DNA of 64,000 nucleotides from assembly GCA_030141605.1 (NCBI GenBank), contig JAQGDQ010000226.1:244001-308000 (forward strand). Reading direction: 5' to 3'. Source of the DNA: Tubiluchus corallicola (taxonomy: Eukaryota > Priapulida > Priapulimorpha > Priapulimorphida > Tubiluchidae). This document shows, piece after piece, positions 1-64,000 of this stretch; within the stretch, counting starts at the first letter, position 1, and each line of letters opens with the position of its first letter. Both the position numbers and the translations under genes were made by a program. Below the pieces are notes generated by a model. It had not been told where the DNA came from, ran no database searches, and saw nothing but the letters and a program-made list of their open reading frames with translations.

Positions 1-409
1 ATTGAGATTTATGTTTAAGATGCAGAGTATGATAATTCTTGACAGTATTTTAGTCTTTTATTTACCAGTGCTTATGATTCTTGTGCTGTATGCCCTAATT
101 TGGAGAACTGCAAGAAGACACGTCTTGCAGATACACAGTCAGGGTCTAGAAAGCCAGGCAAACGTGATGCAAATGAAAGCAACAAAAACTTTAGCCATTG
201 TTACCTTTGCTTTTCTGGTATGTTGGGGTCCCTCTTCTCTGTATCAGACAGTTTGTTATATATTGTCTTACGAACTTAAATATGAAATAGTTGAGTTTTT
301 ATATGTATTTGGATTTATCAACAGTGCCATTAATCCAATCGTGTATGCACTGTCTAGCACTGATTTTAGATGGGCTTTCAAAAAAATGTTGCTTTCACGT
401 GAATTGTAA
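1..409 (+). CDS. Class A GPCR, 3' part only (TM5-TM7), cut by window edge
   Basis: The open frame enters from the left edge (codon phase: base 2 is a first codon position) and ends at TAA 407-409. It covers the end of ECL2, TM5 with FYLP and a tyrosine eight residues later, a short third intracellular loop with ARRH, TM6 with CWGP and TM7 with NPIVY, then helix 8. The ECL2/TM5 start (RFMFKMQSMIILD) matches the half-genes at 29087 and 34878, while TM6-TM7 match the full type 1 genes such as 33750, so this copy is itself a mosaic. It ends FSREL-like (LLSREL) without the longer tail seen in 11643 and 27996. Membrane receptor; ligand unknown. Confidence 0.9.
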   Translation, partial: LRFMFKMQSMIILDSILVFYLPVLMILVLYALIWRTARRHVLQIHSQGLESQANVMQMKATKTLAIVTFAFLVCWGPSSLYQTVCYILSYELKYEIVEFLYVFGFINSAINPIVYALSSTDFRWAFKKMLLSREL

Positions 410-837
410 AACTTAATGCGAAAAACTTTCACGTGAATTGCTTTCACTTAATGATAACTGCATTAATAGCATGAAACTGAGAAACCGCGCAGGTGAGCAA
501 GATTCTTCAAATAGAGCACACAATTGACTAAGTTTTTTGAAGCGAACAGCCGAGTAATGTTCCAAAGATGTGCTACAAAATTGAGCAACCCAACCAGCTA
601 GAGAAAATCTGTATAGTTTAAACAATTTGTTGATACATTAAATAAGAGTCTGTTATTGTGTTTAAACTATATATTGTATGCACTGTTGCATTTATCCTTA
701 TTGTATTGATAGTGGAATAATATATTGATATTGAACAGGTTGTTACAATTGGTTTTTTATCGTGTTCAGTGAAATGTTTGCAGTACGTAATGTTTTACCT
801 GTCTATTCTGATCAGACATGAAAAGAAATGAAAGGAC
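410..837 (+). other. 3' flank with fossil of the receptor C-terminal tail
   Basis: After the stop codon the 14-mer TTTCACGTGAATTG is repeated around the new stop. Bases about 460-528 still resemble the tail that is translated in the genes at 11643 and 27996 (SSMKLRNRTSEQ). It is therefore now noncoding 3' flank derived from coding sequence. The same arrangement lies downstream of 3474, 7410, 15764, 20121 and 34649. No other gene is seen here. Confidence 0.7.
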
Positions 838-904
838 GTTTGCACAGGTGTGGTAATATGTATGCATTACAGACACCTAACTGTTGAAGCGCTAAAGTAG
901 TCAC

Positions 905-1366
905 TGTAGCGGATAGCCCTATAGGCTGAAGCCTAAGGCCCGGGATCAAAAGGGGCCCGGCAAAATAAAACGAAAAAAATTTTTTTTGTAAAAAAAATAA
1001 ATTGACAAAAGAGCAAGGGGCTCTTTTTTTTCAAAAGTCAGTCACTATATTTCAAATCGGGTTTACACAAATCAAGTTTACACAATTTAAGTTTACACAA
1101 TTCAAGTTTACACAATTTAAGTTTACACAATTCACGTTTACACAGTTTAAGTTTAAGTTCAAAATTTCAGTTTCCGAATTTTTCTGGGGGCAAAGTCATT
1201 TATAATTTCTGAAAAGTCCATTTTATCACAATCGGTGGGCAAAAACTCACAAAATTAAACAAACTTACAAACGACGAGAGCTCCACAAAAACACGTCAGC
1301 TCAGCAGTGTAGCAACATTTAAAAGGCCGTTCCAAGCTCAAGCCTAAGGCCCATAAAATCATAATC
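905..1366. mobile_element. Insertion inside the 75-bp array, possible hAT-like nonautonomous element
   Basis: The array is broken after AAGTAGTCACTG and resumes at AGTAGTCATTG, so the insert is flanked by the array's own motif, which may mimic a target duplication. The ends read TAGCGG on the left and CCGCTG on the right, a short imperfect inverted pair. AGCCTAAGGCCC occurs near both ends in direct orientation. Inside are a T-rich tract and a 15-bp repeat. No transposase is seen. Classification is weak. Confidence 0.4.
1061..1160. repeat. 15-bp tandem repeat (GTTTACACAATTCAA type), about six units
   Basis: GTTTACACAA followed by five variable bases (ATCAA, TTTAA, TTCAA, TTCAC) repeats every 15 bp within the insertion. 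It produces a repetitive FTQFK open frame that is a by-product of the period. Confidence 0.85.
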
Positions 1367-2425
1367 TGCCGCTGAGTAGTCATTGTACAATAGTTTCACA
1401 GGTGGGATAATATGTACACATTTCACACACCTAACTGTTGAAGTGCTAAAGTAGTCATTGGACAATAGTTTCACAGGTGTGATAATATTCACATTACAGG
1501 CACCTAACTGTTGAAGTGCTAAAGTAGTCATTGGACAATGGTTTCACAGGTGTGGTAATACGTCCACATTTCAGACACCTAAGTGTTGAAGTGCTAAAGT
1601 AGTCATTGGACAATAGCTTCACAGGTGTGGTAATGCGTACACATTTCAGACACCTAACTGTTGAAGCGCTAAAGTAGTCATTGGACAATAGTTTCACAGG
1701 TGTGATAATATTCACATTACAGGCACCTAACTGTTGAAGTGCTAAAGTAGTCATTGGACAATGGTTTCACAGGTGTGGTAATACGTCCACATTTCAGACA
1801 CCTAACTGTTGAAGTGCCATAGTAGTCTTTGAACAATAGTTTCACAGGTGGGGTAATACGTACACATTTCAGGCGCCTAACTGTTGAAGTGCTAAAGTAA
1901 TCATTGGACAAAAGTTTGACAGGTGGGATAATATTCACATTACATGCATTAACTGTGGAAGTGCTGTTTCACATGGCACTTCGTTTTTGTGATTGGACAT
2001 TTGTTTCCTATGTGCTGTAGGAGATGTGTTATGACTCGTGTATTTCACAAATCTCTCAGACTTAAATCTGCAGGCCTATGTGTAATCTTTACCTCTGTAC
2101 ATAATTTTTTAATCCATCTTATAATTGGTTTTAGCCACTAACTCTCATTTATTGTGTCCAACTAACTTTATAGACATTTTCATGCGTGAAATAAAATTGA
2201 AATTTAATTCAAAACTTACGTATTTGTGGTAATGTTTATTGTATGCATCTATGAAGTACATCCAACCAGAAATCACATGTCATACACTTACTGTCTAAGC
2301 TAGAGAAAATTTATTGCCACCGTCTAACAATACACATTGGTCTTGCCTAATAACTGAAATGTTTTCGTGAACCAAAGTAAACCTGCAGAGTAAAGTGCAA
2401 TTGTTCTGCCGGTGTGCTTTGTGTC

Positions 2426-2432
2426 TATAAAA
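2426..2432 (+). promoter_or_regulatory. TATA box of type 1 receptor promoter
   Basis: TATAAAATTCTATG lies 143 bp before the ATG at 2569. The same motif at the same distance (141-143 bp) is present before 19216, 22240 and 27996, in otherwise indel-prone DNA, which supports a core promoter. The broken gene at 14865 has TTTAAAATTC instead. Bases 1966-2425 are the conserved upstream spacer of this cassette type and hold no gene I can recognise. Confidence 0.6.
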
Positions 2433-2568
2433 TTCTATGCCTAGAAACATTATCATTGTGGCTTGTTAATATAAATGACATTATATTGGATTTTTCATGA
2501 CAGGTGTGTTTATCAACGAAATTGCTCTGCTTTTGCAAACCGTTCTGACTTTTTTCTAATGCGATGCT

Positions 2569-3474
2569 ATGAACATGAATACGTCTTCGTTTTTGGTTGA
2601 TTTTGCTACCATGAACACAACTGAAAGTGGGGTTACACTATTAGCAAAGTCTGTGATTTCAATAAAAGTTCTGCTGCTAATACTATCTGGTATTGCTATA
2701 ACAGCTGGCAACTTATTAGTTCTGATTGCAGTTTGTAAGATTCCTCGTTTACAAACTAAAACAAAGGTTCTTGTTGCGTCTCTTGCTGTAACTGATTTAC
2801 TTGTTGGTTTGTCAACACCAGCAGAAGTGACCAGAGTGTTGTATCCTGCTGTGTTGTCAAACCAAGTGTTTATATCGGTGCTGAACATATTTGGACTTGG
2901 AATGATGAATGCAAGTGCATTAAACTTGTGTCTGATAGCAGCTGAAAGATATGTGGCTGTTGTTCATCCATTCAAGTATCACACCATCCTTAGAAAAGAA
3001 ACCATTGTTGCCGCACTTTCCATTACTTGGATTTTTGCTTTAACTGAGGCAGCTATTTATGTTATTTTCAAATACATTTTAAATGCACAAAGTCTATTAA
3101 TCGTTGATGTTACTGTAGCATTTTATTTACCAGTGCTAACGATTCTTGTGCTGTACACCCTAATTTGGAAAACTGCGAGAAGGCATGCCTTACAGATACA
3201 CAGCGAAATTCAAGGAAGCCAGGCAAATGTGATGCTGATGAAAGCAACAAAAACGTTAGCCATTGTTACCTTTGCTTTTCTGGTATGTTGGGGTCCCTGT
3301 TTTCTGTATCAGACAGTTTGTTATATATTGTCCTACGAAGAGAAATTTGAAATAGTTGAGTTTTTATATGTATTTGGATTTATCAACAGTGCCATTAATC
3401 CAATCGTGTATGCACTGTCTAGCACTGATTTTAGACAAGCTTTCAAAAAAATTGTGTTTTCACGTGAATTGTAA
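2569..3474 (+). CDS. Class A GPCR, type 1, intact, 301 aa
   Basis: Single-exon seven-transmembrane receptor. The extracellular N-terminus is short with sequons NTS and NTT. TM1 carries AGN (N48), TM2 LAVTD (D76), TM3 ends ERY (E126-R127-Y128), TM5 has P188 and a tyrosine eight residues later, TM6 CWGP (W241, P243), TM7 NPIVY (N277-Y281). The sodium-pocket set D2.50, S3.39 (S116), N7.45 (N273), S7.46 and N7.49 is complete. There is no cysteine at 3.25 (residue 102) and none in the very short ECL2, as in the melanocortin/cannabinoid/lysophospholipid receptor group. Position 6.30 is not acidic, so no classical ionic lock. Start chosen at MNMNTSS because the same ATG is shared by paralogues and an upstream in-frame stop exists. 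Ligand unknown. Confidence 0.93.
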   Translation: MNMNTSSFLVDFATMNTTESGVTLLAKSVISIKVLLLILSGIAITAGNLLVLIAVCKIPRLQTKTKVLVASLAVTDLLVGLSTPAEVTRVLYPAVLSNQVFISVLNIFGLGMMNASALNLCLIAAERYVAVVHPFKYHTILRKETIVAALSITWIFALTEAAIYVIFKYILNAQSLLIVDVTVAFYLPVLTILVLYTLIWKTARRHALQIHSEIQGSQANVMLMKATKTLAIVTFAFLVCWGPCFLYQTVCYILSYEEKFEIVEFLYVFGFINSAINPIVYALSSTDFRQAFKKIVFSREL

Positions 3475-4495
3475 AACTTAATGCGAAAAACTTTCACGTG
3501 AATTGCTTTCAGTTAATTATAGCTGTGTTAATAGCATGAAACTGAGAAACTGCACAAGTGAGCAAAATTCTTCAAGTAGAGCACACAATTGACCAAGTTT
3601 TTTGAAGCCAACATCCAAGTAATGTTCCAATGATGTGCTACAAAATTGAGCAACATTTTATGTGTAATAGATAATCAGATTAATGAGCTTGATATAATGA
3701 AGCAGCCAAATAGTTTACACACACTTAGCAACATATTTAAGTTGAGCACACAATGTCCAATTATAATAGTCTAAGGTTATAGTGTTGAATGCTTGTTTAC
3801 TAAAACATTATTCCGGCTCAGCATATCAACAGACCTAATCTTCCATGTTGCACAGTAGTTGAGTTACATCGTCCTGCATGTGCACTTAGCATTGATAAAG
3901 AGAAGGTTTGTTATCATAGCTATTATGCTTTTTAATGTATATAACATTATGCTGTATCAATGCTGCATGAGAATGATGATTTTATCGTTTATATATGTTG
4001 TGTTTGTTTCTAGCAACCTTGCAGATGCTACCATGCATAGCCATTTTCAGATTTGCTATAGTTAGCATTGTAGTGACAAGTAACATAAACAGTCGCAGTT
4101 GGTAACTTGTTCTGTTTTTGTAGCAATATAAATTACAACACCATATTTAATAATAGTAAAAACTGACAGATTGATCAATGCATAGCAGATGGAAAAAATT
4201 AAATTTTATCAACTGTGTGGTAATGTCAAAATGCAGATGGTAAATTTCACAATTTGTGTATATAATGGTAATTGTGAGCTTTTGCACAATCTACATTGAA
4301 ATAATAATGGTTTTTGTATCTATACTATATACTGTGTGCACTATTGTATCTGCTCTTGTTGTATAGATAGTGGTATAATATATTGATAGTGAGCATGTTA
4401 TTACAATTTGTTTTTGTATCGTGTTCAATGAAATGTTTGCAGTAGGTAATGTTTTACCTGCCAATTCTGATCAGAAATGAAAAGAAATGAAATTA
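3475..4495 (+). other. Conserved 3' spacer of type 1 cassette
   Basis: Contains the fossil C-terminal tail (about 3524-3592), then sequence shared with 12618-13370, 15765-16400, 20122-21020 and 25650-26055. The stretch near 3840-4080 is the type 2 leader (TTTGTTATCATAGC, CATTTTCAGATTTGC) but no type 2 gene follows it. The small open frame there is not kept in other copies, so I do not call it a gene. Confidence 0.6.
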
Positions 4496-4640
4496 AGTTT
4501 TCACAGGTGTGGTAATACGTCCACGTTTCAGGCACCCAAATGTTGAAGTGCCAAAGTACTCTTTCACGTAGCACTTCATTTTTGCATTGGACAATGTTTC
4601 ACACGTGCGCATAGTATTTATAAGAGGCTGTCCCACTAGT
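4496..4640 (+). repeat. Single remaining unit of the 75-bp repeat plus its right flank
   Basis: One unit (CACAGGTGTGGTAATACG onward) is followed by the same right-hand flank as the large arrays, including TTCACGTAGCACTTCATT and a run ending TTTATAAGAGGCTGT. It is a contracted array in the position where the other spacers have 2-12 units. Confidence 0.8.
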
Positions 4641-6234
4641 TCTGTCTTTGCAGCCATCAAAATTAATGTCATTAAGCACACAATTGAGTGCACATTGTCT
4701 GATTATACAGTAAACCATTATTGGTAACAGTTGTATTTCATCTTTCTTCCAAATGAAATTTAACTGTGTCCGGATCCACCAGTTAGGCGTACACATGCAG
4801 AGTGCTTTGATGTGAGGTATAAAATGCAAGATACATGTGTGTCATAAACACTAGAATACAAATAAAGCCAGTTTAACTATAAAGGCTGCTCTTCCCACAT
4901 ATATGATTAAGATAATTTTGGGGTTGTACAGACTGTACCAAAAAACACGTACAGTTCATTAATTTACAAAAAACAGTCGCACTAATTGAATAGAATGATA
5001 GATTTTTGGCAAATGTTTGGGACGCACGTAGGCGATTTTGACGAGTTTAGCACCTGGGATGAGCAACTGACCTCATTGTTTTACTTGTGATCTGCAACAA
5101 ATTTCACTGGCACCCATCTGCAACTTCACAAAATATTCAGAAAGTGTTCAGACCTGTAGAAGTTTTGATGTTTTGGTAATGAGTGTTATGATGGGTGCAT
5201 TTCGCCTTTTCATTTATCAAGAAAAACCACAAGAAATAAATTACCTGTATTTCTAAAATGTGACTTAATAAATTTATGTTATTTTTCAGTTTTTATGCTG
5301 TTTATGTGTTTATACAAAAGCATTTGCATAGCTCATTTGATTATGTTCCACCTGCTGTTTGTTGATGTGTGTTTATACAGGTGTGGCAATAATATATATA
5401 TATATATATTATATTATATATATTATATTATATATATATTATATCCGCATCATTGAAAACACTCATGACACACACCATAGAAAACAAAGGGAATTATCCT
5501 GGATCAGCACCTTTTAAATGGATCACCATTTTGGGCTCAACAGAGAATCCACACTCCATAGACTGAAATTCAAATACTAATGTATTTTTACCAATTTTGT
5601 CTAAATTATTTTCTGTCTATCACAACTCTATTACTTCATCCCACTACTGTACTATTTAGTCTGTATCCACACAATACAACGGATAATTTGAAGTCTGTGT
5701 CTAGTCATGCATTCACAGGTTCTTACAAATGGGCCTGTCACTTTATTTCCCTCTGTCATCTCTTTTGTTCCGATGAAGATGCCATGTATCGAAAGCTAAA
5801 CATCTAAATTAAATTACTGTGGAAATATAACTGCTGTGTTTGTGTTTTTCTCTAGTGTTTTTGTTACTATATTGTGGACTCTCATCTGGACACTGGGAAA
5901 CTAGGTTGAGCTATATTCTTCTAATAGAGTACACAGTTGACCAAGTTTCATGAAATGAGCATCTAAGTAACGTTCCAAAAGTGTGCTACAAAACTGAGCA
6001 ACATTTTATATGTAGCAGACGACCAGCTTAATAAGCTTGATCTAACGGACGCAGCTGAAAAGTTTACACAAACTTAGCAGCATATTTAAGTCAATATAGG
6101 CAATTATAATGGTCTATGGTTATACTGCTGCATGCATGTGCCCAAAACATTATTACTGTTCAGCTACTGCATATCAATAGAGCTACTTTTGCATGTTACA
6201 CTACAGTTGCATTGCATTGTCCTGCATATGCACT
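4641..6234. other. Spacer with AT microsatellite and an orphan receptor 3' flank
   Basis: No gene is seen. An (AT)n/TATATTA tract lies at about 5394-5446. Bases about 5460-5830 are unique; they end in a stretch with GATGAAGATGCC and CGAAAGCTAAAC that looks like a retroelement 3' region, not proven. At about 5905-6140 the standard downstream sequence of a type 1 receptor (from the end of the fossil tail to AAAACATTATTACTG) appears with no receptor in front of it, so a gene body has been deleted or replaced here. Confidence 0.55.
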
Positions 6235-6534
6235 TAGTGTTTATAGAAAGAAAGCTTGTTATCATAGCTATTGTGGCTTTCAATGTTTATAACATTATGC
6301 TCCATTAATACTGTGTGAGAATGACCATCAAATATTACATGTTGTGTTTGTTACTAGCAGCCTTTTGACATGTATTTCCAGATTTACCATAGCAAGCCTT
6401 TGCCGTCAGAATGTAACATAAACGCTAGTTGAAAAACTAAGTGCTTATTCTAACTCATTCTCGTTGTGAAAAGTGTTTTTTGTAGTGATAAGTTATAGTG
6501 CTAGAAGTTTTGACTTTTATTCTTGACTGTGGTG
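6235..6534 (+). promoter_or_regulatory. Type 2 leader with acceptor-like site
   Basis: Carries the block common to type 2 genes: TTGTTATCATAGCTATTG, then TGAGAATGACCATCAAA, then a pyrimidine-rich run ending TATTTCCAG at about 6381, 154 bp before the ATG. The AG is kept in most copies and may be the 3' splice site of a 5'-UTR intron. Inference only. Confidence 0.45.
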
Positions 6535-7410
6535 ATGAATTCGACTTCATTTTTGGTTGATTTTACTGCATCAAATGGGGCAAAGCACGAAATGGTGATA
6601 ACAGTTCTACTGTTCGCATTGTCATGCATTGCAATAACAGCAGGAAACTTGTTAGTTCTGATTGCAGTTTGTAAGATTCCTCGTTTGCAAACTAAAACAA
6701 ATGTTCTTGTTGCATCTCTTGCTGTAACTGATTTACTTGTTGGTTTATCAATGCCTGCAGAAATTGCTACTGTGCTGTATCCGGTTTTGAGATTAAATCA
6801 AGTTTTTGCACTGGTGCGGTACATTTTTCAATTGGGATTGATGAACTCAAGTGTATATCATCTGTGTCTGATAGCTGCTGAAAGATACGTAGCTGTTGTT
6901 CATCCATTCAAGTATCATAGCATCATGAGAAAAGAAACCATTGTTGCAGCACTTTGTATTTCTTGGATTTTTGCTTTAACTGAAGCAGTTATTTATGTTA
7001 TTTTCAAATACATTTTGAATGCACAAAGTGTATTAATCGTTGATGTTGCTGTAGCATTTTATTTACCAGTGCTAACGATTCTTGTGCTCTACGCCCTAAT
7101 TTGGAGAACTGCAAGAAGGCACGTCTTACAGATACATAGTCAAATTCAAGGAAGCCAGGCAAATGTGATGCAGATGAAAGCAACAAAAACTTTAGCCATT
7201 GTTACCTTTGCTTTTCTGGTATGTTGGGGTCCCTGTTCTCTGTATCAGACAGTTTGTTATATATTGCCTTATAAAGAGAATCATGAAATAAACCAGGTTT
7301 TATATCTATTTGGATTTATCAACAGTGCCATTAATCCAATCGTGTATGCACTGTCTAGCACTGATTTTAGATGGGCTTTCAAAAAAATGTTGCTTTCACG
7401 TGAATTGTAA
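6535..7410 (+). CDS. Class A GPCR, chimeric type 2/type 1, intact, 291 aa
   Basis: ATG 6535 (MNSTSF) is used; the longer open frame would need TTG at 6523. The N-terminus and leader are type 2 and about eight residues shorter than type 1, but from TM4 on the protein matches the type 1 genes at 2569 and 19216 (KYILNAQS, YALSSTDFRWAFKK). It looks like a joined gene with a type 2 5' half. Motifs AGN, LAVTD, ERY, CWGP and NPIVY are all kept. ECL3 differs from its relatives (PYKENHEINQ). TAA at 7408. The fossil tail follows in the 3' flank. Confidence 0.92.
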   Translation: MNSTSFLVDFTASNGAKHEMVITVLLFALSCIAITAGNLLVLIAVCKIPRLQTKTNVLVASLAVTDLLVGLSMPAEIATVLYPVLRLNQVFALVRYIFQLGLMNSSVYHLCLIAAERYVAVVHPFKYHSIMRKETIVAALCISWIFALTEAVIYVIFKYILNAQSVLIVDVAVAFYLPVLTILVLYALIWRTARRHVLQIHSQIQGSQANVMQMKATKTLAIVTFAFLVCWGPCSLYQTVCYILPYKENHEINQVLYLFGFINSAINPIVYALSSTDFRWAFKKMLLSREL

Positions 7411-7636
7411 AACTTAATGGGAAAAACTTTCACGTGAATTGTTTCACTTAATGATAACTGCGTTAGTAGCATGAAACTGAGGCACAGCAAAAGTGAGCAA
7501 AATTCTTCAAATAGAGCACGCAATTGACCAAGTTTTTTGAAGCCAACATCCAAGTAATGTTTCAAAGATGTGCTACAAAATTGAGCAAAATTTTATGTGT
7601 AATAGATCGTCAGATTAATAAGCTTGATATAATGAT

Positions 7637-7969
7637 TCAGAATTTGAAATGTTGAATGCAACTTCTTTTCATCTGTGCCTGATGGCTACTGAAAGATATA
7701 TAGCTGTTGTTCATCTGTTCAAGTATCACACCCTCCTGAGAAAACAAGCCATTGTTGTTGCACTTTGCATTACTTGGACTTTAGCTTTAATTCAGACTGT
7801 TATTAATATTATATTGAGATTTGTGTTTAAGATGCAGAGTATGATAATTCTTGACAATATTTTAGTCTTTTATTTATCAGTGCTTATGATCCTTGTGCCT
7901 AGGAAACAGAATCGACAAATTTTCGAAAGTAATCTTGCATGTTACACGTTTATTGCATTGCATAGTTAA
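7637..7969 (+). pseudogene. GPCR half-gene, TM3-TM5 only
   Basis: Homology starts abruptly in TM3 at CAGAATTTGAAATG, joined to the 3' flank of the preceding gene (AGCTTGATATAATGA). It runs through ERY, TM4 and part of TM5, then stops at about 7899 (CTTGTGC) and continues into the leader of the next cassette (CTAGGAAACAGAATCGAC, also at about 40710). TTGTGC is shared by both parents at the junction, consistent with microhomology joining. The 5' junction is the same as in 29087 and 34878. No TM1-2, TM6 or TM7, so not a functional receptor. Confidence 0.85.
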
Positions 7970-8293
7970 ATTTCTGCTTGTGCACTTAGTGTGCATAAAG
8001 AGACTGTTTGTTATTATAGCTATTGTCTATAATGTATAGAAATGTAATGTAGTGCTTTAATGTATATAACACCATATTGCATGAATGCTGCATGAGAACG
8101 GTCATCAAACATTATGCATTCTCCTTGTTTCTGACGACCTTTTACTGCATGGGCATTTTCAGATTTGCTACAGCTTGCCTTTGAGTTTATAATGTAAACG
8201 CTCCTTGATAAACTGAGTGCTTGGTAACTCATCCTGTTTTTTGTGGTGCCAAGTCATAGCGTTCTACATTCGCTTGAAGTTCTGACTGTGATC
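7970..8293 (+). promoter_or_regulatory. Type 2 leader before 8294
   Basis: Same leader as before 41079 and 43959: TTTGTTATTATAGCTATTG, ACGGTCATCAAACATTATG, GCATTTTCAG ending near 8162 (132 bp before the ATG), and AACTCATCCTG close to the gene. Function as promoter and 5' UTR is inferred from conservation. Confidence 0.4.
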
Positions 8294-9170
8294 ATGAATT
8301 CTACTTCACTTTTAGCTGGTTTTGCTGCAGTAAATGTAATGGAAAACAAGGTCGATTTTTTTACTAAGACTGCAGCAGTAATGGTAGTCCTGCTGTTTGC
8401 ATTGCTATGCATTGCAATAATTGCAGGAAACTTGCTAGTGTTGATTGCAATTTGTAAAAATTCTCGATTGCAGACTAAAACTAATGCCCTTGTAGCATCG
8501 CTTGCAGTAACCGACTTGCTTGTTGGCGTCTCTACTCCTGTAGAAATTACAGTCATCTTGCATCCTGCTGTGAGGTCAGATCGAATATTCTTGCTGGTGT
8601 GCAACATATGTCAGTTAGTAATGATGAATGCAAGCATATTTCACTTGTGTCTGATAGCTGCTGAAAGATATGTGGCTGTTGTTCATCCATTCAAGTATCA
8701 CACCATCGTGAGGAAAGAAGCCATTGTTGCTGCACTTTGCTTTGTTTCGGCATTTGCTTTAATTCTGGCTGTTCCTAGTGTTGTTTTGATAATTGCATTT
8801 AAAATGCAGAAATTTTTAATTCTTGACAGTATTTTAGTGTTTTATCTACCAGTGCTTGTCATTCTTGTGCTGTATGTCCTAATTTGGAGAACTGCAAGAA
8901 GGCATATCATACAGATACACAGTCAAGGTCAGGGAAGCCAGACAAATGTGATGCAGATGAAAGCATCAAAAACCCTTGCCATCGTTACCCTTGCTTTTCT
9001 TTTATGCTGGGGACCCTTAACTTTGTATGGCACTTTATAAAGAGAAATATGAAATATCTAAGGTTTTATTTTCGTTTGGATTTACCAACAGTGCTGTTAA
9101 TCCACTAATATATGCATTTACTAATAGTGAGTTTAAGATGGCTTTCAAGAAGATTTTGCATTTTAATTAA
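8294..9170 (+). pseudogene. Class A GPCR, type 2, broken by a 17-bp deletion in the TM6-TM7 region
   Basis: ATG 8294 (MNSTSLL). Intact through TM6 (CWGP), then at about 9023 a stretch present in the paralogues at 37617 and 41079 is missing: GGCACTTTATAAAG replaces a 31-base sequence, a loss of 17 bp, with CTTT at both edges. The frame stops at 9040, while the former TM7 and C-terminus can be followed in another frame to TAA 9168-9170. TM4 also has a proline (LAVPSVV) not seen in the sister at 41079. Recent pseudogene. Confidence 0.88.
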
Positions 9171-11162
9171 TAATGCACAAATTCATTAATAATGAGTAAT
9201 CTAAATTATATTTGAGTGTACTTTACATTGCATGTCCTGTCTGGTTATGCAATGGCTAATTAATTTTACATGTAGTTTTATAATTGTTATAGCTAAAGCC
9301 AGTATATGCGCTTTATGCCTGCAAATAGAAACATTATTGTTGTGGCTATATATAAAACTCTTTAATATATTGATAACTTTTTATTGTATAATTGTATTGT
9401 GAAAATGAAAGCACATAATCTGCTTTTATTTCTAGCAGTGTCTTGCCTTGTTACTTCATTGCCAGATTTGCCATGTGTAACAGAGACTTTTGCTAAAAGA
9501 GACTAAACACCTGGTAGCTTTTTTCTTCTATCTTTCCTGCTGGGTGATATAAAGCTGTTGCATTTTTAGCTTTGAATGAATTATCAACTGCAGACAACGA
9601 AACAAAAAACTTTTCAATTGCCTATAAAATGATGAGAAATAAATTAGCTTTGTTTCTGAAATATGACATTATAAGTTATTGTTATTCTTGATTATTTGTG
9701 TTTGTTTTGCTAACCCTTCCTTGTTTAAGTCCCGATTTGATCGATATTGGCAGCACAACCCAGAAAAGTTTGTCCATCCTAGACTGCCTCAATGGCAGCA
9801 AAAATGTTTTGTGACGCAGCCCATGATCATGGAGTGCCGCTGTTTCTTTTAAGACTTAAATATAGAATTCAAAGAAGGTTGGAGAGGCTTATAAGCTATT
9901 ATTAACCTCTATCCTGCGATTGTAAAGGTAAATGTAACGGTTGTTTGTTTGTACTAAAGGATTTGCACAGCTCAGTTCATTCTGTTCCATTTGCTTGTTT
10001 AGGTTGAATTGTTTAGGTTAATATTGGCGTGGCAATGATATGCATATAAGTCGGAAAGGGTCAGAAAAAAATGTGACGAAGTTTAGACTGCAATAATGTT
10101 GGAAGCAAGAGCCCTGCAAAGTTGAAAATGTAACAGTGTGGTCTTTTAGCTGTGAAAATTACAAGTTTATTACTGATTTCTAATTAATGGCCAAAAAATT
10201 TTGCATGTTAAGAATTTAAATGCTGGAACAGTGTCAGCTACAATCGTCAGCTGAAAAATAGGCACACTGACGTACAAAACACTCAATGCATGGCAGCAAA
10301 CAATAAAGAAATCAAATATGGTTTTCACCACTGAAAATGAAGAGTACTGATAAAGATTTCTCGCCAAGAGAAAAAGGGACATATTCTTCTGAATTGCAGT
10401 ATCTGGAATCTCCATCAAAAGTAAGTGTACGAGGAACTAAGGGCAAAAATTGTTGACAGCTGGAACCAAATACACCTTAAAGAAGTGAGAAAGTGTGTCA
10501 GTTGTGTGAAGAAATGCTTTCGTCTAATTTGTCTTAAAAATGGCGGACACATAGAGCACTTGCTGTAGATTTTAACATTAGTGACAATTTTTTTCCGGCA
10601 TTTACTTTTTTGAGTTGTTCATTAAAAATTTCTGTTTTTTTTGGACAAATATAATGAAATGATCTAAAGTTTTTGGCATTTATACATAGCCATGCATATT
10701 AATTAATGTGGTAATTTTCAAATTATTCCTTTATTTTTTTTTCTTATGCTGTCATGACCCAAACTTTGACTCATTTTTTGTGCCACTTGATATCATATAT
10801 ACCTAATTGCTGGCATTTTGCAAAGTAATCTTGCATGTTACACATCAGTTGCATTGCATTGTTCTGCTTGTGCACTTAATGTTTATAAAGAGAAAGTTTG
10901 TTATCATAGCTATTGTGCTTTTTAACGTATTTAACACAATATTGCATGAATATTGTATGAGAATGGTCATCAAACATTACGTATTGTTCTTGTTTCTAAC
11001 AACCTTTTGTCATGGGTGGGCATTTTCAGATTTGCTTTAGCTCGCCTTTGCAAATGATCGTTGAGAAACTTAGCACTTCTTAGCTCATTCTGTTTTTTGT
11101 GGTACAAACTCATAGTGCTCTACATTTGCTTGAAGTTCTGACATTTATTTATGACTTTGATC
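9171..11162. other. Spacer duplicated at 41973-43958
   Basis: No gene is seen. The whole stretch is a close copy of the spacer after the gene at 41079, including the block around AGACTGCCTCAATGGCAGCA and a block with AAAATGGCGGACACATAGAG, which is present a third time near 32660. Bases 10807-11040 are a type 2 leader with TTTATAAAGAGAAAG and GCATTTTCAGATTTGC. Small open frames there are not conserved as protein. Confidence 0.6.
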
Positions 11163-11287
11163 ATGAATTCTATTCATTTTTGGCTGGTTTTGCTGCAGTA
11201 AATGTAACAGAAAACAAGATCTATTTTTTTACTAAGACTGCGGCAGTAATGGTAGTCCTGCTGTTTGCATTGATATGTTTTGCTATC
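11163..11287 (+). pseudogene. GPCR relic: N-terminus and start of TM1
   Basis: Starts at the usual type 2 ATG but has lost one base in the third to fifth codons, so the ATG is out of frame with the rest. The match to 43959 ends in TM1 at TTTTGCTAT and is replaced by the 31-bp repeat. It occupies the place that the intact gene at 43959 holds in the duplicated copy of this region. Nearly identical relics lie at 33300 and 47954. Confidence 0.8.
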
Positions 11288-11481
11288 ATTGTGAGAATGA
11301 ATGACATTATATTGCATCATTGTGAGAATGAATGACATTATACTGCATCATTGTGAAAATGATTGACATTATATTGCATCATTGTGAGAATGAATGACAT
11401 TATATTGCATCATTGTGAGAATGAATGACAGTATATTGCATAATTGTGAAAATGAATGACATTATACTGTATCATTGTGAA
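11287..11481 (+). repeat. 31-bp tandem repeat, about six units
   Basis: Unit ATTGTGAGAATGAATGACAT plus TATATTGCATC. Similar arrays are at 33426-33592 and 48078-48241. A single copy of the same sequence stands in the upstream region of the gene at 14865 (about 14620-14655), so the arrays look like expansions of a promoter segment. Confidence 0.88.
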
Positions 11482-11642
11482 AATGATCATACTTAGTTTG
11501 CTTGTGTTTCTGACAGTGATTTCCTTGTAAATGCGTTTTCAGATTTTCGATTGCAGTGAAAATATGATACGGACATTTACGAATGCAAATGCTCTACTTT
11601 TGCAAACCTTTCGAACGTTTTTCGAAATGTGATGTTGTGAAC

Positions 11643-12617
11643 ATGAATACATCTTCGTTACTGATTGATCTTGCTACCATGAACACAACTGAAACTGGGG
11701 TTACATTTTTAGCAAAGTCTGTAATTTCAATAATAGTTCTGCTGCTAATACTATTAGGTATTGCTATAATAGGTGGAAACTTGTTAGTTCTGATTGCAGT
11801 TTGTAAGATTCCTCGTTTACAAACTAAAACAAATGTTCTTGTTGTGTCTCTTGCTGTAACTGATTTACTTGTTGGTTTATCAACACCAGCAGAAGTGACC
11901 ACAGTGTTGTGTCCAGCTGTGTTGTCAAACCAAGTGTTTGTATTGGTGCTGTACATATTTGAAGTTGGAATGGTGAATGCAAGTGCATTAAACTTGTGTC
12001 TGATAGCAGCTGAAAGGTATGTGGCTGTTGTTCATCCATTCAAGTATCACACCATCGTGAGAAAAGAAGCCATTGTTGCCGCACTTTCCATTACTTGGAT
12101 TGTTGCTTTCATTGAGGCAGTTATTTATATTATTTTCAAATTAATTTTGAATGCACGAAGTCTATTAATCGTTGAAGCCACTTTGGGATTTTATTTACCA
12201 GTGTTTACGATTTTTGTACTGTATGTCCTTATTTGGAGAACTGCAAGAAGGCACGTCTTACAGATACATAGTCAAATTCAAGGAAGCCAGGCAAATGTGA
12301 TGCAGATGAAAGCAACAAAAACTTTAGCCATTGTTACCTTTGTTTTTCTGGTATGTTGGGGTCCCTTTTCTCTGTATCAGACAGTTTGTTATATATTGTC
12401 TTACGAACTTAAATATGAAATACTTGAGTTTTTATATGTATTTGGATTTATCAACAGTGCCATTAATCCAATCGTTTATGCGCTGTCTAGCACTGATTTC
12501 AGACAAGCTTTCAAAAAAATTGCGTTTTCACGTAAATTGTCACGCAATTTCGTTAGTAGCATGAAACTGAGAAACCGCACAAGTGAGCAAAATTCTTCAA
12601 ATAGAGCACACAATTGA
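11643..12617 (+). CDS. Class A GPCR, type 1 with full C-terminal tail, intact, 324 aa
   Basis: ATG 11643 (MNTSSLL) is preferred to the in-frame ATG 11583, because that upstream stretch is 5' flank in other copies. TM1 has GGN instead of AGN. ERY, CWGP, NPIVY and the sodium-pocket residues are kept. After helix 8 the frame continues about 30 residues (tail with SSMKLRNRTSEQN, Ser/Asn-rich) instead of ending at SREL; only 27996 shares this. This is probably the ancestral form, since other copies keep the tail as untranslated fossil. Its upstream region and TM1 are copied at 47908-48530. Confidence 0.92.
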   Translation: MNTSSLLIDLATMNTTETGVTFLAKSVISIIVLLLILLGIAIIGGNLLVLIAVCKIPRLQTKTNVLVVSLAVTDLLVGLSTPAEVTTVLCPAVLSNQVFVLVLYIFEVGMVNASALNLCLIAAERYVAVVHPFKYHTIVRKEAIVAALSITWIVAFIEAVIYIIFKLILNARSLLIVEATLGFYLPVFTIFVLYVLIWRTARRHVLQIHSQIQGSQANVMQMKATKTLAIVTFVFLVCWGPFSLYQTVCYILSYELKYEILEFLYVFGFINSAINPIVYALSSTDFRQAFKKIAFSRKLSRNFVSSMKLRNRTSEQNSSNRAHN

Positions 12618-13370
12618 CCAAGCTTTTTGAAGCCAACATCCAAGTAATGTTCCAAAGATGTGCTACAAAATTGAGCAACATTTTATGTGTAATAGATCGT
12701 CAGATTAATGAGCTTGATATAGTGGAGCACCCAAATGGTTTACACATACTTAGCAACATATTTAAGTTGAGCAAACAATGTCCAATTATAATAGTCTAAG
12801 GTTATAATGTTGTATGCTTGTTTACTAAAACATTATTACTGCTCAGCATATCAACAGACCTAATCTTCCATGTTGCACAGTAGTTGCATTACATCGTTCT
12901 GCATGTGCACTTAGCATTTATAAAGAGAAGGTTTGTTATCATAGCTATTATACTTTTTAGTGTATATAAGATCATGCTGTGTCAATCATGTAATAAGCTA
13001 CTAACAATATAAATTACAACACCATATTTAATAATAATAAAAACTGACAGATTCATCAATGCATAACAAATGGAAAAAATTAAATTTTATCAACTGTGTA
13101 GTAATGTCAAAATGCAGACGGTAAATTTCACAATTTGTGTATATAATGGTAATTATGAGCTTTTGCACAATTTACATTGAAATAATAATCTATACTATAT
13201 ACTGTATGCTTTATGGTATCTGCCATTATTGTATAGATGGTGGTATAATATATTGATATTGAACATGTTATTACAATTGGTTTTGGTATCGTGTTCAATG
13301 AAATGTTTGCAGTAGGTAATGTTTTACCTGCCAATTCTGATCAGAAATGAAAAGAAATGAAATGAAATTT
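12618..13370. other. Conserved 3' spacer
   Basis: Type 1 downstream sequence (ACATTTTATGTGTAATAGAT, TAAAAACTGACAGATT, ATTCTGATCAGAAATGAAAA). No gene is seen. It leads directly into the 75-bp array. Confidence 0.5.
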
Positions 13371-13800
13371 GCACAGGTGTGGTGGTAATATGTACACATT
13401 TCAGACACCTAACTGTTGAAGTGCTAAAATAGTCATTGAACAATAGTTTCACAGGTGGGATAATATGTACACATTACAGGCATGTAACTGTTGAAGTGCT
13501 AAAGTAGTCATTGGACAATAGTTTCACAGGTGTGGTAATTGGTACACATTTCAGACACCTTACTGTTGAAGTGCTAAAGTAGTCATTGGTCAGTAATTTC
13601 ACAGGCGTGATAATATGTACGCATTTCAAATACCTAACTGTTGAAGTACTAAAGTAGTCATTGGACAATAGTTTCACAGGTGTGGTAATTGGTACACATT
13701 TCAGACACCTAACTGTTGAAGTGCTAAAGTAGTCATTGGTCAGTAATTTCACAGGCGTGATAATATGTACACATTACCAGCATCTAACTGTCGAAGTGCC
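13371..13800 (+). repeat. 75-bp minisatellite array 3, about 5.7 units
   Basis: Same unit and orientation as the other arrays. Two alternating variants (GTGGTAATTGG and GTGATAATATG) are visible, suggesting that pairs of units were duplicated together. Confidence 0.9.
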
Positions 13801-14864
13801 AAAGTACTCTTTCACGTAGCACTTCATTTTTGCATTGGACAATGTTTCACAGGTGTGCATAGTGTTTATAAGAGGCTGTTTCACTAGTTGAGTCAACAAG
13901 CATGCTTCTGTCTTTGCAGCCATCTAAAGAAATGTCATTAATTTTATTTGTTGTGACACAATAAACACAGTCATGTAGGAGACTTAATCAGACTTTTCAA
14001 TCATCAGGACAATATTAGTTTGAAACGAATTTACCATATTTGGTAATTTTGTAACATTTGTCGTATGTGACTTCTTATTCTTAATGAATTTAAAGTCACA
14101 TATAACAATTGTATGAGGAAATTGTTTTCACTATCTTACCAGTGCAAAGGAAATGACGGGAGATTTTGCTGTTCCTGATTTTGATCTGTTACTAAGAAAA
14201 TGTTCATTTTCCTTAAAATCATGTCTTGAAACATGTGATAATCTATTAATCTTATAATTGGTTTTAACCACTAGCTCTCATTTATTTTTTATCGTTTACT
14301 GTGTCCAACTAACTTTATGGACATTTTCATGTGTGAAATAAAATTGAAATTTAATTCAAAACTTAAGTAGTTGTGGTAATGTTTATTGCATGCATCTACG
14401 AAGTCATCCAGCCAGGAATCAGATGTCATACACTTACTGTCTAAGCTAGAGAAAATTATGGCTACCGTCCAACAATACACATTGCTCTTGCCTAATAGCT
14501 GAAATGTTTTCGTGATCCAAAGTAAACTTGCAAAGTAAAGTGCAATTGTTCTGCTGGTGTGCTTTGTGTCTTTAAAATTCTATGGCTAGAAACATTATCA
14601 TTGTGGCTTTTTAATATAAATGACATTATATTGGATCATTGTGAGAATGACTGTGTATAGTTTGATTGTATTTCTGATAATGCTTTTCTTGTAAATGTAT
14701 TTCCCATTTGCCGTTGCAGTTAAAATACAACACTGACATTTGCTAAAGTCAACTGAATGCTCGGCTACCTGTTCATTTTGTCTTTCGTGACAGGTGTGTT
14801 TATCAATGAAAATGCTCTGCTGTTGAAAACCTTTATGACTTTTTTCGAATGCGATGCTGTGAAC
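13801..14864 (+). other. Upstream spacer of 14865, with decayed small-ORF copy and mutated TATA
   Basis: At 14157 begins a truncated copy of the small open frame seen whole at 27276 (MTGDFAVPDFD). The position of the TATA box seen before paralogues holds TTTAAAATTC at about 14581. One unit of the 31-bp sequence is at about 14620. TTTGCCGTTGCAG near 14720 and TTTCGTGACAG near 14793 are acceptor-like. No complete gene. Confidence 0.5.
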
Positions 14865-15764
14865 ATGAATACATCTTCATTTTTGGTTGATTTTGCTACT
14901 ATGAATACAACAGAAAGTGGGGTTACATTTTTAGCAAAGTCTGTGATTTCAATAAAAGTTCTACTGCTAATACTATTAGGTATTGCTATAATAGCTGGAA
15001 ACTTATTAGTTCTGATTGCAGTTTGTAAGTTTCGCCGTTTACAAACTAAAACAAATTTTCTTGTTGCGCCTCTTGCTGTAACAGATTTACTTGTTGGTTT
15101 ATCAACACCAACAGAAGTGACCACAGTGTTGTATCCAGCTGTGTTGTCAAACCAAGTGTTGGTATTGGTGCTGTACATATTTGAAGATGGAATGGTGAAT
15201 GCAAGTGCATTAAACTTGTGTCTGATAGCAGCTGAAAGATATGTGGCTGTTGTTCATCCATTCAAGTATCACACCATCGTGAGAAAAAAAACCATTGTTG
15301 CCGCACTTTTCATTACTTGGATTTTTGCTTTAACTGTGGCAGCGCTTTGTGTTATTTTCGCGTTCATTTTCAATAAACATGGTCTGTTAGTCGTTGATGC
15401 CACTTTAACATTTTATTTACCAGTGTTTACGATTTTTGTACTGTATGTCCTAATTTGGAGAACTGCAAGAAGGCACGTCTTGCAGATACACAGTCAAGGT
15501 CTAGAAAGCCAGGCAAACGTGATGCAAATGAAAGCAACAAAAACTTTAGCCATTGTTACCATTGCTTTTCTGGTATGTTGGGGTCCCTTTTATCTGAATC
15601 AGACAGTTTGTCATATATTGTCTTACGAAGAGAAATATGAAATAGTTGAGTTTTTATATGTATTTGATTTATCAACAGTGCCATTAATCCAATCGTGTAT
15701 GCACTGTCTAGCACTGATTTTAGATGGGCTTTCAAAAAAAATGTTGCTTTCACGTGAATTGTAA
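14865..15764 (+). pseudogene. Class A GPCR, type 1, TM7 scrambled by two opposing indels
   Basis: ATG 14865. Normal through TM6. In TM7 one G is missing (TTTGATTTATC where paralogues have TTTGGATTTATC, about 15665), shifting the frame so that NPIVY and the sodium-site asparagines are lost. An extra A in the run TTCAAAAAAAATG (about 15742) restores the frame for the last nine residues, so the open frame stays nearly normal in length. The shifted segment is still hydrophobic but lacks all TM7 motifs. With the altered TATA upstream, I call it a pseudogene, although the frame is open and residual translation is possible. Confidence 0.75.
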
Positions 15765-16491
15765 AACTTAATGCGAAAAACTTTCACGTGAATTGCTTTC
15801 ACTTAATGATAACATGCTAATGTTAATAGCATGAAACTGAGAAACTGCACAAGTCAGCAAAATTCTTCAAATAGGGCACACAATTGACCAAGTTTTTTGA
15901 AGCGAACATCCAAGTAATGTTCCAAAGATGTGCTACAAAATTGAGCAACATTTTATATGTAATAGATCGTCAGATCAATGAGCTTGATATATTGAAGCAG
16001 CCAAATGGTTTACACACACTTAGCAACATATTTAAGTTGAGCACACAATGTCCAATTATAACAGTTTAAGGTTATATTGTTGTATGCATGTTTACTAAAA
16101 CATTATTCCTGCTCGGTATATCAACAGAACTAATCTTCCATGTTGCACAGTAGTTGCGTTACATCGTTCTGCATGTGCACTTAGCGTTTTTAAAGAGAAG
16201 GTTTGTTATCACAGCTATTATGCTTTTTAATGCATATAACATTACGATTTATCAATACTGCGTGAGAATGATAATTTTATCGTTTATATATGTTGTGTTT
16301 GTTTCTAGCAACCTTGCACGTGCTACCATGCATGGCCATTTTCAGATTTGCTATAGCTGGCTTTGTAGTGACAAGTAACATAAACAGTCGCGGTTGGTAA
16401 CTTGTTCTGTTTTTGTAGTAAGAATTTGTAGTTCTCTACACTTGCTTGAATGTCTGACTTTTATTGCTGACACATAAAAACTTCTCTGATC
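15765..16491 (+). promoter_or_regulatory. 3' flank of 14865 and type 2 leader of 16492
   Basis: First the fossil tail and type 1 downstream sequence, then from about 16180 the type 2 leader with TTTGTTATCACAGC, TATATGTTGTG and CCATTTTCAG ending at 16345, 147 bp before the ATG. Leader role is inferred. Confidence 0.4.
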
Positions 16492-17382
16492 ATGAACTCG
16501 ACTTCGTTTTTGATTGATTTTACTGCAGTAAATTTAACGGAAGACGAGGCCACTTTTTTGGCCAAAAACGAGATAGTGATAAAAGCCTTGCTGTTCACGA
16601 TTATGAGCATTGCTATAACTGCAGGAAATTTGTTAGTTCTGATGGCAGTTTATAAGATTCCTCGTTTGCAAACTAAAACAAATGTTCTCATTGCATCACT
16701 TGCAGTAACTGACTTACTTGTTGGTTTATCAATGCCTGTAGAGATTACTGCATTGTTGTATCCGGTTCTGAAATCAAATGCAGTATTTGTAGTGGTGCAG
16801 CACGTATTTGAATTGGGATTGATATATGCAAGCACTTTTCACCTGTGTCTGATAGCAGCTGAAAGATACATAGCTGTTGTTCATCCATTCAAGTATCACA
16901 CCATCATGAGAAAAGAAGCCATTGTTGCTGCACTTTGCATTACTTGGATTGTTGCTTTCATTGAGGCAGTTATTAATGATATCATCAGAATCATTTTCAA
17001 AGCACAGAGTCTTTTGATTCTTGATGATATTTTAGCATTTTATTTACCAATGTTCTCGATTCTTGTACTATATGTCCTAATTTGGAAAACTGCAAGAAGG
17101 CACGTTTTACAGATACACAGTCAGTATCAGGGAAGCCAGGCAAACATGATGCAAATGAAAGCAACAAAAACTTTAGCCATTGTTACCTTTGCTTTTCTAG
17201 GATGTTGGGGACCTGAGTATGTGTATGAGACGTTTTGTTACATATTTTCTTATGAAGAGGAATATACTAGTACGATATCGATGCCATTTGCAATTGGATT
17301 AACCAACAGTGCCGTTAATCCAATTATATACGCATTTTCTAATACTGACTTTAAAATGGCTTTCAAGGAAATTTTGTTTTGA
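16492..17382 (+). CDS. Class A GPCR, type 2 divergent subgroup, intact, 296 aa
   Basis: ATG 16492 (MNSTSFLID); sequons NST and NLT. With 24551 it forms a subgroup marked by YKIPR after TM1, NDIIRIIFKAQS in the TM4-ECL2 stretch, GCWGPEYVYETF in TM6 and a very short end (KMAFKEILF). ERY, NPIIY and D2.50 are present. TM7 reads TNSAVNPIIYAF. Spacer 17383-18097 downstream shows the usual 3' flank and no gene. Confidence 0.93.
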   Translation: MNSTSFLIDFTAVNLTEDEATFLAKNEIVIKALLFTIMSIAITAGNLLVLMAVYKIPRLQTKTNVLIASLAVTDLLVGLSMPVEITALLYPVLKSNAVFVVVQHVFELGLIYASTFHLCLIAAERYIAVVHPFKYHTIMRKEAIVAALCITWIVAFIEAVINDIIRIIFKAQSLLILDDILAFYLPMFSILVLYVLIWKTARRHVLQIHSQYQGSQANMMQMKATKTLAIVTFAFLGCWGPEYVYETFCYIFSYEEEYTSTISMPFAIGLTNSAVNPIIYAFSNTDFKMAFKEILF

Positions 17383-18097
17383 CAAACAGTGTCAGAAAAT
17401 TGCGTTAATCACATGCAACTAACATTCCTAACATAGAATGTACATGTAAACAGCATTTTTGAATAGGAATAGATAAACACATTCTTGAGGCAAGTGGTTA
17501 TTATATGTGCTTAGCAACCATTTAAGCAATGTTGAGACTGTCTAGATTGATGGTGACTAGTTGCAGTACTTTAGTTCTTAGCAGTTCCATTTGTTAATAA
17601 ATGCATTACAGATGAATAAATATTTAAATGATGTCAACTGTAGTAATGTCAAAATGCAGACACTAGATTTAACAATTTTTGTATATAATGCCAAATAATG
17701 AGATTTTTCACAACCTCCAATGAAAATAGGGATAGTTTCTTGTTTAAACGTACTTATTTGTTTCCATTATCATCTGCAAAGCAGTTATGCTACTTGACAA
17801 AAGATTTTTCTCAATGTATTACAAACGTAAACCAGTTTTGTACTCAACTAGCTAGAGAAAATCTGTATAGTTTAAACAATTTCTTGATACATTAAATAAG
17901 AGTCTGTTATTGTGTTTAAACTATATATTGTATGTACTGTTGTATCTATCCTTATTGTATTGATAGTGGTATAATATATTGATATTGAACATGTTGTTAC
18001 AATTGGTTTTTTATCGTGTTCAATGAAATGTTTGCAGTAGGTAAAGTTTTACCTGTCTATTCTGATCAGAAATGAAAAGGAATGAAAGGAAGTTTGC
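17383..18097. other. 3' spacer of 16492
   Basis: No gene. From about 17840 on it matches 590-830 (AGAGAAAATCTGTATAG, then the standard left flank of the 75-bp arrays with GTGTTCAATGAAATGTTTGC). Confidence 0.5.
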
Positions 18098-18590
18098 CCA
18101 GGTGTGGTAATACGTACACATTTCAGACACCTAACTGTTGAAGCATTAAAGTAGTCTTTGGACAATAGTTTCACAGGTGGGATGATACGTACACATTTCA
18201 GACACCTAACTGTTGAAGTGCTAAAGTAGTCATTGGACAATAGTTTCACAGGTGTGGTAATACGTACACATTTCAGACACCTAACTGTTGAAGCCCTAAA
18301 GTAGTCTTTGGACAATAGTTTCACAGGTGGTATGATACGTACACATTTCAGACACCTAACTGTTGAAGTGCTAAAGTAGTCAATGGACAATAGTTTCACA
18401 GGTGTGATAATATGTACACATTTCAGACACCTAACTGTTGAAGCCCTAAAGTAGTCTTTAGACAATAGTTTCACAGGTGTGGTAATACGTACACATTTCA
18501 GACACCTAACTGTTGAAGCCCTAAAGTAGTCTGGACAATAGTTTAACGGGTGAGATAATACGTACATGTCACATGCATTAACTGTGGAAG
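18098..18590 (+). repeat. 75-bp minisatellite array 4, about 6.5 units
   Basis: Same unit; several copies have GAAGCCCTAAAGTAGTCTTT in place of GAAGTGCTAAAGTAGTCATT, alternating with the common form. One unit near 18530 is shortened by three bases. Confidence 0.9.
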
Positions 18591-19215
18591 TGCTCTTTCA
18601 CATGGTACTTCGTTTTTGTGATTGGACAGTTGTTTCCTAGGTGCTGTAGGACGTGTTATGACTCGTGTATTTCACAAATATCTCAGACTTAAATCTGCAG
18701 GCCTGTGTACCTGTGTGTAATCTTTACCAGTGTACATAATTTTTTAATCCATCTTATTATTGGTTTTCGCCACTAACTCTCATTTATTGTTTGTCATTTA
18801 TTGTGCCCAACTAACTTTATAGACATTTTCATGTGTGAAATAAAATTGAAATTTAATTCAAAACTTACGTATTTGTGGTAATGTTTATTGTACGCATCTA
18901 TGAAGTACATCCAACCAGAAATCACACGTCATACACTTACTGCCTAAGCTAGAGAAAATTTATGGCCATCGTCTAACAATACATATTGGTCTTGCCTAAT
19001 AGCTGAAATGTTTTCCTGATCCAAAGTAAACTTGCAAAGTAAAGTGCAATTGTTCTGCCGGTGTGCTTTGTGTCTATAAAATTCTATGGCTAGAAACATT
19101 ATCATTGTGGTTTGTTAGTATAAATGACATTATATTGGATCTTTCGTGACAGGCGTGTTTATCAATGAAACTGCTCTGCTGTTGCAAACCTTTCTGACTT
19201 TTCGAATGCGATGCT
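18591..19215 (+). promoter_or_regulatory. Upstream region of 19216 with TATA at 19075
   Basis: Conserved type 1 upstream block: GAAATAAAATTGAAATTTAA, CTAAGCTAGAGAAAATTTA, then TATAAAATTCTATGG at 19075, 141 bp before the ATG, and CTTTCGTGACAGG, which also resembles a splice acceptor. Confidence 0.5.
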
Positions 19216-20121
19216 ATGAACATGAATACGTCTTCGTTTTTGGTTGATTTTGCTACCATGAACACAACAGAAAGTGGGGTTACATTTTTAGCAAAGTCTG
19301 TGATTTCAATAAAAGTTGTGTTGCTAATACTATCTGGTATTGCTATAACAGCTGGAAACTTATTAGTTCTGATTGCAGTTTGTAAGATTCCTCGTTTACA
19401 AACTAAAACAAATGTTCTTGTTGCGTCTCTTGCTGTAACTGATATACTTGTTGGTTTGTCAACACCAGCGGAAGTGACCACAGCGTTGTATCCAGCTGTG
19501 TTGTCCAACCTAGTGTTTGTATCGGTGCTGAACATATTTGGACTTGGAATGGTGAATGCAAGTGCATTAAACCTGTGTCTGATAGCAGCTGAAAGATATG
19601 TGGCTATTGTTCATCCATTCAAGTATCACACCATCCTGAGAAAAGAAACCATTGTTGCTGCACTTTCCATTACTTGGATTTTTGCTTTAACTGAGGCTGT
19701 TATTTATGTTATTTTCAAATACATTTTGAATGTACAAAGTCTATTAATCGTTGATGTTACTGTAGCATTTTATTTACCAGTGCTAACGATTCTTGTGCTG
19801 TACACCCTAATTTGGAAAACTGCAAGAAGGCACGTCTTACAGATACATAGCCAAATTCAAGGAACCCAGGCAAATGTGATGCAGATGAAAGCAACAAAAA
19901 CTTTAGCCATCGTTACATTTGCTTTTCTGGTATGTTGGGGTCCCTGTTCTCTGTATCAGACAGTTTGTTATATATTGTCTTACGAAGAGAAATTTGTAAT
20001 AGTTGAATTTTTATATGTATTTGGATTTATCAACAGTGCCATTAATCCAATCGTGTATGCACTGTCTAGCACTGATTTTAGACAAGCTTTCAAAAAAATT
20101 GTGTTTTCACGTGAATTGTAA
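19216..20121 (+). CDS. Class A GPCR, type 1, intact, 301 aa
   Basis: Closest visible paralogue of 2569; both have the same ATG, length and FGLGM in TM3. Differences are scattered substitutions, for example TDI instead of TDL after D2.50 and VAIVHP instead of VAVVHP after ERY. All class motifs are present. The fossil tail in the 3' flank (about 20188-20256) is nearly perfect relative to the translated tail of 27996. An extra AATTG duplication lies between stop and fossil. Confidence 0.94.
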   Translation: MNMNTSSFLVDFATMNTTESGVTFLAKSVISIKVVLLILSGIAITAGNLLVLIAVCKIPRLQTKTNVLVASLAVTDILVGLSTPAEVTTALYPAVLSNLVFVSVLNIFGLGMVNASALNLCLIAAERYVAIVHPFKYHTILRKETIVAALSITWIFALTEAVIYVIFKYILNVQSLLIVDVTVAFYLPVLTILVLYTLIWKTARRHVLQIHSQIQGTQANVMQMKATKTLAIVTFAFLVCWGPCSLYQTVCYILSYEEKFVIVEFLYVFGFINSAINPIVYALSSTDFRQAFKKIVFSREL

Positions 20122-21021
20122 AACTTAATGCGAAAAACTTTCACAATTGTAAGACTTTCACGTGAATTGCTTTCATTTAATGATAACTGCGTTAGTAGCA
20201 TGAAACTGAGAAACCGCACAAGTGAGCAAAATTCTTCAAATAGAGCACACAATTGACCAAGTTTTTTGAAACGAACATCCAAGTAATGTCCCAAAGATGT
20301 GCTACAGAATTGAGCAATATTTTATGTGTAATAGATCGTCAGATTAATGAGCTTGATATAATGAAGCCGCCAAATAGTTTACACACACTTAGCAACATAT
20401 TTAAGTTGAACACACAGTGTCCATTTATAATAGTCTAAGGTTATAATGTTGTATGCATGTTTACTAAAACATTATTAATGCTCAGCATATCAACAGAACT
20501 AATCTTCCATGTTGCACAGTAGTTGCATTACATCGTTCTGCATGTGCACTTAGCGTTTATAAAGGGAAGGTTTGTTATCATAGCTATTATACTTTTTAAT
20601 GTATATAAGATCATGCTGTATCAATCATGTAATATAGTGCTGCTAACAATATAAATTACGACACCATATTTAATAATAATAAAAACTGACAGATTGATCA
20701 ATGCATAACAGATGGAAAAAATTAAATTTTATCAACTGTGTAGTAATGTCAAAATGCAGACGGTAAATTTCACAATTTGTGTATATAATGGTAATTATGA
20801 GCTTTTGCACAATCTACATTGAAAAAATAATGGTTTTTATATCTATACTATATACTGTGTGCACTGTTGTATCTGCTCTTGTTGTATTCATAGTGGTATA
20901 ATATATTGATAGTGAGCATGTTATTACAATTGGTTTTTGTATCGTGTTCGATGAAATGTTTGCAGTAGGTAATGTTTTACCTGCCAATTCTGATCAGAAA
21001 TGAAAAGAAATGAAATGAAAT
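20122..21021. other. 3' spacer of 19216
   Basis: Type 1 downstream block as after 2569 and 11643; no gene is seen. Confidence 0.5.
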
Positions 21022-21170
21022 NNNNNNNNNNNNNNNNTTACACAGGTGTGGTAATACGTACACATTTTAGACATCTAACTGTTGAAGTGCTAAAGTAGTC
21101 ATTGGACAGTAATTTCACAGGCGTGATAATATGTACACATTACTAGCATCTGACTGTTGAAGTGCCAAAG
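21022..21170 (+). repeat. 75-bp minisatellite array 5 with 16-base assembly gap
   Basis: Sixteen N bases at 21022-21037 stand exactly at the left edge of the array, followed by about 1.8 units. The true number of units here is unknown and probably larger. Confidence 0.85.
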
Positions 21171-22239
21171 TACTCTTTCACGTAGCACTTCATTTTTGCA
21201 ATGGACAATTGTTTCACAGGTGCGCATAGTATTTATAAGAGGCTGTCCCACTTGTTTAGTCAACAAGCATGCTTCTGTCTTTGCAGCCATCAAAAGAAAT
21301 GTCATTAATTTTATTTGTTGTGACACAATAAACACAGTCATGTATGAGACTTAATCAGACTTTTCAATCATTGGTACAATATTAGTTTGAAACGAATTTA
21401 CCATATTTGGTGATTTTGTAACATTTGTCGTATGTGACTTCTTACTCTTAATGAATTTAAAGTCACATATAACAATTGTATGAGGAAATTGTTTTCACTA
21501 TCTTACCAGTGCAAAGGAAACGACGGGAGATTTTGCTGTTCCTGATTTTGATGTGTTACTAAGAAAATATTCATTTTCCGTAAAATCATGTCTTGAAACA
21601 TGATAACACCAGTCCAAGATGCTTCAGGCTATCTGATGTATGTTGTACTTGTAAATTTCACAGCAGCAGGACATGTGTTATGACTCGTGTATTTCACAAA
21701 TCTCTCAGACTTACTTAAATCTGCAGGCCTATGTGTAATCTTTACCTGTGTACATAATATTTTAATCTATTAATCTTATAATTGGTTTTAACCACTAGCT
21801 CTCATTTATCTTTTATCGTTTACTGTGTCCAACTAACTTTAAGGACGTTTTCATGTGTGAAATAAAATTGAAATTGAATTCAAAACTTACGTAGGTGTGG
21901 TAATGTTTATTGTATGCATCTATGAAGTACATCCAACCAGAAATCACACGTCATACACTTACTGTCTAAGCTAGAGAAAATTTATGGCCACCGTCTAACA
22001 AAACATTTTGGTCTTGCCTAATAGCGGAATTGTTTTCGTGATCCAAAGTAAACTTGCAAAGTAAAGTGCAGTTGTTCTGCCGGTGTGCTTTGTGTCTATA
22101 AAATTCTATGGCTAGAAACATTATCATTGTGGCTTGTTAATATAAATGACATTATATTGGAACTTTTGTGACAGGTGTGTTTATCAATGAAAATGCTCTG
22201 CGGTTGCAAACCTTTCTGACTTTTTTCAAATGCGATGCT
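21171..22239 (+). promoter_or_regulatory. Upstream spacer of 22240 with TATA at 22097
   Basis: Holds a frameshifted copy of the small open frame of 27276 (from about 21520), then the type 1 upstream block with TATAAAATTCTATGG at 22097, 143 bp before the ATG. Confidence 0.5.
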
Positions 22240-23121
22240 ATGATTGATTTTGCTACCATGAACACAACCGAAAGTGGGGTTACATTTTTAACAAAGTCTG
22301 TGATTTCAATAAAAGTTCTGCTGCTAATACTATTAGGTGTTGCTATAATAGCTGGAAACTTATTAGTTCTGATTGCAGTTTGTAAGATTCCTCGTTTGCA
22401 AACTAAAACAAATGTTCTTGTTGCGTCTCTTGCTGTAACTGATTTACTTGTTGGTTTATCGACACCAGCAGAATTGACCACAGTGTTGTATCCAGCTGTG
22501 TTGTCAAACCAAGTCTTTGTACTGGTACTGTACATATCTGAAGTTGGAATGGTGAATGCAAGTGCATTAAACTTGTGTCTGATAGCAGCTGAAAGATATG
22601 TGGCTGTTGTTCATTCATTCAAGTATCACACCATCGTGAGAAAAGAAGCCATTGTTGCCGCAGTTTCCATTACTTGGATTGCTGCGTTAAGCGTGGCAGC
22701 GGTTTGTGTTATTTTCACAACCATTTTCAATAAACGTGTTCTGTTATTTGTCGATGCCACTTTAGCATTTTATTTACCTGTGTTTACGATTTTTGTACTG
22801 TATGTCCTTATTTGGAGAACTGCAAGAAGGCACGTCTTGCAGATACATAGTCAAGGTCAAGGAAGCCAGGCAAACGTTATGCACATGAAAGCAACAAAAA
22901 CTTTAGCCATTGTTACCTTTGCTTTTCTGGTATGTTGGGGTCCCTCTTCTCTGTATCAGACAGTTCGTTATATATTGTCTTACGAACTTAAATATGAAAT
23001 AGTTGAGTTTTTATATGTATTTGGATTTATCAACAGTGCCATTAATCCAATCGTGTATGCACTGTCTAGCACTGATTTTAGATGGGCTTTCAAAAAAATG
23101 TTACTTTCACATGAATTGTAA
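22240..23121 (+). CDS. Class A GPCR, type 1, N-terminus shortened, intact, 293 aa
   Basis: ATG 22240 (MIDFATMNTTES). Compared with 27996, 24 bp are missing just after the ATG in frame, removing the first NTS sequon while keeping NTT. TM4-ECL2 carries the SVAAVCVIF and FNKRVLL variant. The motif after ERY reads VVHSFKYH, with serine in place of the proline found in all other copies. CWGP and NPIVY are kept. The 3' flank is cut at about 23158 and passes straight into the leader of the next copy, a deletion of spacer. Confidence 0.9.
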   Translation: MIDFATMNTTESGVTFLTKSVISIKVLLLILLGVAIIAGNLLVLIAVCKIPRLQTKTNVLVASLAVTDLLVGLSTPAELTTVLYPAVLSNQVFVLVLYISEVGMVNASALNLCLIAAERYVAVVHSFKYHTIVRKEAIVAAVSITWIAALSVAAVCVIFTTIFNKRVLLFVDATLAFYLPVFTIFVLYVLIWRTARRHVLQIHSQGQGSQANVMHMKATKTLAIVTFAFLVCWGPSSLYQTVRYILSYELKYEIVEFLYVFGFINSAINPIVYALSSTDFRWAFKKMLLSHEL

Positions 23122-23453
23122 AACTTAATGCGAAAAACTTTCACGTGAATTGCTTTCAGAAGGTGTGTTATCATAGCTATTATGCGTTTTAATGTATATA
23201 ACATCATGCTGTATCAATACTGCATGAGAATGACCATTTTATCGTTTATATATGTTGTGTTTGTTTCTATCAACCTTGCACATGCTACCATGCATGGCCA
23301 TTTTCAGATTTGCCATAGCTGGCTTTGTAGTGACAAGTAATATAAACAGTCGCGGTTGGTAACTTGTTCTGTTTTTGTAGTAAAAATTTGTAGGTCTCTA
23401 CACTTGCTTGAAGGTCTGACTTTTATTGATGACACCTAAAAAGTTCTCTGATC

Positions 23454-23848
23454 ATGAACTCGACTTCGTTTTTGGTTGATTTTACTGCAGTAAATTTAAC
23501 GGAAGACGAGACTAGTTTTTTGGCCAAAAACGAGATAGTGATAAACGTCTTGCTGTTCACGATTGCGAGCATTGCTATACTTGTGAGCATTTACTTGTTG
23601 CTTTATCAACACCAGCAGAAGTGACCACAGTGTTGTATCCAGCTGTGGCATCAAACCAAGTGTTTGTATTGGTGCTGTACGTATTTTTGCATGGAATGTT
23701 GAATGCAAGTGCATTAAACTTGTATGTGATAGCAACTGAGAGATATATAGCTGTTGTTCATCCATTCAAGTATCACACATTTGTGGGAAAAGATGCCGTT
23801 GTTGTGGCAGCAGTCCTGAAAGTATTGCCCTTATGTGCTTCTACGTGA
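23454..23848 (+). pseudogene. GPCR remnant, N-terminus plus TM2-TM4, internally deleted
   Basis: ATG 23454 starts a normal type 2 N-terminus like 16492. After TM1 (IASIAI) the ICL1 and early TM2 are missing and the frame stops at about 23620. TM2-TM3 of type 1 character (TTVLYPAVASNQ) follow in another frame with TERY and end in TM4 at 23848. It thus joins type 2 and type 1 parts. No TM5-TM7. Confidence 0.85.
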
Positions 23849-24550
23849 TAACCTTCGGTATATGTGCTATGTTCGTGTGACTGGAAGACAACAATATGCT
23901 GACATATTTGCTTCATGAATTATGTATGGTGGCAGAATGCACTTGGGATCAATGTAAGCAGATTTAACTCAAGACATGGAAAAAATATTAACTGCATCAA
24001 CTTGGGAAAAAACAGGAAGACATAAATTAGCCTTCTTTCTGTGACATCACAATCTAATACTGAGTAATCACATTGCATATCTCTCTGTGGATTCAATTTC
24101 ACCAGCACACCTGTAGGAAAATTGAGTTTGCGTAGGTGTGATAATAAAGTTATTATATGTGTATAATTACTTAAAAGTTTGCGTGATGAAAGCAGAGCAG
24201 ACTCGCTTGTTGCGCTTCCTTTTATTGCAGAATTTTCAGCAGGTGCACTTAGTGTCAGTAAACAGAAATATTGTTATCCTTTCTATAATGCATTTTTATG
24301 TAAACATTGCACCAATGCAGTGTGAGAATAACCAATAATACTTATTGTGCTGACCTTTCAGCCACATTTTACTCTGTGTTTTATTGGTATTGTAAATGTT
24401 TGTTAAACTAAGCTAATCGCTCCTTAATATGCTTGTTCTGTCTTTTATGATTTAAAGTTGTCGTGCTCTACACTTGCATGCAGTCTTGACTTTCGTCTTT
24501 AACGTAACGACAAAACGTAACGTACTTTTAACATAAAAACTACTGTGATC
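23849..24550 (+). other. Spacer and diverged type 2 leader of 24551
   Basis: No gene. AGGTGTGATAATAAAG at 24134 resembles the start of the 75-bp unit. A diverged leader is seen at about 24230-24370, with CTGACCTTTCAG ending at 24361, 190 bp before the ATG. Confidence 0.45.
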
Positions 24551-25432
24551 ATGGATTCAAATATATTTCCAGATGATTTCGCTACAACAAATGTAACAGA
24601 AAATGAGACCACGCGCGAGGTGGTGATAAAAGTCCTGATGTTCACGATTATCAGCATTGCCATAACTGCAGGAAACTTGTTAGTTCTGATTGCAGTTTAT
24701 AAAATTCCTCGTTTGCAGACTAAAACAAATGTTCTCGTTGCATCACTTGCAGTAACTGATTTACTAGTTGGTTTATCAATGCCAGCAGAAATTGCTGCTG
24801 TATCGTATCCACCGTTGAGAGCAAATGCAGCATTTGTAGTGGTGCAGCACATATTTGAATTGGGATTGATATATGCAAGCATGTTTCACCTGTGTCTGAT
24901 AGCAGCTGAAAGATACATAGCTGTTGTTCATCCATTCATGTATCACACCATCATGAGAAAAGAAGCCATTGTTGCTGCACTTTGCATTACATGGATTGTT
25001 GCTTTTATTGAGGCAGTTATTAATGATATCATCAGAATCATCTTCAAAGCACAGAGTCTTTTGATTCTTGATGATATTTTAGCATTTTATTTACCAATGT
25101 TCACGATTCTTGTACTGTATGTTGTAATTTGGAGAACTGCAAGAAGGCACGTTTTACAGATACACAGTCAGTATCAGGGCAGCCAGCCCAACGTGATGCA
25201 AATGAAAGCAACAAAAACTTTAGCCATTGTTACCGTTGCTTTCCTGGCGTGTTGGGGACCTGGGTATGTGTATGAGACGTTTATTTACATATTTTCTTAC
25301 GAAAAGACACGTAATAAAACCATATTAACTGTCATATTTGCACTTGGATTAGTCAACAGTGCTCTTAATCCAATGATATATGCATTTTCTAATACTGACT
25401 TTAAAATGGCTTTCAAAGAAATTTTGTTTTGA
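24551..25432 (+). CDS. Class A GPCR, type 2 divergent subgroup, intact, 293 aa
   Basis: ATG 24551 (MDSNIF); the open frame extends to a GTG two codons upstream, not used. Sister of 16492 with the same NDIIRIIFKAQS stretch. The N-terminus has sequons NVT and NET. ECL1 differs (SYPPLRANAAF), ECL3 is EKTRNKT, and TM7 reads GLVNSALNPMIY, a methionine inside NPxxY. FMYH replaces FKYH after ERY. Confidence 0.93.
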   Translation: MDSNIFPDDFATTNVTENETTREVVIKVLMFTIISIAITAGNLLVLIAVYKIPRLQTKTNVLVASLAVTDLLVGLSMPAEIAAVSYPPLRANAAFVVVQHIFELGLIYASMFHLCLIAAERYIAVVHPFMYHTIMRKEAIVAALCITWIVAFIEAVINDIIRIIFKAQSLLILDDILAFYLPMFTILVLYVVIWRTARRHVLQIHSQYQGSQPNVMQMKATKTLAIVTVAFLACWGPGYVYETFIYIFSYEKTRNKTILTVIFALGLVNSALNPMIYAFSNTDFKMAFKEILF

Positions 25433-26059
25433 GAAACAGTGTTAGAAAATCTCATTAACACACACATGCAACTAACATAGAACGCATTGGTAACCAACAT
25501 TTTTTGAATAGGAATAGATAACCGAACACGTTCTTGAGGCAAGTGGTTATTATATGTGCTTAGCAACCATTTAAGCAATGTTGAGGCTGTCAGTAGATTA
25601 ATGGTAAGTACTTTCAGTACCCTAACTCTTAATCGTTTCATTTTGAGCTTGTAGTGTCCCGAATCATGTAATAAGCTACTAACAATATAAATTACAGCAC
25701 CATATTTAATAATAGTAAAAACTGACAGATTGATCAATGCATAACAGATGGAAAAAATTTAATTTTATCAACTGTGTAGTAATGTCAAAATGCAGATAGT
25801 AAATTTCACAATTATTTGTATATAATGGTAATTATGAGCTTTTGCACAATCTACATTGAAATAATAATGGTTTTTGTATCTATACTATATACTGTGTGCA
25901 CTATTGTATCTGCTCTTGTTGTAATCATAGTGGTATAATATATTGATACTGAGCATGTTATTACAATTGGTTTTTGTTTCGTGTTCAATGAAATGTTTGC
26001 AGTAGGTAATGTTTTACCTGCCAATTCTGATCAGAAATGAAAAGAAATGAAATGAAATT
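25433..26059. other. 3' spacer of 24551
   Basis: Type 2 3' flank to about 25650, then an abrupt change to the type 1 downstream block (AATCATGTAATAAGCTACTA, also near 12990). No gene is seen. Confidence 0.5.
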
Positions 26060-26940
26060 TTCACAGGTGTGGTAATACATACACATTTCAGACATCTAAC
26101 TGTTGAAGTGCTAAAGTAGTCAAGGGACAATAGTTTCACAGGTGTGGTAATACATACACATTTCAGACACCTAACTGTTGAAGTGCTAAAGTAGTCATTG
26201 GACAGTAGTTTCATAGGTGTGGTAATACATACACATTTCAGACATCTAACTGTTGAAGTGCTAAAGTAGTCAAGGGACAGTAGTTTCATAGGTGTGGTAA
26301 TACATACACATTTCAGACATCTAACTGTTGAAGTGCTATAGTAGTCAAGGGACAATAGTTTCACAGGTGTGGTAATGCATACACATTTCAGACATCTAAC
26401 TGTTGAAGTGCTAAAGTAGTCAAGGGACAATAGTTTCACAGGTGTGGTAATACGTACACATTTCAGGCGCCCAAATGTTGAAGTGCTAAAGTAGTCATTG
26501 GACAATAGTTTCACAGGTGTGATATTATTCACATTACAGGCACCTAACTGTTGAAGTGCTAAAGTAGTCATTGGACAGTAGTTTCATAGGTGTGGTAATA
26601 CGTACACATTTCAGACACCTAACTGATGAAGTGCTGAAGTAGTCATTGCACAATAGTTTCATAGGTGTGGTAATACATACACATTTCAGGCGCCTAATTG
26701 TTGAAGTGCTAAAGTAGTCATTGGACAATAGTTTCACAGGTGTGGTAATACATACCCATTTTAGACACCTAACTGTTGAAGTGCTAAAGTAGTCAAGGGA
26801 CAGTAGTTTCACAGGTGTGGTAATACGTACACATTTCAAACACCTAATTCTTGAAGTGCTAAAGTAGTCAAGGGACAGTAATTTCACAGGCTGTGATAAT
26901 ATGTACACATTACTAGCATCTAACTGTCGAAGTGCCAAAG
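26060..26940 (+). repeat. 75-bp minisatellite array 6, about 12 units
   Basis: Longest array in the window. Local blocks share private variants (AGTCAAGGGACAATAG versus AGTCATTGGACAATAG; TTTCATAGG versus TTTCACAGG), which points to multi-unit duplications. Confidence 0.92.
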
Positions 26941-27995
26941 TACTCTTTCACGTAGCACTTCATTCTTGCAATGAACAATTGTTTCACAGGTGTGCATAGT
27001 GTTTATAAGATGCTGTCCCACTAGTTTAGTCAACAAGCATGCTTCTGTCTTTGCAGCCATCAAAAGAAATGTCATTAATTTTATTTGTTGTGACACAATA
27101 AACACAGTCATGTATGAGACTTAATCAGACTTTTCAATCATCGGGACCATATTAGTTTGAAACAAATTTACCAGATTTGGTGATTTTATGTGACTTCTTA
27201 CTCTTAATGAATTTAAAGTCACGTATAACAATTGTATGAGGAAATTGTTTTCACTATCTTACCAGTGCAAAGGAAATGACGGGAGATTTTGCTGTTCCTG
27301 ATTTTGATGTGTTACTAAGAAAATATTCATTTTCCATCAAACCATGCCTTGAAACATGTGATAACGCCGTCCGAGATGCTTCAGGCTATCTGATGTATGT
27401 TGTACTTGTAAACTTCACAGCAGATGGTAGGAGATATATTATAACTCGTGTATTTCACAAATCTCTCAGACTTAAATCTGCAGACCTATGTGTAATCTTT
27501 ATCTGTGTACATAATTTTTTAATCTATTAATCTTATAATTGGTTTTAGCCACTAACTTTTATTTATCTTTTATCATTTGCTGTGTCCAACTAACGTTTAG
27601 GACATTTTCATGTGTGAAATAAAATTGAAATTTAATTCAAAACTTACGTAGGTGTGGTAATGTTTATTGTATGCATCTACGAAGTCATCCAGCCAGAAAT
27701 CAGATGTCATACACCTACTGTCTAAGCTAGAGAAAATTTATGGCTACCGTCTAACAATACATATTGGTCTTGCCTAATAGCTAAAATGTTTTCGTGATCC
27801 AAAGTAAATTTGCAAAGTAAAGTGCATTTATTCTACTGGTGTGCTTTGTGTCTATAAAACTCCATGGCTAGAAACATTATCATTGTGGCTTGTTAATATA
27901 AATAACATTATATTAGATCTTTCGTGACAGGTGTGTTTATCAATGAAAATGCTCTGCTGTTGCAAACCTTTCTGACTTTTTTTGAATGCGATGCT
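26941..27995 (+). promoter_or_regulatory. Upstream spacer of 27996 with TATA at 27853
   Basis: Conserved type 1 upstream block. TATAAAACTCCATGG begins at 27853, 143 bp before the ATG. It also contains the small open frame 27276-27530, listed separately. Confidence 0.5.
27276..27530 (+). CDS. Small hypothetical ORF, 84 aa, unknown
   Basis: Begins ATGACGGGAGATTTTGC and reads MTGDFAVPDFD, followed by a mixed polar and hydrophobic sequence with two close cysteines (KPCLETCD). Decayed copies occur in the same spacer position at 14157 (truncated) and 21520 (ATG changed to ACG, frame disrupted); only the 3' part remains at about 2020. It may be a remnant exon or transposon piece duplicated with the receptors. 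I do not recognise it and doubt that it is translated. Confidence 0.3.
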   Translation: MTGDFAVPDFDVLLRKYSFSIKPCLETCDNAVRDASGYLMYVVLVNFTADGRRYIITRVFHKSLRLKSADLCVIFICVHNFLIY

Positions 27996-28976
27996 ATGAA
28001 CATGAATACGTCTTCGTTTTTGGTTGATTTTGCTACCATGAACACAACAGAAAGTGGGGTTACATTTTTCGCAAAGTCTGTGATTTCAATAAAGGTTCTG
28101 CTGCTAATACTATTAGGTATTGCTATAATAGCTGGAAACTTATTAGTTCTGATTGCAGTTTGTAAGTTTCCCCGTTTACAAACTAAAACAAATGTTCTTG
28201 TTGCGTCTCTTGCTGTAACTGATTTACCTGTTGGTTTATCAACACCAGCGGAAGTGATCACAGTGTTGTATCCATCTGTGTTGTCAAACCAAGTGTTTTT
28301 GTTGGTGCTGTACATATTTGAACTTGGAATGGTGAATGCAAGTGCATTAAACTTGTGTCTGATAGCAGCTGAAAGATATGTTGCTGTTGTTCATCCATTC
28401 AAGTATCACACCATCGTGAGAAAAGAAGCCATTGTTGCCGCACTTTCCATTACTTGGATTTTTGCTTTAACTGTGGCAGCTATTTATGTTATTTTCGTAT
28501 ACATTTTTAATGTACAAAGTCTATCAATCGTTGATGCTACTGTGTCATTTTATTTACCAGTGCTAACGATTCTTGTGCTCTATGCCCTAATTTGGAAAAC
28601 GGCAAGAAGGCACGTCTTGCAGATACACAGTCAAGGTCAAGAAAGCCAGGCAAACGTGATGCAGATGAAAGCAACAAAAACTTTAGCCATTGTTACCTTT
28701 GCTTTTCTGGTATGTTGGGGTCCCTTTTCTCTGTATCAGACAGTTTGTTATATATTGTCTTACGAAGAGAAATATGAAATAGATGAGTTTTTATATATAT
28801 TTGGATTTATCAACAGTGCCATTAATCCAATCGTGTATGCACTGTCTAGCACTGATTTTAGATGGGCTTTCAAAAAACTTGTGTTTTCACGTAAATTGTC
28901 CCATAATTTCGTTAGTAGCATGAAACTGAGAAACCGCACAAGTGAGCAAAATTCTTCAAATAGAGCACACAGTTGA
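27996..28976 (+). CDS. Class A GPCR, type 1 with full C-terminal tail, intact, 326 aa
   Basis: ATG 27996 (MNMNTSSF); the frame is open further upstream only to a GTG. Translated tail of about 30 residues after helix 8 (SSMKLRNRTSEQN), as in 11643. TM2 has TDLPVG: a proline directly follows L2.51 where all others have leucine, an unusual kink next to the sodium site. TM4-ECL2 is TVAAIYVIFVYIFNVQS, shared with 33750. The 3' flank carries the half-gene at 29087. Confidence 0.92.
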   Translation: MNMNTSSFLVDFATMNTTESGVTFFAKSVISIKVLLLILLGIAIIAGNLLVLIAVCKFPRLQTKTNVLVASLAVTDLPVGLSTPAEVITVLYPSVLSNQVFLLVLYIFELGMVNASALNLCLIAAERYVAVVHPFKYHTIVRKEAIVAALSITWIFALTVAAIYVIFVYIFNVQSLSIVDATVSFYLPVLTILVLYALIWKTARRHVLQIHSQGQESQANVMQMKATKTLAIVTFAFLVCWGPFSLYQTVCYILSYEEKYEIDEFLYIFGFINSAINPIVYALSSTDFRWAFKKLVFSRKLSHNFVSSMKLRNRTSEQNSSNRAHS

Positions 28977-29086
28977 CCAAGTTTTTTGAAGCCAACATCC
29001 AAGTAATGTTCCAAAGATGTGCTACAAAATTGAGTAACATCTTATGTGTAATAGATAGTCAGATTAACGTGCTTGATATAATGATG

Positions 29087-29659
29087 CAGAATTTGGAATG
29101 ATGAATGCAAGTTCTTTTCATCTGTGCCTGATAGCTACTGAAAGATACATATCTGTTGTTCATCTGTTCAAGTATCACACCCTCATGAGAAAAGAAGCCA
29201 TTGTTGCTGCACTTTGCATTACTTGGACTTTAGCTTTAATTCAGGCTGTTATTAATATTATATTGAGATTTATGTTTAAGATGCAGAGTATGATAATTCT
29301 TGACAATATTTTAGTCTTTTATTTACCAGTGCTTATGATTCTTGTGCTGTATGCCCTAATTTGGAGAACTGCAAGAAGACACGTCTTACAGTTACACAGT
29401 CAAGGTCATGGAAGCCAGGCAGATATAATGCAGATGAAAGCAACAAAAACCCTAGTCATCATTACCTTCACCTTTGTGGTTTTTGGGGCCCCACATGTCT
29501 GCATGACACTTTTATTTATATGATGTCTTATACAAGGAAATATTACAAAACAACGCAGATTCTATACGCACTTGCACTTATATCAATAATGCTGTTAATC
29601 CAATCATATATTGTTCTAGCAGCGACTTTAAAATGGCTTTCAAGAGCATTTCGTTTTGA
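29087..29659 (+). pseudogene. GPCR half-gene, TM3-TM7, frameshifted
   Basis: Starts in TM3 at AATTTGGAATGATG, joined to AGCTTGATATAATGA-like 3' flank. Open through TERY, TM4, TM5 and TM6 (which has FGAP instead of CWGP) to a stop at 29523. The remaining TM6-TM7 can be followed in other frames, with two shifts, to TGA at 29657-29659, ending like type 2 proteins (SSDFKMAFK). Lacks TM1-TM2 and any start region. Confidence 0.87.
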
Positions 29660-30042
29660 CAGACATTGTCACGGAATTGCATTAATCACACTCAACCGAA
29701 CAACATTCCAATATTTTTGAATTGAATTGAACAACAAACTAAAATTTTTGAAGTGAAGCAAATGGCTTAATACCATTCTTGAAATTCAACTACGTTCTAC
29801 AGGTTGCATTGCCAGTGTAGTATGTGCATGTGTATTATTTACATGTATATTTATATACGTATGCACATGGTTTTGCTGTCACTACTTCATTTACATTCAA
29901 GCTGCCTTAGCTAGACAAGACCATCAGCAATCGGGGTGTCCTCACAGCTGCCAGAGGAAGAAATTTCACTTGTTCATTGAAACAATACTGTTAAAGTCAA
30001 ATGTGAAAGTTTGTCAGAATTTGCACTATTACTCAAATTACT
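29660..30042. other. Spacer before the satellite
   Basis: No gene, no strong repeat. AT-rich unique sequence. Confidence 0.4.
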
Positions 30043-32136
30043 GTCTTTTACTTGTTTTGTATCTATTAAAAAGTTCTCATAGCTGAATAGGTTCTGTTTC
30101 ACTTGCTGTTTCTGGTGTGAAAAATGTTAACTGAGTGCCTTTCACTTGTTTTGTGTGCCAATCTATTAAAAAGTTTTCATAGCTGAATAGGTTCTGTTTC
30201 ACTTGCTGTTTCTGGTGTGAAAAGTGTTAACTGAGTGTCTTTTACTTGTTTTGTGTGCCAATCTATTAAAAAGTTTTCATAGCTGAATAGGTTCTGTTTC
30301 ACTTGCTGTTTCTGGTGTGAAAAATGTTAACTGAGTGTCTTTTACTTGTTTTGTGTGCCTATCTATTAAAAAGTCTTCATAGCTGAACAGGTTCTGTTTC
30401 ACCTTCTGTTTCTGGTGTGAAAAGTGTTAACTGAGTGTCTTTACTTGTTTTGTGTGCCTATCTATTAAAAAGTTTTCATAGCTGAACAGGTTCTGTTTCA
30501 CTTGCTGTTTCTGGTGTGAAAAATGTTAACTGAGTGTCTTTTACTTGTTTTGTGTGCCAATCTATTAAAAAGTTTTCATAGCTGAATAGGTTCTGTTTCA
30601 CTTGCTGTTTCTGGTGTGAAAAGTGTTAACTGAGTGTCTTTTACTTGTTTTGTGTGCCAATCTATTAAAAAGTTTTCATAGCTGAATAGGTTCTGTTTCA
30701 CTTGCTGTTTCTGCTGTGAAAAATGTTTACTGAGTGTCTTTTACTTGTTTTGTGTGCCTGTCTATTAAAAAGTTTTCATAGCTGAATAGGTTCTGTTTCA
30801 CTTGCTGTTTCTGGTGTGAAAAGTGTTAACTGAGTGTCTTTTACTTGTTTTGTGTGCCAATCTATTAAAAAGTTTTCATAGCTGAATAGGTTCTGTTTCA
30901 CTTGCTGTTTCTGCTGTGAAAAATGTTTACTGAGTGTCTTTTACTTGTTTTGTGTGCCTGTCTATTAAAAAGTTTTCATAGCTGAATAGGTTCTGTTTCA
31001 CTTGCTGTTTCTGGTGTGAAAAGTGTTAACTGAGTGTCTTTTACTTGTTTTGTGTGCCAATCTATTAAAAAGTTTTCATAGCTGAATAGGTTCTGTTTCA
31101 CTTGCTGTTTCTGCTGTGAAAAATGTTTACTGAGTGTCTTTTACTTGTTTTGTGTGCCTGTCTATTAAAAAGTTTTCATAGCTGAATAGGTTCTGTTTCA
31201 CTTGCTGTTTCTGGTGTGAAAAATGTTAACTGAGTGTCTTTTACTTGTTTTGTGTGCCAATCTATTAAAAAGTCTTCATAGCTGAATTGGTTCTGTTTCA
31301 CTTGCTGTTTCTGGTGTGAAAAATGTTAACTGAGTGCCTTTCACTTGTTTTGTGTGCCAATCTATTAAAAAGTTTTCATAGCTGAATAGGTTCTGTTTCA
31401 CTTGCTGTTTCTGGTGTGAAAAGTGTTAACTGAGTGCCTTTCACTTGTTTTGTGTGCCAATCTATTAAAAAGTCTTCATAGCTGAATAGGTTCTGTTTCA
31501 CTTGCTGTTTCTGGTGTGAAAAGTGTTAACTGAGTGTCTTTTACTTGTTTTGTGTGCCTGTCTATTAAAAAGTCTTCATAGCTGAATAGGTTCTGTTTCA
31601 CTTGCTGTTTCTGGTGTGAAAAATGTTAACGGAGTGTCTTTGACTTGTTTTGTGTGCCTATCTATTAAAAAGTCTTCATAGCTGAATAGGTTCTGTTTCA
31701 CTTGCTGTTTCTGGTGTGAAAAGTGTTAACTGAGTGTCTTTGACTTGTTTTGTGTGCCTATCTATTAAACAGTCTTCATAGCTGAACAGGTTCTGTTTCA
31801 CCTTCTGTTTCTGGTGTGAAAAGTGTTAACTGAGTGTCTTTACTTGTTTTGTGTGCCTATCTATTAAAAAGTTTTCATAGCTGAACAGGTTCTATTTCAC
31901 TTGCTGTTTCTGGTGTGAAAAGTGTTAACTGAGTGCCTTTCACTTGTTTTGTGTGCCTATCTATTAAAAAGTTTTCATAGCTGAATAGGTTCTGTTTCAC
32001 TTGCTGTTTCTGGTGTGAAAAGTGTTAACGGAGTGTCTTTTACTTGTTTTGTGTGCCAATCTATTAAAAAGTTTTCATAGCTGAATAGGTTCTGTTTCAC
32101 TTGCTGTTTCTGGTGTGAAAAGTGTTAACTGAGTTT
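30043..32136 (+). repeat. 100-bp satellite array, about 21 units
   Basis: Unit of 100 bp with TTTACTTGTTTTGTGTGCC, CTATTAAAAAGTTTTCATAG, GGTTCTGTTTCACTTGCTG and GAAAAGTGTTAACTGAGTG. Units are very alike. Between about 30640 and 31140 two variants alternate (GGTGTGAAAAGTGTTAAC with CCAA, and GCTGTGAAAAATGTTTAC with CCTG), giving a 200-bp higher-order repeat. Two units near 30440 and 31840 are 99 bp. Ends abruptly at GAGTTT, followed by AGGTGTGATAATAT. Confidence 0.95.
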
Positions 32137-33299
32137 AGGTGTGATAATATCCATGTTACGGGCAATGTGCAAATTTAGAGATTTTATGCAATTCCTAGGC
32201 ATTTCATATAACACCTTTCCATTTCAAGAAAAGTGTGAAAAAATGTTTTTACTGCTGCACTTTCAGACTTTACCTAGACGTTTGTATAATACTTAATGTC
32301 TGTATAGAATGCACGAAGTGATTTTGGTAAAGTGTAAAATTGAGTTAATTTGCCTTGCATCCAACTCTTAGGTGATTTTTGCATAATATAGTGTGATGTT
32401 TTAATCATTAAATGTGTCGTTCATTTCGTTTGTACAGCACCATAGTATTTTAATGGGGATTCAGATTTTTGGGACATATTCTTCTGAATTGCAGTATCTG
32501 GAATTTCCTTCAAAAGTAAGTGTACAACAGAGCTTATTTAATAGAGCTGTTTGGTGCAAAGGAACTAAGGGCAAAAATTGTTGACAGCTGGAGCCAAATA
32601 CACCTTAAAGAAGTGAGAAACTGTGTCAGTTGTGTGAAGAAATGCTTTCGTCTAATGTGTGTTAAAAATGGCGGACACATAGAGCACTTGCTGTAAATTT
32701 TAACATTAGTGACAAATTTTTTCCGGCATTTACTTTTTTGAGTTGTTCATTAAAAATTTGTTTTTTGGACAAATTTAAGGAATGACCTAAAGTTTTTGGC
32801 ATTCATACATAGCTACGCGTATTGATCAGTGTGGTAATTTTCAAATTATTCCTTTATTTTCTTCTTATACTGTCATGATCCAAACTTTGACTCATTTTTT
32901 GTGCCAGTTGATGTAATATATACCTAATTGCTGGCATTTTGCAAAGTAATCTTGCATGTTACACATCAGCTGCATTACATTGTTCTGCTTGTGCTCTTAA
33001 TGTTTATAAAGAGAAAGTTTGTTATCATAGCTATTGTGCTATTTAACGTATTTAACACTGTATTGCATGAATATTGTATGAGAATGGTCATCAAACATTA
33101 CGTATTGTTCTTGTTTCTAACGACCTTTTGTGGTGCGTGGGCATTTTCAGATTTGCTTTAGCTCACCTTTGCAGTGAGAAGATAATGTAAATGCTCGTTG
33201 AGAAACTTAGCGCTTCGTAGCTCATTCTGTGTTTTGTGGTATAATATCATAGCGCTCTACGTTTGCTTTTAGTTCTGGCATTTATTTATGACTTTGATC
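32137..33299. other. Spacer duplicated from the 10.3-11.1 kb region
   Basis: From about 32465 it copies 10380-11160 (TTCTTCTGAATTGCAG, AAAATGGCGGACACATAGAG, type 2 leader with TTTATAAAGAGAAAG). No gene is seen. Confidence 0.55.
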
Positions 33300-33425
33300 A
33301 TGAATTCTACTTCACTTTTGGCTGGTTTTGCTGCAGTAAATGTAACAGAAAACAAGATCAATTTTTTTTACTAAGACTGCGGCAGTAATGGTAGTCCTGC
33401 TGTTTGCATTGATATGTTTTGCTAT
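33300..33425 (+). pseudogene. GPCR relic: N-terminus and start of TM1
   Basis: Usual MNSTSLL start with sequon NVT, then an extra T in the run before TTACTAAGACTGCGG shifts the frame. Homology ends in TM1 at TTTTGCTAT, as at 11287 and 48078, and the 31-bp repeat follows. The frame damage differs from the 11163 copy, so they decayed separately. Confidence 0.8.
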
Positions 33426-33592
33426 CATTGTGAAAATGAATGACATTATATTGCATCATTGTGAGAATGAATGACATTATACTGCATCATTGTGAAAATG
33501 ATTGACATTATATTGCATCATTGTGAGAATGAATGACATTGTATTGCATCACTGTGAGAATGAATGACATTATAATGCATCATTGTGAAAAT
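33426..33592 (+). repeat. 31-bp tandem repeat, about five units
   Basis: Same unit as at 11287, with its own variants (CATTGTATTGCATCACTG). Confidence 0.88.
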
Positions 33593-33749
33593 GATCATAC
33601 GTAGTTTGCTTGTATTTCTGACAGTGATTTCCTTGTAAATGCATTTTCAGATTTTTGATTGCAGTGAAAATATGATACGGACATTTACGAATACAAATGC
33701 TCTACTTTACAAACCTTTCGAACGTTTTTGGAAATGTGATGTTGTGGAC

Positions 33750-34649
33750 ATGAATAGATTTTCGTTGCTGGTTGATCTTGCTACCATTAACACAACTGAA
33801 AGTGGGGTTACATTTTTAGCAAAGTCTGTAATTTCAATAAAAGTCCTGCTGCTAATACTATCTGGTATTGCTATAATAACTGGAAACTTATTAGTTCTCA
33901 TTGCAGTTTGTAGGATTCCTCGTTTGCAAACTAAAACAAATGTTCTTGTTGCATCTCTTGCAGTAACTGATTTACTTGTTGGTTTATCAACACCAGCAGA
34001 AGTGACCACAGTGTTTTATCCAGCTGTGTTGTCAAACCAAGTGTTTCTTTTGGTGCTGTACATATTTGAACTTGGAATGGTGAATGCAAGTGCATTAAAC
34101 TTGTGTCTGATAGCAGCTGAAAGATATGTGGCTGTTGTTCATCCATTCAAGTATCACACCATCATGAGAAAAGAAACCATTGTTGCCGCACTTTCCATTA
34201 CTTGGATTTTTGCTTTAACTGTGGCAGCTATTTATGTTATTTTCTTATACATTTTTAATGTACAAAGTCTATCAATCGTTGATGCTACTGTATCATTTTA
34301 TTTACCAGTGCTAACGATTCTTGTGCTCTACGCCTTAATTTGGAAAACTGCAAGAAGGCACGTCTTGCAGATACACAGTCAAGGTCAAGAAAGCCAGGCA
34401 AACGTGATGCAGATGAAAGCAACAAAAACTTTAGCCATTGTTACCTTTGTTTTTCTGGTATGTTGGGGTCCCTTTTCTCTGTATCAGACAGTTTGTTATA
34501 TATTGTCTTACGAAGAGAAATATGAAATAGTTGAGTTTTTATATGTATTTGGATTTATCAACAGTGCCATTAATCCAATCGTGTATGCACTGTCTAGCAC
34601 TGATTTTAGATGGGCTTTCAAAAAAATGTTGCTTTCACGTGAATTGTAA
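33750..34649 (+). CDS. Class A GPCR, type 1, intact, 299 aa
   Basis: ATG 33750 (MNRFSLLVD). The first sequon is lost (NRF instead of NTS); INTTES keeps the second. ICL1 starts CRIPR. TM4-ECL2 is as in 27996 (YIFNVQSLSIVD), TM6 has FVFLVCWGPFSLYQ. Ends LLSREL with the fossil tail downstream. The upstream half (31-bp array, TTTTCAGATTTTTGATTGCAG) is the same type as for 11643. A half-gene follows at 34878. Confidence 0.93.
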   Translation: MNRFSLLVDLATINTTESGVTFLAKSVISIKVLLLILSGIAIITGNLLVLIAVCRIPRLQTKTNVLVASLAVTDLLVGLSTPAEVTTVFYPAVLSNQVFLLVLYIFELGMVNASALNLCLIAAERYVAVVHPFKYHTIMRKETIVAALSITWIFALTVAAIYVIFLYIFNVQSLSIVDATVSFYLPVLTILVLYALIWKTARRHVLQIHSQGQESQANVMQMKATKTLAIVTFVFLVCWGPFSLYQTVCYILSYEEKYEIVEFLYVFGFINSAINPIVYALSSTDFRWAFKKMLLSREL

Positions 34650-34877
34650 AACTTAATGCAAAAAACTTTCACGTGAATTGCTTTCACTTAATGATAACTG
34701 CATTAATAGCTTGAAACTGAGAAACCGCACAAGTGAGCAAAATTCTTCAAATAGAGCACACAACTGATCAAGTTTTTTGAAGCGAACATCCAAGTAATGT
34801 TCCAAAGATGTGCTACAAAATTGAGTAACATCTTATGTGTAATAGATCGTCAGATTAACGAGCTTGATATAATGATG

Positions 34878-35381
34878 CAGAATTTGGAATGATGAATGCA
34901 ACTTCTTTTCATCTGTGCCTGATAGCTACTGAAAGATATATATCTGTTGTTCATCCATTCAAGTATCACATCCTCATGAGAAAAGAAGCCATTGTTGCTG
35001 CACTTTGCATTACTTGGGCTTTAGCTTTAATTCAGGCTGTTATTAATATTATATTGAGATTTGTGTTTAAGATGCAGAGTATGATAATTCTTGACAATAT
35101 TTTAGTCTTTTATTTACCAGTGCTTATGATTCTTGTGCTGTATGCCCTAATTTGGAGAACTGCAAGAAGACACTTCTTACAGTTACACAGTCAAGGTCAA
35201 GGAAGCCAGGCAAACATAATGCAGATGAAAGCAACAAAAACCCTAGTCATCATTACCTTCACCTTTGTGGTTTTTGGGGCCCCATATGTCTGCATGACAC
35301 TTTTATTTATATGATGTCTTATAAAAGGAAATATTACAAAACAATGCAGATTCTATATGCACTTGCACTTATCAATAATGC
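34878..35381 (+). pseudogene. GPCR half-gene, TM3 to start of TM7, truncated by insertion
   Basis: Same 5' junction as 7637 and 29087. Open to 35314 with TERY and FGAP in TM6, then frameshifted. Homology to 29087 ends at ATCAATAATGC (about 35381), where unrelated sequence begins. The missing TM7 is not found further right. Confidence 0.87.
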
Positions 35382-35708
35382 AAGCTTGCAGCCTTTTTCA
35401 GTCATGGTTTTTTTCGCTTGCGGTGGGCACTTTGGCCTGAACACAGAGCCACACTCATGGCATTTTACGACGCCTAGGCATTTCTTGCGCAGTTTGTCGC
35501 CATACTTTCCTCCACTTATGGTAGCCCAATGAACAAAGTATGCATCAGGACCGCTCACAGTTTGGCCATCATCATTGATCCAGAAATGATCAGTGGGAGT
35601 CTTGTCTTTCGCTGTCTCTTTCTCTTTCTCAACATCTTCTTTATCATCTTTACGCTTCTTCCAACCAAAAAGTCGATGAATGCTCTTGTAAACGACAGGT
35701 GCATACAT
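35334..35708 (-). CDS. Minus-strand ORF with GCM/WRKY-like zinc cluster, probable transposon fragment
   Basis: 124 codons; the meaningful part is about 35385-35690. After a Lys/Glu-rich stretch come HFWINDDGQTVSGPDAYF, then KKCLGVVKCHECGSVFRP. The C-X6-C-X2-C-X7-C pattern and the KxCLGVxxC core resemble the GCM1/WRKY-type zinc fingers that occur in glial-cells-missing factors and in Mutator-like transposases. The C-terminal residues (after about 35381) lie in the receptor half-gene and are not part of it. An AG-rich run near 35690 could mark an exon edge. No transposase core is seen nearby. Family assignment is tentative. Confidence 0.45.
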   Translation of the reverse strand: MYAPVVYKSIHRLFGWKKRKDDKEDVEKEKETAKDKTPTDHFWINDDGQTVSGPDAYFVHWATISGGKYGDKLRKKCLGVVKCHECGSVFRPKCPPQAKKTMTEKGCKLALLISASAYRICIVL

Positions 35709-36088
35709 TTAATTTGTATGCATCTGTATGCACCAAATTTAATTACAATGACATGTAAAAGCATAGCAGCAAACAGCAGCCATAATCCAGTCACATGGTC
35801 AAAAATGTGGTTACTCCGAAATGACAATTTCAACGTAAGACCAGTGTAAGGTAAAAGGTTGACAACCTAAACAGTAAATTTAAAAGTAACTTGGTGTTTG
35901 TGGACACAAAGACTGAAACCTGTAAACTTTTGTACACGTTCTTGTACGTGTTCACAAAAATCCACAAAGAAGGTGACCCCTGAAAAAAGATGTCCACAAA
36001 TCTGTTTTGGCGTCCACAAAAATTAAGCACCCCTATTTTAATAATGTGGTGAGTGCTTATAAACAATAAAAATAATAAACTTACAATG

Positions 36089-36119
<31 letters not shown>

Positions 36120-36489
36120 TAATAACTTTTCCTAGATATTTTATACATTATCCAGGCATCGTAGATTATTAAATTAAGCAAGTAGTTCAACTAAGTTGCT
36201 ACTTGTTGTACCAGCTGCAGATGCAATGTCGCCATTGTTGACAAACTGCATTGCTAAGTGGATCATGCATTTTCCATACCTGGGAAGCCTGCTCTCTGCA
36301 GATGCACCTCCGAAAAACCTGTGGATCATCCAATTGAAGCAGCTCATGTGGCTTTCAAGAAACTTGCAAAATGAGTTTTTAAGAGCAAAGAGTTAAATCC
36401 AAAAAAGTCGACCGACCTCACATTCAAGGTGCCATCATCTCGACTTTCCTCGATGCTCTAGGGCTATGGGCTAAGACTCTGACTCTCTA
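35709..36489. other. Unassigned inserted DNA with ATA microsatellite
   Basis: An (AAT)n tract is at 36087-36126. Bases 36196-36400 are less AT-rich and may belong to the degenerate element on the minus strand to the right. No receptor homology between 35382 and about 37250. Confidence 0.5.
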
Positions 36490-36807
36490 TTATTGTGACA
36501 ACAGAAAAAGCTCAAACCATTTCATCAGCAAGAGCTTCGTTTCATCCTGAGCATCAAATGTGACAAGTACATCATCAACATAATTGTCCTTGAATGAGCA
36601 AACATCCATAGCATCTTGTCCACCATCATAAAGCACTGACTTTAGTTGGTCAGAACATGTTATCAGATTGCAGAAAAGACTATAGAAATGCGTCTTTGTC
36701 AAGGACCAGTTGAAATCCGCTCTCGAACAAACAGGAGTGAAGCATTCGATGGCAACAGGGCAAGACCAAGATTCGACAAGCTCAAATATGACCCCACAAA
36801 CTCTCAA
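36490..36807 (-). mobile_element. Degenerate reverse transcriptase fragment, BEL/Pao-like
   Basis: Minus-strand frame contains FKDNYVDDVLVTFD, the YVDD catalytic box of retroelement reverse transcriptases followed by the acidic stretch typical of BEL/Pao elements. Only about 100 residues are open. The frame runs into a stop after FLLSQ. No LTRs or other domains could be recognised next to it. Relic. Confidence 0.5.
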
Positions 36808-37616
36808 ATGCCATCTGTATTACTACATGCAACACTTACTGTCCCAAGTCAAGAAGGTCACCAATACTGATGATGAACAATATTGGGAGAGCAATTTAAA
36901 TTCTTTGACATAAGAAAAGGTGAGCAAATAAATGAAGGAACATATTTACCACATAAAGTTTTGAGCATATTGAAACATGATTTGCTTCACATAATCCCTA
37001 AAATAAAACTGACATTCTATGAAATGCCTAGTGAAATATATCCAAAAAATTCAAGAATTACATACTTTGCCTAAACAAAATTTGCCTTCCACATAATGCT
37101 CTGGAAAAGCATGGAGAAATTGTTTTAGACACTTTGCCTATTTTTGTTTTGGCACTCTATACAATGCCTAGGCATTTTATACAATGCCAAGTTTCACACT
37201 GTGCTTCTATGCATTACAAGCACATACTTGCAGTTGCACAGCTAAACAAATTGTGCATGTTGCACTTTATTTGTAATAAACATTTGTTCTGCAAGTATAC
37301 TATAACGTTTATATCGATATGAACGTTATTATTGTATGACTGTCACTCTATTTAATGTGGGTAACATATTGCATTAAGTTCGCATGTGAATAATCAACAT
37401 AACCTATGGTGCTTGTATTTCTAACTGCATTTTACCTTGTCAGTGGCATTTCCACATTTGCCATAGCCAGGCATTGCAGAAAAATGTAAACATTCTCTAA
37501 TATAGGGCCTAAACTAAGGCATATGCCATTTTCTCTGTGACTGGCTGTTTAAATTTACAGTATATTTTTGGCTTGATGGAACTTGCTGTTTTTGTTGTTC
37601 TTACTTTACTATTGTG
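36808..37616 (+). other. Spacer and diverged leader of 37617
   Basis: No gene. From about 37280 a diverged type 2 leader is visible; where other copies have TTTTCAGATTTGC this one reads TTTCCACATTTGCC, losing the AG, but GGCATTGCAG follows at about 37470. Confidence 0.4.
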
Positions 37617-38516
37617 ATGCTTATCAATTCAACTTCATCTTCTGTTGATGTTGCCAGTGTAAATATGACAGAAACTAAGACCATGCTTCCGGCTGAGCCA
37701 ATGGTAGTACTTGTGGTGTCGCTGTTACCATTATTGGGCTTGGCTGTAATTGCAGGAAACTTCTTAGTGTTGATTGCAATTTATAAAATTTCTCGCTTGC
37801 AAACTAAAACCAATGCCCTTGTAGCATCACTTGCAGTAACTGATTTGCTTGTTGGTTTTTCTACTCCTGTAGAAATTATGGTCATCTTGCAACCTGCTAT
37901 GAGGTCAAATCGAAAATTCTTGCTGACATATAAGATATGTCAGTTTGGAATGATGAATGCAAGCATATTTCACTTGTGTCTGATAGCTGCTGAAAGATAT
38001 GTGGCTGTTGTTCATCCATTTAAGTATCATACCGTCGTGAGGAAAGAAGCCATTGTTGCTGCACTTTGCCTTGTTTGGACTTTAGCTTTAATTCAGGCTG
38101 TTACTAGTATTGTTTTGAGATTTGGATTTAAAATGGAGAAAGTAATAATTCTTGACATTGTTTTAGCATTTTGTTTACCAGTGCTTATGATTCTTGTGCT
38201 GTATGCCCTAATTTGGAGAACTGCGAGAAGGCATGTCTTACAGATACACAGTCAAGGTCAGGGAAGCCAGGCAAATATGATGCAGATGAAAGCAACAAAA
38301 ACCCTTGCCATCATTACCCTTGCTTTTCTTTTATGCTGGGGTCCTTTAACTTTGTATGGCACTTTTGTTTCTATGTTGCGTTATAAAAGGAAATATGAAA
38401 TATCTAAGGTTTTATTTTCGTTTGGATTTACCAACAGTGCTGTTAACCCAATAATATATGCATTTACTAATAGTGAGTTTAAGATGGGTTTCAAGAAGAT
38501 TTTGCATTACAATTAA
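37617..38516 (+). CDS. Class A GPCR, type 2, intact, 299 aa
   Basis: ATG 37617 (MLINSTSSS); the open frame reaches a GTG one codon upstream. Sequons NST and NMT. TM1 ends IAGNF. ICL1 is YKISR as in 41079 and 43959. TM3 has KICQFGM; TM5 begins AFCLP, with a cysteine before the proline. TM6 LLCWGPLTLYGTF, TM7 TNSAVNPIIYAF, end KKILHYN. It supplies the closest match to the TM3 edge of the three half-genes (CAGTTTGGAATGATGAATGC). Confidence 0.94.
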   Translation: MLINSTSSSVDVASVNMTETKTMLPAEPMVVLVVSLLPLLGLAVIAGNFLVLIAIYKISRLQTKTNALVASLAVTDLLVGFSTPVEIMVILQPAMRSNRKFLLTYKICQFGMMNASIFHLCLIAAERYVAVVHPFKYHTVVRKEAIVAALCLVWTLALIQAVTSIVLRFGFKMEKVIILDIVLAFCLPVLMILVLYALIWRTARRHVLQIHSQGQGSQANMMQMKATKTLAIITLAFLLCWGPLTLYGTFVSMLRYKRKYEISKVLFSFGFTNSAVNPIIYAFTNSEFKMGFKKILHYN

Positions 38517-39004
38517 TAATGCACAAATTCATTAATAATGAGTAATGTAAATTATATTTGAGTGTACTTTACTTTGCATGTCCTGTGTGGTTATGCGATG
38601 GCTAAATTAATTTTACATGTAGTTCTATAATTGTTGTAGCTAAAACCAGGGTATGTGCTTTATGCCTGCAAATAGAAACATTGTTGTTGTGGCTATATAT
38701 AAAACTCTTTAATATATTGATAACTTTTTATTGTATAATTGTATTGTGAAAATGAAAGCACATAATCTGCTTTTGTTTCTAGCAGTGTCTTGCCTTGTTA
38801 CTTCATTGCCAGATTTGCCATGGGTAACAGAGACTTTTGCTAAAAGAGACTAAACACCTGGTAGCTTGTTTCTTCTATCTTTCCTGATGGGTGATATAAA
38901 GCTCTAGCATTTTTAGCTCTGAAATAAATTACTTTTGCACATGGTTTTGACTTGTTTTTTAAAACTGAAAATTTGTCTTCGCCTTTTCTTGATTTTACTT
39001 CAAA
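38517..39004. other. 3' spacer of 37617
   Basis: Close copy of the sequence after 9170 and 41972 (TGTTGTTGTGGCTATATATA, TAGCAGTGTCTTGCC). No gene is seen. Confidence 0.5.
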
Positions 39005-39118
39005 GTACAAAAATTGCGATAAAAGTTCTGCTGTTTGCATTATTGGGTATTGCTATAATTGCAAGCAACTTCTTAGTGTTGGTGACAGTTTTGGCTTCCT
39101 CATTTGCAAACTAAAACA
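39005..39118 (+). pseudogene. GPCR relic: TM1 and ICL1 only
   Basis: AAAAGTTCTGCTGTTTGCAT through CATTTGCAAACTAAAAC matches TM1-ICL1 of the receptors (the AGN motif reads ASN), with a broken ICL1. Flanked by the standard 3' spacer on both sides; it may be a residue of a lost gene copy. No start codon or later helices. Confidence 0.75.
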
Positions 39119-41078
39119 ATTATCAGCTGCAAACAACAAAACAAAAATGCTTTTCGGTTATTAATAAAAACTGTGAGAAATAAATTAGCCTTATTTCTGA
39201 AATGTGACATTCTAGATTAACGTTATTCGTGAGTAATTGTGTTGGTTGTGTGTTTGTATTAAAACATTGGCACAACTCAGTTGATTATGTTCCATCTGCT
39301 GGCTTTGCTAAATGTGTTAACATGTGTTTATACAGGTGTGGCAATAATGTATCCATTAATATATTAGCCATATTATATTTCTGACATTTTACAAAGTAAT
39401 TTTGCGTGTTATACATCAGCTTCATTGCATTGTTTAGCTTGCATGCTTACTGTTTATAAGAAGAAAGTTTGTTATCATAGTTATAATGCTTTTTTATGTA
39501 TCTACCAGTATACTGCAACAATGCAACGATTGTGGCTCCTCGCCTCCAAGGCCTCTGATTGTTTGCTCCCTTAGTCAGTTTGTTCCCTCGTATTTCGGAA
39601 GCCAAGTGATCTGGGCTCAATGCCAGAATGATGAAAAACTTTATAAAGACTGACAGAGATTTGTAGAAATAAATGGCCAGTGAAGTTGTCCTGGGTACTT
39701 TATGCTGGTTGTCTAGGGAACAGAATCGACGACATTTGATATCAGCATTTGGTATGCAAAGTTGATATTCATTGTATTCGCAGTGGATTGAACTATCACA
39801 ATATAGAGGTAGGGGAGAAAATAAATGCTGTTTCGCCGCCCTTACACTATCCTCCCCTACAGATAATGTTATGTCCCCGAATCAGCATGGAACTTGCAAG
39901 AGAAGAAAGGACAATTTATTTTGAAAATTAATTCTGTTACAGAGCTAAACTAAACAAAAATTATAGTGCTTAATGCCCAAAGAAAAGGTGTATGGCGCGT
40001 AATCCTTACGAACCCTTACGATCTAAAAGGGATTGCTTAATGCGAGAATTTTCACAAAGTTGCTTTATGCCTGGTGTAACTTCGAAAACTTGTAAACAAC
40101 TGTTTATTATTGTTTTTAAAAAACACAAACCACATAGGGATGATGAAATGCACATCGCCTACTGAAATGTGCATTAAATGAAAATTTACAAGCAAGTAAA
40201 CAGAAATTCCTGTACCGCATAAAGTTTATTGTTAAAGTAGTAGAAAAATTAAAGCAGCAAGTCCGGAGTTAAGGCTAGAAGGCTGACTCCATTTGGGCTG
40301 CATTCATCCGGGCCAATCAGCTTGAAGGCCGAGTCCATAAATGCTGGCTGTAAGCACTGTTGTCCAGAAAATAAATGTGGTTGTTGTGATGGCCAGAAAA
40401 TAAGCGTGGTTGTCCCGAATGAGTACGATTCTCATGTCCCTGTTCGATGGCAGTCCAGGTTGCTCTGATAGTTCCAAAAACCTCATATGCACCATGTTGT
40501 CTCAACGTGGTACCGCTGTGTTGGCATATCAATTGCCAGTAAATTTTCCCTTTGTACTTTGCACCGGTTGTATCTATGAAACAGGTGCCTTGATAGTAGA
40601 AACAACTATCCGTTTACGTGCTCAACTGATGACACCATTCCATATCGGTAGTTTTGTACTTGGTATGCAAAGCTGATATGTCCTGTTTACTTCATCCTGG
40701 TTGTGCCTAGGAAACAGAATCGACAAATTTTCGAAAGTAATCTTGCATGTTACACATCAATAGCGTTGCATTGTTCTACTTGTAGCACTAAGTGTTCATA
40801 AAGAGACTGTTTGTTATTATAGCTATTGTGCTTTAATGTATATAACACTATGTTGCATGAATACTGCATGAGAACGGTCATCAAACATTATGCATTCTGC
40901 TTGTTTCTAACGACCTTTTGCAGGGCGTTTTCAGATTTGCTACAGCTTGCCTTTGAGTTTATAATGTAAATGCTCCTTGAGAAACTAAGTGCTTGGTAAC
41001 TCATCCTGTTTTCTGTGGTGCAAAGTCATAGTGCTCTACTTTCGCTTGAAGTTCTAACATTTGTTTATGACTGTGACC
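39119..41078. other. Spacer with inserted block 39.5-40.7 kb and leader of 41079
   Basis: The leader is interrupted at about 39530 and resumes at about 40710. Similar segments (GGTATGCAAAG, GGAACAGAATCGAC / GGAAACAGAATCGAC) appear at both sides in direct orientation. Bases 39530-39630 (GTGGCTCCTCGCCTCC ... GGGCTCAATGCC) faintly resemble the A and B boxes of a tRNA-derived SINE, not firm. The type 2 leader (ACGGTCATCAAACATTATGC, GTTTTCAG ending about 40933) precedes the gene by 146 bp. Confidence 0.45.
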
Positions 41079-41972
41079 ATGAATTCTACTTCAGTTTTGG
41101 CTAGTTTTGTTGCAGTAAATGTAACGGAAAGCAAGGTCAATTTTTTTACTAAGACTGCGGCAGTAATGGTAGTCCTGCTGTTTGCATTGGTATGCATTGC
41201 TATAATTGCAGGAAACTTGCTAGTGTTGATTGCAATTTATAAAATTTCTCGCTTGCAAACTAAAACCAATGCCCTTGTATCATCGCTTGCAGTAACTGAT
41301 TTGCTTGTTGGTTTTTCTACTCCTGTAGAAATTATGGTCATCTTGCAACCTGCTATGAGGTCAGATCGAATATTCTTGCTGGCGTACAACATATGTCAGT
41401 TAGTAATGATGAATGCAAGCATATTTCACTTGTGTCTGATAGCTGTTGAAAGATATGTGGCTGTTGTTCATCCATTCAAGTATCATGCCATCGTGAGGAA
41501 AGAAGCCATTGTTGCTGCACTTTGCTTTGTTTTGGCATTTGCTTTAATTCTGGCTGTTACTAGTGTTGTTTTGATAATTGCATTTAAAATGCAGAAATTA
41601 TTAATTCTTGACAGTATTTTAGTGTTTTACCTACCAGTGCTTGTCATTCTTGTGCTGTATGTCCTAATTTGGAGAACGGCAAGAAGGCATGTCTTACAGA
41701 TACACAGTCAAGGTCAAGAGAACCAGGCAAATGTGATGCAGATGAAAGCAACAAAAACCCTTGCCATCGTTACCCTTGCTTTTCTTTTATGCTGGGGACC
41801 TTTAACTTTGTATGGCACTTTTGTTTATATGTTGCTTTATAAAGGGAAATATGAAATATCTAAGGTTTTATTGTCATTTGGATTTATCAACAGTGCTGTT
41901 AACCCAATAATATATGCATTTACTAATAGTGAGTTTAAGATGGCTTTCAAGAAGATTTTGCATTACAATTAA
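41079..41972 (+). CDS. Class A GPCR, type 2, intact, 297 aa
   Basis: ATG 41079 (MNSTSVL) chosen by comparison with 8294 and 43959; ATG 41067 is an in-frame alternative adding four residues. Sequons NST and NVT. VERY instead of AERY after TM3. TM4-TM5 is ALILAVTSVVLIIAF. All class A signature residues are kept; end KKILHYN. It is the intact sister of the pseudogene 8294, within a duplicated block. Confidence 0.94.
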   Translation: MNSTSVLASFVAVNVTESKVNFFTKTAAVMVVLLFALVCIAIIAGNLLVLIAIYKISRLQTKTNALVSSLAVTDLLVGFSTPVEIMVILQPAMRSDRIFLLAYNICQLVMMNASIFHLCLIAVERYVAVVHPFKYHAIVRKEAIVAALCFVLAFALILAVTSVVLIIAFKMQKLLILDSILVFYLPVLVILVLYVLIWRTARRHVLQIHSQGQENQANVMQMKATKTLAIVTLAFLLCWGPLTLYGTFVYMLLYKGKYEISKVLLSFGFINSAVNPIIYAFTNSEFKMAFKKILHYN

Positions 41973-43958
41973 TAATGCACAAATCCATTAATAATGAGTA
42001 ATGTAAATTATATTTGAGTGTACTTTACTTTGCATGTCCTCTCTGGTTATGCGATGGCTAAATTAATTTTACATGTAGTTCTATAATTGTAATATCTAAA
42101 GTCAGTGTATGCACTTTATGCCTGCAAATAAAAACATTGTTGTTGTGGCTATATATAAAACTCTTTAATATATTGATAACTTTTTATTGTATAATTGTAT
42201 TGTGAAAATGAAAGCACATAATCTGCTTTTATTTCTAGCAGTGTTTTGCCTTGTTACTTCATTGCCAGATTTGCCATGTGTAACAGAGACTTTTGCTAAG
42301 AGACTAAACACCTGGTAGCTTTTTTCTTCTATCTTTCCTGATGGGTGATATAAAGCTGTTGCATTCTTAGCTTTGAATGAATTATCAACTGCAGACAACG
42401 AAACAAAAAACTTTTCAATTGCCTATAAAATGATGAGAAATAAATTATCTTTGTTTCTGAAATATGACATTATAAGTTATTGTTATTCTTGATTATTTGT
42501 GTTTGTTTTGCACCCTTCCTTTTTTAATTCCCGATTTGATCGATATTGGCAGCACAACCCAGAAAAGTTTGTCGATCCTAGACTGCCTCAATGGCAGCAA
42601 ACATGTTTTGTGACGCAGCCCATGATCATGGAGTGCCGCTGTTTCTTTTAAGACTCAAATATAGAATTCAAAGAAAGTTGGAGAGGCTTATAAGCTATTA
42701 TTAACCTCTGTCCTGCGATTGTAAAGGTAAATGTAACGGTTGCGTGTTTGTACTAAAGGATTTGCACAGCTCAGTTCATTCTCTTCCGTCTGCTTGTTTA
42801 GGTGAATTGTTTAAGTTGAATTGTTTAGGTTAATATTGGCGTGACAATGATATGCATATATGTCGGAAAGGTTCAGAAAAAATGTGACGAAGTTTAGACT
42901 GCAATAATGTTGGAAGCAAGTGCCCTGCAAAGTTGAAAATGTCACAGTGTGGTCTTTTAGCTGTGAAAGTTACAAGTTTATTAGTGGTTTTTAATTAATG
43001 GCCAAAAAAGTTTTGCATGTTAAGAATTTAAATGCTGCAGCAGTGTCAGCTACAATTGTCAGCTGAAAAGTAGCCACACTGACATACAAAACACTCAATG
43101 CATGGCAGCAAAACAATAAAGAAATCAAATATGGTTTTCACCACTGAAAATGAAGCACTGATAAAGACTTCTCGCCAAGAGAAAAAGGGACATAATCTTC
43201 TGAATTGCAGTATCTGGAATTTCCTTCAAAAGTAAGTGTACGAGGAACTAAGGGCAAAAATTGTTGACAGCTGGAACCAAACACACCTTAAAGAAGTGAG
43301 AAACTGAGTCACTTGTGGGAAGAAATGCTTTCGTCTAATGTGTGTTAAAAATGGCGGACACATAGAGCACTTGCTGTAAATTTTAACATTAGTGCCAAAT
43401 TTTTTCCGGCATTTACATTTTTGAGTTGTTCATTAAAAATTTCTGCTTTTTGGACAAATATAAGGGAATGACCTAAAGTTTTTAGCATTTATACATAGCC
43501 ATGCATATTAATTAATGTGGTAATTTTCAAATTATTCCTCTATTTTCTTCTTATACTGTCATGATCCAAACATTGACTCATTTTTTGTGCTACTTGATGT
43601 AATATATGCCTAATTGCTGGCGTTTTGCAAAGTAATCTTGCATGTTACACATCAGTTGCATTGCATTGTTCTGCTTGTGCTAGTGTTCATAAAGAGACTG
43701 TTTGTTATTATAGCTATTGTGCTTTAATGTATATAACACTATATTAAATGAATCCTGCCTGAAAACGGTCATCAAACATTATGCATTCTGCTTGTCTGAC
43801 GACCTTTTACTGCATGGGCATTTTCAGGTTTGAAATAGCTTGCCTTTGAGTTTATAATGTAAACGCTTCTTGAGAAACTAAGTGCTTTGTAACTCATCCT
43901 GTTTTTTGTGGTGCAAAGTCACAGTGCTTTACATTCGCTTGAAGTTCTGACTGTGATC
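41973..43958. other. Spacer, duplicate of 9171-11162
   Basis: Near-identical in order and content to the spacer after 9170, ending in a type 2 leader with GCATTTTCAG at about 43826, 133 bp before the next ATG. No gene is seen. Confidence 0.6.
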
Positions 43959-44852
43959 ATGAATTCTACTTCACTTTTGGCTGGTTTTGCTGCAGTAAAT
44001 GTAACGGAAAACAAGTTCAATTTTTTTACTAAGACTGCAGCAGTAATGGTAGTCCTGCTGTTTGCATTGCTATGTTTTGCTATAATTGCAGGAAACTTGC
44101 TAGTGTTGATTGCGATTTATAAAATTTCTCGATTGCAAACTAAAACCAATGCCCTTGTAGCATCGCTTGCAGTAACCGACTTGCTTGTTGGTTTTTCTAC
44201 TCCTGTAGAAATTATGGTCATCTTGCAACCTGCTATGAGGTCAGATCGAATATTCTTGCTGGCGTACAACATATGTCAGTCAGTAATGATGAATGTAAGC
44301 ATATTTCACTTGTGTCTGATAGCTGTTGAAAGATATGTGGCTGTTGTTCATCCATTCAAGTATCATGCCATCGTGAGAAAAGAAACCATTGTTGCCGCAC
44401 TTTCCATTACTTGGATTTTTGCTTTAACTGTGGCAGCGGTTTGTGTTATTTTCACGTTCATTTTCAATAAACATGGTCTGTTAGTCGTTGATGCCACTTT
44501 AACATTTTATTTACCGATGTTTACGATTTTTGTACTGTATGCCCTAATTTGGAAAACTGCAAGAAGGCACGTCTTACAGATACACACTCAAGGTCAAGGA
44601 GGCCAGGCAACTTTAATGCAGATGAAAGCAACAAAAACCCTTGCGATTGTTACCCTTGCTTTTCTGTTATGCTGGGGTCCTTTATCTTTGTACGAAACTT
44701 TTGGTTTTATGTTGCTTTATGAAACGAAATATGAAATATTCAAGATTTTCTTTTCTCTTGGATTTATCAACAGTGCTGTTAATCCAATAATATATGCTTT
44801 TACTAATAGTGACTTTAAGATGGCATTTAAGAAGATTTTGCATTGTAATTAG
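43959..44852 (+). CDS. Class A GPCR, type 2 with type 1 TM4-TM5, intact, 297 aa
   Basis: ATG 43959 (MNSTSLL). The protein is type 2 like 41079 up to FKYHAIVRKE, changes to type 1 for TM4, ECL2 and TM5 (SITWIFALTVAAVCV, FNKHGLLVVDATLTF), then returns to type 2 in TM6-TM7 (LLCWGPLSLYETF, NPIIYAFTNSDFKMAFKK). The type 1 stretch, about 44376-44570, matches 15280-15480 with only a few differences. This is a gene-conversion mosaic; the swapped part is where many class A receptors contact ligand. Confidence 0.93.
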   Translation: MNSTSLLAGFAAVNVTENKFNFFTKTAAVMVVLLFALLCFAIIAGNLLVLIAIYKISRLQTKTNALVASLAVTDLLVGFSTPVEIMVILQPAMRSDRIFLLAYNICQSVMMNVSIFHLCLIAVERYVAVVHPFKYHAIVRKETIVAALSITWIFALTVAAVCVIFTFIFNKHGLLVVDATLTFYLPMFTIFVLYALIWKTARRHVLQIHTQGQGGQATLMQMKATKTLAIVTLAFLLCWGPLSLYETFGFMLLYETKYEIFKIFFSLGFINSAVNPIIYAFTNSDFKMAFKKILHCN

Positions 44853-44989
44853 TAATGAGCAACTCATTAATAATGAGTAATGTAAATTGAATTAGATTGT
44901 GATAATATCCGGTGCCAGCTGTCTGTTTGCTTGACATGGTTAACCGTTTAGAGCATGTCCACACATCTGAAAGAAGCCGCTTGGTAACT

Positions 44990-45450
44990 GATAGAACAAT
45001 GATTCCTTCATTCCCCTCCATTGTTTTCAAACTCCAGGTATATCAGAAGAGGATGGGATTCGATTGACTCGTTGCAGGTTATCTGACTTCTTGTAGAAAC
45101 TGGAAGATGGAGGCAGAGACCATGACATACACGCTCATGTGACTGTGTACTAGATGCTAATGGTGCAGTTCAAGATGAAGAACACATGCTGTGCCATTGT
45201 CAAAAAACTGCATTTTTCAGAAACAAGAGTGTTTTAACCATATAACAAGGACTCTTTATTAAATATTTTCACTCACCAAGGTACTGAGGTAGTCATTAAT
45301 TTTGTGTCTGATTGTTTTAAGTTATTTTAATTGTTACGTGATCAATTTGTTTATTGTTCTTGTTGGGCTAATTTGCTCTTTGTTAAGTTCTTACCCTGTG
45401 TATTTATAATTATTAGTCAATAAATCTGATCTAATCTAAATCTAATTTAA
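44990..45450 (+). mobile_element. Non-LTR retrotransposon (LINE) 3' end
   Basis: Fragments in shifting frames read IRLTRCRLSDF, then VETGRWR, then AVQDEEHMLCHCQ, the usual order at the C-terminus of CR1/Jockey-like LINE ORF2 (RLSxH, E-GR, then a Cys/His cluster in ExEHxLxxC). An AT-rich 3' UTR follows, ending near AATAAATCTGATCTAATCTA, a short repeat tail. 5'-truncated and frame-broken. Confidence 0.6.
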
Positions 45451-46379
45451 GTCAGTCAACACTGATCGTAGCTATTTTGTCATTTGATATGTGCTAGTAA
45501 TTTTCGTAGCGATATTTGTTTAGTTGACTATTTTTGTACTTTAGATATTTTGTAATATATTTTAGTGTTTGGGTTATAAATTTTGGTTATTGCTAATGGC
45601 GTTTGACACTTTTGTTGTCATCATCATCACTTTTCATTGCGTGTTTTGTATTGTTATTGTCACTATGTTTTCACTTGTCTAATATATCTAGTCGTCTACG
45701 TTAACTCAATGTTTAGTGTTTATTTTGACAGTGGAAATCTGGCATCACACTGCAGAAGTAATTCACAATAATAAGTATTGAGGAAGAATTGCAATAAGTT
45801 CACCACCAGGGCGCTCTTCGAAGCCTGCTCCCACCCTGTCCTCAGCTAGGTTAAAATTCCTGACTCCTCATTTTTCCACTGACATTGCAGCAGATGCTGT
45901 TCGTCACCTTCAATAGTATTTCGTTAAAGGCAACTTTGCCAGCAAGTGTAGCAAACTACTAGTTTATTGATTTTTGAGTGTACTAAACTTTTGTTTTTAG
46001 AGAGTACATCGCTTGATCTTGAACATATAATCATAAACCAACAATGAATAATTTTCAGCCGAGTAACTTAAAGGAAAGAACAAATCATCTACCATGTTGT
46101 TTATTCTACTATTATTACTTAAACAAAGAAATTTGCAATAACCAGTGTACAAAGCATAAAGTTATATTATACTACCACAGTGTGCAAATTTACAGGTATA
46201 GTGGTGGCTTCCATTCAGTTGAATATTATGACGTAACTGGTAGACTTTGTGAGTTTTCAAAAGCGTTAAAGTTGCTTAAACTAATTCGACTTCTGCAGCT
46301 GGTGTTCATGCAAAAATACTAAATAATTGCCTATCTAATTTTTTTTGTAAAAACATATTGACTTTTGACGGAAATTAAC
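45451..46379. other. Unassigned intergenic DNA
   Basis: No receptor homology and no gene I can support. An open frame at 46044-46322 has no recognisable features. Confidence 0.4.
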
Positions 46380-46635
46380 AGTGCGCTACTGTTTCTTCAT
46401 TCGATGAATGACGTCACTGGTGGAAATATCAGCATTCAAATGAGAGCGCCCAATGTGACTGATCACGTGGCATGACGTCACTCGAACACAGTCGCAGTGA
46501 GTTCTGAGCACGTGTACTATAAAGATTTGTGTTGTGGATCTGTGACGCCATCTAATATGGCGCCGCCGTGACAGTCTCGCGGGAGTATTTAAAATGAAAA
46601 CAAACAGGAAATTCTTTTAACGTGAGTATGATAAA
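46380..46635 (+). promoter_or_regulatory. Promoter-like region with two CREs and a splice donor
   Basis: Richer in CpG than its surroundings. Two TGACGTCA sites (about 46408 and 46475), an E-box CACGTG near 46466, TATAAAG near 46519, the inverted pair CGCCAT...ATGGCG (46548-46563), and TCTCGCGGGA. A donor-like GTGAGTATG follows at about 46622. It resembles a housekeeping or inducible promoter with a first exon on the + strand. The gene it serves is not clear; the gamma-glutamyltransferase exons lie 4.8 kb downstream. Confidence 0.45.
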
Positions 46636-46864
46636 CGCTTAAGATTGCCTCTAGCCGTTATAATTCTTTAGTGAAAATTTTCTGAGACTTGCTTTAACTA
46701 GGCCTTTTCTTGTCCTTTAAGACCTTTGGCCTTGACTTGTTTGATGCAAATGAAAAGTGGCTATGGAGAGTTGGCATTTATTTAAAAATCAACAAATGAT
46801 TGTAAGCCTAATATATTTTATTGGCGAAATATTTTCTGCAACACGATTTGATAATATTGGACTG

Positions 46865-47257
46865 CTGTCCGCTTTTAACGGAGGCAGGACGGATGGCACC
46901 ATGGCCCACACCTTGCGGCATGTCCCAATTAAGTCACTCACGCCTCACCCAAAACAGAACCCGAATAATAGAGTCAAAATGACAATTTATTACTACATAT
47001 CACACCCCCTATAAGGAACAAACAGCTTACCTAGAAGAACGGAGTTTGCGGTAAGCCTGTGAAATGTGAACAGAGCTGCAATGAAAGACACGACCACTGA
47101 CAAGGGTCAACAGCAGGCCTTCCCTTTTTATAAGCTCAGGTGTGCACGTGACTAGTGGCCTTTACCAACACAAGGTCAGAATACGAGTCTGTGCCAGATA
47201 AAGCCATGTTCACATGCACACCTGAGAAGTTTACTGTTTTCCCCTGCCAGTATTACA
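46865..47257 (-). mobile_element. LTR-like block, minus strand, possibly solo
   Basis: Read on the minus strand it begins TGTAATACTGGCAGGGG, has CTTATAAAAAGGG (TATA) in the middle and AATAAATTG (polyadenylation signal) about 200 bases later, the order expected of an LTR. No retroviral-type coding sequence is adjacent. The right-hand (3') end of the element and any target duplication are not established. Confidence 0.4.
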
Positions 47258-47501
47258 CTTCATCTCATCACAGCCCTGCAGTACACTATGTTTGTATACG
47301 TGTGAGAACAATGCCGCATATTCCTAATTATTAAACGTTTGACTGGCAAAGGTAAACTTACACAGCTTGTATGCTGCACTTCACTGGTGTCAGATAATTG
47401 TTCAGCAGGTAACTAGATGTCTATAAAATTAATATTATGCTCTAATGTAAATAATATTTTATCGAATCAATCTCATGTAGCGATTGCATGAAGTACATAA
47501 T

Positions 47502-47672
47502 TATTGTGCTCATGCTTTTAACAACATTTATCACGCTAAAGGGTTTATCACCTCTCGTTATTGTGCTCGTGCTTTTTACAACATTCATCACGCTAAAGGG
47601 TTTATCACCTCTCGTTATTGTGCTCGTGCTTTTTACAACATTCATCACGCTAAAGGGTTTATCACCTCTCGC
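47502..47672. repeat. 57-bp tandem repeat, three units
   Basis: Exactly three 57-bp units (ATTGTGCTCGTGCTTTTTAC ... GGGTTTATCACCTCTC); the first is slightly diverged. Being a multiple of three, it opens frames on both strands, which I do not count as genes. Confidence 0.9.
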
Positions 47673-47802
47673 TACAATAAAACATCGGCTACTTTTCTGG
47701 CTATCTCTTCGGTGCTTGGAGAGAAAAGTTTTAGCATTCTTTATCAATGAAAGCGAATTACCATTGTCTGCGCTTGCAAGTTTTTGAGACGGTACGTGTG
47801 CT

Positions 47803-47907
47803 GTGCATCTTACTTTCAACGCTGATAATTTCGCCACTATGAACACAAGTGAAAACGAATCTGCTTATTTAAGTAAGCCTGTGATAGTGATAGCGGTTCT
47901 GTTGTAT
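47803..47907 (+). pseudogene. Stranded original 5' end of receptor 48403
   Basis: Reads FATMNTSENESAYLSKPV and then IVIAVLLYA, clearly a receptor N-terminus running into TM1 but unlike any other copy here. At 47908 (GCTCTACATTCGC) it is cut by sequence copied from 11117-11770. The matching continuation of TM1 resumes at about 48531. This was probably the native start of the gene now beginning at 48403. Confidence 0.75.
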
Positions 47908-48402
47908 GCTCTACATTCGCTTGAAGTTCTGACATTTATTTATGACTTTGATCATGAATTCTATTCATTTTTGGCTGGTTTTGCTGCAGTAAATGTAACA
48001 GAAAACAAGATCTATTTTTTTACTAAGACTGCGGCAGTAATGGTAGTCCTGCTGTTTGCATTGATATGTTTTGCTATCATTGTGAGAATGAATGACATTA
48101 TATTGCATCATTGTGAGAATGAATGACATTTTACTGCATCATTGTGAAAATGATTGACATTATATTGCATCATTGTGAGAATGAATGACATTATATTGCA
48201 TAATTGTGAAAATGAATGACATTATACTGTATCATTGTGAAAATGATCATACTTAGTTTGCTTGTGTTTCTGACAGTGATTTCCTTGTAAATGCGTTTTC
48301 AGATTTTCGATTGCAGTGAAAATATGATACGGACATTTACGAATGCAAATGCTCTACTTTTGCAAACCTTTCGAACGTTTTTCGAAATGTGATGTTGTGA
48401 AC
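47908..48402 (+). other. Transplanted leader from the 11.1 kb region, with relic and 31-bp repeats
   Basis: Almost identical to 11117-11642, minus one 31-bp unit. It contains the N-terminal relic (47954-48078, same one-base loss as at 11163), the 31-bp array (48078-48241) and the acceptor-like TTTTCAGATTTTCGATTGCAG. It brings a new upstream region to the following gene. Confidence 0.85.
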
Positions 48403-49287
48403 ATGAATACATCTTCGTTACTGATTGATCTTGCTACCATGAACACAACTGAAACTGGGGTTACATTTTTAGCAAAGTCTGTAATTTCAATAATAGTTCT
48501 GCTGCTAATACTATTAGGTATTGCTATAATTGCAGGAAACTTATTAGTTCTGATTGCAATTTATAAACTTCCTCGTTTGCAAACTAAAACGAATGCTCTT
48601 GTTGCATCACTGGCTGTAACTGATTTACTTATTGGGTTCACTACGCCAGCAGAAATTATAGCGCTATTGTACTCAGTTGTGAGGTCAAGCCAGGTGATGA
48701 CCGTAAAGTACATTTTACAGTATGGAACCATAAATGCAAGTGTGTTTCATCTGTGTCTGATAGCAGTTGAAAGATACATAGCTGTTGTCCATCCATTCAA
48801 GTATCACAGCATCATAAGAAAAGAAGCCATTGTTACTGCACTTTGCGTTACTTGGATTATTGCGTTAACTGAGGCTACAATTACAGTTTACTTCAAATTC
48901 ATTCTCAACGCGCAGACTCAAATATCTTATCTTGACATTATCTTGATCTTTTATTTACCAATGCTAACGATTCTTGCACTGTATGGTCTAATTTGGAGAA
49001 CTGCAAGAAGGCACGTTTTACAGATACACAGTCAAGGTCAGGGAAGCCAGGCAAGTGTGAAGCAGATGAAAGCAACAAAAGCGTTAGCCTTTGTTACCTT
49101 TGCTTTTCTGATATGTTGGGGACCCGAGTTCATTCACGACACATTTATTTATGTGTCGACCTATAGAAGGAAACGCGAAACGTTGATCCTTTTTGCACTT
49201 GGTTTCATCAACAGTGCCTTCAATCCAATCATATACGCATTTTCCAGTCCAGACTTTAAAATGGCTTTCAAGAAAATCTTGTTTTGA
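48403..49287 (+). CDS. Class A GPCR, chimera with acquired type 1 N-terminus, intact, 294 aa
   Basis: ATG 48403 (MNTSSLL). The first 43 codons or so, up to about 48530 in TM1, equal 11643; from AGN on, the protein is a separate lineage: YKLPR, TM2 LLIGFTTPAEIIALLY, TM3 KYILQYGTINASVFHL, VERY, TM4-ECL2 with TITVYFKF, TM6 ICWGPEFIHDTF, TM7 FINSAFNPIIYAF, end KKILF. All signature residues are kept, so the chimera is plausibly functional. Last receptor of the array. Confidence 0.93.
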   Translation: MNTSSLLIDLATMNTTETGVTFLAKSVISIIVLLLILLGIAIIAGNLLVLIAIYKLPRLQTKTNALVASLAVTDLLIGFTTPAEIIALLYSVVRSSQVMTVKYILQYGTINASVFHLCLIAVERYIAVVHPFKYHSIIRKEAIVTALCVTWIIALTEATITVYFKFILNAQTQISYLDIILIFYLPMLTILALYGLIWRTARRHVLQIHSQGQGSQASVKQMKATKALAFVTFAFLICWGPEFIHDTFIYVSTYRRKRETLILFALGFINSAFNPIIYAFSSPDFKMAFKKILF

Positions 49288-50041
49288 CAACCTTTGTTAG
49301 TTAATTGCATTAACTGAGCACACAGGTGAACGGCGTTCTTGGGATAGAGCGGAAACCTTTGCAACAATCTTGAAGTGGTACACACACAGTTGAACAATGT
49401 AAAACAATGTGAGTGAACTACTTGAAATGGATGTTCTGTGTGCACTTTGTCATTTGCTAGCGGATTCTCTAACAGAAGAAGAAGAGAGACCCTAAGAGTT
49501 TTTAAATTCCAAATAATAAGAGTGGTATCAGTTTGATCAAGAGCATAGAATATCAACGAATTTCATAACATTTCTAATAAAATTATAGTTGTGTCATAAT
49601 GTTTTTGGTCTGTTCCAGATTTCTTAAATCATTCTTTATTACCCAAAGTTGACTGCTATAGTGTGGTTTGTTGAAGCGTTGATTTTTAATAAAAAATTAT
49701 AAAATTTATTGAACTTGAAAGTTGTTTATTAATGATTGACCCTTGTTTATGCTCGAGCTAGCGGAAAATGTCTCGTGCAGACGGGATTAACAAACTCAGG
49801 AGGCCCTAACCCACACACACGTCGAAAAATTAACATTTAAAATAAATTTAAAAAATTAACATAAAAACTTTTTTAGCCGTCATGGGATATGAATGTCGTA
49901 TAAGTGTGCATTGTATTTTTAGCTGGCTGCAACAATATAAGTTGTGAAATCAGACTTCATTATTGGTATGTGCAACAATGGAATAGTTTCAGTTAAATTC
50001 AGTTTATTAGGTAGAAATCTGGTGACAAGGGTTGGGATTAT
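49288..50041. other. 3' flank and unassigned DNA
   Basis: AT-rich 3' flank of the last receptor with several AATAAA-like signals. No gene is seen. Confidence 0.4.
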
Positions 50042-50400
50042 TTCTTTTTTCCTGTGAATCTTGTTTCCTGTGAGTTTTTTCTGTGACTTTATTACCTGTG
50101 ACTTTTGACTTTATTACCTATGCCTTTATTACCTGTGACTTTTTACCCATGACTTTTTTTACCCGTGACTTTTTTACCCATCACTTTTTTCCTGTAACTT
50201 TTTACCCGTGACCGTGACTTTTTTACCCATGACCGTGATTTTTTTACCTGACTTTTTACCCATGACCGTGATTTTTTTACCTGACTTTTTTACCTGTGAC
50301 TTTTTTACCGGTGACTTTTTTACCTGTGATTTTTTTACCCATGACTTTATTACCTGTGATTTTTTTACCTGTGAGTTTATTACCTGTAACTTTATTAACT
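50042..50400. repeat. Degenerate CCTGTGACTTTTTTA repeat
   Basis: Irregular tandem repetition of (C/T)CTGTGACTTTTTTAC and CCATGACTTTTTTAC with variable T-run length. The open frame across it is low complexity. Confidence 0.85.
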
Positions 50401-51371
50401 GGATTTGGAAATCTAATCTGAATAAAGGATATTAGAATGAACTGGGGATCAGTAGAATCTGAAGTCTGTCAGTGGTGTGGGACTACTTTGTCTTCTTTTT
50501 CACACGGAGGGTAACAAATTTCAGGGCTTGTTTTATTTTAAGTGTAAATGGTAAAAATGAAATCGCAAAAGTGCGTTCACTAAAATTACGAAAACCGTAG
50601 TGTGTAGCGGCCCTTGAAGAATCTATTTTTAACATTTAAACAGACTTATGAATCACAAGTTTAGACTATATTTGCATTTGTAAAGAATTAACTCGTTCTT
50701 AATTTCTTGGAGTAATAGTTGTAATAGTATTAATAATAATTTTAAAGTAAAAGTCAATCTCCTGATGAAATTCATGCCACATTTTACAAAAAACTTGCCT
50801 GTGTATTAAGTGTACCCGCTCGGAATTACTTTTTGAAAAGTCTTCCTGTGATGGTGTTTTACTTACACTATGGAAACTGACAGATATAAACCTAGTATTA
50901 TAAGCAAGGCAAAAGTTCTGATTTAAACAACTGTGGACAAGTATATCGCTGACTAGTGTAACGTGCAAATTGATGGAGATGGTTATTGCAGAAAGCGTCA
51001 TTAAACATATATGTAATTTTATATTGTATTGTACATATGCACGTACACTGTCTGTAAATTTAAATTGAGTGTTAGTAAATTAATTAATTAAATTAAAATT
51101 TATAATTGATCTACCATTATTTTCTAAAAATATTCTAAAATCTATATCATTATTAGTAATCGAAATTGATCTGGTATTCCAATTTTTAAGTGTTTAACTT
51201 GTCTAAAACTTTGTCTAAGTCTCTATGGAAACTATATTTTTCAATAGAGATTTATATATCCTATATATAATCCTATAATCCTATATATATATTTGTTTGG
51301 TCTTGCTGCCTCTTGTATTTGCTGTTCACACTTCTATTCGCAGTTGCACAATTGTCTGCTGTCTCTTTCAG
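50401..51371. other. Presumed intron or intergenic DNA before GGT exon
   Basis: AT-rich with TATATA tracts near 51260-51295. I found no exon matching earlier parts of gamma-glutamyltransferase here. Confidence 0.4.
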
Positions 51372-51485
51372 GTTTACTTGCATAGAAAATGGTTTGGTAT
51401 GGATCTCTCTGACTCCATAGATGCCAAACGCCTACATCATCAACTGCTGCCAAATCAAGTGCGATACGAAGACGGATTCTCCCTG
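51372..51485 (+). CDS. GGT: Gamma-glutamyltransferase (glutathione hydrolase), penultimate exon
   Basis: Flanked by TCTCTTTCAG on the left and GTAAGC on the right, phase 0 at both ends, 38 codons. Encodes WFGMDLSDSIDAKRLHHQLL and then PNQVRYEDGF. This matches the small-subunit region of animal GGT enzymes with W/FGxx...PRLHxQLLPN. GGT is an N-terminal nucleophile hydrolase that cleaves gamma-glutamyl bonds of glutathione at the cell surface; the catalytic Thr would be in an upstream exon not seen. Confidence 0.85.
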
Positions 51486-51578
51486 GTAAGCGACAATTTT
51501 TAATGGCTTTTTGTTCAAAGAGAAGAAAGGAAAGTTTAAAGTATGTCCCAAAAACTTACTCTAGTTTCACATTTACAG

Positions 51579-51728
51579 AATGATGTAGAAACTTTGGTTG
51601 CTCGAGGTCACGAGATCTTAGTTCACAACATTGGCGAGTCCGTCGTCCAGGCCATCGAGGTAACGGACAGCGGTCAACTCTCCGCTGTCTCTGATTGGAG
51701 AAAGGGTGGTATACCGGATGGGTTTTAG
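51579..51728 (+). CDS. GGT: Gamma-glutamyltransferase, last exon
   Basis: Acceptor CACATTTACAG precedes 51579; phase 0 joins it in frame to the previous exon across a 93-bp intron. Reads LVARGHEILVHNI, then VVQAIEVTDSGQLSAVSD and WRKGGIPDGF, stop TAG 51726-51728. The ending (V-Q-A-I, then SDxRKGGxPxG(Y/F)) coincides with the C-terminus of animal GGTs, so this is the natural end of the protein. Upstream exons are not visible within the window, so this is a partial gene here. Confidence 0.87.
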   Translation, partial: NDVETLVARGHEILVHNIGESVVQAIEVTDSGQLSAVSDWRKGGIPDGF

Positions 51729-52538
51729 CCGTCCAGTTCCGCGCATCATCGTCGCCATGACCAGAAGCAGAAATTTTTGCAAAATGTGATCATCTAATAT
51801 GTTCTACACAAAGCAAGCGCTTTCTTAAGGAATTCGTTCCATCTGCAGGCCAGATCTAACAGAGATGAGAAGTGTTTCGGATTTACTTTTCACAAGCTGA
51901 TGTTTTTGTTAGATTTATCTTAATCGTGTGACTATTGCACTGATCAAAAGCAAAAAATCGTGCAAATCATGTAAACTGAGAACCTTTCTTTTGAAAAATG
52001 CTTTTAATTGTCATATTTTAAAATATGCAACTAGATTTCACATTCTCTGAAGTATTGCTAAAGTTTCTTATGGGACTGGAATGTTTAATTTGCAGCACCC
52101 CTCGAATTTCTCTCTTACTTAGGGCCCTAGTATTCACCTTGCATAGTATCCATCATAGATTTTTTGTTTAACTACTTACCAGATGACAGAGTAATATATA
52201 ATGTTTCCCAAAGTTCATTGTAAAAGATTTCAATGTTATTTTATTAATGGTGGGTGGTAACTCGTTGTACCTGTAGTTCACTGTTACAAGCATTTGTGCC
52301 TGTGTTAATGTCATACATATAGAACTTGTTTTTGTTAAGTTAATCTGTTTATTTTATTTGCTTAATACTTTGCAATTGTAAAATAGTCATTAGGATCTCT
52401 TAAATTTTATTTGGAAAAACGTGATCAGCCATGCCTTGTATGCCAATTACTACTTATAGAGTTTCTATTAACAAATTTATCGTAAATATGTGACTTAAGT
52501 TATTTAATAGCCATTTCGCTCGCAGAAGAATGCCAGTG
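51729..52538. other. GGT 3' region, no further gene seen
   Basis: AT-rich sequence without open frames of interest; likely 3' UTR then intergenic. Confidence 0.4.
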
Positions 52539-53257
52539 CAGTAAGTCCTCGCTCAATGACGTTAATGCGTTCCAGCAAAAGGTGACAGCAAGCGAAACAT
52601 TGTTAAACGAAACCAAAACTTTCAGAGGAAGTAATGTAAGTGAACTGAGATACGTTCTAGAACCAAAAATCAATGCATCAATGCTGCTCTAAACACATAT
52701 AAATTAAATGTTTTATGAGTTTTATTCATATTTCTACTGATTAATTTTTCCTATTTGCTTAAACCACCAATCTTTCTTACCAGGATCTAGCTAGACTTCT
52801 CCTCCCGTGTCTAAACACTGCATGTTAAACACTAGGTAGTGAAAGCCAATCCCTGCATGGAGCGAACTTCAGACAATGTCACGTAGTACTAATCTGGTTG
52901 TCATAGCAACAGGTTACCGACAATATTCCTTGGCATGAAGTTTAAATTCGGGTGTCGCTTGATGCAAACAGTTACAATTTAGTACGTAAGCAGTCGTGAA
53001 GCAAAAACATTATAATAATTGTACTGTTTTTCGTTACTAATGTGTTTTTAGAACAGAATAATGCAATATGTACCATTTTAGCACTTCAAATTAGGTAAAA
53101 AAAGTTGTTGATAAGATAAAAAAAACGGCTGGGAGCAAAATAAAAAATCTTTGTTGAAACAAAACAGTGCGTCATTAAGTGAGAAAAGGTGTCAAACGTT
53201 CAGCGTCGTTAAAACGAAACGTCGCTAAACGGGGCGTCGTTAAACGAGAACTTACTG
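52539..53257. mobile_element. Tigger/pogo-like nonautonomous element (MITE), 719 bp
   Basis: Left end CAGTAAGTCCTCGCTCAATG; right end, on the other strand, CAGTAAGTTCTCGTTTAACG. These terminal inverted repeats, rich in CGTT/AACG, resemble those of Tigger/pogo elements. No transposase frame inside. The right flank begins TA; the left flank does not clearly show the expected TA, so the target duplication is unconfirmed. Confidence 0.65.
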
Positions 53258-53495
53258 TATTGTTCATTGTTTTCTGTAGTCAAGTGGCTCCCTGTCACTA
53301 CAGCCATTTCGATTGTCTCAGATTCATGTAGTTCTACATGTATAATCAATCTACTATTACGTCTACTACTACATACAGCTACTGTTCACGTGCATCATTT
53401 TAAATTTCCACTTGATTTGCAAATTTATTTTAAAAATGATAACTTATCATGATGGAAAGAGCCCATAACCATTGTGGTCGTTGATCCCTGGTAGT
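53258..53495. other. Unassigned DNA
   Basis: Nothing recognised. Confidence 0.3.
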
Positions 53496-53702
53496 ATGTT
53501 GGTAGCATGGTTATTTCCGTGCACATTGTGTCATATCCTTGTCAGTAGTATGGTTATTTGCGTGTGCATCGTGTCAGATCCCTGTCGGTAGTATGGTTAT
53601 TTGTGTGCACATCATCTCATGTCCATGTTAGTAGTATTGTTATTTGTGCTCACATCATGTCAGTAGTATAGTTATTTGGCGTGCGCATCACGTCTTTGTC
53701 AG
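53496..53702. repeat. Imperfect about 43-bp repeat, five units
   Basis: Copies of GTAGTATGGTTATTTG followed by GTGCACATC-like and GTCATGTCC-like segments; spacing varies and the last two units are shortened. Confidence 0.75.
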
Positions 53703-54989
53703 ATTTTAATACTGCAAGGGCAAATTTAGAATACAGATATGACAAGGAAAAAGATGACTGTCAGATAGAGGCAGTTTTCTGCAACTTTGCCATACGGGGT
53801 GCACTGAATATTTTTACCAGTGGGACTAAGAATCATGAGCAAACCAAGTCCTTGACTACCCTTGACTTTCTGGCAGCTATATGCTGAAGAAGAAAAATTA
53901 TTTCAGGTGTTCTGCAACCTAATTGTTTCGTTTTTTACTATTTTTGTTCACAATAATCTTAAAAATCGTGAAAACTCTTACCTGCCAATTTGCCATTTGT
54001 GAGCAAAAGTTGAGAGCAAAATTTGCATTTGAGAGGTAACAAAGGTCAAAATTAAGATCACAAGGTCAGTGTTAGTGTCAAATCACCTGATTACATTTCC
54101 TTTTCTACATGTAAATAATGAGAGTCTTTCTCAGATTACAGGCTTTTATTATTTGCAGTTATAATAATATTATTGTTATATAATTTTTGTATATAAAACT
54201 ATTATTGGATACTAAAAGAGACAGCTAAACTATACGGGTTTTGATAAAGTAGTTTCCATTATACCGAAGCTTTGGATATAAGTCAATGTAATATTATATC
54301 ATGATACATAGTTAATAATTTATCTCAATATACTGCTTTGGCATATCTTTATTTTTCAAAAATGCGTAATGTTTTTTGATAGAATAAACTTGTACTTTAA
54401 CCTGACCTATTTTAATCTGGATGCTGAAGAAAAGATAAAGACTGAGTGAACTTCTGAAAATGTTTCATACATTTTACTGGTTTATAAGTTTGTAATTTAT
54501 AGTTACAATTTCAAACTGTTTTCTACGCATTCTGGCAAGCTAGTGGCAGCTAAAGACAAAGGAGCTTTATTGCTGGTACAATTTGAATTGTCCTAAGTGT
54601 GGAAAACCTGTAACCTCCCTTCAGTTGAAGCCAAGATGAGGTTTATTAAATTTAATAAATCATAGGGTTTTGTAATTTGTATTGGTTAATAAGAAATATG
54701 TCAACTTCCCCGGGATCATGAGTATCCTGCTCATTTGAGCCATCAGAATTTGGTGTTTAGCTAAAATGTAATAGTTAAGTGTATGATCTCCATATTTTTA
54801 CTGTGACTACTTAAACTTGTTAAGCACAAGCTCTGTATATACTATTTACACTTGTTTCTGTTAATATGTGGAGCAGTGACCAATATGTTGTTGTTTCTAA
54901 TAAAATGATGTTTTTGTATATTAGATATGGCAATGTGTTTGTTGTATTAATGTTTCTTTAAACAAATACTCGTGTTTTTTTAAATTATG
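53703..54989. other. Unassigned AT-rich DNA
   Basis: No gene supported; an open frame at 53681-53887 has no recognisable feature. Confidence 0.4.
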
Positions 54990-55600
54990 ATACTTTTTAA
55001 ACTACGGTTTCACTAATTACAGTTGCCGTTGTTGTTATAGTTTTTTTATTATTATAGTTACTAATGCAATTATAGTTATTGTTATTATTGTAATTATAGT
55101 TTCTCACACAATTATAGTTATTGTTATTATTATTATAGTTATAGTTACTAATACAATTATAGTTATTGTTATTTTTATTATAGTTATAGTTATTTTTATA
55201 ATTATAGTTATAGTCACTAATACAATTATAGTTATACTTGCTCATACAATTACAGTTATTATTATTATTATTATTATAGATATAGTTACTAATACAATTA
55301 TAGTCATTGTTATTTTTATTATAGTTATAGTTATTTTTATAATTATAGTTACTAATACAATTATAGTTATTGCTATTATTATAGTTATAGCTATAATTAT
55401 AGTTATACTTGCTCATACAATTACAGTTATTATTATTATTATTATTATTATTATAGTTACTAATACAATTATAGTTATTGTTATATTTATTATAGTTATA
55501 GGTATTTTTATAATTATAGTTATAGTTACTACTACAATCATAGTTATTGTTATTATTATTATAGTTATAGTTACATTTATTGTTTTGGTTATACTTTGTA
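54990..55600. repeat. Low-complexity ATTATAGTTA/ATACAATTATAG repeat
   Basis: Irregular repetition of ACTAATACAATTATAGTTAT and TTATTATTATAG motifs. The Asn/Tyr-only frame on the minus strand is an artefact of composition. Confidence 0.9.
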
Positions 55601-55852
55601 TTACAGCTGCCTATTATGGTTACATCGTAGTCATAGTTACAATCATCTGTTATAGGTTTTACTTACGTCGCCTGCATAGCGTGCTCTACTAAAATGTTTA
55701 AACTTTATAGGTTATGTTGCCTGATGTACCAAAATGCAGTATTGCCCCCTGAGATCGCCATCATTGGATCACATCTATATGGATGATCGGTCTGATATAA
55801 TATGATTTGATATGATATGATACTTATTGATGATATATGTGGAGATTTGAAG

Positions 55853-56195
55853 TGACATCAGTAAAACACAGCAGCTCTTTATCAATATTCAAGTCTAAAT
55901 TTAAAAAAAACATTTAATGACTCGTTTTGAATATCCGACATACGAACACGATGATACTTACTCAAATCGTAATTTCATTTTTCCTAGACCTTACTAAACT
56001 AGTTTATATTTTATTTTTGAATTTCTAGTTGCACTTATAGTTTAGCTTGCACCAGACGCATTTGCCCAGAACAGTGTATGTTTTTATATGAACTAACACT
56101 GATTGTCTGTCTTTTATTATGATGGTCAATGTTTTTAAAATGGCAAATAAAGATTTTACTACTACTACTGCTACTGCTGCTACTACTCCTACTAT

Positions 56196-56267
<72 letters not shown>

Positions 56268-56268
56268 A
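55853..56268 (+). mobile_element. Non-LTR element 3' end with (TAC)n tail, plus strand
   Basis: Ends ATGGCAAATAAAGATTTTAC and then a (TAC)n run (56155-56268), like the 3' terminus of a LINE or SINE with microsatellite tail. Its reverse complement is at 57139-57470. No coding sequence in this part. Confidence 0.6.
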
Positions 56269-57138
56269 TTTTCTCACTTCTTTCATGGGGTATTCGGTTC
56301 GAGTGCTCAAAATTTTTGCCCTTAGTTTCTCTCTCTACATCAAACGACTCTGTACTCAAGCCTGGCCATCGTACTTTCTCTGGGAATTCAAGATGCCGTA
56401 ATTCATACGATTAAGTTCCATTTTTTCTTGATAATTAATATTTATCAGTGCTTTATTTTTTGTGATAAGACCATGATTTAGGCTGGTTGAATCCTTTACT
56501 GTTTTGCTGCCATCTATTGAGTGCTTTATACATTAATGTGGCTGTTTTTAATTGATGATCAGCTGTCATTGTTCCGTCACATAAATTTTTAACATGCAAA
56601 AGTTTTTCGGCCATAACTTGAAAACTACTAAAATTATCAACTTTAACTTGCACATCCAAAAGTTAACGTATTGTAATATCTTATTGTGAAATTTCAACCT
56701 TATAGAGCACCTGCTTTTAATATTATTGAAATTTCGGCTCACTTTTCTGCGCCACCAGATATATACATATTTAGATTCGATTTTTTAGATTTAATATTTT
56801 ATTTCAAACTTTACAAAGTTCATATACACATCACAAATTAATACAAATAATACAATAAATCATGACACACAACAATAACACAAATAACAATTAACGATAT
56901 AACAAACTACGCCAATGACGTCTAATTACAGAAGTAAAGTTTACATCACTGTTTAAAATGTTCTTGCATATAAAATTTTCACTGTTATTCAGCCTGACGT
57001 ATAAACTGTATGCACATTTTCTGTGAGTAACATCAAAATAAATAATATTAATATGAAAAGTCATATGAAAAGTTAAACAGCTTCCGTGTTGATACATTAC
57101 ATGCAACCTTGAGTTTGCTAAGATTGTAAGAATAAAAA
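56269..57138. other. Spacer between the opposed element ends
   Basis: No clear gene. The minus-strand frame reading from the (GTA)n tract (about 56895-57120) might be part of a LINE but shows no motif I can name. Confidence 0.35.
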
Positions 57139-57191
<53 letters not shown>

Positions 57192-57470
57192 AAATCTTTA
57201 TTTGCCATTTTAAATCATTGACCTTAAATCAGTGTTAGTTCATATAAAAAACATACACTGTGCTGGGCAAATGCGTCTGGTGCAAGCTAAATTATAAGTG
57301 CAACTGGAAATTCAAAAATAAAATATAAACTAGTTTAGTAAGGTCTAGGAAATTATGATTTGAGTAAGTATCATCGTGTTCGTATGTCGGATATTCAAAA
57401 CGAGTCATTAAATGTTTTTTTTAATTTAGACTTGAATATTGATAAAGAGCTGCTGTGTTTTAGTGATGTC
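57139..57470 (-). mobile_element. Second copy of the same element 3' end, minus strand
   Basis: (GTA)n at 57139-57190, then AAAATCTTTATTTGCCATTT and about 280 bp matching 55853-56150 in reverse complement with scattered differences. The two tails face each other, 870 bp apart. Confidence 0.6.
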
Positions 57471-58785
57471 GCTAATGAATTCGAAAGTTGTATTGCTTGC
57501 TTAGTAATGGACTTCTTTCCATATTGATTGTTCGTTCTATTGTTTTAAATGTCTCTATAATTTATGCACGTTTAATTACAGTTACACTTCAGAATCGTGT
57601 ACCGCCATAACCTCTTTGATATTGTGATTATTTTCATCCAGCACTAAATAAGTCAAACCTAGACTGACCTTATTATTGCTCTATTGTAAAGCAGTTGTAA
57701 AATCTTCGTCCACAATCCTGCAATGTTTCACACGATTTATCGCTGATAACGCAAGTTTATCGTCCATAAACTTGAGAAAGTACTGAATTATATCGTTCTT
57801 ATGCACCGAAGTATTTTTCCACATTCATTTTTCTTACGAAGTTGAGATGTTAGTGCCTATTATACAAATAAATATGAACAGAGGTGATGAAATTGCCTAT
57901 GCACAGACCACCAAAGTGTGGAGTTAATTCTTTTATGCGGACCTAGTATATCTTGGATGTATTCTTGTCGTGTCGTGATGTGAAAAATGATGACCCAACA
58001 AAAGTTAATTGGGTATGCAATGCATGAAGCTACAACGTATAAACTATTCTCAGGTCACAGAACTAGTTTAGCGACCGTAAGTTGCTATAAAATAATAGAA
58101 AGACGCTTCCTGAGTGTTGGCACCCGTAAGATGGAGCAAAGGTCAACAAGCTACTAGGCGTAACTAGAAAAGTCACACCTCTGGTCCTGGCCGAATCCTT
58201 ACCCGTGCCAGATCCTTACCCACTCAGAAGCTGCAGCGGTGACGTCATGCTTTCATTACCTTCACCGGCCTAAAGTTTGAAATAGGCTCGGATGTGCTGT
58301 AAGCTCGAGAAACAATAATATTTACAACATGGTCCAGATTAGCGTGTCAAAATCAGACGCATTTGTTTATTGAAAAAAAGCAACAAGGCGGTTATACAAT
58401 AAACATTGCGTTTTTACAAGTGGTTACACTATTAGTTCGGCAGGAGCCAGTATACAAAAGTACGTCGTTATTATATTTACTCAACTTTAAAACAGTTGAA
58501 TAACAAGAAATAAGATACCTGTAAATGATGCAAAATCACACCAAGTTTTGTTTACAATTCGGTCTGCTACAAGTGTTCATATAAGTGTTTTGCAGTATTT
58601 ACAATAACATTGTTTTGCCACACAGAAAAGCTTTTGTGTGAACTGTAAAATTATTGTAGAGTCCTGCTTTTACATACCCCGACTGGTGTGCGTGTTTAAG
58701 GCCATTCAGCTGGATGTTGTACGATGCTGCCATCTGGCAACGAGAATAATACGAAAACAATTTACACTTCCTTTAATCTCTGTAA
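57471..58785. other. Unassigned DNA
   Basis: No gene supported. One TGACGTCA site near 58241. Confidence 0.35.
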
Positions 58786-58923
58786 CCAACACAATAAACA
58801 TATATAAAACCAACACAATAAACATATATAAAACCAACACAATAAACATATATAAAACCAACACAATAAACGTATATAAAACCAACACAATAAACATATA
58901 TAAAACCAACACAATAAACATAT
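58786..58923. repeat. 24-bp tandem repeat, about six units
   Basis: Unit CCAACACAATAAACATATAT plus AAAA. The array ends exactly where the LTR element begins, within a unit. Confidence 0.9.
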
Positions 58924-59267
58924 TGTTACGGAGACACCTGTGTCGGGTCAGTTGTAGGGCCCTCTACACGCCCTGCTTCCACGTCAGCAGCGACTCACCC
59001 CTTTCTTGTAGGTCCAGACGTCTTGTTTAGGCCTACACGTGGTGTGAGAAGCCAGCTGACCTGGAATGCCAGTATAAAAGCGTGTAGAGGTCACTACAGC
59101 CTTGATTTCTGACACAGGTGCTCCTCGGGTGTAGTGCTGTTACTAGTGTAGAGTTAGTTAGTTATTTTTGTGCACATGTATTTTTTGGTTCCTTATTTTT
59201 AATAAACTCCGTACTGTGTAGTTTTTGTGTATTTTGCTTTATGAGAGTTGGATGACACGCTATAACA
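58924..59267 (+). repeat. 5' LTR of the retrotransposon
   Basis: Starts TGTTACGGAGACACC and probably ends CTATAACA. TATAAAAG near 59073 and AATAAA near 59201 give the expected U3-R-U5 order. The 3' border and primer-binding site just after it (GGTGTAAGG) do not match a tRNA I can name, so the end is approximate. Confidence 0.7.
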
Positions 59268-59352
59268 GGTGTAAGGTAATAATTTGTAGACATTAATTTA
59301 GCTAATTAACATTAACATTTGTAATTAATTATTGGTTGCACAACGATTATAA

Positions 59353-61074
59353 ATGTATCTTCATGATGCGAAATATCAGGACCGCCATGCCATCTTGGAG
59401 TTCGACCCCCTGGGTCGAATCCAGTCCACTGGTGTCGCAGAAGTGGATAAAGAACATTCTCACCCACACCCTGCTCAAAGTTTTTTTGATGATGATGTGG
59501 CTTCTCAGGCTTCTTCCTGGGTAAGCTCTTTAGAGCGTTGTTCTGCTGGCCCTGTTGTCAATTGTGTCCCCCCAAGCGTAATTTCACATCCTGATAATAA
59601 ACTAGGTCAGACAAATTCATTTCTGTCTACTAATGCTAACCTTGATCGCGTACTTGGTCAACGCGAAAATTCAGGCTTCAATTCTGCCAGTCCCAGTAAT
59701 CAAAATTTAGCTGTAGAATTGCAAAATTTGTCATCGCGTTGTGATTCCCAGTTTAAAGATTTGAGTTGTGCAGTGGCTGCGCTTTCTCAAGCGGTCACTA
59801 GCTTAGCAAAGAATTTTTCTGAACGCTGTGACATATCGCGGCCTGAACATAGGCCTACTTCGAGTAGAAAACCTGTTTTGAATTCTACTCCAGCTAGCGA
59901 ACTGTGCCAAACTGTCGAACCCGCTGTTTGTAAACTAAATACTGAATCTCCTAAATCGTTAGTCCATTTCGCTGAAAATCATGGAAATGAGAAGTTTTCA
60001 GATTTGCCAATTCAATTTTGTACTCCCACGCATGCGCAGTCAGAAGTACCGGTTCCGAGTAGCACGTCTGTTTGTCAACATAGCTTACACACCACAAATA
60101 CTATTAGCGCGCACGAAGTGAAAAACTTACCATTTTTTGATGGGGAAACGGTCCCATGGGAAAGTTATAAAGCGCAATTTCGATTGTTAGTTGAACTTAA
60201 CGGTTGGAATAATTATGAAGCCGGTTTACGTTTAGCACTGAAACTTAAAGGGAAAGCTGTTGGGGTTCTTGAAACTTTGTCGCCTGCCCAACGCTCTGAT
60301 TATGCAATGCTATGCTCTGCTTTAAGCCGTCGATTCGGGTGTGACAATCGCGAAAGTGTATACCGCGCTCAATACAACAGCCGTTACCGTCAACCCGGCG
60401 AAGATTTGCGGCAATATGCAGATCATTTGCGTACCTTGTACCACCGTGCATACCCAGCAGTAGACTTAAATTCTGCAGAACATCAATTAGCGTTGAAGTT
60501 CATAGATGGTTTGTGTGATGTAGAACTAGCTATACACGTGCAGCAAAGCTTTCCCACGAATCTTGCTGATGCGTTGGCGTCTGCTTTGTCTATAGAATCT
60601 ATTCGTTTAACTGCAAAGCGCAGCGCTGAGCTTACGACTATTAAAACGCGCAGAACATTGACGCAGAATCAAGATCCGGGATGGAATAAAGCTCCCACCA
60701 CAGCAGAAAATTTCGAGGGTAACACAAATAATCGCGCTAAGTCTGAACTGCCAGACAATCATGTACCTACAGAAAGGATTCACGGAACAAATGATTTTGT
60801 TTGTTATTGCTGCAATGCGGTTGGTCATTTTGCAAGGAACTGTCCATTGCGTCGTAAGTCACAACAGTCTTACCCAACAAGAACATTTGATAACTCATTA
60901 TTCCGCTTATCTCAAAACTCACAGAGTAATTCGCGATTTTGCAGCCAGTCTAGACCGAGTAAAAGTAATCGAAATTATGACAACCCTCGCGGTTATACTG
61001 TGCCAGTTTCGAACTCGCAGCGCAATTGTAGAAACTCGCGCAATTCCTGTCTTCCACCTTCGCGTTTTCAGTAG
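59353..61074 (+). CDS. gag: Retrotransposon Gag polyprotein, 573 aa
   Basis: ATG 59353. The middle part (about residues 255-440) begins [18 protein letters not shown] and resembles the Ty3/gypsy capsid-like retrotransposon Gag domain. A CCHC zinc knuckle lies near the C-terminus: C484, C487, H492 and C497 (CX2CX4HX4C), followed by basic, Ser/Asn/Arg-rich sequence for RNA binding. Intact frame, stop TAG 61072-61074. Pol is in the -1 frame and already open before this stop. Confidence 0.92.
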
Positions 61075-64000
61075 CGGGTGGGCGGAAAAAGAGGCATCGT
61101 GCCACCCGCCAGACACAAAAGGCCTCGCACAAACTAAGCGAAACACTCCCTTCGGGTCAACCTAAGGTTGGTACTGTGCTCAGTGAATTGAATCAGGCTG
61201 CTGGTCTTTATGCTGTCGGCTCAATAGATGGCAATAAATGCCGAATACTAGTGGACACAGGGGCTACGCATACCACAGTTCGTCCTGAGCTTATAACCAA
61301 TCAGCTTGAGCCGTTGGGGTGGCAAACCGCTATAGGTGTAACCGGTGCACCTTTGCAATTACGTGGCCCAATTTCGGTTTCATTGCAACTCGGTACAATT
61401 TCTAGTACTGTGTCGGCTTGTCTAACTGGTGACCTAGCCGGAGAAGATTGCATTTTGGGCTTAGACTGGCTTCGAGAAAATAAAGCCATAGTAGACACTG
61501 GCCTAAAACGCATTATTCTTCCGGATGGCCAGTTTGTTGAGCTCACACTGCTACCTGGAGGTTGTACAGACGTGATAAACATTCGTCGTGTGACTATACC
61601 CGCGCTTTCGGAAGCCGTTATCGAAACTCAACCTGTTTTACCGTTACCGCACACATTAGGTATGGTTAGCCTTGGCAGCAAACCATTTCGGTCAGACGGT
61701 CTTTTAACTGGACGGATAACTTCGCCAGCTGGTGCTACTACAATTCGTGCCATAGTAGCAAACATAACCAACTATCCTGTTACACTCTCGGAAAAAGAAC
61801 CTGTTGGTCAATGGGAAAGCGTTAACGAAATTGTTTGTCCTATTAAACTTTCTTCAATGAAAGGTTTTCAGTCTAAACCTAAAAATGCAAGCAAAAGAGC
61901 GCTTTCTGAACCGGTGCAAAAACTTTTAAATGCTAGTAAAACTGCACTATCCAGTACGCAGTACAAGCAGTTGAAAAGCCTGTTAATCAAGTATAACGAT
62001 TTATTTTCCTCTGGAACCTATGACATTGGTCGTACAAATATTGTTCAACATCGCATTAATACAGGTACTCACCACCCTATTAAGACTCAAGCAAGGCGTC
62101 TTGGCCAGGCCCAACGCGAGGAATTAAATGCAGCAATGGATGAAATGCAGAGACAGGGAGTAATTGAACCGTCTTGCAGCCCCTGGTCTTCTGCGGTGGT
62201 CCTTGTACGAAAAAAAGATGGAGGAACGCGCTGCTGTATAGACTACAGGGCTCTCAATTCGGTTACAATCAAAGACAGCTATCCCCTGCCTCGCATTGAT
62301 GATTCAATCGATGCCCTTTCCGGTGCCAAGTGGTTCTCCACTTTAGATTTAAAATCGGGGTACCACCAGGTAGAAATGGCACGGAAGACAAAGAAAAGAC
62401 CGCATTTGTAACACACAGAGGGTTGTGGCAGTTTAAAACTCTTCCTTTTGGTCTAGTTAATGCGCCTGCTACTTTTGAACGCTTAATGGAGCAAATTTTA
62501 ACTGGCTTGCACTGGCAAACGTTGTTAATTTATTTAGATGACGTCATCGTTTTCGGGCGCACCTATGAGGAACACCTTGCTCGGTTGCAAGAAGTTTTTG
62601 AACGTTTTATGACGGCAGGCCTAAAACTCAATGCTAAAAAGTGTTTGCTAACGCAAAGAGAAGTCACGTATCTAGGACATGTTGTTAGCCATACCGGTGT
62701 ACGTACCGATCCGGCAAAAATAGAAGCCGTTGTGAATTGGCCTGAACCTAATAACGTATCTGATCTTAGAAGCTTTTTAGGCCTGTGCACATACTACCGG
62801 CGTTTCATAAAAAACTTCGCGGATATAGCGGCACCTCTGCATTTACTAACTCGCAAGCAGCAACCTTACGTTTGGCAGGCTAGCCAACAGAACGCTTTTA
62901 ATTGTTTGAAAACTTTGCTTACAAATGCGCCAGTTCTGGCCTACCCACAATTTGACACTGAATTTGTACTCGACACTGACGCGAGTAGTATAGCGATAGG
63001 CGGTGTTCTCTCACAAATTCAGGGCGACCAAGAGCGCGTGATAGCGTATTACAGCCAAATTTTATCTCCTGCAGAACGAAATTATTGCGCTACACGCCGC
63101 GAACTTCTTGCAGTGGTTAAAGCTGTGAATCACTTTCACCACTATCTTTACGGACGGCAGTTTGTTATACGTACTGACCATGCTGCTCTTCGCTGGCTGA
63201 GAACTTTGCGTAAACCAGAGGGTCAGTTAGCTCGCTGGCTTTGCAAATTAGACCAGTATGGTTACACAATAGAACATCGTGCAGGCAAAAGTCACGGAAA
63301 TGCGGACGCGCTTTCTCGTCGGCCCTGCGAAGCCAGTTGCAAACATTGTAGCAAACGAGAACCGAGTAACGTAATGCAACAAAATGCGAAAATTAATAAA
63401 ATCGGCACAACATTAAGAGATGTAAATCTTGATTTTGCTGAAGGGCAGACCAAAGACAAAGACATAGCCCCAATATTGGGATTTTTGCAAACTTCAGCCC
63501 AAAAACCTGCTTGGGAGCAAGTTTCTGCGCTAAGCCCTGAATCAAAAGCTATTTGGCACCAATGGGATGTGCTCAAAGTTGAAAACGGGGTAGTGCAGCG
63601 TAAATGGGAATCTCCAGACGGGACTGTAGTCCGTTACCAATGGCTAGTTCCTAGAGCCTTTCGTGAAAGTCTACTTACAGGGTTTCATAATAATCCTACT
63701 GCTGGTCACTTCGGCCAGAACAAAACTTTTGCCAGGCTGCGTGAGCGGTACTTCTGGCCAGGCATGCGGAAGGATATCCAGTTATGGATACGGTCATGTC
63801 GTGAATGTTGTCGGAAAAAGGGGCCCCAGCGCAAACCAAGAGCACCTTTGCAACAGTACAGGGTAGGAGCTCCTATGGAGCGCATAGCAATAGATGTAGC
63901 TGGACCTTTCCCTAAATCAGACTCGGGAAATAAGTATGTCCTGATCGCTGTAGATTATTTTACCAAATGGCCTGAAGGGTACGCCCTACCTAACCAAGAA
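61075..64000 (+). pseudogene. pol: Retrotransposon Pol (PR-RT-RH-IN), frameshifted and incomplete
   Basis: Part one runs in the -1 frame to Gag and stops at 62411. It holds an aspartic protease (VDTGATHT near 61251) and the first reverse transcriptase motifs ([30 protein letters not shown]). At about 62380 the frame shifts; part two is open from there to the window end with LPFGL(V)NAP, the YLDD box at 62530-62541, RNase H (DTDAS near 62977, TDHAALRWL), the integrase HHCC zinc finger (H-X6-H, CX2C near 63800) and the first Asp of the integrase core (IDVAGPF). No ATG begins it, so frameshift or readthrough expression is likely in active relatives. Confidence 0.9.

Follow-up and report, generated by a model that had tools for sequence, protein, structure and literature searches.

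Pace et al. 2009 (PMC2671141) surveyed vertebrate genomes for templated insertions at breaks, and the repair-mediated duplications described in the available part of that survey share several traits with the receptor gene analyzed here, which begins at position 48403 of a 64,000-nucleotide stretch of DNA (the window, C1770:244001-308000). Common to both are a copied donor at a presumed break, microhomology, a small target deletion and no poly-A, and the 608 bp copied at 48403 fall inside the size range of those duplications, whose proximal class has a maximum of 619 bp. In the confident class of that survey the donor lies within 5 kb, whereas the donor of 48403 is 36.8 kb away and so falls outside the class; target-site duplications accompany some of the surveyed cases, and there is none at 48403. 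Unlike the duplications as described there, 48403 has one junction in register within a paralogous gene, which yields an in-frame chimera. The swap at 48403 therefore works like a repair-mediated duplication, though by the 5-kb criterion it is not one.

A second likeness is with the HBD genes of galago, cat and microbat, which are described as having gained beta-like promoters via gene conversion (PMC4390247). There, as at 48403, the 5′ flank of a paralogue was replaced by that of a neighbor in the same cluster. According to the part of that study available, a recognized promoter was gained in HBD, whereas the DNA gained at 48403 is known only as upstream DNA; unlike HBD, the 48403 swap also has a nonhomologous left end and a surviving relic of the old 5′ end. 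Chimeric gene duplicates are likewise a recognized class (Katju 2012 review, PMC3449122), and by the definition in the available part of the review they resemble 48403 in drawing on at least two donor sequences, of which one or more are genic, which for 48403 is seen in discordant trees. The chimeras treated there found a new extra copy, whereas 48403 is an existing gene with its 5′ part replaced. A coral study, in the part available, reports gene conversion to be very rare in coral tandem arrays (PMC10236652); the array around 48403 would count as an exception only in a coral host. No paper on the 48403 locus appeared among the titles listed in a literature search, a weak negative because the search was not keyed to the species. 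Chimeras and promoter capture through gene conversion are already known, and 48403 is a well-resolved, unusually legible recent case and a clear example of a known route to new genes; with both parents, the unswapped site and the junctions legible in one genome, the repair route and the effect on expression become directly testable.

The chimeric receptor gene and its array

The window contains a tandem array of receptor genes, most with a single uninterrupted reading frame, for which we coined the type labels A, B and C after 11643, 41067 and 24551 respectively; the genome searched comprises 343.5 Mb in 2344 contigs. Searches for the COX1 and GFP families had no match in this genome; the GFP search detected its family in 0 of 14 controls and is uninformative, and the COX1 search succeeded in 8 of 14 controls, its blank being explicable by a missing mitochondrial genome. 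Gene 48403 is predicted to encode a class A (rhodopsin-like) G protein-coupled receptor, its product matching PF00001 (7tm_1) over residues 45-278 with an E value of 2.6e-39 and 135.7 bits against a cut-off of 30.5. The top PDB sequence matches to the product are aminergic receptors, with beta-adrenergic receptors first, and an AlphaFold2 model built from an alignment of 13 window proteins is helical, at low confidence (mean pLDDT 49.2, pTM 0.35). The strong hydrophobicity of TM1 is kept in the chimera, with a peak Kyte-Doolittle mean of 3.21 (donor 3.09, old gene 2.83). Body dN/dS is 0.31-0.41 in comparisons with five window paralogues and 0.39 and 0.66 in those with the two copies of the body on contig C1131 that are considered below; these values reflect constraint before the swap, and with only 2 differences in the copied block, constraint after it cannot be demonstrated. 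The features of the locus and of its donor are collected in the table.

Table. Features of the chimeric receptor locus and its donor (positions in the window)
Feature	Position	Strand	Basis
Donor block, spanning the 5′ end of receptor gene 11643-12617 and the DNA upstream of it	11116..11770	+	Alignment with 47907-48530
Stranded old N-terminus of the recipient, ending inside TM1, own start codon lost	47803..47909	+	Alignment with start-keeping C1131 copies
Predicted 95-codon ORF that opens in the stranded N-terminus and continues in frame across the B relic	47839..48126	+	ORF only
Left junction, TGC common to old site and donor (3-bp microhomology)	47907..47909	+	Old TTGTATGCGTTG; donor ATAGTGCTCTAC; window TTGTATGCTCTAC
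Donor-derived DNA, 608 bp, in place of 8 bp (GTTGTCAT) of old TM1	47910..48517	+	Alignments with C1131 copies and donor
Older relic within the block, with the start and half the TM1 of a B-type receptor and a frameshift near the ATG	47954..48077	+	Alignment with B genes 41067, 43959, 8294; ends by eye
31-bp minisatellite, one unit shorter than the donor's	48078..48250	+	Core at 48079, 48110, 48141, 48172, 48203, 48234; ends by eye
A-type leader with acceptor-like TTTTCAG at 48296-48302	48251..48402	+	Sequence comparison, motif scan
Chimeric class A receptor gene (predicted), 294 aa; ORF may open at 48343 (314 aa)	48403..49287	+	Pfam 7tm_1; mosaic trees
Right junction, 13 bp GTATTGCTATAAT, common to old gene and donor in codon register	48518..48530	+	Alignments
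Recipient's own receptor body	48531..49287	+	0.969 identity over 388 bases to each C1131 copy

The copied block and the site it replaced

When 47907-48530 (624 bp) is aligned with 11116-11770 (655 bp) there are 622 identities, 2 mismatches and one 31-bp gap, the gap being one minisatellite unit that is absent from the block (the core scan counts 6 positions for the block against 7 for the donor). The coding part of 48403 is identical to that of 11643 for 128 of 128 bases, after which identity falls abruptly to 0.739 over 751 aligned bases, and none of 2000 column shuffles reached the score of this tract. The donor, 36.8 kb upstream of the recipient, has kept its locus with an open gene at 11643-12617, so that the copying was nonreciprocal. 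A similar block, at 33253-33877, is separated from the donor by 30 mismatches. The donor's own DNA beyond the left edge still resembles the upstream DNA of B genes, and since this similarity continues past the TGC, the donor has no natural border at the left edge.

The stranded N-terminus together with its upstream DNA occurs in three places in the genome, the window itself and two places on C1131, at 45.4-45.9 kb (+) and 49.3-48.8 kb (-), and in both C1131 copies the old N-terminus is directly joined to the body. Identity of the stranded segment is 94% to C1131:45430-45535(+) and 92% to C1131:49323-49218(-). Its translation from 47803 reads VHLTFNADNFATMNTSENESAYLSKPVIVIAVLLYAL, the counterpart protein on C1131 begins MHPTSNADNFATVNTSENESAYLSKPVIVIAVLLYAL, and a 13-bp deletion in the window removes the ATG that the C1131 copies retain. 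Read across the junction, the order on C1131 is TTGTATGC, GTTGTCAT, GTATTGCTATAATTGCAGG, and the protein of the copy is uninterrupted there (MHPTSNADNF...VIVIAVLLYALSCIAIIAGNLLVLIA). Because the old N-terminus leads directly into the body on C1131, the window had 8 bp exchanged for 608 bp.

At the left junction, the old site and the donor differ beyond the shared 3 bp. Among the matches scored in the genome, the window alone crosses this junction, and the best non-self identity to a query covering the N-terminus and left junction was at most 94%, bar one 71-base match at 96%. The right junction lies in the 5′-most in-register exact run of at least 10 bp between the old copy and the donor. In a genome search across it, both C1131 copies start exactly at 48518 and from there are 100% identical to the window for 123 and 121 bases. 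With the body as query, the two C1131 copies are by far the closest in the genome (97% over 385 bases), and the other 14 window genes reach an identity of at most 0.77. No second site matching both leader and body at full identity was found among 40 of 78 candidates scored, the next best being the donor at 92%.

These results agree with much of a preliminary description of the locus. It had placed a stranded N-terminus at 47803-47907, which indeed matches the start of both C1131 copies and extends to 47909, and had proposed that the block gives gene 48403 a new upstream region, ATG and start of TM1, as the donor alignment and, above all, the unswapped order on C1131 bear out. Its 623-bp block nearly identical to 11117-11770, with one repeat unit fewer, is recovered as 624 bp against 11116-11770. 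The near-identity stands, and the limits need small corrections: 608 bp were inserted in the strict sense, and because the 3 bp to the left and the 13 bp to the right occur in both parents, the exact breakpoints cannot be fixed inside those flanks.

In both C1131 copies the homology to the body breaks off near residue 173-177, and no intact unswapped gene was found in the genome. In the minus-strand copy the homology returns after a nonhomologous stretch, and another such stretch lies near TM7. With 10 differences between them in 402 bases of body, the two copies are not simple assembler-made duplicates. Colinearity with the window includes the left flank and body in both arms and the right flank in the minus-strand arm, and a third copy of the right flank lies on C443. 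C1131 is partly palindromic and may be misassembled. Around relatives of the 48403 locus (L002 and L016 at C1131:44260-52672, L018 at C443:16500-24608) both contigs are partly palindromic, and these palindromes may be real inverted duplications or assembly fold-backs.

From 33 kb on, C1131 carries parts of the window's 4.9-52 kb in unchanged order, interspersed with other array genes. To the left of 33 kb it has no match above 86% identity and 150 bp to C1770:226000-317000, and for C1131:26001-32999 no match to C1770 was found among 40 of 11598 candidates scored. For one 4-kb sample taken elsewhere on C1770, the 40 of 5258 candidates scored revealed no second copy except of a repeat of about 530 bp, and another 4-kb sample has partial copies on C1736 at 94% and 86% (among 40 of 470 candidates scored). 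By these comparisons, C1131 may be the other haplotype (an allele) or a paralogue of the window locus.

Parentage, age and upstream region

Trees were built separately from the N-terminal segment and from 402 body columns of 17 sequences, the 15 window genes and the two C1131 copies. Up to the junction, 48403 and 11643 group at zero distance, and in the next 402 alignment columns 48403 groups with the C1131 copies with a support of 1.000. The trees and alignments support the direction of the swap, with 11.1 kb as the donor and 48.4 kb as the recipient. The block differs from the donor at 2 of 624 bases (0.0032, Poisson interval 0.0004-0.0116), whereas a comparison of the window with each C1131 arm shows 12 differences in 402 bases of body and 14 or 17 in 250 bases of left flank, and the contrast gives Fisher p values of 4e-4 to 4e-8. 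As the block has diverged less than the body and left flank have from C1131, the swap appears to be far more recent than the separation of the window locus from C1131, and the earlier suggestion of a recent event, made from near-zero divergence, gains a reference point in the larger divergence of C1131. The body differences are unevenly placed, the first 121-123 bases being identical and all 12 differences falling in the next 280, so that later exchange with C1131-like copies is possible and the dating is rough. The segment 48518-48640 is identical to C1131:45544-45664 and 49209-49087, by chance or through later exchange.

With its new 5′ DNA, gene 48403 may have taken over the regulation of the donor, as the preliminary description proposed. 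By a raw motif count, 7 of the 15 window genes scanned have TTTYCAGATTT in the 350 bp upstream of them, and the TTTTCAG within the leader of 48403 may represent a 3′ splice site. If the site is genuine, the block need not include the first exon and promoter, which could still be the old ones, and if transcription starts at the old promoter, the 95-codon ORF would precede the new start. That ORF holds two half TM1 segments, one from the stranded N-terminus and one from the B relic. The relics were also considered as alternative first exons and rejected, because the donor-like GT after the relics and the acceptor-like AG of the body are mismatched in phase (by eye), and the unswapped C1131 copy reads through without an intron.

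Origin of the swap and other rearrangements of the array

The structure, both parents, the direction and the relative age of the swap are demonstrated by the comparisons above, and from them we infer the break, the pairing, the joining and the timing of the repeat-unit loss. The recipient was probably repaired from its paralogue 36.8 kb upstream, which left an in-frame chimera with a stranded N-terminus. A break, or stalled copying, would have occurred inside TM1 of a receptor gene of the array, with the upstream paralogue as repair template. The body side would have paired with the donor in register over 13 identical bp, and the donor's first 115-128 coding bases with 493 bp upstream of its start would then have been copied, with the loss of one 31-bp repeat unit. 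Joining of the new end to the far side of the break at the 3-bp microhomology, with the loss of 8 bp, would have left the old N-terminus upstream and turned the gene into an in-frame chimera whose start codon and adjacent upstream DNA are new. The 13 bp in register on the right, compared with 3 bp on the left, fit a homology-guided body side and closure by microhomology, and synthesis-dependent repair from an ectopic template is a model described in the available part of PMC2671141. As aligned, the left junction rests on 3 bp, and classical interlocus gene conversion, which needs homology at both ends of the tract, was rejected on that ground; a simple crossover was rejected because it would have deleted the stranded N-terminus, which persists.

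An unlikely but closely similar route is replicative template switching, in which a fork in TM1 jumps to the paralogue at the TGC and returns at GTATTGCTATAAT 8 bp further on. It predicts a product identical to that of break repair, and the return within 8 bp, the shared bases at both ends and the one repeat unit fewer than in the donor all fit it. The 13 bp in register at the return fit a homology-guided step slightly better, and the sequence does not otherwise speak against a switch.

That the assembly joined two parts of a repetitive array is very unlikely. The region is repetitive and contains one 16-N run at 21022-21037, and other contigs of the assembly are partly palindromic; however, overlaps of 3 and 13 bp are, from general knowledge, short for a misjoin, the block departs from the donor in repeat number and at 2 bases, and the stranded N-terminus bears its own 13-bp deletion. 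Scarcely any more credit can be given, and if anything slightly less, to several ordinary steps, in which tandem duplication or unequal crossing-over set the donor 5′ end beside the recipient and deletions trimmed it later: the array is full of duplications, relics and truncated bodies, but at least two events are needed, the block is near-identical throughout and the target lost only 8 bp. Chance insertion of a receptor 5′ end by a mobile element or as a retrocopy can practically be dismissed, since, despite retroelement-like ORFs elsewhere in the window (59353-62411, by eye), there is no target-site duplication, 8 bp of the target are lost, the block includes upstream DNA of the donor, and its 3′ end lies in register inside TM1.

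To judge from paralogue alignments, 48403 is not the sole mosaic of the array. Gene C6535 (6535-7410) matches A11643 over a 168-bp tract with 2 mismatches and an identity of 0.80 outside it, and B43959 (43959-44852) matches A14865 over a 249-bp tract with 10 mismatches and 0.657 outside it, in each case with 0 of 2000 shuffles reaching the tract. The junction of the B relic, where the B gene passes into the minisatellite (TAT then CATTG), is common to 11.1 kb, 33.25 kb and C391:264.3 kb, and it is therefore an older event, probably spread by later duplication. Two of the three breaks in the array, independent events at the B relic and at the 48403 swap, lie in the same part of TM1, no more than about 10 codons apart, and three breaks are too few to claim TM1 as a preferred break site. 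It is a distinctly doubtful proposition, based on these two breaks and the other mosaics, that TM1 is a recurrent exchange point, with leader and N-terminus forming a movable cassette that is repeatedly refitted to other bodies; if this were true, regulation and binding body would evolve separately.

A third stranded N-terminus, covering residues 1-65, was found 14.8 kb to the left of the window start, at C1770:229244-229438, where by eye it ends in the first intracellular loop and precedes an apparently full-length A-type gene at 229678. Six receptor bodies lack a 5′ part, at 7628, 29077 and 34868 of the window and at C1770:243828, C1131:40117 and C391:265921; all begin near query residue 105, downstream of other receptor genes, and perhaps stem from one old truncation spread by duplication. 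The ORFs at 59353-62411 resemble retroelement gag and pol by eye, with a zinc knuckle and a reverse-transcriptase-like stretch. Finally, the gene at 14862-15764 looks frameshifted near TM7 and that at 8294-9040 looks truncated near TM6 (both by eye), and both are probably decaying.
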